Source: Phoenix dactylifera
Lineage: Eukaryota; Streptophyta; Magnoliopsida; Arecales; Arecaceae
DNA: 64,000 nucleotides
Direction: 5' to 3'
Assembly: GCF_009389715.1 (NCBI RefSeq)
Contig: NC_052393.1
Location: forward strand, 186,001 to 250,000
Under the pieces are notes generated by a model. That model was not told where the DNA came from and ran no database searches. It worked only from the letters and a program-made list of their open reading frames with translations. Numbering within the stretch: the stretch's first letter is position 1; every line of letters begins with the position of its first letter. Positions 1 to 64,000 of the stretch are shown here, one piece after another. The translations under genes and the position numbers were made by a program.

Positions 1-284
1 TTTTCAGGTTGGGAATGGAGATGTCACCATCTGCGGTGAATTATCTTCAACTTCCGTTGATCCTTAAATCTTCTGTTATGTAGTGCATTTGAAGATGGTT
101 TTAGTGATCGCTATGCCATCGCTCCCTTTTCAAAAGCCTTAGGTGCGGTGGAAGTGCAATAAGAGAGTCGAAGTCCCCACCTGAAGACATCCATATGGTG
201 GGGTTTCTCGACTTACAGAAAGCAGATGACTTTCTCGTTCAAGTGAGAAACCCTTGCAAAGCAGTAAATTTGCCGCACAAGTAA
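1..284 (+). other. Possible end of a gene entering from the left (weak)
   Basis: The window opens with TTTTCAG followed by an open stretch, which looks like a splice acceptor. Two different frames between about 100 and 284 read as protein-like. One ends in SKALGAVEVQ then a stop at about 163. The other runs from 141 to a TAA at 282-284 and contains SPPEDIHMVGFLDLQKADDF. I recognise no family. Two overlapping protein-like frames would fit a frameshifted remnant, but chance is a real alternative. Confidence 0.15.
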
Positions 285-2039
285 GAATTGCTGGCGGGAT
301 TTGAAGCAATCATGGGTCCTTACGGCGTTTGGTGCAGGTTTATTAAATGGGTCCCATGATGCAGGCGAGGTGAAAGAGACACCCCCACCCATCCGAAGGA
401 GTGAATTCTTCTCATTTACTCCGAATCATTCGGTCACTGGAACTAGTAATGGTGGCAGTTTCGGAGGGGGTTGCATGAAAGCTAAGCGAGGTGTCCAGAA
501 GTAGACACGGTGCCTTTCTTTGGCTGAAGGAACTCATATCCAAAGGCCTTTCCTTTTCCATCTTACACATTGCCCTTTGTGGGGGAGGGAGAAGAGGACG
601 GTCATTTTCAGGACTCTGGATACGCACAATAGGAGGGCTCGCGTGCTTTGGAGCAAAAGGGATGAGGAGACAATCTTAGTATTGTTTAATAAGGCTGCCT
701 CCCAAATCTTGTGGTGGAGCATGGGCTAATTTTGGTTCCCAACTCCCATGTCTTTTTCCTGTGTTTAGAAGTAACAAATTGGGCATTTGAAACCTTTGCT
801 TGATATAACATGGTTTCTATGTGTAGTTCTCTAAATGGCAGACACTCGTTAGTAGTTGAGTATATTCTCTCGATAGAGAAAAGGACTGATTTTTGAAAAA
901 AAAAAAATTTGTATTAAGTGGTTGTTCCACTCATTATGTTGGTCGATCCAAGCTTTTTACTATTGTACCAAGCAATGATCGTTTATAAATCTATTCTCTT
1001 GATAAGGTTAAATATAGGCTGCAGTGACATTGAAGCATGCCAGACTTTTGTGAACACATCTCTCTCTTTGAAGAGTTGATGCCAAGTTGATCAGCGTGAT
1101 TGCGTATTGTGTCTACAGTTTGCTGGTGCAATTATTTTAGGTAGTTGACAGTTCAAGTTTTATGAAATGTCGCTTTGAGATTTACCAAAAGAAAACAACG
1201 TTGCTTTGAAGATCCTAAAAGCTTCCTCAAGTATTGTGGACTGGATAGCATGGCTTTAGACGTCAGTTGTGAGAAAGTTTCGATGAATGATGGACCAGAA
1301 GTAGTTCAATTTGTACCTTTTGTTTTGGTAAGTCTAGTTCATGATTCAGTAGCTTAAATAGCTTGGTCATAATGTCGTGGATTCAAACAAGAGCAACGGT
1401 TTCTTCACGGAGGAGAAATATTCTGTAGGCTCTTCTTTTTTGGAAGGTGGACGCTGTAGCATCATGTCTTTTGCTTGGTCAAGGAGCCTCAGAGGCGCCA
1501 CAACCATGTGCCCAATATATCTGCTGCAGTACTTGCATTATTACTTATAATAATAATGCAGAAATATTATAGGATTGGAAGAGACGATAAGTGGGACCCA
1601 TAGGCGTCTTATCTACTTGATATACAATACTGAATTTTTTGGAAAAAATAATTTACCGTTGCAGTACCAAATTTTATATTATTATTATTTTATTATTGTA
1701 TCAGCACGCTCAATATAAAAATCAACTTGGTATACTCGTAGTCGGTATATTTTCTATATTGCATATCTATCTGATATAGATATGGTATCGTTGGCATATA
1801 CGAATATCGACAGGTATCATAAACTTTATTTTGAAGCATATAGCGTGAGGTCCAAGGTAGAGCCACAGGGAGGGCCAAGATGCGTTCAACAGATCTACAT
1901 ACGGTGATGGATGGTGAGGTCACCCGGTGGCTTGACAGAAGATGGATCCAGAGGATGCAGATCCACCCATGAGCGGTTTTGTTCATATGGAAGTGGCCTG
2001 GAACTGTCTGCCGATCAAAAATGTGCTGGCTAGGAGAAG
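285..2039. other. Intergenic, no gene seen
   Basis: Only short open frames with stops in every direction. AT-rich sequence with many TATA/ATTATT runs from about 1540 to 1830. I see no coding region, RNA gene or clear repeat. Confidence 0.5.
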
Positions 2040-2870
2040 GGTCAGGATCCCCCGATGAGTGTGGACTGCCCTGATTCGGCGGAATCTGTCAGCCATGTTC
2101 TGCTTGTATGCCCACGGGCCGCACAAATCTGGAGGAGAGCCTCGTTTCTCCTGTCGAGGTCCACTGAGCTAGCAGAGGGCCTACTACGCCACGTGAGTGT
2201 AGCCATGTGGTCGCCGAGCACTACTGGGTGAGGTATCGCCTGCGCTTATTTGGCCAATCATATCTGGCTGGATAGAAACAATAGAGTCTTCGAGGATAGG
2301 AGGGCACTCCTAAGACGATTGTGGAAAGGGCACTCTGTCAGGTAATTGAAGTTATTAAGGCTACAATTGCTGCTTCATCTGGGATGTCTAGGGACATCTG
2401 GAACCCCCTCTTTGCTGTTGCAATGTTCAGTTCTGTCTGTGTTTCTTGGGAGCCTTCATCTCCTAGCCATCTCAAGGTAAATTTTGATGGAAGCCTATCG
2501 CTAGTGGAGACAGAGCTGGAGCTGCATTTGTGATCGGAGACCATGACTCTAGGTTGATTGCTTTGCGAGGAGAAGGGACATACTTTCAAGGCATCAACTT
2601 TTGGGGTGAAGCTTAGGACAGTGTAGGAGGAAATCTCCTATGCAAAATAGGTATTAGGGACTAGAAGTATCATCCTTGAGGAGGATTCAGCTATGGTGAT
2701 TGAGTGGATAGTAAAGGAGGGACAGAGAGGGGCAGAACATCTACTACTAAGTGACATCCGTTGGCTGGTGAGGGAGTATAATGCATTTTAGGCTGTGCAT
2801 GTGTACCGAGAGACGAACATATCTGCTAATTGAGTCGTCTTCTTTATTGTTCAATACTTCATAGAGAGGC
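2040..2870 (+). mobile_element. Decayed LINE (L1-type) 3' part: zinc-binding RT region plus RNase H
   Basis: Around 2065-2165 one frame reads CPDSAESVSHVLLVCPRAAQ followed by IW, the pattern of the zinc-binding region at the end of plant LINE reverse transcriptases. Around 2240-2320 another frame reads ANHIWLDRNNRVFEDRRALL. At 2471-2490 LKVNFDGS marks the start of an RNase H domain; a frameshift follows (GAAFVIGDHDSRLIALRGEG), and HVYRETNISAN then a stop ends the domain near 2830. Stops and frameshifts make it non-functional. The 5' part is missing, which is usual for truncated LINE copies. Family knowledge: plant L1 elements carry an RNase H domain after the reverse transcriptase. Confidence 0.75.
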
Positions 2871-2964
2871 TATGGACTCGGCATATATTTGTTCCTCCAC
2901 CAATGAGCCCAGGACTCTTTGGTTGGTTGTGTTTAGCGTACGTGAGCAGCCAGTGTGTAGAGAA

Positions 2965-3000
2965 AGAAAGAAAGAAAGAAAGGATGAATGAATGAAAGAA
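2965..3000. repeat. GAAA/GAAT microsatellite
   Basis: Short tandem GAAA units followed by GAAT units, directly after the LINE remnant; possibly its degenerated A-rich tail. Confidence 0.6.
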
Positions 3001-3059
3001 GTGAATAGTGTGAGAGATTATTATTATATATGGCATACGGTCCCCTACCGCTTAAGAAA

Positions 3060-4339
3060 AAATATTTCTAGGATTCTATATAACTTTGAGCTCCCTTTTT
3101 CTAGTTAGAACTTTTATTTATTTAAATTTTTTTTAGCTAAAACTAATTAGAAAGAGAGACGTACATAAAATTAATAATATAAAGATATTATTTTTAAAAA
3201 TAGAAAATATTTTTTTCATCTGAAGATCACAGGTCTACAAGGAATAAGTACGGAGGATCCGCTCCCCTATTCAGGCGGGCTTAAGTTGTAAATATTTTTT
3301 AATACAATCACTGTAAATCGCGCACGCAGAGACATGCATGCACGTGCTCGCTGCTCGTTGCTTTCAATCCTAGATAATTGCATGATGATAATATCACGGT
3401 ACGATCACACTACTGAGAATTATGGCGGGTAGTTGTCACAGTCCTTCAGTCCATCCTAGCACGTAGCACGCAAGCTAGATGACTAATATTATCCACATTT
3501 CACAAGGAGAAAAAAAAAAAAGAGGCGGGGGAGGTGGGGGAAACAGATAACGGCATGTAGCAGAGTGATGCACAACGACCACATTCTCAAAAAGCGCGCG
3601 CGCGCGCAAAGACGTAAAAAAACAAAATACGGGCATATCATCCGCCAACGAGCAGACGACCGACCGACCGTAGGATTTAAATGGATGTTGTTCGCGACAA
3701 GAATAAAGCGAACAAGCGACATGCAGTTGTTTTATATGACTGAAAATAACCAGCAGCACTAGAAAGCTAAATGTCCCTGTGCAGGCCGTAGACTGTAAAT
3801 GGATGCAGCTTAGTGATTGCCTGAGATTCGAGCAACCCCGTTCTAGAAACAATGGGTATTTCATTATCCTCTAATTTTGAGGCTGAGATTGAAGCCATAT
3901 TTGTAGCATCTTGGAATGTAAGAGGATATCCTCAAGCACTTGCCATCATAGATCTTCTTATTGCCTCCTTGATGGAGCCGAGATTGATGAATATGAATGT
4001 ATAAATATAAATATGTATATAAAAGTATAAATATTAGTGATTTGGATAGAAATAAATGTGCATTTGTCGGTATCGCTTGCTTATTTGTTGGAAAGAGAAA
4101 TAATTGCCTCTCAGCACCATCCACGTGCTCTCGCCTCCATCCATCACAATAATCCTCCCCACATGCGGCTGGTGCCCCATTAGCCCCACCACTCAATCAT
4201 TCATAACCCCAACTAATCTCATTCCCATTTGTTAACTTTAAAGCGGAATAACGTATGGTCTTCGTTGCCTTGTATTTTCCTTCTTCATGGGGCTGTGGGT
4301 ATGAAAGATAGTTGCTATGGTGCATATGAACCCTCTTTT
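3060..4339. other. Intergenic, no gene seen
   Basis: No supported coding region. It contains a short alternating GC tract (3593-3608) and AT-rich runs around 3110-3210. Confidence 0.5.
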
Positions 4340-5110
4340 TCTTTTCTTTTTTTTTCCTAGTACAACATCTGCTCATACCGATCTGACATGAGTGCAGCCA
4401 GCACAGTCAAAAAAAAGAAAATGAAAAAGCATAGTGGGAATATCCTCCTGTCAAGACCACAAAATCTCTTCTGAATGCTGAGCAGCAAGAAGGCAACCCA
4501 GTCAGCTGCACCGGTCGCCTTCCGGTACATATGTACAACCTGGAACGCTCTACACTCCTCCACCATCCAAAGTAAGTTGCACAACAAAAGATGCTTATCC
4601 CCCTGCGCCCCCCCACCTCGTAACCTCTCGATCACCAAGACGGAGTCTCCCTCGAGAATGATCCGCTCTGCCTCTAAAACTCGTCTGTCATAGGTGAAGC
4701 CTTCCCATGCTGCCCGAGCTCCGCCTTTATGGCTGACAGTCCATCAGTGCTTCGCCCCCCAGCAGCAAGTAGTTTGGCACCATGACTCCTGATCACAAAT
4801 TCCACCCCTGCTCTGACACCGTCGCCACAAGCGCTACCATCAAAGTTCACCTTGATATGGTCAGATAGTGGGGGGGGCCCAAGATACAAGGATGAAACTG
4901 GATGCTGTAACAGCAGAGTGAGAATCTCATATGTCCCTGGCCATCCCAGATGAAGTTTCCAAGATAGCTTTGGTGAACTTAGCAATCTAGAAGGAGGCTC
5001 TCTCTACTATACTTCTCAAAGGCACCCACTTGTCTTCAAAGACCCAAGTGAACCCCTCTTTTTCTCGGTGCACAGGACTCGTAGGCTGTTTCGAGTCAGC
5101 CTAACTCTCC
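4340..5110 (-). mobile_element. Decayed LINE RNase H region with 3' tail
   Basis: On the minus strand, 4985-4674 encodes PPLSDHIKVNFDGSACGDG and then a frame resembling an RNase H core (FVIRSHGAKLLAAGG). Further down, 4580-4470 reads VVHMYRKATGAADWVAFLLL, the usual C-terminal end of the LINE RNase H domain. The 3' untranslated part ends in an A-rich tail, seen as T-rich sequence at 4344-4357 on the plus strand. Near the tail the minus strand carries CTGCACTCATGTCAGATCGG, a motif shared with the LINE end at 9603-9890. Frameshifts show it is dead. Confidence 0.75.
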
Positions 5111-7044
5111 ATCTTATTCTTATGGATACCAAAATTGCTCAATCCAAGATACTCGATGGCATGTTATCTAATATGTTCGATGCAGAGGGGCACGAACCTC
5201 CCCTCTTCGTTTCTTAACACATACACGCACGCACGCATGCTCAAAAAAATAAAATAAAAAATAAAAACAAAATTAAGGCCTGCCTGAAGGGTAATAGATT
5301 GATGCTGACCTATTTTTCTTTTGTCTAGAGAAAAAGAGATAATAGCTATATGCAAAATTGAATCGGATGATGAACCTCATTGTTGGAAGAGAAGTTGTTG
5401 GAAAGCACCATTTCTTAGGTTTTCTTTTTCCTTTGATAAATTATACCGTGCACTTCATATATGGCTTTCGATCCCAATTTTTTTGGAAGAAAGTTGAAAT
5501 ATGAATTCAATCGGCCAAAATCTTCAATCAAAATGAGTATAAAGGAATTATATAATAAAATCAAAATATCAAAGACCAATAAATTACAGGTAGGTCATGA
5601 GAAAACAAGGGGGCCAAGGCAAGAGCAGTGGTTAGAACTACAGTATGCTGAAGAGGGAAGTAGAGGATTTGATTGCTTGACGAGATGATTGAAAGATTTC
5701 GAAGAAGCGCGAATGGCATATATGATCTCGGCTAATGGCCTTCGGCAGATTGGAGTTAGAACTAAAAAGCATGACAACAAGAAGTATTAATACATTGAGT
5801 AGATCTTGTGAATACTGAATTAATTATTAAAATTTCATAAACACTGCGGTTATTTAATAATGTGTCACCACATATAAAGAGTTGAGGGCTCAAGGAGACA
5901 CGGACTTTAATAATTCATGGCTGACGGAGGAGAATCACAGGTATGTTTCCGCATGCTGTGGCATATGCCTGTATTAAAATGGTGGATTACTCTCCTTTAT
6001 TCCCATCCATTCGCTTATTCCCCACCGATTTGAAGCTTGTAAAGAACATTAGCTAAATGATGGTTATATGGAATAAATTAGGAAGCACCTAAGAATCTTT
6101 CTAGAAAAAGAATTTGGTAAAATTTCAAAGAAAATATATGAAAAGGAAAAAAGAAAACCAAAGACCGGGAAGACCAGCAACACAAATGTACACCAACAAT
6201 CATTTAATAACAATTGTCTGAATATGTTAAGGATGATATATATGTTAGTGCCTTTGCTTCAAAGAAATTGAAGAGAATAGTTTAATGTCACCAAGATGAC
6301 CAACATCATCAATTACTCCGTGACATTCAAGTCTTTCATACATGCAAGCAACTCAAGAGCAGTATGTAAATAAATAATTCATGAAATACTTAAAGCATAC
6401 CTTTCTTTTAGAACTTCTCTGAGAAAATAAATTATCGAAAAAATCGATCACTCATAGCAGTTTTCCAATACTCTTTGTTCCATGAGAGAATAATCTACCA
6501 AAGCAAAAATGATATCATTAAGAGAGCGTTGTGATTTCAACACTTGGTAAATCGGCCATCTTTTGTCAATGGCATGCATGCGGGTAAGCCATAGATAACA
6601 TGCAAAGAATTTTTCAATTAGTGCTGAATATTTTGGCTGATAAAATATATAGTAAAGAAATTCGAGAGAACTAATAGTTCAGAGAATATTTGCATGTCAA
6701 TAATTCCCATGAAATTCTCTACTTTATTCCCGTCTGTTATCGATTTGAAGAACAATGCAGCCTAAGATTCTTTCTTGTGGGAAACCAGCTCGATCGGAGT
6801 TTGTGCAAATACGAGCTGTAAAATTCTCTCTCCAACAAAAGGCATATATGATCCCAGCCTTCGCTTGACCATTTAATCATCTTCCCCCACCATAACAAGC
6901 ATATGATGCTTCTACTGGCCACAAAGCTGACTGTTGGGCCCCAAGGGGAACAAATTCTTGAGAGTGGGCGAATAGATTGGCGCTTTCCAACCGCCATTGA
7001 AGCATGTGCTCTTCGGTGCAGGCTGTCCTCCACCTCTCTTGTAG

Positions 7045-7046
<2 letters not shown>
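5111..7046. other. Intergenic, no gene seen
   Basis: Open frames are short and look like chance. The sequence is AT-rich throughout, and I see no splice-compatible coding series or RNA gene. Confidence 0.45.
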
Positions 7047-7100
<54 letters not shown>

Positions 7101-7118
7101 CTGCGCGCGCGCGCGCGG
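7047..7118. repeat. Compound microsatellite (CT)n-(GT)n-(CG)n
   Basis: About 22 CT units (7047-7090), five GT units (7091-7100) and an alternating CG/GC tract (7103-7118) abut one another. The overlapping open frames are low-complexity products of this repeat. Confidence 0.95.
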
Positions 7119-8824
7119 ATGTAGATCTCAACATTCAAACATTGATCTCCAAACTAGATTCTAAGAAGCATCTGCTTAGATGCTTCCGATATTTTCCAAA
7201 TATAGATGGCATCAGACCTGCAGCTATTTCACATCCCAAGCTTTTCGAAGCTGTTCGCCAACCTACGTCCAAATGAAAGAGGAAACTTATAGCTGTTTAA
7301 GAGTGGAAATGACAATAGACTAAAGAGATTTTTTTAGCAGAAAAATATATGTTTTGCTCAAATAAAAGAGGTTTTTTTAAGAGTAGGAAGGACTAATCCC
7401 TACCCGCCACCCGATATCCATCCACCCTATCCCACCAAGGCCTCCTGGGCGAGCCACTGCTCAATCAGGTAAATTAAATCAGAGTTGAAAAAGAAGACAG
7501 AGGCCACCTGGAAATTGGCTGGAATAGAATTCTCGACATCTTCCTTTGAAGGGCAAGAGATGGTGCCATCAGAAATTAGGTTTGGTGGTAGAAGCCTAAT
7601 TTCTTGACTTTGGTGCGGAACATGGAAACCATAGAAACCAATCAAATGTATGATATATTATCCACATACAGCCCATCCAGGGTTGAGACCATCACTACTT
7701 TTCCTTCAGAACCTGCAATTTAACAAACCCAAGACCATTACTGAATCCCATAGCACCAGCTCTTGGAGTACGGATGAAATCATCTGACACCAAAGTTCCA
7801 GTTTAGTTCTCTCCTCTCATCTACAAAGAAAAAATAAACTGGTGTTAGCATCACATACTCTTAGACAGCCATTATACCTAACATTCAGAAAGATTTGCAA
7901 CACAAAAAGCAGGTGGACAATATTTAGCATCCTCACTGTTTTCACGGTTTATCTCTTCAGATGCTTGAAATGAAAAAGTTTAGTGCGATGCTATGGATCA
8001 CTTGGGAGCAGCTTAGGGGACAATTAATGGTTATAATTGCACCAATGCAGGAATTCAGTGATTGGCTCATAGTAAGTATATATTAACCTCAGGATGTTCA
8101 GCAATAGCATGGCACATGATCTGCCATTGACATACGTAATATAAACATGTCTGGAAACTAGTCATGATTCCTCAAAAGAAAACTGATTATATGGAACTTT
8201 AATATTAGAAGATTTTTCCTCTGGTCGGTAGCTCTTTTAGGCTCATTTTTCTTATGAGAAACCCTTCTACATTAGATACTTTGGCCAAATATTTTAGTTT
8301 TGAAACTACTTGAATCCTCAAACTCATGCTTGACATGAAAAGTCCACATAAGAATTTGAATGGGCTGATAAATCCATTAACCAGGCCTATAGAGGGCTGA
8401 AAACAAAAGGATAACACAACACAAGTTGGACTTATATCTTTAAGTAGACAAAATTATGCTCATTTAAATTGAGCTAATTAGGGCCTGTTTAATGCTGAAA
8501 GGAGACTGCTGGACTCAAGTCAGTTCATTCAGGTTTGAAAGGCCCTTCCACGTTATGCCCGATAAAAGCTTCTAATGATGGCTAATTTTTAAGTTTGGTC
8601 CCGGGCCAATAAAACTTCATATTTGAGATCTCAATTTCTTTAACCTGTGCAAAAGGGCTAAACCTTATAAATTCAATATATTTGACAAAGAATTGAAATT
8701 ACTCAACCTAAAATTAAGAAATATAAGAACTCATAATCTCAATATTTAGATTAGGAACAAAAAGTACATATTATAATTCCAAGAAAATAGATAAGCTCTG
8801 AACTTAGCCTGAAGGATTTAAAAA
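7119..8824. other. Intergenic, possible decayed coding fragment on the minus strand
   Basis: Mostly featureless. On the minus strand, 7645-7427 is open for 72 codons with a non-repetitive composition (for example ISDGTISCPSKEDVENSIPA). About 7790-7710 reads SDDFIRTPRAGAMGFSNGLG just before a CAG|GT-like junction. I do not recognise the protein and cannot join the pieces into a gene. Confidence 0.25.
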
Positions 8825-9068
8825 TCAGAAAACAAAGACTTGATTTTAGACTTTCTTGTGCTCAAATCATCTATGGTTCGCCATGAATATTTGATCTTTG
8901 TACATAAAAGTCAGAAAACAAAGACTTGATTTAGACTCTCTTGTGCTCAAATCATCTACGGTTCGCCATGAATATTTGATCTTTGTACATAAAAGTCAGA
9001 AAACAAAGACTTGATTTTAGACTCTCTTGTGCTCAAACTATCTATGGCTCACCATGAATATTTGATCT
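8825..9068. repeat. Three tandem copies of an 86-bp unit
   Basis: Units start at 8825, 8911 and 8996 with TCAGAAAACAAAGACTTGAT and run through GCCATGAATATTTGATCTTT. Copies differ at only a few positions. The periods are 86 and 85 bp and the last copy ends near 9068. Confidence 0.9.
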
Positions 9069-9602
9069 GCAACTCTACCTACATTAATAGTTCCGAAAAA
9101 ACTTTGCCTTCATTAATGTTAAAGACAAATCAATTTTAAATTAAATATCAAGGGCCCAAGGACTACTTTCCCATATATTCTATTTCTATGCCACCCTTTT
9201 CCTGCATATGTAACAAGGAAAAGAGCACATGACCTGCAGGCAAATTTTTATTGATACTCCAGGCAAATTTTTATTAATACTCCGCTCTTTTCCTGAAGTA
9301 CGTTAATTAGTACATGCGAAGGTTAGACAAACTTCACTTCAGTTTGTAGCATGCCATGAATGCCAATGTGCAAAAACATACTTCAGATGCTTTTGAAAAA
9401 AAATCAGAAGTTACATGAATGACTGCGTGCATTAACCATTATTTTATGTATTACCATCCATGATAAATGATGTTGAAAAATCGAAAGTTTCAGTAACTTT
9501 CAAAGTTGCTATATGTTTTTTGACTCCATTTTTTTCTTCTCTTGCACAAGAAACAGTTAGGACATAAAGGGCATAACTATAGGTGTCACATCTTTCCTCT
9601 TC
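9069..9602. other. Intergenic, no gene seen
   Basis: A short tandem duplication CAGGCAAATTTTTATTGATA / CAGGCAAATTTTTATTAATA lies at about 9238-9284. Nothing else is supported. Confidence 0.5.
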
Positions 9603-9890
9603 TTTTTTTTTTTTTGGTAAAATCAGCAATTCATATAGCTCTAATGTGAGTACAGCCCGCCAAATCAAGAGAAAGTAAAAAGTACAAGGGTTGGGGTATG
9701 CCCACCGCCGATGTTCATAGAAACTCTCCGGAGTGCCAGGCGACGAAGGAGACGACCCAGTCCGCAGCACTGTTCGCCTCCCTGAACACGTGTGATATCT
9801 GAACTTCACTGAACTCCTCTCTTTCCTTTCAAAGGTGGAAGAATCATGCTTGGTTCTGGGGCAAGAACATAACCGAGTCACACCACCAGG
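9603..9890 (-). mobile_element. 5'-truncated LINE 3' end
   Basis: The poly-A tail appears as a T run at 9603-9615. Reading the minus strand, about 9795-9720 encodes HVFREANSAADWVVSFVAWH and shortly a stop, which is the C-terminus of a LINE RNase H domain. A short untranslated region follows (CTGTACTCACATTAGAGCTA) and then the tail. The tail motif matches those near 4370 and 55690. Confidence 0.75.
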
Positions 9891-12294
9891 CTAACTAGGG
9901 TCATACCGGTCAAGCTAATGTAGAACCAGAGAAAAACTCATTGGAAGAGCAACCTCTATAAAACTAGTTTAAACATTATAGCAGCACGTAAACATACTCT
10001 TGTAGAGTTCTATAAAGGATTCGATGCTTATAGCAACCTCAGTTATGACAGCAATCCAAAAGCAAACTAAACAAGTTGCAGCCACTCGTTATTAGAGCAT
10101 TGGCGACACTTTCATGATCGGCATGCTGACTAATTCTGATCAACTGTTTGAGAAAGAAAAAAAAAAGGCTATTGCAGTATCGCATACAAAACAAGCTTAC
10201 ACACTGATTTCAGCACAATGGAGACCAGACCAGATAGTTCATCCTTATATCCTGATATCTTGCATAATTCTTCGAGTCAACTAAAAGCTGTGGGTGCCAA
10301 CTAGTCAGTTTGTAAAGCTACTGCACTAAGGTACACAACTAGGTAGCGGCTTCATAAATCGCTGTTAAGGACGGCCTGGGGGAGGCCCTGTTTCTGTTTC
10401 TCCCCTGTACTCAGCTTATTTCATTACTCATGAAATGTGAGTTGGACCTTGTCCACTATTCTACACAAGCGGCCATTCCTGCTCTATCAAATAACTGAAG
10501 TTGAATGACATTGAAAAGCCTAGGGTGCAAAATTCATGGTTCGATTAAACATAAAACTGAATAGTATAAATACGAGTTCCAAAGAAATTTGAAAGGTAAG
10601 TTGTTTTGCTGAACAATATCATGGAAGCAGGAGATAATTATTCTGGAATGCGTACTAGAGTTTGTTTCTAAGTTGTTAAAATTACATGACTATTTAATGT
10701 AAAAGCTAGCCAATAGTGAGAGTTTGTGGTTAACTTTCATGCAAGTTTGGTGATCTATCGTCATGCTTACTAATACTCTCCTCTAAGTTCTTAACCTCTA
10801 CTTTCTTTCTTCTGTACTCGATCCCTTCTGCTATTTCACTCTTTCTCCATGTAAATATTTTTGACTCCTTTCTCCCTTGATGAATATGGGTTAGGAAATT
10901 CCAACTCTTATCCCCAAAAAAAGGAAAAAAGAAAAAAAATGTTTGATTTTAGTTTATTGCTAATATGCGAAAGTCTCAGTTGAAATATTCTTCACCTCCA
11001 TGATAGCTGAACTTGTTATAATATGTTACCTAGGCTGTTATCTGATCTACGTGCCAGATGATTCAAAACTTTTAGTTGTGTACCTCAATCCCACCACCCA
11101 CTAGCTTCACATAACTTAATTCAAATAATTCTCCTTAAAACAAATTAGTTTAAAGCTAAGGTATCTTGGTATTCCATGCACATTACATGTAGAGTAAAAA
11201 AAGATGCCCCGCACATTCTTTTCTTGTTGACTTGATTTTATCCAAATATAACCTGTTGAGCAGCTTCAATCAAAGATGTAGATATCCGTAGCAAATGTGA
11301 GGATTATATTTAATTGCTTTGATTCTTTGCCTGCAAGTTTGTGAATACTTGAAAGGTTTGTCCTGATTCAGTAGCAAGGCTCCTATATAACAAAGCAATA
11401 TTTGGTTGCGGAACAAGTGCACCCCTCCCCAACACAAGGGCACATATTGCCAAACATCCAAAAACTCCAAAAGAACAATGTTTTCTGGCCAACGTCTAGA
11501 AAGTGGTCTCCGGTAGGATATTTCTGTTCCACTATTGAGTAGAATTATTTTGTGGGATTAGGTGAGAACTTTTCATATCCAATTGCCCTTTGCCTTTGGA
11601 TGCGTTTTTTTCTTTTTCCTCCACTGTAGTGTTTTTCTCTCTATTCTTCTCTACTAGCTCCATGAGAGAAATATATTCCCCAACCAAACAGTATTAGTTT
11701 CATGCACCACATCGGCAACCAAACATGTGAGTCCTATTTCATAGAATATATTCTTATTTTGTTTGAGATAGGTCGAGGCTAAGGAAGTTAAACTCCATTA
11801 GCCACAAATTTTCTTAGCAGAGAAGATATTTACGATAGAGAGTAACATGGGGTTCAAGAATGTACAAGGGAATTTGGGAGGATGAGAGTAAAAGGAGAAG
11901 AAGTGGAAGAGAACGCACCCAGATGGTCGAAGAAGCAAGGCATAAACAACATCCCACATGAAAGAAAGCCCCAAGAATCATTTGCCCAAGAAAGCAGCGA
12001 ACATCCCCGGAACCGAGTAAGTTGAGCTGAATGAGAGACAGCCGGGATTAATCCAAGCTTGACTGAAAACCTCTGATCTTCCCCCACACTTCGCCGAAAC
12101 CAGGAAGTTCCTTTTGACTGCAAAGAAGAGACACGGTTGTTAAAAATAATATATCCATAATTATCTGAATAAAAACTAATTTATTTAAATAAAAATTATA
12201 TTTATTTCATTCCATAATTATATTTATATTTACTTAAACTAATTATATTTATCTCGTTGCAAACATTCCATTGCAGGAGGAATATTTGTTTATT
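9891..12294. other. Intergenic, no gene seen
   Basis: No reading frame with protein-like composition plus splice signals could be assembled on either strand. A-rich tracts occur near 10145 and 10915-10940. Confidence 0.45.
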
Positions 12295-12840
12295 TTATTT
12301 ATTTCTTTTTACTACGATGGATATATCATATAATGCGTATACGAATACATCTAATAAAGTCGAAAAACAATAGCTCATGGAGCGTCCGAGGCAACTCCTC
12401 TCCTCCTGACCACGAGGTATACCCTGAGTAATTAGCCACGTAGGCAGCCCAGTTGGCTTCTCTGAATCATGCTTGGTCTGAAAGGCTACCCATCCCTTGT
12501 CATCATCCGAATGTCTCAGAACAAAGGGTAGTCTATGCTCACATCCCTCGGACCCCCTCGAATCCACCTGATCACCGTGGCTAAATCGTCCTCCAAGATA
12601 ATCGAGCTGGCCTGCAACGTCTGCCTCGCATATCAAAAACCCGCCCAGGCAACCCGCAACTCTGCCTCGGAAACTGAAGTATTGAACAATTGGCAGCCGC
12701 CCGCTGCCATCACCCTGGAATGCGGATCCTGTATGACAAAATCCGCACCTTTCCTCTGTGCCTCTATTCAGAACTGACCAATCAAAATTGACCTTGAGAA
12801 AGCTCGAAGGTAGGGGCTTCCAGATGAAGAGCACCATCTG
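12295..12840 (-). mobile_element. Decayed LINE RNase H domain
   Basis: Minus strand from 12837: WKPLPSSFLKVNFDWSVLNR is the RNase H start (the KVNFDxS motif). Another frame gives FVIQDPHSRVMAAGGCQLFN. The rest continues with shifted frames through PCFVLRHSD-like sequence. At least two frameshifts are needed to follow the domain, so the copy is dead. Confidence 0.6.
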
Positions 12841-13033
12841 AGAGGCTGCTTGAGTTGAGGAGGGGCCAGATATTCCGAGCTATCAAAGGTCCATCGGAAG
12901 AAGAGGTTTGGATGAATATTCATCCAAACCTGGTTCACCTAAATTGCATAAACGGTGAACCGGGACCCAGAAAGGGTGCGGGTTAGGTCTCATGTGCGGT
13001 AGAAACATAAGTTTCCGCCGTATTTCGATTATG

Positions 13034-13752
13034 CACACGTGGTGCTTTAGAATTCCCATCCAAGATGAGATGACGGAGGGATAACAGAGCTTCCATCTCG
13101 CCTCATACGATCCACATGCCCCTTCCCTTCCCCCACTCGCCGGAACCCTGTCGGAATTCGCTGCAACCTCACTGGTAAGATGGCGGAGCTCCCGGCCGCT
13201 GCCTCCGCCGCCTCGTTCCCTGACGTCGTCTTCGACGGGAGCGGGAGATCGCATCGGCACCGCCGCCATCCACCCTGCCCTCGGCTTCAAGAAGCTTTCC
13301 AGGCCGTCATCAGCCAGAAGATCGGGATCGCCACCCACCCCGTCCGCCGGAAGAAGGCCCGTGCCTCGACGGAGGTCCACTGCAACGTACCATCGACGAG
13401 TCCTCCGACTTCGCCGCCCTGCGAGCGCGACTGCTTCGTCCTCGCCTCCTCCGGTCGCTGGCGCCGACTGAGAAAGGACGCTGCCCAGGCCGCCGGGAAG
13501 CCGGACATCTGTCCAAAAAAGAAGGCCTTCGCCGTGCCAGAGAAGAAAATCCTGAGGAGGAACCCGGCGGGATCAGACGGCCGCATGGGTCCGGCGCGGA
13601 TTAGGGCTACGGGAGTACGACAGCCATCTATGGAACCTCCGGCAGACGACTACTTCGGGGATGATCCGAAGAGGCGGCCAAACAGGGTTGGAAGCCACGT
13701 TATTCCTCCGTTAGTCCCATCTTGGATGGGAACTTTAAGGCACCACGTGTGT
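13034..13752 (+). mobile_element. Inverted-repeat-bounded element carrying a gene fragment (Pack-MULE-like)
   Basis: The left arm 13034-13085 and the right arm 13699-13752 are inverted copies of each other. Both contain CACACGTGGTG and TTCCCATCCAAGATG and end in GGATAAC or GAATAAC; by eye about 44 of 53 positions agree. Similarity may extend weakly further outward. The GC-rich interior holds a broken copy of a plant gene (13180-13690). Gene fragments between terminal inverted repeats are typical of Pack-MULEs. I could not find a clear 9-bp target duplication, so the class is an inference. Confidence 0.5.
13180..13690 (+). pseudogene. Frameshifted copy of a conserved plant protein of unknown function (DUF7138-like)
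   Basis: The start reads MAELPAAASAASFPDVVFDG. The expected continuation IGTAAIHPALGFKKL lies in another frame (about 13250-13295), and FQAVISQKIGIATHP returns in the first frame. Near 13395-13420 the frame again shifts to read TIDESSDFAAL, and then ERDCFVLASS returns. Together these resemble the N-terminal domain of a small plant family that I recall as DUF7138; the number is from memory. At least three or four frame changes are needed, so no intact product is made, although one 204-codon frame stays open by chance. The 3' end runs into the inverted-repeat arm. It was probably captured by the surrounding element. Confidence 0.5.
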
Positions 13753-13754
13753 GT

Positions 13755-14523
13755 GATCGTGGACCTAAATGGCACCCTAAAGGATGCCAAATAGAGGTTG
13801 GGATAAAAAATTCATATACATATTTATTTTAAAAAAGATGGATATAAATCTACTATTAAAAATATAAATATAAGTTAAATGGTTAAATTTTATGATCATA
13901 AATTCAAATGTATTATCGAGTGAGAAATAAATTGACTTAATAACATGTTAATAGGGTCACTTATTTTTTTAAAAAAAATTATAAGTGTTAGGTAAGATTA
14001 GATAAAACTCTAAAATAGAACCAAATACAAATTAGATAGTTATTTATACATATTTGCATCTATTTTTCTTTGATGAACAGAAATAAAGGTATCTAGTCAG
14101 ATACTCAAATTTGTATTCATATTTGAATAGATCTATCCTTCATTCTTAGTGCCAAATGAATCAAGCCATACCAATATCATCTCGTGGTCATTCCATATGA
14201 ACCATGGTAGAATCATCTCATGTCATCACCTATCTCTTCTTCTTAGGGCTACAAAATGGATCAGCATCAGCTTATGACCCGATTCAACTCATTCATAAAG
14301 ACTTCCTGGAGCCAAATCAGATTTAAATATTGGACCCCTTTCTGTATAGCGGGTCAAGTAGAAACCCCAAATTTTGATTCGGCTTGATCCGACTTAATTA
14401 GTAAATAACTTGAGCCTACTTATTACTTACCCAACCCGACCGCAGGCAAAACAAAATTCTATAAAATAATTAAACTCCTCTTTGCCCGACCATCCCGCTA
14501 GACTCTAATTCTCTTTTTATAGC
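13755..14523. other. Intergenic, no gene seen
   Basis: AT-rich. The part at 14240-14450 contains short words (AGGGCTACAAAATGGATCAG; CCAACCCGACC) resembling pieces of the satellite unit at 15952-17270. This hints at a common parent repeat. Confidence 0.35.
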
Positions 14524-15059
14524 TGTTTGCTGTTTGGTAACTATATTTTTAAAGTGCTGTGGCACTCTAACATATGTTTGGTAAACAAACTGAGAAAATA
14601 CTTTTATATGACAAAATTATCATAAAGGACATTGCATAGTATTATACAATAGAGCATAATAAAACATAACATATATTAATACATAATATACGATATAGTA
14701 TAATATTACTGTAATATAAAATATTATTATTATAATATAGTAATATGACATTGCATAGCATAGCATAATGGTAATATAATTATTAGAGTAAATTAATTTT
14801 CTATAATATAACATAATATTAAATTATTTAACATAACATATTAATATATTATGATATAATTTAATATATATTATATTTATAGTATAATACAATAATAAAG
14901 ATATAAAATATTATAATTATTAGTATTAATTAATTTGTCATAATATAACATAATATTAAATTATTTAAAATAACATATTAATATATTATGATATAAATAT
15001 TTATTCATTGAAATATATTTATTTATTATCTTATTTATTTATTCATTCATTCATTTATA

Positions 15060-15230
15060 TAAATATTTATTTATGCATTTATTTATTTATTTATTCTTTT
15101 TTTTCTTTTATTTTCTTTTCTTCCCTTTTTTTTCTTTCCTTTTCTTCCTTTTTTTTCCTTTTCTTTTTCTTTTCTTTTTTTTTCTTCTCTTCTTCTCCTT
15201 CCTTCCTCTCCCCCCTTCTCTGTTCTTCTC
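15060..15230. repeat. TTTA microsatellite and polypyrimidine tract
   Basis: TTTA/TTCA units grade into about 140 bases of almost pure T and C (TTTTC, TTCC units). The complementary strand is polypurine. Confidence 0.9.
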
Positions 15231-15756
15231 CTCTCGCGCGGTCGGCAGCGCCGGAAGGGGGCCAGGCCGCGGCGGCCGCGGGAGGGGGTCGGGCCAAGGC
15301 CAGCAGCGCCTGCGGCTGTCTCGACGGCCGTGGTTGGCCCCCTGGGAAGGGTTCTCCTCCCGCGTGGCCAACGACGCCGGAGGGGCTGCGGCACTGCGGC
15401 GGCGGGGGAGAGGGAGGGGGTGCGGCACTGCGGCGGCAGGGGAGAGGGAGGGGGAGGGAGCGGCTGCGGTGGCGGGGGAGAGGGAGGGGGTGCGGCGCTG
15501 CAGCGGGGTGGGGGTGGGGGTGGGGTGAGGGCGTGGGTGGGAGAGGAACAGGCGGTGAGATGAGATTTTGGGGAGAAATTTTTTTTTAAAAATGGAAGTA
15601 TTTTGGTCAAAAATAGAGCTTCCCGACAAAGCTGAAAATAATATTTTCGGAAAGCTCCAAATTGGAGCTTCTCCCTAAAAGCTGTTTTCAACTTTCCGCA
15701 AAAGTTGAAACAGCTTTCCAAAAATTTTACCAAACACCATTTTATATCTAAAAGTA

Positions 15757-15796
15757 CTTTTGGAGGGCCAGAAAGTGCTTTTTGGCCCTCCAAAAG
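15757..15796. repeat. Perfect 14-bp inverted repeat (hairpin)
   Basis: CTTTTGGAGGGCCA (15757-15770) is matched exactly by its reverse complement at 15783-15796, with a 12-base spacer. It lies inside the right end of the surrounding TIR element. Confidence 0.9.
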
Positions 15797-15951
15797 CTCC
15801 CCCAAACAGGGCTTAATTCTCTTTTATCTTTTCCAAAACTTTTGCCCGAGCCATCCTCACATCCTCCTCTTGCCTTGAACCGGTCATTTGGTGATATTAG
15901 CCTCCTCGATAGTCTGATCATATCTGACATTCATGCAACTCAAACGAGTTG

Positions 15952-17270
15952 CTAGGTCTTGAATAATTTCCATAAACCCAACTCGGTCAGCTATTGAGTT
16001 GGGTCCACGTCTAATATCAACATGAAGCTAGCTCGGGTTGAGATCAATCATTTTTGGATCCGACCAACAGATTTGCAACCCTAATATCTCTTCTCCAAAG
16101 GATAACCCCAACTACAGCTGCTGGGTCTAGAATAATTTCCATAAACCCAACTCGGTCAGCTATTGAGTTGGGTCTACATCTAATATCAACATGAAACTAG
16201 CTCGGGTTGAGATCAATCATTTTCGGATCCGACCAACAGATTTGCAACCCTAATATCTCTTCTCCAAAGAATAACCCCAACTACAGCTGCTGGGTCTTGA
16301 ATAATTTCCATAAACCCAACTCGGTCATATTGAGTTGGGTCCACGTCTAATATCAACATGAAACTAGCTCGGGTTCAGATTAATCATTTCCGGATCCGAC
16401 CAATAGATTTACAGCCCTAATATCTCTTCTCCAAAGGATAACCCCAGCTACAGCTACTGGGTCTTGAATAATTTCCATAAACCCAACTCGGGCAGCTATT
16501 GAGTTGGGTCCACGTCTAATATCAACATGAAACTAGCTCGAGTTGAGATCAATCATTTTCGAGTCCGACCAACAGATTTGCAACCCTAATATCTCTTCTC
16601 CAAAGGATAACCCCAACTACAGCTGCTGGGTCTAGAATAATTTCCATAAACCCAACTCGGTCAGCTATTGAGTTGGGTCTACGTCTAATATCAACATGAA
16701 ACTAGCTCGGGTTGAGATCAATCATTTTCGGATCCGACCAATAGATTTGCAACCCTAATATCTCTTCTCCAAAGAATAACCCCAACTACAGCTGCTGGGT
16801 CTTGAATAATTTCCATAAACCCAACTCGGTCATATTGAGTTGGGTCCACGTCTAATATCAACATGAAACTAGCTCGGGTTCAGATTAATCATTTCCGGAT
16901 CCGACCAATAGATTTACAGCCCTAATATCTCTTCTCCAAAGGATAACCCCAGCTACAGCTGCTGGGTCTTGAATAATTTCCATAAACCCAACTCGGTCAG
17001 CTATTGAGTTGGGTCCACGTCTAATATCAACATGAAACTAGCTCGGGTTGAGATCAATCATTTTCGAGTCCGACCAACAGATTTGCAACCCTAATATCTC
17101 TTCTCCAAAGGATAACCCCAACTACAGCTGCTGGGTCTTGAATAATGTCCATAAACCCAACGCGGTCAGCTATTGAGTTGCGCCCATGTCTAATATCAAC
17201 ACTCGGGTCCAACGGATCTGCAACCCTAATATCTCCTTCTCCAAAGGATAAACCCGACTAGAGCGGCTGT
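15952..17270. repeat. Satellite-like array, about 169-bp unit in a 505-bp trimer
   Basis: Units begin at 15952, 16121, 16290, 16457, 16626, 16795, 16962 and 17131, giving lengths of 169, 169, 167, 169, 169, 167 and 169. The 167-bp units lack part of GGTCAGCTATTG. The variants recur every third unit: TCTAG at 16121 and 16626, the short form with GGTTCAGATTAATC at 16290 and 16795, CGAGTCC at 16457 and 16962. All these offsets equal 505 bp. Each full unit holds an inverted pair ACCCAACTC / GAGTTGGGT around an 11-base loop. The last unit is internally deleted and diverged. The array abuts the NAGK upstream region. Confidence 0.95.
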
Positions 17271-17413
17271 GATCACAACCCAACGCCGTTCTTCCAAGCC
17301 TCCGCCTCCCACGTCTTTCTGTTAGCAATTCGGTCAAACACCTGGGGAGGGTTGACGCAGAGGGACGGTCGGTCGGTCGGTCCCAGGCAGAGTAGAGCTA
17401 ACGGGAAGGAAAG
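17271..17413 (+). promoter_or_regulatory. Short NAGK upstream region / 5' leader
   Basis: Only about 143 bp separate the last satellite unit from the NAGK ATG. I see no TATA box here. The GGTCGGTCGGTCGG run near 17368 is the only striking feature. The core promoter must lie in this stretch or within the repeat array. Confidence 0.4.
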
Positions 17414-18454
17414 ATGCTGGCCGGGAGGACAACTACTCCGCACCACCAACGCCCCTTCCTCCCCTCGAAGCCCCTCCAGATCCCTAACTCGAACCCTAGT
17501 CCTGGCCTCAGCCTCCGATCCGCCAGGGCCCCCCGCCTCCTTTCTTCCCTCAAGTCCACCCCGCTCAGCAGCAGCACCGCGGCGGCTCCGCCTCTCCAGA
17601 CACCGCCCCAGACGCGCGTGGACATCCTCTCGGAGTCGCTCCCCTTCATCCAGCGGTTCCGCGGGAAGACGATCGTGGTCAAGTATGGCGGCGCCGCCAT
17701 GAAGTCCCCGGCCCTCCAGTCCTCCGTCATCAACGACCTCGTCCTCCTTGCCTGCGTCGGCCTCCGCCCCGTCCTCGTCCACGGCGGCGGCCCGGAGATC
17801 AATTCGTGGCTCCTCCGCCTCGGCTACCAGCCCCAGTTCCACAACGGCCTCCGCGTCACGGACGCCCTCACCATGGAGGTGGTCGAGATGGTCCTCGTCG
17901 GCAAGGTGAACAAATCGCTCGTCTCCCTCATCAACGTCGCCGGCGCCACCGCCGTGGGCCTCTGCGGCAAGGACGCCCGGCTCCTCACCGCCCGCCCCGC
18001 CCCCGACGCCGCGGCCCTGGGCTTCGTGGGCGAGGTGGCCCGCGTGGACCCCAGCATCCTCCGGCCCATCCTGGCGGGCGGCCACATCCCCGTGATCGCC
18101 TCCGTGGCGGCGGACGAGGCCGGGCAGGGCTACAACTTGAACGCGGACACCGCGGCGGGGGAGATCGCGGCCGCCGTGGGGGCGGAGAAGCTGATCCTGC
18201 TGACGGACGTGGCGGGGATCCTGGAGGACCGGAACGACCCGGGGAGCCTGGTGAAGGAGATCGACATCGGCGGGGTGAGGAGGATGGTGGAGGAGGGGAA
18301 GGTCGCCGGCGGGATGATCCCCAAGGTCCACTGCTGCGTCAGGTCGCTCGCCCAGGGTGTCCGAACCGCCAGCATCATCGACGGCCGCGTCCCCCACTCT
18401 CTGCTCCTCGAGATTCTCACCGACGAGGGAGCCGGGACCATGATCAAGGGTTGA
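17414..18454 (+). CDS. NAGK: Acetylglutamate kinase, chloroplastic
   Basis: It phosphorylates N-acetylglutamate with ATP, the second and controlling step of arginine synthesis in plastids; in plants it is feedback-inhibited by arginine and relieved by PII. The gene is a single 346-codon frame. Residues 1 to about 65 are rich in Ser, Thr, Pro and Arg with few acids, as in a plastid transit peptide. The amino-acid kinase fold follows: VVKYGGAAM (Lys90), HGGGPEI (123-129), NGLRVTD (144-150), CGKDARL (184-190), [10 protein letters not shown] (241-250, nucleotide and substrate binding), TDVAGIL (264-270), and the C-terminal [11 protein letters not shown] and EGAGTMI segments that belong to the arginine-sensitive type. 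The length fits plant enzymes. Codon use is strongly GC-biased. The start is the first ATG of the frame and precedes the transit peptide. A 169-bp satellite ends about 140 bp upstream. Confidence 0.96.
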
Positions 18455-19629
18455 TGCCCCCTGCCGCTAGCAGTAATTTTGTTGTTCCTTGCACCTTGCT
18501 AGTTTTGATCTTGATGATTTTTATTTAGATCGTCAATGTACGATGATGATCCAACTTAGTGGTAGCATAATTATTCTAAATTGATAATTACTAGGTCTCG
18601 TGGAGTGATCTTTTTTTTTTTTTTTTTAAAGGATCTTGCGGATTGACGACACTTAAATAATTGGACCACCGTGTGCGTTTTACATTTTTGTGGGATATAG
18701 ATAGAGCGAGCGATGATATTTTTAGCATTTCTCAAATTATAAATCACAAGCTCTAATCCATTTTCTGATAGCAACGAACAATAGTAGAAACCATCAATTG
18801 CTTTATTAAAAGAACAAAATGATACATGCAATTATGCTTGGAATGGAGTGCCGGAGTGGGGATAGGGGGAAGAGGAGGAATAGAGAAAAGAGAGTGCGGA
18901 GAGCCGCATCACAAACGCCAAAATTAGAGCCCAAGTAGGTCCGGACATTCTATGTGTGGATGCATGCTCTAGGAGGTGTGGGTGAGCACTCACCAATGGT
19001 CCAACCATGTGGGCATCCAAGCGCAATTTACCACCACACGCAATTTATAGTGAGTTGAAGCTCCAACAACTCGCGTTCCAAACAATTAATCTAAATTTAT
19101 TTATTATTTATTTCATTGTCTATCAAGCAAATTAGAGGAGTGCTTTGTGATTGGTGAGATTCGGTTGGAGAGATATTAATAGGTGATACGGAGGTGGTAA
19201 AAGATCGTGCTAAAAAACTATTAATTTTTGTAGTGCAATTTTTTTAAAAAATATTGAATTATTTTAATAAAAAAGAAAAAATATATTACGGTGGATTTAC
19301 TCGAGAGAAGCATCCGGCCATCTAGTTAATTCGAAGAAATACGATGTGGATGAAGGGGAGTAGCCAAACTGCCGATTTTTTTTCTTTCGCCTTTTCGTGG
19401 GTGGAGCTTTACGCAACCCTCCATTATGCCAGCGCACAAAAGGAGATTCTTCCTCCTCCTCCCGTTTCTCCTTTCCCCCGATCGTCATTAAAGCCCATCG
19501 GAGTAACTCTTCTCCCTTCAAAATTACCTCCTAACATCGCATCTTTTCGCCTCCTCCGCCCGCAATCTCTTCAAATTTCTTTCCGGAAGATCGCAAAACC
19601 GCGGCGGCCGGATCAGCGGAGGGGGAGGA
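18455..19629. other. Spacer between NAGK and the LOG2-like gene, with its 5' leader
   Basis: NAGK 3' sequence, then AT-rich DNA with a T run at 18612-18627 and A/T tracts near 19230-19280. The last 200-300 bp become pyrimidine- and GC-rich and probably hold the promoter and leader of the gene starting at 19630. No further gene is seen. Confidence 0.5.
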
Positions 19630-22600
19630 ATGGGCAACATAGGGAGCACCGGAGGCGGCGGTGGAAACGGCCGACGGAGGAATTCGCACCCACACCACCA
19701 CCATCAGCCTCCTCCGCCTCCTTTCGGGCCGCCGGCGCCGCAGCAGCCGGAGGTCACGGCGAACCGCTACGTGTTCGCTGCCGCGACCCCGTACCCGCCC
19801 CAGTACCCAAATCCCAACCCGCCGCAGTACTACCAGTACGGGTACTACCCCCCTCCGCCGCCGGCGATGCCCGTGCCCCTCCCCGCCCCCTTCGACCACC
19901 ACCACCACCGCGGCGGCGGCGGGGGGCCCCACGGGGACTTCTCCGCCACCCACCCAGCCTGGGTCGGCGGGGCGAGGTATGCGTGCCCCCCGCCGACCCC
20001 GGTGCCGACTCCCTGCATCGAGCACCAGAAGGCCGTCACCATCCGGAATGACGTCAATCTCAAGAAGGAGACTTTGAGGGTCGAACCCGATGAGCAGAAC
20101 CCCGGCCGATTTCTTGTTGCTTTCACGTTCGATGCCACCGTCGCTGGAAGGTGATCTTTCCTTTCTTTGTCTTCTTGCTTTCTTTTTCGGACCGGTGCTT
20201 GTGATCGCCTGATATAAATTGGTCAGTTAGATCTCCTTCAATATTTTCGAATTTCTTAATATCCCCCCTCTCGCTTGGGGCTTCTCTCTATGTGGTTATG
20301 CTTTTTCTGGGTGTTTGCTTGGGGTATAGCCGGGTTCACATTAGATATGTACGGTTAAATCTCTGGTTTGCTTATGAGGACTAGAATTTCAGAGCACGGT
20401 GACGAAGATAGCTTATCATTCACTGCTGCCAGATGATTCTTTTCTGCGTTCTTTGCAGAATCGACAAGAAATAATTGACTCCGGCGTGTCTGGATGTTTT
20501 GATATTGTTTGACGTTGTTTTGACTGTTTAAAATTTTATAAGATTTTCTTCGATGGTGACAACTTTTTTTGGAGTTTGTATTTTGGTCTGATCAATTGTT
20601 GACTACAATTAGTCCAGGATCTGATCAGATAAAAACTATACTTCCCTTGTTTGAGTACGAATCTTTCTTTTTGAAGATTCTGTGGAAAAGGTTGACTTGT
20701 TATTCATTGATAAATTGCTCTTTCCAGTTAACAAGGTATGAAAAATTAACATGCATTAGAATCCTGTCATCACATAATCAAACCGGCTAGCATCTCTTTC
20801 AGGGGAACGTCTATTCCTTATGTGGCACTATCTCTAAATTTTTGTTGATTTATATTTTATTCCTTCAATCAATTAGGGTGGAATACATGGTGGTGCCTGC
20901 TCACGTCCCCATATGGCTAGTTCTTTTTTTCCCCTTAAGTTATTATGGCAAAAATGCTTCCAAAACAATCGTATCCATTCGTGCTGCTAAAGGAATTATG
21001 CCAAACGTCATGTTAGCATGTTTTTATATCAAGTATGAATAGGATGCATTTTTTCATTTTAATTTCCAGCTGTATGTATTCTACCTTACCATTGCCATAC
21101 TTCCATCCCGGTGTTCTTCACTTTCTTAATGAAGCATCATCTCTTTACTCTTAAACTTGAAACGTGGAGTCCCTTGCTCAATTCTGAACACCCTCTGTCT
21201 ACTTTATATATGCATAACTTAGGGAAGGTAACTAGGAATTGCATTAACTAATATAATCATAGATAGAAAGCTGCATTCTTAATGACAATAAACACTTGAA
21301 GTTAAAACCGCAATCTTTTCTTTCAGAGTGACATAACCTTTTCTGCAAATTCCTACAAATTCTTGTAGGGTACATAAATAAGTTTGCTCATTCTTTTACT
21401 ATTGTTATGAGCCTTTTTATTCTTCAAGAACTTGTTGTTGTCTTGATTTCAATTCTTGGTTAACTCAATCATTACAATAAAGATATATCTCTTAGTGGTT
21501 ATTTTGCATTTCTTGAGTAACTCATTGCCAACTTGTGTCATGTTTCTTGATGAGAAATCCATGTTTAATAAAAGAAAAATGTTAATATGGGTACCCTTTG
21601 CATTTACGTACAAATGCATACCCACATGTCTTTGTATATACTATTTATCTGTCAATTCCATCCACCATCAACTTCAAAATGAAAAGCATCTTCAATTCAT
21701 GCCTTTCTCCTTCAAGTGTTCTATGACCTTCCTATGCTCTTAATAGTCTGAGAACCTTTATTACCACACTTTACAAGGATCATGCATAACTAACAAAAGC
21801 CATCAGTACAGTAACAAGGCCATGGATGATGTACCAAAATGTTGAGCAGGAAAAGAGGGTTAAAGCTTATGGCCGTTTTATTGGTGAAAAAATTAGGTGG
21901 ATGTGTATCAAAACTAGCAAGAATAGAGTTGGATATAGATAGGAATTTAGAAGTTCCACTAATATAGGCTACAGTGAGACTGTATGAACCCTTCCTTTTG
22001 GACAGTATGCTGAAGCTTGTTTCCTCACCCATCTTCATTTCATCTTTCTCTTTTATTTGCTCTCATATGATGGAATTGCAGTCGAGGGTTTGAGACATGC
22101 CATACATACATACATACATGCATAGAGAGAGAAGGGCATTTTAATCTTCATTTGCTTGAAACCAAAGGTATCAAGTCCTTAACAGCTTTTTGGACATGAT
22201 ACAACATGAGCCAGGCCCCTCGTTTTATGATTTTTGTCTCGCCAGCACTTTTTGGACTGATACAACATGACCATCCTGTCTAGTCAAAAAATAAATACCA
22301 TGCTTGTGTAATGCTCAGTTGCAGGTGCTTCGACAGCATCAAGTGTTGGTGAGTTATCTCTCCACCATTACATGAGCAGTGCACTTTTATCTGAAACATG
22401 TAAAAGTTTCTTATGGCTTGTTAGATCTCATGCATTTCTCATTTTCAATATTTTCTTTAGTAAATATAATGTGAAATACCTTTTTAGCAAATGATGCCAT
22501 TGATTAATGCCTATCACCTTGTCAGATGCTCAACACAGGTACTGCCTTGTGCCAAACTGTCCAAGTATAATTGAATAGAGTGCACAGAGAGAAAGAGAGA

Positions 22601-25600
22601 GGGATAAAGAAGGAGTTGCTATGAATTTCATATAGATTGTGTATCACATTAGTCTAGAATTAGAGGGCTGTATTTCAAAAATCTCTTGCTGTGGTAAGCT
22701 GTAGGTTTGTTATCTGCATGTTCTACAGCTATCTCATTGCAGTGCTCTCATTTGTCTAAAGAAAGTGTGCTCTGTGTGTTTGTGAGAGGATATGAAAGTT
22801 GATATCAATGTGTAACTTCTTCTCATGCTCATGCTTTTGTTACTTCTTAAAATAATAGCCTTTGCTTTGACACCAAATACCTAATTTAGAACAGAAAAGC
22901 TAATTCAACTGGTGTACTAAAGCTAATGTTTGCTAGTGATTTCAATTGCTTATGAAACATCATTTGCATTACTATAAAGTGACAAAGCAATTGATAAATT
23001 TTCCTGATGTTGCATGATTCTGCTCAACTGAACAGTTAAATACCATCATGTGCTATATTGTAGCAATGGATATCAAGCTACTCTTTCTTCGCAATTTGAT
23101 GATTCCCCCCCCCCCCCCCAAATTCCTCTATTCAGTTCGACCTGTAAACAGGAGTTGATCTAAAAGTTATGTCTTGCTAAGGTGTAACACTATACATTTG
23201 TGTGGGCTTCTTGTTAGCGCAAGGCATTTGAAATTATCGTGTGTGCTCCTGTTTCATATCGGAGTGCTGGTTATCACTTGGTTTACATTATGGACCTCTC
23301 ACCGGCCATCTGGTTAAGTTCTAGTTTTAGCAGTGTAACAGTTTACATCAGTTGCATTTTATGCTTTATACTTTCCCAATCAAGTATTCTAACGTTTATT
23401 CGTCAACACTTTTCATGTGATTTATGGAAAAAGATATAGTAAAAGTCTCTCCTTGTTTCCCTTCTGTAAACAGCATTGTCGTTTATTTCTTTGCAAAAGA
23501 AGGATTTCGGTGTAACCTGGCGGCAACAAAGGAGAACTTGCTTGAACCAGTCACAGTATCTTTCCAGCAAGGTCTGGGACAGAAATTTAGACAACCATCT
23601 GGAACCGGAATTGATTTCTCAATGTTTGAGGAAGCAGAGATAATAAAAGAGGGAGAAATGGAAGTGTATCCCCTAGCTGTAAAAGCAGAGGCATCTCCAT
23701 CCGACAATCAAGGGCCTGTAGGTGAAACTCAGGAGATAGGAAGTTCAAACTCACAGATTACACAAGCTGTGTTTGAGAAGAAAGACAATGGTGAGTATCA
23801 AGTGCGCGTGGTGAAGCAGATCTTGTGGGTGAATGGAACTAGATATGAGCTGCAAGAGATCTATGGAATAGGAAACTCAGTTGATGGTGACTTTGATGGG
23901 AATGATCCTGGTAAAGAATGTGTGATTTGTCTGTCAGAACCACGAGACACAACTGTCCTTCCCTGCAGACATATGGCAAGTTTAGCTCATGCATTTATTT
24001 AGTTATATTTCAGTCTTCCTTTCTTGACCTTTCGTATTCGCATCTTGGTCTCCAAAATTTTCCAGGCACTTTCCTGCATCACACAAATTTGGTAATTTTA
24101 ATTTAGGGCCATATTGCTGCTAATTAATTATGTTAGAAGGAATTCCATATTATTTATTTGGAGTGACGATCTCAGTGAAACTTTGCACAGCCCTCTGTTG
24201 CATATATACAACAAAGAGCATTTTCTTTGTGATACATGAAATGCTATTTGATATTTGTGCATGTTTTTGGCTACACCGAGGCACACTTAATAGATCTCAT
24301 TTCTTTGTGTGTGGCTTAAGGTCTCTTGTGGTCTTGTCAATTTAAAAGTTAGTGACTTTATTTTTCTATCACCTATTAATACCCTTGAACATCACAATAT
24401 GTTGGATTTCTTGAATTGTTGGTCCGTAGATGTTTTACTTTCCTGATGTATGCTGAGCCACTTGGTTCCACATAGGTTTAGGGGTGTCGGGTCATGTTAG
24501 ATAAGTTGTTGAGCATGTGAGGTATCATTTCTGTTGGCTATATTCATGACTCTTTTTTCTTCCTGCTCCAATCGAAATGTGAGGTATCAGTTCTACGTTG
24601 CTGCTATGGCTGTTGACCAAGGATCGCCGAATCGGTATTGGTAGGCGTACCGGACCTATTCGGTACCGGTTCGAACCGGTACCACTGGTTCGGCCTCCAA
24701 AAGCCCAAAAAAAATTGGTCTAGCCGGTATGTACCGGTACGGAGGCAGGTACGGGCCGGTACTATTTTATAACACTGAATACATACCAGTATGGGCCGGT
24801 TCAGGCCAGTTCAGACTGGTTCGGACTGGTATGGGCCGTTACGAGGACCGGTAGGGATCAGTACGGAGGCCAGTATGGCTCGATTTGGATCGGTACTCAG
24901 AGATCGGACCGGTTCGGTACGGGTTGAACCGGCCAGTATGGGCCGGTTCAGCATTCCTTACTGTTAACTTGTTGCTTTAACTTTAACTTTTTAACCTGTC
25001 AATGTAAGTTCATTCAATGAGTAGGAATTAAAAAAGACTTGATAGAGGAAATATGGAGGAATTGCCAAACAGGAAAAATGCTATGGAACCATTGCAGCTT
25101 TTTATCAAATAGTCGCTAGTTGATGTTGCATGCATGCATGCATACCTTATTTAGGGCTCACTCTTCTCGACTCTAAGTTAGAACTTTAAAAAAAAAAGTC
25201 ATCCGACTTCAACTGGGATCGTTAGCCTATCAAGTGACTCGGTTTTTATTCAATGTTGTAGTGTTATTCCATCAGGGGCGGTCATTTCTTGGCACAATGG
25301 TAAAGGTTTAGGCTGACAGGTGTAATGGCATGAGTTCAAGTCTTGGGGCAGCCATTTTGTGTTATTATTAAAAAAAAAAGAAAACAAAGGTGAGGCTTAT
25401 CCCAAGTCCTCCCTTCCCGGGACCTTGGATTGCCGGGAACATAACTAGGTAATGTGGCGGTTGAAGTATTATTCCCCTAAATCAGGACTTCAACTCTCTA
25501 CTTTCTAAGTTTGACTCCTAGAAAATCTCCAACTTAGCCTAGATCTCCTCCAAATAACAGTTATTCTATGTGTTCTTGACGAAAAGAAAATAGACCAGCA

Positions 25601-26717
25601 GAACAGCAAGCAATGTCTTAGTGCATTGAATTTAGCTCTTTGGCTTCTAGTTTGTGACTTCCAAATGGATACAATTCTATATATAGAATATTTCCAAAAT
25701 AGGGGAACCTTGGAGTGTTGCTTTCTGGTTGTTTGAGCATAATGCGTTAGACCTTCTTAGCCTTATGGCAAGCCTATTGCTTTTCCAAAGTTGCTTGGTC
25801 TTGGAAGCCAGCAGAAAATTTGGGTATTACATATGTTAAGAGCCAGTCAGTCATATGAGATGTAAGTTTTATGTTTTCTCTTCTTCTTCGCTTTTCTATT
25901 TATTTGTTATTCTTCTATATTTCCTTCACCAAACAATCTCGCCAATTGATGCTTTTAGCTGCATCATAGTTTTCTCATATATTTATCTGTGGGAAAAACC
26001 TGGTTCTTTCTTCTGCAATGTTCAACATCCAAGTCTAAAGGATGCTTGGTAAAGGGTGCTCATTCTTAATCTCATGTTTGCTTGGCTGTGAGGTAGGTTC
26101 AATTGCTCTCGAATCTACATGATAGCCTTTGAAATTTACATCTCTCTTTAGCCATCTGCTTCGACATTCATAAGTCTATGGTGCTGCTTCACATTGTGAC
26201 ATCCCTCAAGATTCCAAGGAGATGAGCCATTCGAATTTTGGATCCTTGACATATTTGATTCTTAGAACGTTTGGATATTCCCTGGCTCTTAAACGACACT
26301 CTTCAATGATTCCTACTCTCCTTTTTCTTCTTTTGAGGGAGAGGGGTTTTGTTCCTCTTTTTTTGGGTGTGGGGGAGAGATTGCCCAGGACCTGAACTTG
26401 GAATATCCTCTGAACTGCAGATGATTGTGACCATGCAGGGCATGACCCTGTTTGCCTTTATGCTTCTATCAAACTATGATGGCAATATTATGAAATACTG
26501 AAGCATTGAACATGTCATGCGTCAACGCTGCATGAACATATCTAAATTCTATAACTAATACACGTCTTTTTTGCTTTATTTGCAGTGCATGTGCAGTGAA
26601 TGTGCAAAGATTCTAAGGTTTCAAACGAACCGCTGCCCGATATGCAGGCAGCCAGTGGAGCGTCTGTTGGAGATAAAGGTCAACAATAGATCTGAGGAGC
26701 AGCATGAGTCACAGTGA
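19630..26717 (+). CDS. LOG2: RING E3 ubiquitin ligase, LOG2/MGRN1-type
   Basis: Exons 19630-20150, 23474-23975 and 26586-26717 join in phase to 384 residues. The start MGNIGS carries Gly2 in an N-myristoylation context, as in Arabidopsis LOG2, so membrane attachment is likely. Residues about 15-135 are a low-complexity Pro/His/Tyr/Gly region. About 140-250 is the DAR2 domain ([45 protein letters not shown]). The C3HC4 RING spans about 323-361: C323, C326, C338, H340, C344, C347, C358, C361. Family role: E3 ligases of this group act with GLUTAMINE DUMPER proteins in amino-acid export and stress responses. Intron 2 starts with GC instead of GT and splits the RING between Met341 and Cys342. Intron 1 is 3.3 kb and intron 2 is 2.6 kb, the latter with a TIR element and a SINE. 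The length is close to LOG2 (about 390). The exact orthologue among the LOG2/LUL paralogues is not settled. Confidence 0.92.
24619..24960. mobile_element. GGTACC-rich TIR element, intronic copy
   Basis: The left end AAGGATCGCCGAATCGG and the right end read on the minus strand, AAGGAATGCTGAACCGG, agree at 13 of 17 positions. The interior is filled with degenerate CCGGTAC, GGTTCGAACC and GTATGGGCC words. The same ends and content recur at 61366-61624 and 51088-52509. No coding capacity. Confidence 0.6.
25274..25449 (+). mobile_element. tRNA-derived SINE, intronic copy
   Basis: Pol III box A TGGCACAATGG (25290-25300) and a box B-like AGTTCAAGTCT (25333-25343) sit at tRNA-like spacing. GGGGCAGCCATTTTGTG, an A-rich stretch and a non-tRNA tail follow. 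A related copy lies on the minus strand at 59200-59395. The layout is like Au-type plant SINEs. It sits in intron 2 of the LOG2-like gene. Confidence 0.65.
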
Positions 26718-28771
26718 TGATTTGCTCGGTTTGCACCTCAAAGCCTCGTCCTCTCAATGGTGACTTCCAATAAGCAGAAGGTGGCAACATACGAAATGGA
26801 GTTTTCTAATTATACGAGGACTACATAATGGTTCACAACTTTGGGCAATGTTGCAAGCCGTCAGTGTTGTATATTCTGCACATCCATTAGCTTGGGGGAA
26901 AGTGTTGTGAAGATGACCTCTTAATGCGCAAATTATACTCCTTTACAATATTACTAGTTCTTGATGTTTGCAATGTCGTGCATCAACTCACTCATGATGT
27001 TATGATCATATGTTTTGCGTCATTCTACAAATTCAACCGACTCCAGGGATGGTGATATTGGCTAAAGATTTAGGCCTGCTATGAACTTCTGATGCGTGTT
27101 GCGTGTTTGGCCAAGCAAGATCTGAGAGGGTTTAGTTCTGGGTTTTCAGTGAATGGAAATAAAATTTTCAGTTTGGAATCTAATGAGCAGGAACGTGAGT
27201 GAAATGGAAGATTAGTTGTTGGGGAATTTCTTGTTGCTGAGAACGAGGCATAGACTGTGGTTGCATCAATCCTCCACCAATTTTTAGTTTTATGGACCAT
27301 TACGGAAAAAAAAATGAGGATCTCTGCCTATCAAAATAAACTGGAGATACTTGTAATGATAACATACGGAACCCTTCAAAAAAATATCCGAACAAATTTG
27401 ATCATCCAGAAATTTTATTCCCAGATACCACCCCAGAGCCATGCAAGTCGGATGCGATTATTTTTAGGGCAACGCTGCCGGTGGCTGATTATATGCACAA
27501 AAAGTCCATATTTTTATGAAAATGGCATAGGGAGATTGAAATCACCAGCAGGAACCTTTGCGAATAAGGGCTGTGGTTGATTGTTTAGCGGCATGGCAGC
27601 ACTGGAAGAGTGAGCAATTTTTCCTATCCATGTAACATGGAATGTAGGTTCATGATTTTATCGAATGATCATACCATGTGTTGATGCAGGAGCTTCCATT
27701 GAAGAAAGGAGAAGAAGAAGACAGTGACTTATTAATGGCTGTGGAAATAGGGAATCATCTACAACTCATTAGTGACATGCAGATTTCGATCAGCTATCAA
27801 AAACTTTTTCATCGATTTTAATTCATTTTCTCATGCGGTAAATGTGCAGAATCGTTGCACGGTTGGAGGATACCCTGAATTCAAATCCCTTTTGATGACT
27901 GGATGATGCATTTCAAAAAATCTATGGTTCGTGTATCAACACAATGATGGATGACTCGATATAGTTGGATGTCTACGTATTGGCATTGCCCCACCACTAG
28001 CCGTCCTGCCATAGATGTCAATGAACAATATTAAACTAAGGCCATCAACTCAAACACAAATTAGAGAGAATCTTGTTCCGAAAATATTTATCATTTATAA
28101 TGCAGCCAAATTACAAAATTTTTTATATTCAGAGTTGACTAGTTATAAGGCAAGTGCACCTACTTGAATTAAAAAAAATTGTAGATGCAAGCGAACCATG
28201 ATATCTATGTTTGATTTCGAATATTTTATGACCCACAAAATAACTCAACTTTAGCTCGCCAACCCTAGTTATGAATATTTAAGGCTAAAAATTGCAGGAA
28301 TTTTCTCCATTCAAGGCATAATACACGAATGAATTACATAGGCTCCCTGCTTGCTCCTCCCGATCCAGTTCCACTTTCTTAGATCAGCTTGCGGTCCAGT
28401 AAATAGCATGTCGACTACGGATTTGATGGCATGAAGTGACCTTAAAAAAAAAAAAAAAAAGAAAGAAAGGAAAAGGAAAACGAATTAAGAAAGCCAAGTG
28501 GCGATGCATCATCATCATCCGTCGTTAGCCGCGATCCCTCGTAACGTAAATCTCTGGAAACGTGAAACGTCAAACGGATTTACTGGGTAAGATAAGTATA
28601 GCTGGGCGGCGCTGGAGTTGGTGGGAAAGGAAGGGAGGGAGCCCGAGGCCACCTACTTGGTCAACGTGGCCGGTCCGCTCGTTTGAACCGGAGTTCACAA
28701 CACACTGCTTAGGTTTGATCATGCTCGACCGCTGGTCCACTCGGATGGTCCAATGGTGCTATCATTCGATT
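26718..28771. other. 3' flank of the LOG2-like gene, then intergenic
   Basis: The first 300-400 bp are probably 3' UTR. After that the open frames are short and not protein-like. An A run lies at 28443-28460. No gene seen. Confidence 0.5.
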
Positions 28772-29171
28772 AAGAACATATTTAATTCGTGACTGAAATA
28801 AAAATCAGAATTTGAATTGAAATAAATTAAAATAAAGATTATAAAAATAAAATTTGAATAGAAATGTATTGAAAAGAGAATCAAAATAATTGTATCTCTC
28901 GATGTATTTAGTTCATGACTAGAATCGAAATTAAAATATTTTTAAATAAATTTATGAAGAATCAACAAAATAAAAAAAGTTATTTTTTAAAAAAATAAAA
29001 TTTAAATTTTGGAATGAAAGATGGAATTGAATTTTTGAAAAATTGGAGCACTTCCATTTCATCCTAAATAGGAACAAAAATATAATTCCCACCAACCAAA
29101 TGGTTAAAGTAGGAGTCGCTCATTTTCATTTTTATTTCAGATCCCAACTTTTCTCAATCAAATACATTCTT
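28772..29171. mobile_element. AT-rich MITE-like TIR element
   Basis: The left end AAGAACATATTTAATTCGTG and the right end on the minus strand AAGAATGTATTTGATTGAG match well. Inner words TGAAATAAAAAT occur near both ends. ATT flanks each side and may be a 3-bp target duplication. About 400 bp, no coding capacity. Confidence 0.55.
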
Positions 29172-29250
29172 ATTGCCCGTCGAGATTCCATCATTAACTA
29201 ATTTTTAATTACAGTTCCCGAAATAAATAAAAGTTTTGATAATAAAATCT

Positions 29251-29975
29251 AGGGGAAACTAATGTCCGGTCCATTCTTTGACCGGACTGTAATGTTTAAT
29301 CTCTGTTGAACATAACTTTAACAACCGGTCCATATCCATTTCCAATGCATAATAACTTTTTATGAAAAGACCATAATGCCCTTCACCTCTTTCATCTTCA
29401 TTTTCCCTTTTTTTCCCCTGTTTTGAATCCTATTCCTTCCGAGCCATCCCGTAAGGTCCGCGTGCACCCATTCCGCTTCCGCATCATCGGCTCCGATCTC
29501 CAGGCTAAGTGCGACTCCCTCTCCGCCGCCATCTCCGTCGTCGCCTCCCTTGCCCTCGACCTCCACCCGTGCTTCTTCCCCACCATCGCCGCCCGTGAGA
29601 GAATCCGGAGGAGAAAGGATCTCGGCCGCGCTCCGCCGGCCACGTCGCCGAGCCACCGCCGGCCTCGGCACTCTTCCGAGGCCAGCGGCGGCCGCGGGAG
29701 GGGGCGAGCCAGGGTCGGCGGCGGCCGCGAGAGGGAGCTCTTGCGGGGACGGGTAGTGGTCGGCGGCGGCCATGCATTTTTTTTTCTTGTTCTTCTGGGA
29801 ATGTTAGATCAAAAGGGGCAAGGGCATTTTTGATATTTTTTGAAAAAAAAGAAAGAAGCTAAGGGACCGGGAATTAAAGTTGGTGGAGATACCGGACCAA
29901 AGGTTTTAAGACCGGTCAACAGAGATTTTTTGTTACAGCACGGTCTTTTGAAGGGTGGGGAATTAATTACCCCTT
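29251..29975. mobile_element. TIR element with GC-rich core
   Basis: The left end AGGGGAAACTAATGTCC and the right end on the minus strand AAGGGGTAATTAATTCCCC are related; both continue with TCTCTGTTGA about 55-60 bases in and with an ACCGG word. A near-identical right end (32 of 33 bases) recurs at 50101-50133. Flanks TAAAATCT and TTAAATCT may be an 8-bp target duplication with one change. The core at 29430-29775 is GC-rich with open frames on both strands. It may be captured genic DNA, but I recognise no protein. Confidence 0.55.
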
Positions 29976-30709
29976 AAATCTAATGAATTTTAAAAATATA
30001 TTAAAAAATCTTTTTTGACTTTTAATGAGGATGTGTTAAAAAGAACATAACTACAAAAAATAATGGCAAAGTCATTCTTTATTCACCTACATATTATTAA
30101 ATATCTTTTTGGATTAATATCTGTGTATTTGATTAAAATATAATGTAGGAATTAGTTAATAATTTATAAAAATTTAAAGTTAGCTCTTCTTCTCTATATA
30201 ATATAATAAAATAGTATTCTAATAACCTAAGTGTTCCGTACATACATGTACAATATAAAGAACCATTCGTGAACTTGTTACAACAATAACTAGTAAGCTA
30301 TAATCACTTTTGCTGCAAAATCATGTCAAAGTATAGTTACGGCTAATGTGATTAACTCTTAAAAATGTTCTCCTTCTAGAATCATAATTTATGAATATGT
30401 TTATCCAATCAAGCCTCTTTTTTTTTAGTTTTCTTTTTATTTATTTATTGTTATGATCGTTGGAGAAGCTGTTATTAGTGGTTTTAATGGAAAAGAGGGC
30501 TAACTCGGGTGGGGAAGAAATTCTATTCTTCCGTGTTCCGGGTCGAGTTAGCGAGCGAGCTGCGAGACCGAACCGGTCCGGTCCATCTTCGGGGTTAGGT
30601 GGGCTCGTGGTGGCGGTGTACATTTTATTCGCCTTCGGGGTTCCTCTTCCATCTCGACCACCACCAAACTCTTCTTCTTCTCAAGGGCAACGTTAGAAAG
30701 AAGGGGAGG

Positions 30710-30731
30710 AGAGAGAGAGAGAGAGAGAGAG
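30710..30731 (+). promoter_or_regulatory. GA-repeat in the chorismate synthase 5' leader
   Basis: About ten GA units end nine bases before the ATG. GA/CT repeats in plant leaders are known binding sites for BPC/GAGA-binding factors; a role here is inferred only. Confidence 0.5.
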
Positions 30732-30739
30732 GAGGAGCG

Positions 30740-33700
30740 ATGGCGTCCACTCTCGCTTCGAAACCCTTTGTGGAGGGCCCCCGAGCCGACGGCGTCACCG
30801 GCCTCGGTTTCCGGCCTTCTGATCTCCGCGGGCTGTCCGTCCAGGTCGCGATCCGACGGCGGAGCTGCCCTCCTCGAACGCTAGGTCTGCTCGGAGACCC
30901 TTTTTGTTTACCTTTTTATCCCGATCTATTACACCGAATGCCTGATTACGTTTCCACCCCACCTTTTCTTTTTATCTGGTTTCTGATGACGATGATGATG
31001 TTTCTCATCGCCGTTATGTAAAATTCAATTTTATAAAAGAAAATTAAGGAAGAAGAACTTTGTAACATAAGAAACAAATTGTGGAAAAGGTAAAAGATAT
31101 CGTCTTGCTTTCTTGAAATTAATACCTGGTGATTGAAGTGAGGACATCGCAGAAAGAGATTCATATCAATGCGTTAAGATAAGTACATACATAGCACAAG
31201 GATAGTCTACCATGTCAGACAAGAAGCCCGGCGTAAAGCGTCGTATGGTTTATTGACGATCTCAAAGAAAGAGAAGAAGAATGATGCGCTGGGTGAAAAG
31301 AAAATAAAAGGAATTCAAAAAGAAGAAAAAAAAGAGGAAAGAGAGGAATCGATTTTTTCTGGAATATAAGTGCCTAAAAAAATGTAGAGCAAGTGGTTTT
31401 AAATGCAGGAGTCGGTCCTATTTGCTTGTCTAATATAAAATACTCCAAGACAGGATTAAATTTTCATGAAAATGACGCAAGGATGCAAATATCAGTAATT
31501 AGTTGCATGCTAATGTTAGTCCATTGTGTTTATATCTTTTTCCTCTTCATTTGTACATAAAAAATTCTGCCATAGCTTTTCAGCTGCCATTGTTTGTTCA
31601 TTTACTTGTCCAGTGAATCTGCTTTCTGTAGTCCTTTTACTAAAATGCTTGGATGCATGTCTCTTCTGCTAGTCTGGTTGTTTCTGTCGCAGCAGTCTTG
31701 ACAATTTGTCATTTCTCGTTTGTTTGTCAAATTCATATGAGCTTATGTTCCTGGCATTTAAAATATTTGGTACTTCTTCATCCAGATTCCACAATGTAGT
31801 TTAAAATATGTTTTCTTTTATTGATACCCTTACTTTTTCACTACTCTGAGAGTTCTAGCTCTAGACCATGATTGTCTTCCACTCTTTTTGTATGAGTACC
31901 AAATGTTTTCATCTTAACATATTTTTTTAATGTTTTCATCTTAACATATTTTTTTAATGTTTTCATCTTAACATATTTTTTTAGTGATGCTTCTAAGGTT
32001 TTCCCATTCATTTGGCAGTTGTTCTGTCATGTTCATGCTACAAAGTTAACGACCTTTTAGACCATTGAGAGGTAGGTAATATCAATGCAATAGTTCCGAA
32101 GTCATATTTGGAGCTTAGTGATCACCAAGTTTCATATAAAGGCATCCATGTCTACGTTCTATTCTCCTGCTTTCACTTTGTTCCACTTTTCATCAAAAAT
32201 GTGCCACTTTCGATCGGTTGTATTGTTTGTCATTCTTCTAGATTGGCATTTTTTTTCTCTCATATGTTTGTATATTATGATCATCTGCCAGTTTTATAGG
32301 CTTAGTCCTGAATGTTCAAAATCTAAGCTTATATTATCTCTTTTGAAAGAGCAGAGGTGCGGGCAACTGGAAATGTATTTGGAAATTACTTTAAAGTGGC
32401 AACTTATGGAGAATCTCATGGTGGTGGTGTTGGATGTATCATCAGTGGATGCCCACCAAGAATTCCTTTTTCCGAAGCTGATATGCAAGTAGAACTTGAT
32501 AGAAGGTTTCATGCACTTTCCAAACAGACCCCAAATTTTCATTTTACATAATTCACTCTTAGCTGGCATACAGTTTTCTAAACCTCTTGTTTATTTTTCA
32601 CCCTATGCAATGCCAAAAGTTTTAAGGCATGCTTTCATTTAGCCTCGCTTCAATGATTTGGTATCCAGGAGGCCAGGTCAAAGTAGAATAACTACGCCAA
32701 GGAAGGAGACTGATACGTGTCAAATTTTTTCAGGAATCTCAGAAGGTGAAAAACCTTTTCCTCCTTTCACAGTACTCATGTTTAGGTGCCACTAGACGAA
32801 GTTAGGACTCCAGTCAGCATGCTCTGACGTTGTTTGATCAAGTCGATTGATGTACAATGCGTATTGCAGGAATGACTACTGGAACTCCAATCCATGTTTT
32901 TGTACCAAATACAGATCAGAGAGGACATGTAAGCACTCAACAAAAATGAGAGCAGCTCTTTGATTTTTACATTTATATTGTTTAATTTATTCAACTTCCA
33001 ATTGTTCAACCCTTGGATTCTTGCAGGATTACAGTGAAATGTCACTAGCATATAGGCCTTCTCATGCAGATGCAACATATGATTTTAAATATGGTTTAAG
33101 ATCGGTGCAGGTAACATATTTTCCTTTCAGATGCTACCTTATTATGAGAAGAGTGCTGCTACCTTCCCGAATTGCCCCCAGAAATGCTGCACCCAACATT
33201 TTTGTGTGATAATTGGTGGTTCAGGTGTAAATTTGGGGCCAAAATCTCAATTTTTTGCTTTAGCAATGTTTTGAAATAACATGGCTTACAGCCTTTCAGC
33301 AGCCTTTTCGTGGACATGTGGTATTTTTTTGTGAGAAATCTTTAAATGCAATCTCTAGATTATAGTTTTGCCACAGACTCGAGAGATTAATGTTCACTGA
33401 CAGCCGAGGGATGCTTGGTTGAACATAAATTTAAATGCCCCTGGTTTATGATATTCTGAAATGGAACTGTAGGGGGGTGGCAGATCATCAGCAAGAGAAA
33501 CAATTGGGAGAGTTGCTGCTGGAGCTGTTGCAAAAAAGATTCTGAAAATGAAAGCTGGAACTGAGGTCTGTTTGTGTATCAAATTGTTTTTGTTAATTTC
33601 TGAAGTATGTGGTTCATTTCTCTTTCAGCAATGAGCGATTGTTGCATGCCCTCTGGATATAGTTGACAAGCTCTGATGCACTTTCAATCTCCCTGTGGCA

Positions 33701-35919
33701 CTGTCTTTGTTCTAAGATCCATAGAACTTAAGAACATGCAATGGATTTAGGTTGAATATATATTCGTGATATTTATGTGATGCTAGACTTGACATATGCT
33801 TGTATCCTACTATTATCTAATGGAATAAACTTATGTACAGTTTTCATTTCCCTGCTAAACTATCTTTGTTCTGAGCTACACTCACAAGGACATAACATAA
33901 AAAAGAAAGAACTTATCTGGTGGATGCTATTATATTTGTGCAAAAAATGTGTTTGTCACTATCGTTGACTTGTGCATCACTTACTAAAACAACTTGTTTT
34001 GAGTTATGAATACTACATGCTTTTCATGCTGGAACTAATAGCTTTTCCTTTTGTTAAAATTTCTTTTTTTTTCCTCCCTAGATTCTGGCATATGTTTCTC
34101 AAGTGCATAAAGTTGTACTTCCCGAAGGGGTAGTTGATAATGACACTGTGACCTCTAAGCAGGTTTGTAGTTGCTCAATCATTTTAAGAGTTACAAGACT
34201 TCTTTGTGTTGTATTAAGTTTGTGTGAAATCTTACCAGATAGAGAGCAACATAGTTAGGTGTCCAGATCCAGAATATGCTCAGAAGATGATTGATGCCAT
34301 TGATGCTATACGAGTGAAAGGGGACTCCGTTGGTGGTGTTGTGACCTGCATTGCAAGAAATGTTCCACGTGTAAGTATTTCACGTCATTCAACATCATAA
34401 CCATGGATGATATTGCCCTTCCCGAGCAGTACAGCATTCATCCTGCTTTTCTGCCACAGGAGTTGGATCAGTAAAAATATTCATTTATTTATTCTTTTTC
34501 CCAGTCACTTTTTGGGTGATTTGCTGTCTGTCTAGATCTTTCCAAAATGTTTTATAGCTTCCTTTAAGACTGGTTAAATAACTGCTATCACCATATTTTG
34601 TCAGGGGCTAGGATGTCCAGTCTTTGATAAGCTTGAAGCTGATTTGGCAAAGGCTGTACTGTCTCTGCCAGCAACCAAGGGATTTGAGTTCGGCAGTGGA
34701 TTTGCAGGTGGGTGAATGTGAACTGGTAATGCTGTAAAATTTTATCTAAGGTTTATTGGCTCAGCCCATGTGCCAATGCGTGGGTTGTTTGATCCAATTT
34801 GACGTGGTCAGTTTGATCAAACAAATATGACATATTGTCCTGTTAACTTTATTGGTAGTGTCATAACTGTTGCTTGTACCAATCTATGCAGGTACTTTTT
34901 TGACTGGAAGTGAGCATAATGATGAGTTCTATACAGACGAGAATGGAAACATACGAACAAGAACAAATCGATCAGGCGGTATACAGGTTTGTTCCTTTGC
35001 TATTTTATTCCCGTAGTCTCTCCTCGGTACTGAAATTTTATGAATTCATGGATTAAAATTATTGTCCTAAGATTTGAAGATGTATGTTTACAGGGAGGGA
35101 TATCCAATGGAGAAACCATCTACATGAGAATAGCTTTTAAACCGACCTCTACTATTGGGGTAAGCAGGCTGATACATATATATTGATGTATATATGTGTA
35201 TATATATACATACATGTCATTGTCAGCACCATTTGTTTCCTTTAGAGTATGGAAAGATTTTACACAATAAGTGGTTCCTCGTGTTACTTATATCAATTAT
35301 TGCTATGATAAAAGTAATTGGAATTCTCCAGGTTGTGTAGAAAAAATAATGATATCTACTAAAAATTCGCTTATCCATCTGATGATTTAGGGCCCTTGAA
35401 GTAATAAAATGATATTCAAACACATGCTTGTAGCTGTAGCTACTGCATAACAACTTTATTATAAAGAAAATTTTCAATTTATGTTTTGCTTATCAACTGT
35501 TGGTGCATTGGTGGACTTCAATACTGTTCGATTTCAATATGTAATTGATTCGTGCAGAAAAAACAGAATACAGTAACCAGAGATCGAGAGGAGACTGAAC
35601 TTATAGCAAGGGGTCGCCATGATCCCTGTGTGGTCCCTAGAGGTACAACTTTGTTCCACATTTGTTTACATAAAAAACATGAAACAGTTCTTTGATGACC
35701 CTTCTCAAACTGTGCTTGTCCCCTTTGATCGACTTCATTGGCATTTGGTCTTCTATGGCAGCTGTTCCGATGGTGGAAGCAATGGCAGCTTTGGTGCTAT
35801 TGGATCAACTGATGGCACACCTAGCTCAATGCGAGATGTTTCCAGTGAACCCGGTCCTCCAGCAGCCAGTTAGTCCACCCATCAACGGACCCTTGTTGAC
35901 ATCAAAACTTGCACAATAA
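30740..35919 (+). CDS. CS: Chorismate synthase, chloroplastic
   Basis: It converts 5-enolpyruvylshikimate-3-phosphate to chorismate, the last step of the shikimate pathway, using reduced FMN. Thirteen exons join in phase to 442 residues: 30740-30884, 32355-32505, 32669-32745, 32870-32928, 33027-33110, 33473-33565, 34082-34162, 34239-34370, 34605-34707, 34892-34986, 35094-35159, 35558-35642, 35762-35919. Residues 1 to about 49 are a Ser/Arg-rich transit peptide. Family signatures are present: [19 protein letters not shown] with the conserved His70, [18 protein letters not shown] (from 173), and [13 protein letters not shown] (from 381). The exon 1 donor is TAG|GTCTGC, a weak site, but it gives the expected Glu-Val-Arg-Ala join; it is the least certain junction. 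The whole conserved domain is present without breaks. Confidence 0.95.
31904..31984. repeat. Three tandem 27-bp copies in intron 1 of chorismate synthase
   Basis: Units start at 31904, 31931 and 31958 with TGTTTTCATCTTAACATATT and are identical or nearly so. Confidence 0.9.
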
Positions 35920-38900
35920 TTTATTTTCTCAGAGAACAATTTTCTTTTTATTTCCTCTTTCTTTGCAACAACAGAGCTAATGGGACTCCTCATGCGGCAA
36001 CTGGTTTGGTGTTTGATCATTATTCATCGTATTACTGCATGTACTATGTGGATCAAGACAATTGTTGCTGGTTTTCGTGATTGGCTGTGATTCTGTAATG
36101 CTATTAGGCACGTAGTGGTTGAATAAACATGAGTTTATGCAGTGAGCGTGATTGATCTGGGACTTCGAAGGCATCTGTTACATTCGATCTGTCAAGATTA
36201 TCCATGTTATTGTATCTTGCTCTTGAATTAGTAACTGTAAAAATCTGTGGCCCGATGACTTTTTAGGCTCGTGTTGCATGCATCTGAAGCAGGAACTGCG
36301 CTTTTAATCAGGATTCAGGTGGATGTTCCGAATTGTATGCTATGTAGTTATGCAGGCTCCATCCGCCACAAATTGGGATGGCAATATGTGGTGGCGCACA
36401 TCATTAACAGATCAAATAAACGTACGAGGGTAAACAAGCCTCAAAACATCTTGTTCAGCTGAACATGCTTGGATTGAGGCATTTCTCTTAAAAAATTACG
36501 AAATGGTGATGAAATGGTCAGAAGAATGCATACCATTTTAGTTGCAAACATCCAAGCACCGTCCTGAGTGGCCATTTTCTCGTGGACATTGTGGGTGAAA
36601 AGGATGAAAAGGACGGTGCACAGATATAGAACAGCAATGTAAGTTAAGCTGCGAGTCGTATGCTCATGATTTTAAAGAAGAGCACATCTAAGAGGATATT
36701 GGAATCCAGCATAGCCAAGCCATCAACATTTTTATGACGAGCATCAGATAGTGACATGCGCAAGGCTTGAGTCGGGCAATTTACCCACCTGATCAGGACT
36801 TCCAAACTCTCCTTAGCTCGCTCAATTTAAGCAATACAACTCAGTCAAAATATCTAAATATCAATAAGCATTCCAGGAGAATCATAGTTGCAGGAGAAGA
36901 CGTGGTAAGTATGCATCTGCATATAATTCCCCTTGCTGCACGTCTTCCCAGAAATTAAAAATTTCTCGTAAATCAGTTTGCATAGCAATTAATTCTCATC
37001 AATAGCACTCTCCAACTAGCCGAAGCGACCATTCAGAACGTACCGGTACGAGAAATTTTTTCTTTCTATCCGATCGAATCAAATCTAATTTCAGTGTGAT
37101 CTTGCTAGCTAACTTAGATCGTATTAAACACTTCTTTTCACTAGAAATTTGGTTACAATGAAATTTCATAATATAGTTTTTTTATTGGAATTAACTCATT
37201 CTAGCACAAGATATTTAGTATAATAATTTATACATATAGTATTTTACAGCTAACAAGCTTATCCAATAGTTGGCATTCAAGTTGCTTGCAACTTAGATTG
37301 CTGCAAACTAATAATTGATAAGCATTAAATATAAAAAATATTTTGTTAAAAATAAGTCTATTAAAATATGTTAATCCATAATAATGTTTTAACAACTCAC
37401 TATGATTTGAATACATTGTTAATTATACAGCGTCGACGGTCTTATTGTGTCCTAAACTGCATTAAAATTTAACCAAAAGAATGCGTGCAGAGGACACTGA
37501 ATATGAGAAGTTCGATGGCTATGCCGGACCAGCAATGTACACTTGATGCATGACCATTCAATGTCCATCAGTGTACCCACCTTCTCGTGACTATGTATAA
37601 AATTTATAGAACAAGATGCAACGGTGCCCAACTTGAGAGAAGCACGTTAAACCCTAGGCAAAAACCCCACGAAGAATGAAGGATCGCGTGCGGTCGATGA
37701 CAGCGTCTTAGCTACAAGACCATCCAAAAGAAAGGGGCCATTGTTTGCCCATTCGGCTTTTGTAGTAAAATAATGACTTGCTTCTTTTTGGTACACAAAT
37801 AATGATTTGCTTTATTGGCTGTGACAAGTTAGAAAACGGAATAATGGACGATTACGAGAACCTTGAATATAGCATAATCTATTCTAAGATTCGCTTGCGG
37901 GTCCCACTCTCAGCATGTTTCGAAATCATTCCTCCAGGACCTCCACGTAGCATTATGGCCACAGAAAGCAAATATGCCCTCTATGGCTCATTACAAGCAA
38001 AGCTTACCGCATCGATCACACCATAATGGAGCTCCACAAATTAAAAACAGTAGTAGAATGTGTCGCACCATATTTGCCCGTGTGTGAATTGTGATCTACC
38101 GGATGCGGGCTCTAAAGACCGAACCTTTCAATCCGCCAAACTTGGGAGGCTTAGCAGTTCCGGAGCTGGTCCTTCACCTTCCTATAATCCAAAACTGCAG
38201 CGTACGACGGGCCTCTACCACCAAACCAACTTTAAAAAATTTTGAGAAGACGGTGTACCAGTATTAGCGATTTGTGGACCAAATAGAGAAATAGAAAATT
38301 CCAACAACTAATAAAAAGAAGTTGCAGATCAGTTGATTGCTGCTATCTATTGAGAGAGATGAAAGGAGAGAAATGCTCGAATTTTCTTAAGAAAATCAAG
38401 TTCTATCTATTATGTTTTGCAGAAAATCTTATCAACATTCTTCAGCTGGAAGCATTTGTGTTCATAGAAGCTGCTTGATTCTCATCTCAAACTTGTATAT
38501 AATCTCGCAACATTAACGTTGCACGTTGAGAGACATTGATCTATCTTTTTAGAAAAAGAATGACTCACATCGGGATATAACGCTTATATAGTTGCACATT
38601 GAAAATAAAATATCCTTCAAATCATTCATGAGATTGTTTAGCTTGTTGAATAGTTTAACAAGTTTCTCAAAAACTACTATCTTTTGTATAAAAAAAAAAA
38701 TCCTTACAAATCTTTTATAAATAGTTTTTGTAAACTCTCTTTTACTAATAAAAGCTGGATGGCTTTGCCTCCTCTTCATCTTAAAAAAAAAAGGAAAAAA
38801 AAAAAAGAAGAAGAACGAGCCTCTACCACCAAAGTCCAAACCAACCTCAGAAAAAAATAAAGGATAATAAGCAGGGAAGCAGAAGCTAATAAGAGAGATT

Positions 38901-41132
38901 GCTGTAAAAGTTCCCTAGCAAGATGTTGTGGCGGGAAGTCCTGGGACAGGCGGTCAAAAAAGCTGAACTAAAGTGGCTTCTATTCGTCGATTTCAGAGCA
39001 TCTACGGTCTAGTCTTTAGGCTGAAGAATAGGAGAGAGAGGGAAAAGGATAAGAAAAGGGCAAGACGATCTATAGCCCCCCGGTATCAGCGGGAAGGGAA
39101 AGAAGGAAAAGACGAGTTTTAGCAAAAAAGAAGGAAAAGACGACACGAAATGAACAAGCTGCTCTTCACAGATTCGATAGGGTAAAACTTCACTGTTGAT
39201 GAGATTGACCTGAGGAAGAATTCAACATCGGGCACGAGAATATTCTTTCCAAATCTTGAGGCGGACCCTAAATATGATGTGGATTGGAATAGGATCCAGC
39301 TTTTAACGCTCTAAACGTTCCGTTGATGTACCCCCCCACTGAGTTTGTTCGAACATGAAAACATGGACAACAGCAAACATCTCCGTCCTCGCAACTCCAT
39401 TTCTTCCCCCCCGGAAACTATGCAGAGTTTTCAGCTATATATGAGGGAAAAATTACAGGAAGAGAAGCCGTCTCTCGGCGGGTCACTTCTCTTTAGCTAG
39501 TGTAATTCTTCGGCAACCTACCTTTCCTCGACGAGGTTCGTGTTCTGAACTGGAGTCGCGTCTCCTTTAGCATGCGTCCTAGCAAAGAGAATGTGGGATA
39601 AAGAGCATAAATCTGGAGAGGAAAAGGGATGCCCAGCTAGATGTCCAAAAGCACTCCTACTGGAGATTCAGAGTCTGAATGGTCTTTAGAAAAGTTAAAA
39701 CGACTTGTTCTGGGATGCGATATACTAGTTGAAGAGGCAATAAGTGACTTAATTCGAATGCTTCAAAGCACAGAAAATCACACTAGACACTCGGCAAAGC
39801 TTCTTTCATTCGCTAGAAACCACCTATCTATCTGCAGGATTTAGAATTTGTATTTGGGCTCTGGTCTCCAAAGGACCATTAATAAGAGCTCTCGAAGTAA
39901 AAATTCTGCAAGTCATTCCAGATATACTTGTTCCCACTTGTGGAATAAGAGAACCTGCTAGGATTTATAAATAAAATTGTGATATAATTGTCACTAACAA
40001 GTTTCCAAAAGTCAAAAAAAGTCTATAAATAAAGGATTTCAGATAAAGCAGGCGGACCAATTACATGCCATTTGGGATGGGACCACAAATCACAGCAGCC
40101 TGTCCCATATGAAGCCACCATTTCTTCTTTGCCCATGGGCTTTCCCATGAGAAGTTATCTGACGCCTGCTGCTTTTGGTCATAGCGCGAATAAGTATATA
40201 CATGGGGCAGAGACTCGAGTTATGTGTACCGTGGATAAACAACTTTATAAAGCAGTTGATAATAAGATGCATGTTATGATATCGATTAGCTGCTCGCTTA
40301 AGCAAGCGAAGTTCCTCAATTAAGATGGATGAGGAAGCCTACATCACGAGCCCAAGAAATACTAGAACCTGCTGATTCTTTGATGACGGCGCAGTCTAAG
40401 CAAGCTGCAATAAAGTTAAAACATCAAGGTGGATCTTACCATCTCTTGCTCGGATCAAGAGGGCTATATTGAAAAGCATATCATATCAGGCAAATGCCAT
40501 AAAATTTCAAAAAGTACAGCTACCGAGCGATTAAAGAGAGGGAAGAAACTTGCCAGTTCAGAAAAATCATTTCCAAGTCAAGTATTCTGCAATAGCAGGA
40601 GCAGAACTTAAATATGATTATGAGGCCAAGAAGCAAAGGATGTTTATGCTTGGAAAAGAGGCGATCAAAAGAAATGCCATGCTTGTGGGTGCATCCTTGC
40701 CACAAAGGCCAGCCACTTGGGAGTAACAGCTGGTCATCGAGTTCCACGATGCGCGCACACAGACCAGATAGCAATTGTAAGGAGCCCTGGACTACCATAG
40801 AATACATGACGGACCAAAAGATAGGGGCAGGTTTCTCCCAACATGCTTACAAGAGCTTCTATGGAGGAGCCCGAAAGGGCTTTGTTACAGAATATAGACA
40901 TCGAGATATTAAAAACAAAAACAGTGTATCTTCCTTCATAATGATCTTTTTAATATTGAAAAGGCAACGCATTCTGAAACAAATTTCATATTGGTCGAGA
41001 CAAGTTGAGTAACCACAGTTCTAAGGAGAGAGATGCTGCACTGCTATGTTAAAAAAAAACAGCAGGATCCAGCAAAATAAGAGGTGAAAAAAAACGAGAT
41101 GACTGGCGCTTACTGAATAACTGATAGTCCGT
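35920..41132. other. Long intergenic region, no gene seen
   Basis: The 3' flank of chorismate synthase comes first. After that no frame with splice signals could be built. A-rich tracts lie at 38687-38700 and 38781-38816. The stretch 38900-40420 has a more even base composition than its surroundings and several short open frames (for example 39641-39844, 40614-41012). I recognise no protein there. Confidence 0.4.
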
Positions 41133-43874
41133 CTAGGTGGGCTTGGGAGCTGCTTGCTTGAAGGCAACTGTGGGAGCTATCCGGCAGCTCCTCCTCTGGT
41201 GCTCGAGCAGGAGCTCCCCTGCAAACCAGTCCAGCTTCTCCATGTTCGTCTGCTCTCCAATCTTCTTTCCCCCAAACATCAACGACTCTACGTTCTTCCG
41301 CTTCAGCATCTCCTCTGCCGCCCCCAGCAAAGCCTTCACGTTCCCCGGGCTTGGGTCCGAATCCACAGCCACCCCGGACCTCCCCATGCTCGTACAATCA
41401 GCCTGCGCTCGCATACAGCCATCATCAGTTAATGCCCCAACCTCTCTCACATGAAATAAGATCGAGCTTAGAAGCAACACTCGAAGAGCATGAATGACGA
41501 GTGCTAACCCGCCATTCCGAACTAGCAAGCTGATGAAGTACTGAAAACAAAGAATATTGTTGCTTCGAATGGTCCCTCCTCCTCCCCTCCACCACCATGC
41601 AAATAATACTTCGTTACCCTCTCCTCTCCATGCATGCACGCACTGGGAACCTTACCTTCCTCAGCGCAACCAAACACCTCAGGCGGTTTGCCATCACCAT
41701 CACAATTCATCGGTGCCGCACCGAACCAACCTTTCCACATTACACTCCTCCTCTCAGGTCAAAAAAAGTCGGGTTGCACTTAGCTACTAAACCACTAACC
41801 CGCTCGACCGCATTCGACGAAAATGGACAAGAAAATTGCTGAAAAATAATTGAAAGATGCTAATCTAAGCTGCTCACCCTTTCTACCACTCATCTGACTG
41901 AAAAATTAAGGCATTAAAAACAAAAAGAAGTAGGAATCGACTTCATTGAGTTACCCGATCCTCTGTCAAAGCATCCTTAAATGGACCCGTGCTTCATTTA
42001 ATCCAATCCCAACTTAATTATGGAAAAAGGGCCCCCAAACTGCACCCCTTTGATGGGAAAAAGAAAGGGGAATAAAAGGAATGGTTGCCAAGAAGCAGGT
42101 CAGAAAACCAAAATGGTGAAAATGTTCTCAAATGAGGCATGCTCATTTGACAAAAAGAAAAAGGGAACTTGAAGAAAATGCGCAGACAGCGGTGATTAAA
42201 TCAAGAAAGGGCTACTCAATCCTTCTCCTGGTCCTTGGATAACAGGCCTGTATTCCATATGCAACCACAGTGTTAGTCCTTGATCCAGAAAATGGAGGGA
42301 CGAAGGTGATGTTTTTTGAAGTAAACGCCATTTTAAGTTCCCAGAGGAAAGAAGAAAATACGGACAATTAAATGGTGCTCAGAGTAGCCACTCATCAAAG
42401 ACAAGGAAACAGTGTAATGAAAGAAGAAAATAGAGCAAAAGGCGAGCGGGAGCCCCCTTAACAAATGCGAAACTGTCCATTAGAATCCAAATGCCCTCCC
42501 CTCCTCTGCTGCTCTCCAGCAGCGAGCACAGAGAGCCAGCTCATCCTCTCTCATTCCCCAAGGTCACGGTGGGAGAGAAACCGCGTTTTACCCCAAAAAG
42601 GAACCAGAGGCATGCAAAAAAGGAAGCGGTAAACGAAAACCTAAACCACGCCCGCGGGGCATCACAACGGGAGCCGGGGCGGGCACATGTTAGCTCAGGG
42701 GAGCGGCGCACGTTAGCATGGGATGTACCTGGATGCGGACGTAGTTGGAGCTCCGGCACTGACCAAAGGCGAGGGCGACGGCGTGGTCGACGAGGTCGGC
42801 GGCGCCGTCGGAGGCGATGCGGGCGATGGGGCGGGCCCACTCCCGGGGGCCCCACCGCCGAAGCCGCTGGTGCTCCTCCTCCGGCACGACGGAGGCGCCG
42901 CCGGCCCCGCATCCGAGGGAGAGTACCAGCAGGTCCTCCACCCCGCGGACGAAGGGGAACTCCTGCTTGTTGTGGAGGACGTGGGTGATGGCCGCCGCTG
43001 CCGGGTTGCTCATCGCCAGCCCCCCGTCCACGCCCAAGCACGCCGTCCTCCGGTCCACCGACCGCATCTCCGCAGGCGCGAACCGCCCCGGCTCTGCCCA
43101 CGTCGCCCGGCACACCTCCCACAGCCGGAAGTCGTAGCTCTCGCTCTCCAGGGCGTCGGCTCGGGAGAAGACCAGCGGGGCCGAGCTCCGCAGGTCGTAG
43201 CACGGGATCAGCACGGGCTTCACCGTGTCTCGCAGCGTCGTCCCCTCCCCGAACGCCTCCTTCAACGCCTTTTCCATCGCCGCCGCCGCGGTCACCGACG
43301 ACCCCCCTCCATGGAACACGCGCCGGAGGAAGCTGCCGGAGGAGAACGCCAACGACGAGGAGGACGAGGAAGAAGACGACGATCTGGGCTTGCGGAAGAA
43401 ACGCTTGCCCTGGTCGGCGAGGAACCGCCAGGTGTCGTCGGCGCGGAACTGGGGGCGAGCGCCGTCGCGGGTGGAGACGAGCATCGCGGCGAAGACCCCG
43501 CCGACGCCGGTGCCGGCGACGACGTCGAAGTAGTCGGAGATGCGGGCGTTGGGGTCGCCGGACTGGGCCTGGAGCGCTTGCTCCAAATACGCGAGGACCT
43601 TGCCCGGGAGGATGCCCCGCATGCCGCCTCCCCCGCCACCGTCGATGCAGAGGACGCAGACCTTGCCCCTCTGGTTCTTGATCGCCGTGGCCGCGGCATC
43701 GGTGTCGGAGGGTTCGGGGACCCAGAGCTTGGGGTCGTCGTAGCCGAAGAGGAACTTGCTCTCGAGAATGGAGAATATCTCGTAGCTTAGCTTGTCCGTG
43801 TCGATGCTCGGTTCTTCTCCTTCTTCTTTCTTCCCCTGATGCATCGCCACCAGCATCTCCTCAGCCGCTGCCAT
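41133..43874 (-). CDS. Patatin-like protein, pPLAIII class
   Basis: Two minus-strand exons, 43874-42729 and 41402-41133, join in phase 0 (CAG|GTACAT ... GCGCAG|GCTGAT) to 471 residues. The patatin fold is clear: IDGGGGGGMRGILPGKVLAY (oxyanion region, from 77), YFDVVAGTGVGGVFAAMLVS (115-134), and VDGGLAMSNPAAAAI (from 282), whose Asp283 is the dyad aspartate position. The lipase motif GxSxG is GTGVG here (121-125): the nucleophile Ser is Gly. This replacement is known for the plant pPLAIII subfamily, acyl hydrolases linked to membrane lipid turnover and cell elongation. A Ser-rich run (about 165-174) interrupts the domain. The C-terminal exon is typical of plant patatin-like proteins. The start is the first ATG in frame. 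Exon 1 is strongly GC-rich. The 1.3-kb intron has no gene. Which paralogue it is cannot be decided. Confidence 0.92.
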
Positions 43875-44700
43875 CCCCTCCCCTAAACGCGGAGTTGCGT
43901 TGCAAAACCACCCCCCTCCTGCTCCTCCTCCTCCTCCTCCTCTTTCTCCTCCTTTTCCTTTCTCTTTTTTATTTAATCTTTTTTCCTTCTTTCTTTCTAT
44001 CCCCCAAGCACCTTCTCCTCTATTCTCGATTTTCTCTCCTCTACCAGTGAACAGGGCCCGGTTGTGGTTGGGTTGTTCTGTTTATAGGCTTTTCTATAAT
44101 CGCTGCCGCGTTGCAAAACTCCCAACTTTATTTTCCCTAATTATCCATCCGCCTCATCTCTCTCGAAGATTAGATTAGAGAATTAGATGGATGGATAGAT
44201 AGATTACATGTAGATATTGGGGAAAGGAGAGGCATTCTTATTCTTTCTAAACGGGGATGGATGGGTGCGCTCAGAAAAACGCAGCCTGGTAACTGCCACA
44301 ACGGCCAAACTCTTCTCTCTCTCTTCCCCCCTTTCTTTCTGATTGTTCTGCTCTTGGGTTCTCTTTCCTTTTTCTTTTCGGTGATTCTGGGAACAGAGAG
44401 ATCTCTAATAGTCGCAGCCAGCCGGGGAGAGAGAGAGCGGATACTGCTGTGCTGCGACTGGAATGGTTCTTTTTAGCCCTTTTATCTCTTACAGAGCACG
44501 CGAGGAAAGAAGTGAGGAAAAGAAAGAAAGAAAAAGAGGGGTAGAAGAGAAGAGAAGAGAAGAGAAGAGAGGAGATGGAAGAGGAGCAAGGAGTTGGGGT
44601 GGTGGGGGCAACCAAAAGGGCACGGGCGGACTCAGAGCATGTCTTCTTCCGCTCCTTGACCGACGGAGCGTCTCTCTCTCCCTCTCTCCCTCTCTAATCT
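43875..44700 (-). promoter_or_regulatory. Upstream region of the patatin-like gene with long purine/pyrimidine tracts
   Basis: Plus-strand CTCCTCCTCC tract at 43917-43995 (GGA-rich on the gene's sense strand, probably 5' leader). A polypurine GAAGA/GAAAG tract lies at 44510-44600 and TCTCTCCC repeats at 44670-44697. No TATA box is evident near the gene. Confidence 0.45.
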
Positions 44701-45714
44701 CTAGGCTCCATCGCCGTTGGGTTAATTCCAAGTCATTTAATTTACTGTGGGCAATCATGATGATAAAATTGTTTAACTGCGGTGTGCAGGGCGAGGAAGG
44801 CACACGGATCACGCCCGTATATCTTAGTGCAGGAATACTCTTGCTGCTGCACGGATGACGTCCATACACCTTCAACTTCAGGATTCGTGTTTGGCCCATC
44901 AGTCTGCTATCTGAGTTGGTCACGGCTCTTAAAGCATGACGTATTTCGCGGCGGTTGCCGGGACCACACGGTGCACGGAGACAGGAACCGAGCGAGCGGG
45001 AGCGACAGTTGCTGGGTCAAAGCGGGGTCGCAACGCAGCCCGTCGGACGGTGGGGATCGCGCGTTCGTGCGCGGCTCCCTCGGCGAGATCGACGGCAGGA
45101 ACTGCAGGCCCTTCGTGGGCCCCGCCTATTGGCCCGTTTAGATTTTTTTTTTTACCGGTAAAAGAACTGTAAGAGACGCGCTGCATGCGGATGAAGGGAA
45201 TGCCCCCAATATCCGCATGGACGAGGAAAGCTAAAGTAGACGGGAACATACTTTCGGCCTGTTTAATGCTCCCAAATTAGCCAGCCAAAATGATTAGCTT
45301 TCCAAAATAACTTCAAAATTATGAGAAATGCCTTCGGTCTGAAATGCAACACAGCTGCGCATAAAAATATAATATATTAGATCTAAAAATTTATCACAAC
45401 TTTAATATCTATGATCCAAAATAATATTATTTTATAACAAATAACAAAACTATATCAATTACAAAATTCAATTATCCGACTAATGTCGGTGATTCTCTAT
45501 CTAATCATCCTATCCATTTCATATCTCAACCATAGCTATGTACTATGCAACCTGCAATTTTGGAAAAAAAAATAATAAGAAAGGAGTTGTTAGCTTTATA
45601 GCCCTGTAATAAAAAATAATCAATTAATAATATCATATAAATGAATATCGTATTGATAATAAAAAAACTCATAATAACATGCACATAACTTCTTATTATC
45701 ATCTTTTCAAAGAA

Positions 45715-45716
<2 letters not shown>
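44701..45716. other. Intergenic, no gene seen
   Basis: A GC-rich island at 44930-45130 gives short open frames in several directions with no recognisable protein. At 45254 the sequence turns AT-rich with GGCCTGTTTAATGCT, a word also seen at 8482. Confidence 0.4.

Positions 45717-45749
<33 letters not shown>
45717..45749. repeat. (AT)n microsatellite
   Basis: About sixteen AT units. Confidence 0.97.
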
Positions 45750-45753
<4 letters not shown>

Positions 45754-45890
45754 CAATTGTTCAACAACAATTTTTTATGTAATATCATTCATTTCTCATT
45801 AACTTGATTTTCAGATTTTTTATCAATTTTCTTTTTCGGCTTTGGAATAACTAAGATAATGACTCAGTCCAAAACTGATATCGTACCATA

Positions 45891-46044
45891 TTATAGCCCA
45901 TGGTGACTATCCAACCTATGTTATAGCTTCTGATGGCTATCAAATTCCGCGTTATAGCCCGCAATAGCTATTAAATCCCATGTTATAGGCCGTAACTGCT
46001 ATCAAATCCCACATTATAGCTTGTGACGACTTTCCATGCTACGA
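45891..46044. repeat. Five degenerate 31-bp tandem units
   Basis: TTATAGC(C) recurs at 45891, 45921, 45952, 45983 and 46014, each followed by GG/AATAGCTAT-like and ATCAAATCCCA-like words. The spacing is 30-31 bp. Confidence 0.85.
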
Positions 46045-46254
46045 TGAGGTTAGTCCAAACCATGTCTTATACGTCTGATTTACCAGTTCCTCTTAGCAAA
46101 ATAATTATCACATATACAATAAATTTCTCTCAATTTTAAGGTATCTTTGTTCATATAATCATATTTTCAGTATTCGATATGTATAATAACCACATAAATA
46201 TATCTATACTAAAAATCATATAGAAGGATATCGTCACATGCCAACAATACAAAC

Positions 46255-46256
<2 letters not shown>

Positions 46257-46292
<36 letters not shown>
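46257..46292. repeat. (AT)n microsatellite
   Basis: About eighteen AT units. Confidence 0.97.
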
Positions 46293-46294
<2 letters not shown>

Positions 46295-46421
46295 TGATTC
46301 AAATACGGGAATTCTTACCTTTGCCGAAGATTAACTAACACAATGAATACTGGCTGTTTAAGGGTGTACGAGTTTAGGTGCAAAGTACCCAGATCAGAAC
46401 TTTTTTGTGCGGATGACTCTC

Positions 46422-46676
46422 CCAGCCGAGGTCTTCTTTCTCGATCCCCTCATGTGCCAAGCACGGGTCAGGGTCGGCCCTAACCTATTCAGGCCGGCCC
46501 ACAAGCCCACAAGCTGGGCTCGTCAGGATCGAGCTGGGCCGGGCCACTCCAGCCGAGGTCTTCTTTCTCGATCCCCTCATGTGCCAAGCATGGGTCAGGG
46601 TCGGCCCTAGCCTATTCAGGCCGGCCCGCAAGCCCACAAGCTGGGCTAGTCAGAATCAGGCTAGGCCGGGCCACTC
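46422..46676. repeat. Tandem duplication, 127-bp unit
   Basis: CCAGCCGAGGTCTTCTTTCT starts at 46422 and again at 46549. The two copies agree almost throughout (GTCAGGGTCGGCCCTA, TATTCAGGCCGGCCC, CACAAGCTGGGCT). Confidence 0.95.
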
Positions 46677-49600
46677 CAAGTCGGCTCATGAGCCCAAAAA
46701 TTTGGATTATTATAGTATTAGTGATGTGGCGAAGACAATGAAGATGGTGGCTATGATGTTATAGAGACGATAGTGGCATGGTAGCGTTATTGGTTCTGGC
46801 CATGCAGCAGAGGTGACAACGATAGCAATAATAACAGTATGGTAGTCGCGAGGTGCTAGTGATATAGTAAAGGTAATGATAATAGTAGGATTGGTATGGT
46901 GAATGCAACAACAATGGATGGTGATGGGGGTGATGATAAAGATGATAACTACAATAACGGCGGAGAAAATAGCAGTGGTGACGGAGATGGTATTGACGAT
47001 AGCAGTACAAAAAACATAATTTTTTTATTTTTGAAAATTTTCCAAGAATTTTTACTTTATTTTTCTTGAAGTAATTAAAAATACTTTTAAAAAATAAAAA
47101 ATAAAAATAAAAGCATCAAGCATGTTTTCTTATCTTTTTTTTTAATTTTATTTTTTAAAATAAAAAATAAGAAATAAAGTTGATGTCAAATAATTTTAAG
47201 CCTTTCATCCTTACAGTATGCAACATAGTTACTTACAATGTGAAGGATATTTATGAAGTATTCATTATTTTATATTTCAAGTTACTAATAATGTGAAATG
47301 TTTGGACCGTTTTGCTATTAATTTATAATAATTTTCACGCATCATTTCCTGAAGTATTTGTAAATTGCATATCAATCCTTCAATTCTTTAAATCTGTCCA
47401 CCAATTTCTCAATCCATTTGATTTAGTTAAAAATACTGGAAAAGCCACTTCTCTTCAACCCTTTATCAAGTCTCTTCCACTACCTTATTTGTATTGCCAA
47501 ACCGATGGCATAAAATATAAATTTGGGTTTTAAATATTAATATGGAATTTGAAGTATTATCGAATACATATGTAAATCCAGAAGATTTTAGAGAATAATA
47601 TAAAAAAATAAAGCTATAGAAAGGTAAAAATAATGAAAAATAAAGTAAGTGGTCCGGAATTCTTGGTGTGTAACAGTTTTGAAAATAAAAAAGTTTCTCT
47701 AATTAGCGTGCAGCAAATTTTCATTGGATAGATAATTTTTTTATCTGAATTAGTGAAGGCTAATATCCACCTTCTGTCTCGTATCCACCCTGACTCTCAA
47801 GGGCTAACGTCGGTCGAAAGTTAATCCCCATTCTGTTATTGAAGCAGCGAAGGACACCCCGCACCAACTGGCTGAATCAAGTCAAAATTCTAACTTGCAC
47901 TTAGACTCAATTAAAATCTAATAAAGGTTTAATTTTTTTGACAGAAATTAATCAGGTTTTTTTTATAAAAAAAAAGTCTGTCTCTACCTAATTCGAACAG
48001 AGTTGGGTTGTAATGGAGTTAGGAGGTCATCGACTCGATCGATTTCTCTCTACTGAAGTAGAGCCACAAAATGATACGTACAAGTCCGCGCTATGGAGGA
48101 TCCAAACTCGGTCCACAAATGGCTCCATACAATCGTGCTAGCATCCATAATTTGAATTGCAATCAAAATGGTGGGATCCGAATCAATTCCCAAGTTTGTC
48201 GTGTCCAGACGCCTTGGTTGAATGAACCAATGAATGTAGGCCTCCATCATCAATCTTAGTATTATGGCAAGAACATCAATATAGAATATTAGTCTTCCTT
48301 ACTTCTCCTACTTGCTTGAGAATTGTTTGACATCGTAAGAAATTAGTTTATGTGGCCATATATCGATTTATAAGTCTCAAATCAACGAAGTAATGGCAAA
48401 TCTCATCTTGTTCTATTAACAAGCAAGCTAGGGATTTCTTTTTCTTTCTTTTTTATGGTAGAACAAGGAGATGTAGGCTTGAATTACTGATATAAAAAAA
48501 AGTACAACCAAGTTTAAAAAGTTTCAGCAGCATCTCGAACCTCAAAACAGAAACTACCACCTAGGGATCTTAATAGCTACGTCTCTACCGAGATTTACAA
48601 AGTGGGGCTTCCATCAATACAAATTATCAGCTATAAGCACTCAAGATCAATTTCATTTCAATATTTGTTTATATCAGAAGTAAAACGAAGAGAAATAGAA
48701 ACTCAAAATTAGATATTCTTCGTCTTGGCGGGTGACCGAGGGAAGGATGACCCAGGGCCTCGGTTTGCCTTGATAAAAATGAATGTTGGAAAAATTTTGG
48801 ACGGGACCAAAACATTTTCAATATCTTGAATTAACAATTAAATGAAAAGTATTTTCAATCACTTACCCAAAAAAAAATATTCAAGTAAATAAAATATCCA
48901 TCAAAATATATTAGCTAATATATTGATATCACATCAGCTAATAATTTTTTTTTATTTTTGAAAGAATCAAAAGGAAAACATAGACCAATAACTTGAGACA
49001 TCCATTATCTGCATCAGCCGAGACAAAAGCCCCTGGAGAGTATCCAATTTTGATCCGTGTTTGGATTCGAAGCAGGAATGTCGGCCAAGAGGAGTATCTT
49101 TTGCAGCTAGGCGAGTGGATTAAAGCGTGTGAGAGCAATGGCTAGTTATTGTCAGAGTCGCCACCATAAAAGGAGGAGGCTAATGCTGCCAAGTTTCTAA
49201 CATGACTGGGCCCACGGCAAGTGTCACTTGGATCAGACAAGCACTTGATACCAGAGAAACGTAATTTTCTTAGATGCTAATTTTGTTCTTTATGATTTTT
49301 TCAAGGGTTGCTCGGCGTCTGACGTCCCAAGGGACGGTTTGGTAGTTCTCGGCCAGTATCTCGCTCTTTTTTTTTTTTTTTTTTTGTAAGACTCATATAT
49401 TTTTAGTATAAATTTATTTAAAAAATATTAAAAAATAATAACTTTAAAGCATTTAGGCAGCTTTCTTTTAGTAATCTAGAGAGCTCCTTCAAAATGATCA
49501 GCTATCTCAAAAAAGTCATTTGCAGCAAGATAGTTCCGATGTTTGGCGCCAATAGAGCAAAGATTTTGCGCCTAGCTGCCGCTGAACTGAGCGTCCGCTC

Positions 49601-50100
49601 CAAAGCAATGTCTTGCGACCGTTGTCTTGAATAATAGCGTTGTTACAGCAGTTTTGAAATAAAGAATATGAGATGGTATAGCAAAAATCCGGCCAACTTA
49701 ATCATTTTAATCTATTTAATTTTATTCAATCATTAAAATTTTACTTGACCTATTTAAGTTGTTTTATATGATTCATAAACAAGTCATGCGGTGAGGGTTG
49801 GATTATAGATTAAATTCATATCTAAATCTTCGACCTATTTAATGAATATATTAAATTTAGTTAACAAAATTTTGATCCAGCCAGTATTCGACCTGATCCA
49901 TATTTGACTCAAACCCCGATCTGAATGTCACCCTGAGCATGCAAAGAACCTACTCTCACTCAAGTCTTGACAATACTTTTATTTTAAAAAAAAATGTCAA
50001 GATGATAACCTCAAAACATGATGAATATTTACCATTTTGCATTGCCAAGACAACTCATAATCATAGCTGAAAAAATAAAAAAATATTTTTTTTTGGATAG
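46677..50100. other. Intergenic, no gene seen
   Basis: 46720-47000 is a GAT/GGT-rich degenerate simple repeat, and its minus-strand open frame is an artefact of this. AT-rich tracts occur at 47030-47180 and 48930-48960, and a T run at 49369-49385. No coding series found. Confidence 0.45.
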
Positions 50101-50133
50101 GGTCTTTTGGAGGGTGGGGAATTAATTACCCCT
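50101..50133. mobile_element. Isolated terminus of the 29251-29975 TIR family
   Basis: GGTCTTTTGGAGGGTGGGGA followed by ATTAATTACCCCT matches 29942-29974 at 32 of 33 bases. I did not find the partner end nearby, so this is probably a truncated copy. Confidence 0.6.
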
Positions 50134-51087
50134 AGTTACAAAGCTATTAGAATTGCTCATTTGAAATTTTTCTATTCTAAAGAAAGATCAAGTTATGCTC
50201 ATTTGAAATTTTGAATTGACATCTGACGTGGTAGACAATGAGGTAATGAATATTGAAACTAGGATTCGTCGTCTTGATACTGGATCCTGTACCGGCACCA
50301 TCTTATTATAGTATCAGTATGTGGTATGATATGAAACACTAAAATATACCAAATATCAGTATAATAAGCGATTTCGAACTGCTTCGGTAACGATGTGATA
50401 TGGTACCAATTGGTGCGATAAATTTTGATTGAAACTTTTTGCACCTACCTGTGGAATAATATATTTTTTTTAGAGTGGGGTGGTTGTTGTCCAAGGAATA
50501 ATGACTTGGTTGCGCGAGGATTTCTGAGCTATTAGACCGTGTCTCCTTTGTGAACTAAACACCACCTTTCACCCAAGAAAAAAACAAAAAGAAACGTGAA
50601 GAAACGAAATTAGCGCCTAAGCAATCACAAATACGTGAGCTTCTGATGAAAGTTTTTCTCATAATTACATTTTTCTATTTAGTATAAAATATTTGCCTCG
50701 CGTTGAAAACAAGCTCGTGGAACGATGTAAGTGACACAGCATCGGTCAGGTCATGGTGTGCTTCAATTTGCCAGAGTCGGCATCAGCCCATAGGAAAAGG
50801 TCACGTCCTTTTACAGTTTGGACTCCAGTTACAGTTTGCCATTCCATTTTATTCGGCGTAATTCCACTTTCCTGGATATGGGGTGGGGTTGTAGTTTTTT
50901 GTGTATATATATATATATTGTGTATATTGTAAATAATTTACATAAAATATTTATTTAGTTTGTTAGTTTTGGGGTTTAGGGTTTATAAAGACTTCATCAA
51001 TCAGAATCAAACTACCACCTCTTGTTGAAGTGGCAATACATTATACATACATGCGTACATACTTATGTGTGTATATATGTATAAATT
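50134..51087. other. Intergenic, no gene seen
   Basis: 50270-50420 has GTACCGG/GGTACC-like words and may be another decayed relative of the GGTACC-rich element family, but its ends are not clear. A short TATATA run lies near 50905. Confidence 0.35.
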
Positions 51088-51233
51088 AAGGAATGCTATA
51101 TCGGTCAGTTCAGTCCGTATCGAATCGATCCAATTTTTGACCGATCTAATTTGGCGTTAAAAAATGGAACCTGTTACGGGGGAACTAAGCCGCCATGCTC
51201 CACGTGACCGGCACGCGCGCCCATGAAGACTAC

Positions 51234-51483
51234 GGCTGTCCTTTGATCCAGCAATCCGACCCCGAGTCGGACATCTTCGGCTCCACAGCCCGACCTCGAG
51301 TCGGCTGCCCTTCGATCCAGCAGTCCGGCCCCGAGTCGGACATCTTCGGCTTCGCAGCCCGACCCCGAGTCGGCTGCCCCTTAATCTAGCAATCCGACCC
51401 CAAGTCGGATATCCTCAGCACCGCAGCCCGACCCCGAGTCGGCTGCCCCCTGATCCAGCACTCCGACCCCGAGTCGGAGATCT
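51234..51483. repeat. About 3.5 copies of a 69-bp unit inside the LTR
   Basis: GATCCAGCAATCCGACCCCG-type units recur with offsets of 69 to 70 bp (starts aligned at 51241, 51310, 51380, 51448). Each has CCGAC-CCCGA-GTCGG, a short inverted pair, and a second CCGAGTCGGCTGCCC half. Confidence 0.85.
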
Positions 51484-51724
51484 CTTGATAACGACAGGCT
51501 GCTTCCCAGAGGCACGCCGAGGCCTCCTGCTCCACTACTCCCTGCAACGGCTGTATCCGATGCTGTTCCACGATCTCCTGTATCAGCCGTACAAAGCGGA
51601 ACTCCACTACGCCCTGTCATGGCCGTACCCAGCGCTGCTCCACGACGCCCTGTAACGGCCATGTCAGTGGCCACTCCATCGCGCCCCACGATGACAAACC
51701 CCCCTGAGAGACCCCCCAGCCAGG

Positions 51725-51731
51725 TATATAT
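51725..51731 (+). promoter_or_regulatory. TATA motif of the LTR promoter
   Basis: TATATAT followed by a G-rich stretch, about 550 bp into the LTR. This is a plausible U3/R boundary signal. Confidence 0.5.
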
Positions 51732-52235
51732 GCGGCTGGGGGGAGAAGGGGGGTAAGCAATATCTTCCAGAGCACTCTCTTGCTTGCTATTATCATTTCT
51801 CCTCCTCCTCCAATCTCCTCTGACTTGATCGTCGGAGGGCCCCCGCTACCCCAGTGGTGGTGCGAGGCTTGCTTGCAGGTTTCCCGGTGGAAGGTGGAGC
51901 ACAATCAACATCGACCAAGGCAGCTCAGACGGAATCCCGTTCACACCGCTGTGCCAATCGTTCTCGGTTTGGACCACCAGCAACAGTTGGCGCTAGAGGA
52001 AGGGCCAGCCTCCTCTCTCCATTGACTACCCTCCAGGACTGTGGGGGCCCGTTGGGGTAAAACCTGGCCGGAACCTTCCCGCTGGGGGGGCTATGTTGTG
52101 GGGGGGGGGGAGGGGGCCTTGAATTTAGTCCCACATCGGCTAGAGCGGAAAGGTTTCGTGCCTTATAATGAGGAGGGCGAAGCCTTTTCCTCACGAGGGC
52201 CCTTTTGTGGGACAAAACCGTAAGGGCAATCCCCC

Positions 52236-52298
52236 CGTCAGCGCTGGACGCGCGGGCCGGAAACGTCTCCCTCCGTCAGCGCTGGACGCGCGGACCGG
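52236..52298. repeat. 38-bp direct duplication in the 3' part of the LTR
   Basis: CGTCAGCGCTGGACGCGCGG starts at 52236 and again at 52274. Confidence 0.9.
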
Positions 52299-52509
52299 AG
52301 CGCCCAAAGCGGACAATACCTCGTGGGGGACGCGGTCTCTTTCTGCTCGGCTCGGTTGGGACTAAGGCTGTTGCCGGGGTGAAAATCCCGCAACAGAACC
52401 AATCCGTGCCGACTAGATCAAATTTTTTGAACTTTTAGATGTGTGAACCAGGTCGAACCGGTTCGATGGCCAACCGGTACGTCTATCGGTACTGATTCGA
52501 CGATGCTTC

Positions 52510-54949
52510 GTGTATATATATCTATATGTAATGTAAATGACTATAAACTTTAATCTGAATCAAATCCTACTATGATTGCCCCACGAAAGAATAAGTAGAT
52601 AGAACATAAGCTCAATGGTTAACAAATGATAATTAGATTAATGATTATTGTTTGTCCTAATACTTGTAATGACACACGAAATGCATATTAAAAGATAAAT
52701 AAATAAAAAAGTCCAAAAATTTGAGGAGCAAGATAAATAACATAACCCAATCAAATGAATACGATCAACATTTTATGCTATTTTAAAATTTTAAAAAGAG
52801 TCCAATGGATCGAAGATGTGGATAAAAAACCGACAATTTTTAGAAAAAAAAATAGAGTTCAACTAGTTTAACATGCCCTGGAGAAATAATGTAGATAAGA
52901 AATAGAGGAAAGAAATAAATCAAAATATGCATGGATTATATATTTAACTTCTCAATGATATAACGTTGAAAGAGAAAACTAAAATATTATGATGACAATA
53001 TTTAATACAATCTAAAATTATATGTAATCCTTTTATTTAATAATATAGCATAGATAATGTGAAATTTTGATTGGACTTTTTTTAAATTACTGTCAGTCTT
53101 TGCGACTGATTCAAAATATGCAAGTATAATTATAATACAGAGATTTTTGCTTTCATTTTTAGGAATCCAGCTTAACGTGTCCCATTTTCAGAAATTTCTT
53201 TTTGGAAGCAGAAGTATATAATTAACCTTGCCACGTGTCTAGCAGGTGCGCACTCGTTAAAATATATAAAAGAAGGGCCCACCCCCGGGTCCCGTTGGGC
53301 ATATCGGATCCGTTCCCGTAATGTACTCCACGAACACCAGCATCCGTTATCGTACAGTTGGCGATTTTGGGAGCCCACATGGCCGCATCCAAATGATCCG
53401 TTGGTCTCCCCGGCGGTCGCGCTGTCGACCAGTAGCATGGACTCTTGATTAATATTAATAGTTTATAGAGTTATAGTCCTGGTGGAGCCCTGAGCACGAT
53501 TAATTAATTTATAAGCGCTCTCTCCTACCCAACCCACATACACACACCTTTCCAAATAATCACCAGCTGGGAATTTAATAAGCATGGGAAAAGGAATGAA
53601 TGCGGAAGAAAAGAATTGAAGCGCCGACGCACCCACTTATGTTTTTGGGTCCATGACCTCTCCGTCAATCATTTAAGGGGAAGATGACAGGCTCAGGCGG
53701 GAGGATTATTGTGGATAATGATATGGTACTTTTCACGCATGGTGTGACTTTTTTTCTGAGTTGGCAACCCCCTCTTGATGTGTGATCGTATCGCTGTTTT
53801 GGTCTATTTAAGGGTTGGTAAGTTGAAGCGGACTAATTACACTTTTATTTTTTTATGAAACGCATATATCTCGACACGAATATAATTAATAAAATCAGAA
53901 ATATAACAAGTTTTGGAGTGTATTAGATAGCGCTCTCTCTCTCTCTCCAATTCAAAAAGTACATATGTTTCGTCTGAAAGACGTCGACCTAATCTTCATC
54001 GCTCGTTGGACCTGACCCGATTTTCGCAACTGGCTCGAACAGGCAAAGTTAATCGTACCTGAAACCAACTCATTTTCCTCGCAGTCAGCAGGTACGTCTT
54101 GGTCGATGGGCTCGGTTACAAAATTGTCGGGTATTGAAGAGGTGGCCCATGCAGCACCAGCCTCAAAGCCATCAAGCAGCAGGGGGATGGAGAGATGGGA
54201 GTACGCGACACACCTGGCTCTTGGGGAGACGAATAATTGAGCACGCTCCAATTTATATTGTATGGTTAGATAAAGCCGAGCCTGTAATCCACCCGTTGCG
54301 ATGGATTATTAATCGTCTTTCTTCCCACTTTTCATGTGTCGGCATGATGATCTTCCGGGCATTTAGACAAAAAGGTTGAAAGCAAATAATGCTGCTGATT
54401 CGATAGCAATGTAAGCGAGCGGCGAGTCATGTGAAATCTATGCTGATCTTCTTTTCAAATTATATATATATTTTTTTATTTTTTTGACTCTCACGAGTAT
54501 ATATGTCTTTTCTCATTTAATTTAAATTATTCAATTTATCAAAAAATTACAAGGATTGACAGCATCTTTCTAGCTAGAAACTTGGGTTAGGGAATTTTGC
54601 CCCCGGTCAAATATTGAATCATAAGTTACAGGTTTCATGGAGGTCTAAGTTGTTTGCAGGGTCAACCCGAGCAGGTCCGTGCTTCGAGCGACATGGGTAG
54701 ACCGTCATGCGTTGCAAAGAGGAGGATGGGAGGGATAGGTAGGCGTAATATATGAGGAATCGAGGATGGCCATCATTCATGCGATATGAAGATGGATGGC
54801 GGACTTGATACCCTCTCTTGATCCCTGTGCGTCTTGAGCTTTCAGTGAGAACGGCGTGGCATACCTAAAGTGGCCAAGCATCAAACTAGCTCGCGTCTTG
54901 CAAATCTATTTTGGATATACATAGTCCAGCATCCTGACGTGTAAAGATC
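52510..54949. other. Intergenic, no gene seen
   Basis: AT-rich to about 53170. The remaining sequence has only short open frames. A CT run lies at 53932-53946. Confidence 0.45.
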
Positions 54950-55385
54950 TAAGAAAAATGCTAAAAGATCACCAATCAGATCATCGCTCTATTCACGCTA
55001 GAGAGTGATAGGGGCTGCTGGTTGTCAGCTGTCGGACACCATTGTGCTCGGAGCTGATCTGCGAGCAGCTTGGATGGGCATTTGCTATGCTCGACGGGTG
55101 CTGCAAGCCAACTGATGACTCAACTACAGTGATAAGTTGGATCCAGAAAAGTCCAAGTAGCCTGGATGGGGACCACCCCCTGCTTTGAAATATTTGGTCG
55201 ATGAGCAGAAATGACCAACAGTGTTGCGGACTGAGTGGCCATTTTTGTGGCCAATTACTTTGATGGTACTTTGTAGATCTGGGAAGAGGTTTTACTTAGA
55301 ATGTTCCGTAATATTTTATTTTTTAATTTTATTGGATGTGTTTGTATTTGTGTAATTTGATTCGTCCGCTAAAAAAAAAAAAAAA
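54950..55385 (+). mobile_element. 5'-truncated LINE 3' end with poly-A
   Basis: About 55215-55275 reads NSVADxVAIFVANYFDGTL with a stop inside the DWVA motif, which is the C-terminus of a LINE RNase H domain. A short AT-rich untranslated region follows and an A run at 55371-55385 ends the element. The left boundary is not certain. Confidence 0.6.
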
Positions 55386-55688
55386 GTCAGTGATTGGTTG
55401 AGTGGTAGGCAGGCCTGCAGTGACACCAGCAACTTTACCATGTGCTACATCAATCCTCGACTACCACGTTAGCATGGTGAACTAAGTGATAATGATCCAA
55501 TCGCAGTACTTCAGATTTAATTGCGAAACGACACATGGGCAAAAGCATATGTCCTTAGATTTTCCAAAAAATATATGCTCTCTACAACGTTGAAGTAACT
55601 TGGGAATCCCTGCCAATGGAAGCACAAAACCATCGACTCCCATTTAAAATTGTCATGATAAAAATAATTATTGTATATTTTTGGAAAT

Positions 55689-55760
55689 ATTCTATCTTTT
55701 TTTTTGGTAAATCGGCTACTCACATAGCTCTGGCATGAGCATAGCTAGCTACATCACTAG
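55689..55760 (-). mobile_element. Short LINE 3' tail
   Basis: A T run on the plus strand (poly-A of a minus-strand element) is followed by GGTAAATCGGCTACTCACAT and AGCTCTGGCATGAGCATAGC. This matches the untranslated end of the LINE at 9603-9890. Only the extreme 3' end is present. Confidence 0.55.
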
Positions 55761-57129
55761 CAAAAATACTACACAAAGTAGACCTTGAAATACATTCTTT
55801 TTTTTAAAATAAAAAGAAGGCCCTTTTTTAAGCTGTTAGGTTTTTTCTGAAACAAATAACTGACAGCTTTAACATCTATTTTTAGCTATAATGATGAATA
55901 TATATATTTGGTGGGGAGACAAAAAAAATATAATCACAAAAAAAAAAAATTAATTGTTAGATAGGATTTTGTTTTTTCCAAGAAATATAGAATTTTGAAT
56001 AAAATTTTTTCTCTTTCCTTTGATAATTGGTTAAAATGTCAAAAGACAGCTGTTAGTCCTAGCGCATTATGACCATTGCAATTGGCTCAAGGCCAAATAA
56101 TGACTGTTGTTTTAAAACCTCTTTAAACAAGGGAATGTTTTTAAGCATCTATGTGTGTCATGACCATCTCTATAATTTGGCGTGGTGGGTGGTCTATTTG
56201 TCGGTTAGATCGTACGGGCCAAGCTGCCGGTGGCGGCAGAGACAGTCGGACGAGGAAGGATGATTCAGAGCGCTCACAAAGACGAGCACCACGTCAGCAT
56301 TTGTTGCTTGATTGCAGCTTCTGCAGTGGAAAAAAAAAAAGAAGACCCATTGGGGGTGTGTTTCGAGCTACCGCCTACCGATACCACCCAGCACCTAACT
56401 CTTCATGAATTTTATATGGAAAAACACGTCTTCCCTGCGAACGAGAAGTGCACGGGCGCTCGCCTCCGTTGTCTTCTTCTTATATTCTAACATTTATTTG
56501 TAGTTTAAGAGATGAGGATGGTGATCGGTCCATCATTTGAAACTTGTGTGGCTTAAAACAACGGTAAGTGAAACAAAGAAGGGCCAATCTGATTCAAGTT
56601 CCATCGAGATATGTTCGTTGGACCGACTAATCTATGCCTGCATATATATATATATATATGTGCATTTTTAAAATATGTGTGGCTTTAAGAATTAAGACCG
56701 GGGTTGGGCAAACATGGAAGCGTCTATCTAGTGTGGGTTGTTCTCAAATAAGACGCGTCGAGCGGACTGACTTAATTACGGTCACGCGAAAGGAAGGCAT
56801 GTTTGCGTGTTCTGATGAAGTCAGCAGAATCACAAATGATGATCTGAACCTAGAAAGATGTCGGATGCTACCCGCAATAATAATCGTATCCATCGCGAGG
56901 CATGCGCTGATCTTCGTTAGCCTTCTGCATTATTATCTGAAAGAAATAAAATAGTATGTCATTGGCTTATTGCATAGATTTTCTTCTTAAAGTCAAATAC
57001 AGCTCCATGCATGATAAGCATGCCCCAGGCACGAGAAACTGGATAGATTGGACCATAGTGGGCCGGTCTACCGTGTCGGGGCAAAGGCCACGATTTGTCA
57101 TGGGCCGGACTGGTCCTCCCCGGTCTGCT
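55761..57129. other. Intergenic, no gene seen
   Basis: Short open frames only. A TATATA microsatellite lies at about 56642-56660. Confidence 0.45.
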
Positions 57130-57260
57130 CTTGGATTGGAGAGGATTTGAACTCCTATGGAAGGGTATCCAAATGCTGCTCAGTAGAAAGGGGCACTTAA
57201 AGAACATATGATCGATAGATTCTGTAGACACAAAACAGAAGGGATAACAGAAGTTCTGAT
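57130..57260 (-). mobile_element. LINE fragment: reverse-transcriptase zinc-binding region
   Basis: The minus strand reads VSTESIDHMFFKCPFLLSSI then W, the conserved C-x-SIDHxFFxCPF...W pattern of the zinc-binding region of plant LINE reverse transcriptases. No longer domain is intact. Confidence 0.6.
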
Positions 57261-57755
57261 TCTATCCCTTGTTGAGTGATTTTCTAAAAGGATCAAGCAT
57301 GTCCATGCATTTGGGTTTTTACTCTACAAAACGCTTCAGAACTCTAGAAGTTCTGATTATATGTACCTTGTTTTTTTTCTTTTCTTCTGATATAGCTGTA
57401 GCATGGTTCGCGACATAAACCCAACTTCTAGTTGACCTGCCATTTTACCCCTCTATGATAGAGTAATGCATGATGTTTCACCGATCGCTTCTCAGAATAG
57501 GCCAAGTTGTCGTTGGAGCCGCAAGTTCAAGCCTGGCCCATATTATAATGGCAAGGGTGCAGTCGTAAATTAATCAACGAGATGGATTGGCTTGAACCAC
57601 TTGGCAGCTTCGGGCCGATTCCCAAATTGGGCTCGATGCGTTTATAGCTCGGCTCTTGCGAACCGATCCTTGTTCGACTCGGAGTGCAACAAGGGTTTTA
57701 GGTTTCGTTTCCCGAGTCGGTTTGCCGAGAGAGCCTTGGGTCGACGGCAGCAGCC
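57261..57755 (+). promoter_or_regulatory. Upstream region and 5' leader of the TRM2-like gene
   Basis: AT-rich to about 57480, then GC-richer. TTTATAGC at 57641-57648 is a possible TATA-like box about 110 bp before the ATG. No other gene is seen. Confidence 0.35.
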
Positions 57756-60700
57756 ATGGAGAGGGAGATGAATGCGGACGCCAGCCCTACCAGCAACGAA
57801 GAATTCCAGCCGTCGGATCCCCGATCCGTGGAGGAGGAGGCCGGAGACGGCGCCGCCGAGAAGCGCAAGAGGGAGGAGGAGGAGGAGAAAGGAGAGAGAC
57901 GAAAGGCGCTGTGGAAGACGAGCCTGTGTTCGTACTACCGGCAGCAACCGGCCGGCGGGAGATGCAGCCACGGAGACGCATGCCGCTACGCCCACGGAGA
58001 GGCGGAGCTCCGTCCCCGCCCCGACAACACGTGGGACCCCACCTCCCAACGGGCAAAGAAGCTCCTCAAGTCCGAAACTTCGGCGGCCGAGGAGGAGGAC
58101 TCGCCGCCGGTGTCCGTCGACGCTACCTCGCTCGATAAGTGCCTCATCGGCCTCCCCAGGAAGTGGACGTCCGACAGTTTGAAGAGCTTCCTCGACGCTC
58201 AGGCAAGTGTTCCTTCCTTGACGGTTCTTGACGATTAAGATTGCAATCTTTTAGAAAATTTCTCCCATTCGCGTTCTTGAAATCCTTTCTAGGCATGTTG
58301 GTTGCCATGTCCTATAAAACGAGTTGTAGCCTGCAAAAGCTTTTCAAGTAAAAGTAGTGGAAGAAATCTATGAGATGACTCTTCTGGAGTTCTAGGACTT
58401 GAGTGGAAGATAGAATGGATTTCTATGTGGGTCCTTTACCCATATGTCGTTCAAGATTTTTATTTGGAGGAGGTTATTAAGGGTAAAGGACAAGAAGTGC
58501 TGTTCGATGCTAATGCATGGTGAAGAAGGCTAAACGACGAGTGCAAGTGCTAGAGTAACTAGGCTGAAAGCATAAAAGCTATCAGCTTTGGTGATTCGTC
58601 TGATGTTGGTGCGTCTAATAAAAACTATTGCCTGGAATACTGGGCTGGAAACTGAAATCTTGTTGTGAGCACTCTCATTTCAGCAATTGTTAGCTCGGAG
58701 ACACTTCGAGCCACATACAAGAATTTGCTGAGATTCCCAGAAGTACCAATTTGGCTAGACCAACTTGTGTAGGCGTGGGGTTCCTTCCCCTCTATTTTCT
58801 CAACTCTCAGGGTTTGGCTTTGAAAAATGAGCAACTTGTCAAATGAGAAAATGAGTTCTACTTGGTTTTTTAAGTGTAGAATGGAGGAGTCATGATGTGA
58901 TCCAAGTTGAACAGGGATAGTAAGAGTCTCAAAGATTTTTTGTTTCTAATATGATTTTTGGTATAACTTTTATATTTGAGAAGTTAGGTGGTTTTTTAGA
59001 GAAGAACTTGATACAGATATTAGAGTGAGTTAAGAACCAAAGGTCTAATTTAATGGCCTTTGAAGAACTTGTTTCTAGGGTACCAGGATTTCGGAAACTA
59101 GGCTGCCGACCTTGTAGCTTAGGATACAAGGTATATTTTAATGGCTTTTTCTTCCATAGAGAATCTTGTAGTTTTGAAAATTGAGGGGATGGATCACACA
59201 CTTAGAAAAGGTCATTGTCCAATCATGGTCTTAGCTATCCAGGATCCTGGAGGGAGGGTTGGACCGGGGAGAGACCTAATGTTTGACCTTTTTTTGCACA
59301 AAATACCTGCCCTAGGACTTGAACCCGCAACATTGTACTTGTCAACCCAAGCCTTTACATTTGCACCAAAGCAATGGCCTCCAAGGGGGATCATACACTC
59401 AGAAGAGTAAAATGGATACATGATTTAGTATATGTATTTTAATGTTGGAGAGGAGCTGGATAGTTTTAGGTTTACTATGGCTTTTTATCTGGCAGAGATG
59501 ATGCATTTGGAAATGAAAGATCGACATTTTAGGAAATCGCGCCGTATCTCAAGTTTTGCCACATAGCTGTTCTAGATGGTTTTGGTGGCAACCTTCAGTG
59601 TATAGGTTCCGATGTAATCATCTCCATAACTGATAAACTCCGCTCATGCAATTGGATTAGATGCCTTCTTGTGAATTACAAGGACGTAGTAGACTTTGCT
59701 AAACAGTTTTATTATCTTGTCATCATAGAAAGAAATTCTACCATTATGATGTAGAATGGTGAATGTGTAAAACTGTAAATGACTAAGCATGTAAGTTACA
59801 AGTTAAAAGTAATATGTAAGGTAACTATGCTGGCAAGCTTAGTTACTTTAAGAGATTGATGCTTTCTGACATAAGTGATAAGGTAATCATGTTGCTGCAG
59901 GCACAGTTTTTGAGTTTTCAGCTCAATTTGAAATAATTGATTGTTGATCTTTCTCTCTCTTTTTTCTTTCTTATCATCTATTGCAAATAGATGTACTGAC
60001 TCTTTTTTTTGGTTGTCACTAAAATTTGTTTACCCCTTCCCAATGCTTGTAAACCTTGTTGATGCACACTTGTTAGTTTTGTCTAATTGATGATTTTTCC
60101 TTTTTTGACTGTGATTCTTGTTAGTATGCATGCATATGTTAGTTATGTACGGAAAGGAATTCAAGCTTGACATTATGTTGTGCTGAAGTTCCGGATGCCA
60201 ACTCTTTGGTATCCTGCATAGCCTCTCATCAGTACAATTTTGGTTCAAGTCTTTAAACTCGTCAAGATTGTTGGATACTCTATTTTTTAAATGCTCGTTG
60301 GTCTTAAGTCTCTTCATTGGAATTTTCTGCTTCTGCTTCACTTTCACTGCATTATGTATGAAGCTTCCCCTGCCCCCCCCCCTCTCCTCTCCATAATAAC
60401 ATCGAGGTAGAATATTTTCTCAGTTTTGCGAACTTATAAATTTGTTTCATTTTCAGGATATCCTCTATAAAACGGCAAAAAAGAAGAAGGGTATGTCTGT
60501 AGGTTTTGTGGGTTTTGAGAATATTGAACAGGTTAAAAGTGCCATCGAGGTAATCCTGATATGAAGGGATGCTTTTAGCAGTTCATTTACTTACTGCAGC
60601 CTTCAATGTTTCTACTAACAGTTCTCAAACTGATAGGTTTTAAATGAAAATTCTGCTGGTGGGAAGCAAATAAAGGTTGCAGATGCTGTTCGTAGATGTC

Positions 60701-63634
60701 ATGAGAAGAAGCCTTCAGTTGATATTTCTTCTGATCAAAGTAAAGGGCAAAATACTGAAAGTCACCCAGGCAGTGATGATCCCACTCTTTTTTCAACATC
60801 ATCGACGTTGATTGAGGACGGTTATGCTGTTGAAAAGGACACTTCTGTAGTGGAGGGTTTGGTTTCAAAGACAAAACATGCTCGTGATGTGGTCACTCCA
60901 CTTGCTAATATGCCCTACAACGATCAGTTGGAACACAAGAAGAGCTCACTCCTGCAAATATTAAAACGACTTGTAATGTCCATGTGTTCTTTTGATAATA
61001 TACTGTATTACATCTTAGCTTATTTGCTTAGAGATTAACCATCATTTTTGTCTAATATCAACTCAACTAAGCCTTAATCCAAAACTAGTTGTGGTTGGCA
61101 ATTTTGTCTAATTTCTCTTTGAAAATATAATGTTGCATTTTATGTCTTATTGAGTGCTAGCCCTTCTCATTGTAGACTCGGAATGCACGCAAGGCTTGTC
61201 CAGATGTTGTTCCACTTCCAGAGTGGATTAATACTTCGAGGGAAATAGGTAATATTTTTTGCTCACTATAACCTTGGGCATAATTTGTGTTCAAGAATTA
61301 CTTTGCTAAAGCTTAGGTTTTCTGGCATCTTTCAATATAAAATGACATACTTTGATATAAGCATCAAGGTTGGCCGAACCAGTACCAAGATCTGTATCGG
61401 TACGGGTCGGTACCAGTTCGAACTGAGTCGAACCGGACAGAACCGTCTGGTTCTGTTCGATTTCAGCCGGTTTCGGCCGATTCTGGCCGGTTCCGGCCAG
61501 AGTCAATTAGGTTTCAGCCCCCTAGGGGTTGGAACCATTTTCTACTACAGAACCGATCCGGTCGGAGACCAGGTCGGCTTGATTCGGGCTGAACTGGCCC
61601 GTTCGGCTCGGTTCAGCTTTTCTTGATAAGTCTATCTATGAATATGGTACTTAAAAGGAGTCCTGTTCCCATCATAATATCTTACAATTGATGGATTCTT
61701 TTCCTTTATATCCTCAACCTTTCTTCTGTTCCTTCACTTTCCTATTATTCAGATCATAATATTGAATACTTGTGGGACCTCACAGGACACTGGGACCTTT
61801 TGTTTCAATCCACCCTTTCTTTTCCAGTTAATGACAAGGCCCGAAGGATAACATGGGTAGCAAGGATCTGATTGGTTTCTAGGGTGCAGATTTGGGGGGC
61901 TGGGCTCATCCAAATTCACCCATGGGCCTTCCAGGCTGCTTTAGCAAGAGCTCCTCCTAGAATTCATCAGGGTCTGCTTTATCCAATTTTTGACCTGGCA
62001 GTGTTCTAATTTGGCAGGCCAAAGCTTGATTTCAGCCTGAAACTGGTCAAAAGTAGTAATTAAATGTCTGGATTACAATCTTATATTGTATCTTTATGGG
62101 GGTTTGTGGAGTTGGCATTAGTGGGTTCACAAGCTCAGTCCAAGTTTTGCCCCCTGATGAGCTGGTTCAAGTAAGCTGGACCAGCTTAGTGATCAGCTGC
62201 CACCTGTTTTGTAAGAGGATAGATGCTTAATTGAATCAACTTCTAGGACTCATGTACCGATAATACTGTACCATTGTGAGCAAGACAGCTTTGACAAAGT
62301 AACTCCTTGTTTGGTAGTATGTTGACATTTTTAGAGAAATTAAGCTTCCTTGCGATGTTGAAGCATATCTCACATGAGGGCCTAATTTGTGGTTCCATAT
62401 TGCATTATGATTATCGTTTAATTGTTCTTTTTATTTTTATTTTTTCATGTTTTTGGTAATGCATCAGAATGACTGCCCTCTACATGTAGGTGGTCTTCCA
62501 TGCAAACTTGAAGGCATATTAGAGTCACCGGTAATCAATGGTTATCGGAACAAATGTGAGTTTTCTGTGGGCTGTTCGCTACAGGGCAAAAGAACTGTGG
62601 GGTTCATGCTTGGAAATTTCAGGTCAGTTTGTCAGTTGATGTCCTTGTGAACTGAAAAATTTTACATCTAATTAAAGGTGCTTTTTTTAAATCTTGAGAT
62701 ATCAGGGAAGGCATCACAGCAGTCGAGGAACCTGTCAACTGTCCAAATGTCTCTAGAATCTCCTGTAAATATGCTTCAATCTTTCAAGATTTCCTCCAAT
62801 CTTCAGTATTACCTGTGTGGAACCGAATTAATAACACTGGGTTTTGGCGTCAATTCACGGTACTACTCTTAGTAATTTTGCTATGTATCCTGTAATTTTT
62901 GAGGCGCAGACCGTTTGCATCATTCACTTTTGACACTTAATGGAAATTACCATTTTTGTCTCGCTAACATTTTGCAGGATATTTACATTGCTTTAAATAT
63001 TTATATCACTCTAGATTTTGATGAATGAATGTGACCATTTAGTTCTTGTCAACAGAATATGGATGGAATTATACTTTTGACATTTCATGCTAGGTCCGAG
63101 AGGGAAGAAGTCCAGGTCAAGCTGCAACTGAAAATCTAGATAACCAAATCACAGAAGTAATGCTTATTGTTCAGGTTTGCTTCCCTTATAACTCATTCAT
63201 ACATCTGGGGGAATACATTTCTTTATTTTTGATAATAAAGCATGTTAACTTGTGCACACACACACACACCCCTTTCATGCAAATAAAAATATTCCACATG
63301 CTAACTTCTGTTAATACTTGATCAATTTAGCCTTGAAGCATGATCCTTATCCATGCAACATTAGATTCTCTCCCTTTATCCCTTGCTAATTAAGAAAATA
63401 TTTGATCAAATGCTTAGCACGTACAGCGTGCTCAATCAAAGATTTTCCATTGATTTAACATGTCTCTCTATCGAGCCAGACTTAATGTTTAGTTGATAAC
63501 CTGATCTGCAGGTTTGCTTATCAGGTGTTGATGAAGAACTGATGAAAAATGAATTCAGCAGGATGACTCAGGTTCTGACACAAGGAGCAGCTTCATGTTC
63601 ACCTCCACTACCTCTCACAACAATAGTAGTGCAG
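57756..63634 (+). CDS. CCCH zinc-finger / TRM2-type tRNA (uracil-5)-methyltransferase homologue, 5' part
   Basis: Eight exons join in phase to 480 residues: 57756-58202, 60457-60549, 60637-60972, 61176-61248, 62490-62622, 62706-62859, 63094-63174, 63512-63634. The gene continues past the window. Residues 28-50 are Glu/Lys/Arg-rich. The CCCH finger is C58-x11-C70-x5-C76-x3-H80, followed by [17 protein letters not shown]. Residues about 128-200 are RRM-like ([39 protein letters not shown]). Then come an acidic linker and the N-terminal part of the methyltransferase region: [59 protein letters not shown]. Plant genes of this layout pair a CCCH finger with the TRM2 fold, which makes m5U54 in tRNA. 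The SAM-binding and catalytic parts would lie to the right. Intron 1 has a GC donor. Intron 1 holds a SINE and intron 4 a TIR element. Confidence 0.9.
58203..60456 (+). other. GC-AG intron (TRM2-like intron 1)
   Basis: Exon 1 ends GACGCTCAG and the intron starts GCAAGT; exon 2 starts after TTTTCAG with GATATCCTC. This join is in phase 0 and continues the RRM-like domain. The nearest GT (58207) would shift the frame and meet a stop (TAA) within four codons of exon 2. Confidence 0.85.
59200..59395 (-). mobile_element. tRNA-derived SINE, intronic copy on the opposite strand
   Basis: On the minus strand, TGGTGCAAATG (box A-like, 59368-59358) is followed by GGTTCAAGTCC (a perfect box B, 59325-59315), then TAGGGCAGGTATTTTGTGC, an A run and a tail with CCGGTCCAACCCTCCC. 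The order matches the copy at 25274-25449. Confidence 0.65.
61366..61624. mobile_element. GGTACC-rich TIR element, intronic copy
   Basis: It starts AAGGTTGGCCGAACCAG; the right end read on the minus strand is AAGAAAAGCTGAACCG. Between them lie GTATCGGTACGGGTCGG, CAGTTCGAACTG and GGCCGGTTCCGGCC words. Same family as the copy at 24619-24960. It sits in intron 4 of the TRM2-like gene. Confidence 0.6.
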
Positions 63635-64000
63635 GTAGGTTTTCTAGCTTTGGGAACATTTGTCTCTTCTGCAGTGTATATCGCTATCTGGGTACTGGAA
63701 TGCTTGGAATGGGACTAGCTGCAATCGTTTTGTCTCGTGAGATCATAAGTTTAACATGCTGGACGAGAGTGAAATAATTCATTTCAGGGTTTGGTTACTA
63801 AAAAATTTATATTGCTGTGAATGACTAAATTTTTCTATTTGTTACAAAGTCCATCCCATGCTTTCAAATCCGTTCATCTCTATTATGAAGTAGATGAGCA
63901 GCTACGTATCTATGTTACGTTGATGTCATGTGACTTCAGTCAATTTTTCTTTTAATGTCTTTGAGAGTAGGTCTTCTGACTTTTTAACTTCTTCAAAACA
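63635..64000 (+). other. Intron 8 of the TRM2-like gene, cut by the window edge
   Basis: It begins GTAGGT after exon 8. No further exon could be found before the edge. Confidence 0.7.

Follow-up and report, generated by a model that had tools for sequence, protein, structure and literature searches.

Arrays of the higher-order alpha-satellite type combine a near-170-bp unit with a multimeric register. Xstir of Xenopus, a MITE-derived satellite, consists of tandem repeats that stem from a non-autonomous DNA transposon, namely from its terminal inverted repeat, and is described as satellite DNA in a review (PMC9659126). The promoter of Arabidopsis FWA carries SINE-related tandem repeats that formed independently in related species; imprinting and methylation were shown there, and the tandem structure itself proved dispensable, as far as the available part of that report goes (PMC2270340). 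In maize, Ac ends generate tandem direct duplications by reversed-ends transposition: excerpts of the source give nine experimental duplications of 8157 bp to about 5.3 Mb and three small hAT-associated duplications identified in the maize genome, with an 8-bp target-site duplication for Ac/Ds and such 8-bp duplications beside the transposon ends at the junctions (PMC3744419).

The array described here lies in a window of 64,000 nucleotides of the date palm genome (C2:186001-250000), the whole stretch of DNA that was analyzed. It has the near-170-bp unit and multimeric register of alpha-satellite type arrays, but its multimer is not multicopy and no close copies of its unit were found elsewhere. 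Like Xstir, it is built from the end of a non-autonomous DNA transposon, whereas by search it comprises one locus with eight units. Like the FWA repeats, it is a transposon-derived tandem repeat 5′ of a gene, but its source is a hAT-like rather than a SINE-related sequence, its unit includes DNA that probably flanked the insertion, and, unlike FWA with its imprinting and methylation, it is known from sequence alone. It shares with the maize Ac/Ds duplications a tandem direct duplication beside a hAT element, but the 8-bp duplications found at transposon ends in the maize junctions are absent from its junctions. Very probably, it is a local tandem repeat that nucleated on an old, non-autonomous hAT-like transposon end upstream of a gene for N-acetylglutamate kinase (NAGK). 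The features of the locus, with repeat units designated u1 to u8, are as follows.

14244-14418, plus strand: opposite end (end B) of the hAT-like element, from the terminal TAGGG, probably belonging to the element of the array (end-B profile of six genomic copies).
15914-15951, minus strand: interior part of the element next to u1, not included in the array (nine-copy profile with shuffled flanks).
15952-16120, minus strand: u1, 169 bp, with the element terminus at 15952-16083 and then 37 bp of putatively flank-derived DNA (unit alignment and end profile).
16121-16625, minus strand: 505-bp block, copy 1 (u2, u3, and u4) (unit alignment and column shuffles).
16626-17130, minus strand: 505-bp block, copy 2 (u5, u6, and u7), with five differences from copy 1 (unit alignment and column shuffles).
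17131-17264, minus strand: u8, the most diverged unit, with internal deletions and the element terminus at 17228 (unit alignment and end profile).
17229-17264, no strand assigned: putatively flank-derived segment beside the element terminus, with a counterpart in every unit (nine genomic copies, when aligned, lose similarity at or within a few bases of the TAGGG terminus).
17322-17413, plus strand: gene leader common to the NAGK paralogue, 80% identical over 92 bp (DNA comparison; detected homology stops here).
17414-18454, plus strand: intact single-exon open reading frame (ORF) of 346 amino acids, plastid-type NAGK (Pfam PF00696, E 1.1e-44; 4usj and 2rd5).

When TRF was applied to the whole window, it placed a tandem array of period 169 at 15950-17201, and unit alignment resolved eight direct repeat units spanning 15952-17264, with starts at 15952, 16121, 16290, 16457, 16626, 16795, 16962, and 17131 and lengths of 169, 169, 167, 169, 169, 167, 169, and 134 bp. 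The eight starts and the 169/169/167 lengths reported in an earlier, sequence-only reading were therefore borne out, while the array end that it set at 17270 moves to ∼17264, where the degenerate last unit stops. Identity to u2 is 92 to 100% for u1 to u7 and 71% for u8, which has internal deletions. That reading had also assigned the inverted pair ACCCAACTC / GAGTTGGGT to each full unit; read from the letters, the pair is intact in all seven (u1 to u7) and broken in u8. It could account for the weak fold signal of the unit, whose single-strand DNA fold (z of −1.7, equalled by 11 of 200 shuffles) is weakly better than that of shuffled sequence. A protein-coding repeat was ruled out, as no stop-free stretch in the array exceeds 67 codons. 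Between 14000 and 18500, no Rfam family reached its gathering score. A scan for viral contigs found nothing. A scan for bacterial-type promoters and terminators returned seven terminator-like hairpins at unit junctions (1.3 expected), which are meaningless in a plant and are repeated with the unit. Elsewhere in the window, TRF reported an 85-bp tandem repeat (8819-9068; 2.9 copies), a 69-bp tandem repeat with CCGACCCCGAGTCGG motifs (51233-51483; 3.6 copies), and two copies of a 127-bp unit rich in GGGTC and GGCCC (46422-46678; 93% matches), the last of which is possibly another transposon-derived duplication.

The identity of the unit as transposon was reached through a weak match on C11. This match appeared, in addition to the locus itself, when the assembly (773,078,369 bp in 2391 contigs) was searched with the whole array; it covers ∼130 bp at 69% identity and terminates at TTAGGGGTGCAAAT. 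Among 20 arbitrary 10-kb pieces of the genome, one contained a copy with both ends (L022:5961-6806), and a genome search with this copy gave at least 42 matches, the query copy included (best 40 of 433 first-look candidates scored), which define a dispersed family. Six further copies whose match started at element position 1 to 4 were taken from this search. One of them (L037), with no recognisable far end in its stretch, was excluded when target sites, end B, and full-length copies were counted. The six-copy set comprises the other five and the L022 copy, and their end bases were chosen by eye in the alignment.

The six full-length copies measure 843 to 891 bp (an element of ∼0.85 kb). Their target-site duplications have a sharp optimum at 8 bp, with 34 of 48 positions matching against 22 to 47% for the other lengths from 2 to 12, and the true pairing of flanks was the best of 720 pairings. 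In four copies, 6 or 7 of the 8 positions agree; the duplications of L036 (4/8) and L038 (5/8) are weak. Short terminal inverted repeats are also present: five of the six copies start with TAGG (four with TAGGG; L039 with CATGG), and the far ends read CCCTA in four and ACCTA and CCTTA in the others. An 8-bp target-site duplication is a hAT signature, and the dispersed family carries both this duplication and the short terminal inverted repeats of the hAT superfamily. The copies are 66 to 76% identical to each other and hold no stop-free stretch longer than 94 codons, so that the family looks old and non-autonomous. On L004, 640-2313 and 3441-4538 probably represent two adjacent family members that face opposite ways and differ in internal length. 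A single element with ends at 640 and 4540 is disfavoured there, since the bases beside those ends mismatch and the end-B matches at 2313 and 3441 pair separately.

The units of the array match the end of this family. With a profile of the end in nine genomic copies, the seven full units scored 61 to 83 bits (E down to 4e-25) and u8 scored 30.7 bits; 500 shuffled units reached at most 2.1 bits, compared with 76.2 bits for u5. An earlier test against three single copies had given 55.2 bits, with a maximum of 31.6 in 1000 shuffles. A full-element profile matched seven of the eight units, as well as the L004 and L022 copies, from positions 1 to 3, and for u8 the reported stretch begins further in. 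Past the terminus, nothing visible is common to the units and the nine copies in the alignment. As similarity stops at the terminus, ∼132 bp of each full unit can be assigned to the terminus of a hAT-like element, and the remaining 37 bp probably flanked the insertion.

The window contains both types of hAT-like element end, in the expected orientation. End B, at 14244-14418, matched its profile from position 1 (E 8.8e-6 in a 282-kb local set) and scored 21.3 bits; of 1000 dinucleotide shuffles, 12 produced a match at all, the highest at 1.0 bits. On the array side, u1 with its left flank scored 82.6 bits and u1 alone 69.5, and none of 500 shuffled flanks reached 82.6 (maximum, 79.8); pairwise tests of the left flank against three single copies were not significant (440 to 821 of 1000 shuffles equal, or 52 to 542 in the anchored form). 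Given the end at 14244 and the interior at 15914-15951, u1 faces the element and u8 faces the host DNA. No match to the family profile was found at 14419-15913. We infer that the two ends belong to one element running from 14244 to 17228, of which the array is the enlarged right end plus flank. The 8-mers beside these ends (14236-14243 and after 17228) match poorly, at ∼4 of 8 positions, and share only a displaced TATCTCTTCT-like stretch. Between the ends, inspection of 15560-15830 by eye suggests another small transposon, unrelated to the first, in a sequence that ends in CTCCCCCAAACAGGGC and contains inverted motifs resembling AAGCTTTTGG.

The multimeric register involves six of the units. 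In 505 bp, u2-u4 and u5-u7 have five differences (1.0% divergence), two between u2 and u5, one between u3 and u6, and two between u4 and u7. The pattern u2=u5, u3=u6, u4=u7 fits 16 of the 21 variable columns of u1 to u7 and is obeyed by 13 of 14 informative columns (the exception being column 117). None of 20,000 column shuffles matched the observed five differences; in a weaker test, 48 of the 5040 orders of the seven units equalled the observed fit. The outer units are out of register: u1 is separated by seven events each from u2, u4, and u5 and by five from u7, and u8 is separated from u5 by 18. Because the register is limited to u2-u4 versus u5-u7, with u1 and u8 outside, it points to one three-unit duplication rather than a higher-order array, and a single 505-bp duplication of u2-u4 explains it. 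Recurrence of variants every 505 bp, proposed as exact from the letters, holds for these two blocks, apart from their five differences, and fails for the whole array. Likewise, the proposal that the trimer and not the monomer was amplified last survives as a single duplication of u2-u4 into u5-u7 and is lost as a description of a higher-order array, in which many multimer copies would stand in register; here the block is present only twice. At a palm substitution rate of 2.6e-9 per site per year, the 1.0% divergence would make the block duplication roughly 2 million years old. It is very improbable that the 505-bp duplication was created during assembly: the block copies differ at five sites, and a search with the stretch adjoining the array located it at a single place in the assembly, though this search missed the 80% leader of the paralogue, so that its absences concern close copies only. 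Furthermore, the published date palm BC4 male assembly, which fits the present one, was built on PacBio reads with an N50 of 18.5 kb, far exceeding the array, according to the available part of its report (PMC6794320).

The unit length near 170 bp and the 505-bp register would also suit a true higher-order satellite, centromeric or subtelomeric, of which an outlying array stands beside a gene; a satellite or centromere-type array had been suggested from the letters. A genome search with one 169-bp unit returned the eight units of this locus only and no close copy elsewhere, whereas a satellite monomer family would occupy several loci; the search missed the 69% relative on C11, so its single candidate place refers to close copies. 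Centromere arrays can be missing from assembled genomes, and the unit search alone therefore does not settle the matter. Against a satellite stand also the two block copies and the ancestry of the unit, most of which comes from the terminus of a dispersed hAT-like element, and TRF gave no telomere-type array within the initial 10 kb of this pseudomolecule. A centromeric or subtelomeric satellite family was rejected on the lack of close copies elsewhere and of a telomere-type array at the pseudomolecule start, and we regard an outlying satellite array as barely credible. The same initial 10 kb holds, at L003:3003-7706, repeated clusters of a 31-bp unit of the GGCCACTGGCGGGGCCGGCTCAGT type. The earlier reading called a 1.3-kb array beside a gene unusual. 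Counted irrespective of their distance from genes, arrays of such size are no exception in this genome: in 20 arbitrarily placed 10-kb genome pieces, TRF found six arrays with a period of at least 60 in five pieces, one of them of 1.8 kb. At L023:5522-7331, in an arbitrarily sampled piece, a 117-bp unit is repeated in tandem 15.6 times over 1.8 kb. Among the literature matches listed, no report of the present array was found, which is no proof of absence.

The preferred reading, a local repeat that grew on a transposon end, would involve the following steps. (i) An old, non-autonomous hAT-like element would have inserted just upstream of a date palm NAGK gene. (ii) About 169 bp, comprising the terminal 132 bp of the element and the neighbouring 37 bp of host DNA, would have been duplicated in tandem, this first duplication occurring by template switching or microhomology end joining. 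(iii) The array may then have grown to approximately five units, which drifted 4 to 11% apart. (iv) Finally, u2-u4 would have been copied as a 505-bp block by one unequal exchange or segmental duplication, giving eight units. Step ii is suggested by the unit junctions, at which sequence 132 bp within the element meets sequence 37 bp beyond its terminus. The left breakpoint has the context TTGCTAGG and the right one GCGGCTGTG; the two have GCT in common, and from these three shared bases we infer template switching or microhomology end joining. The maize precedents raise the alternative that aberrant hAT transposition involving reversed ends made the first duplication, since Ac ends produce tandem direct duplications in this way and small examples occur in the maize genome. 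However, that mechanism puts a transposon end, with its 8-bp target-site duplication, at the junction, whereas the present junctions lie inside the element on one side and out in host DNA on the other, and we consider it highly unlikely here.

The gene beside the array encodes a protein whose best solved relatives are the acetylglutamate kinases 4usj (chloroplastic; E 1.1e-140) and 2rd5. A paralogue on C5 encodes a protein 88% identical to it. Upstream of the ATG, DNA homology between the two genes was detected for 92 bp, the length of the shared leader; a further 57 bp separate the leader from the array, whose end lies 149 bp from the ATG. Beyond the leader, no similarity to the paralogue was detected other than a 30-bp low-complexity match, and the 1.5 kb upstream of the paralogue contains no unit match. 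The array would thus have arisen after the paralogues split or have been lost from the other copy.

With this position, and with paralogue similarity ending there, the array might act as the NAGK proximal promoter, in which repeated transposon-end motifs or repeat methylation would tune expression of this paralogue, as the SINE-related sequence does at Arabidopsis FWA. The units repeat the putative motifs AACCCTAA (six of eight units), CAGCTG (six of eight), and CCACGTC (five of eight), and FWA provides a precedent in which promoter repeats related to a transposon have epigenetic effects. However, the CpG observed/expected ratio of the array (0.68, versus 0.75 across the window) indicates slight depletion and no clear methylation footprint, and at FWA the tandem structure was dispensable in the available part of the report (PMC2270340). 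We consider a promoter role unlikely, if with some minority chance, and the array is most likely neutral for the NAGK gene. A more elaborate possibility is that the repeated hAT end is the proximal promoter of one of the two NAGK paralogues and that its copy number, altered 169 or 505 bp at a time through unequal exchange, sets the expression of the arginine pathway, or switches it epigenetically, among date palm cultivars; this would be a quite unlikely outcome.

The locus provides a worked example of the birth of a tandem array, in which a transposon end and its flank would have been duplicated in place, have drifted apart, and have been enlarged by a multi-unit block. It indicates that an array can have near-170-bp units and a multimer register without being centromeric, and the NAGK paralogue without the array offers a simple natural test of the effects of such arrays on promoters.
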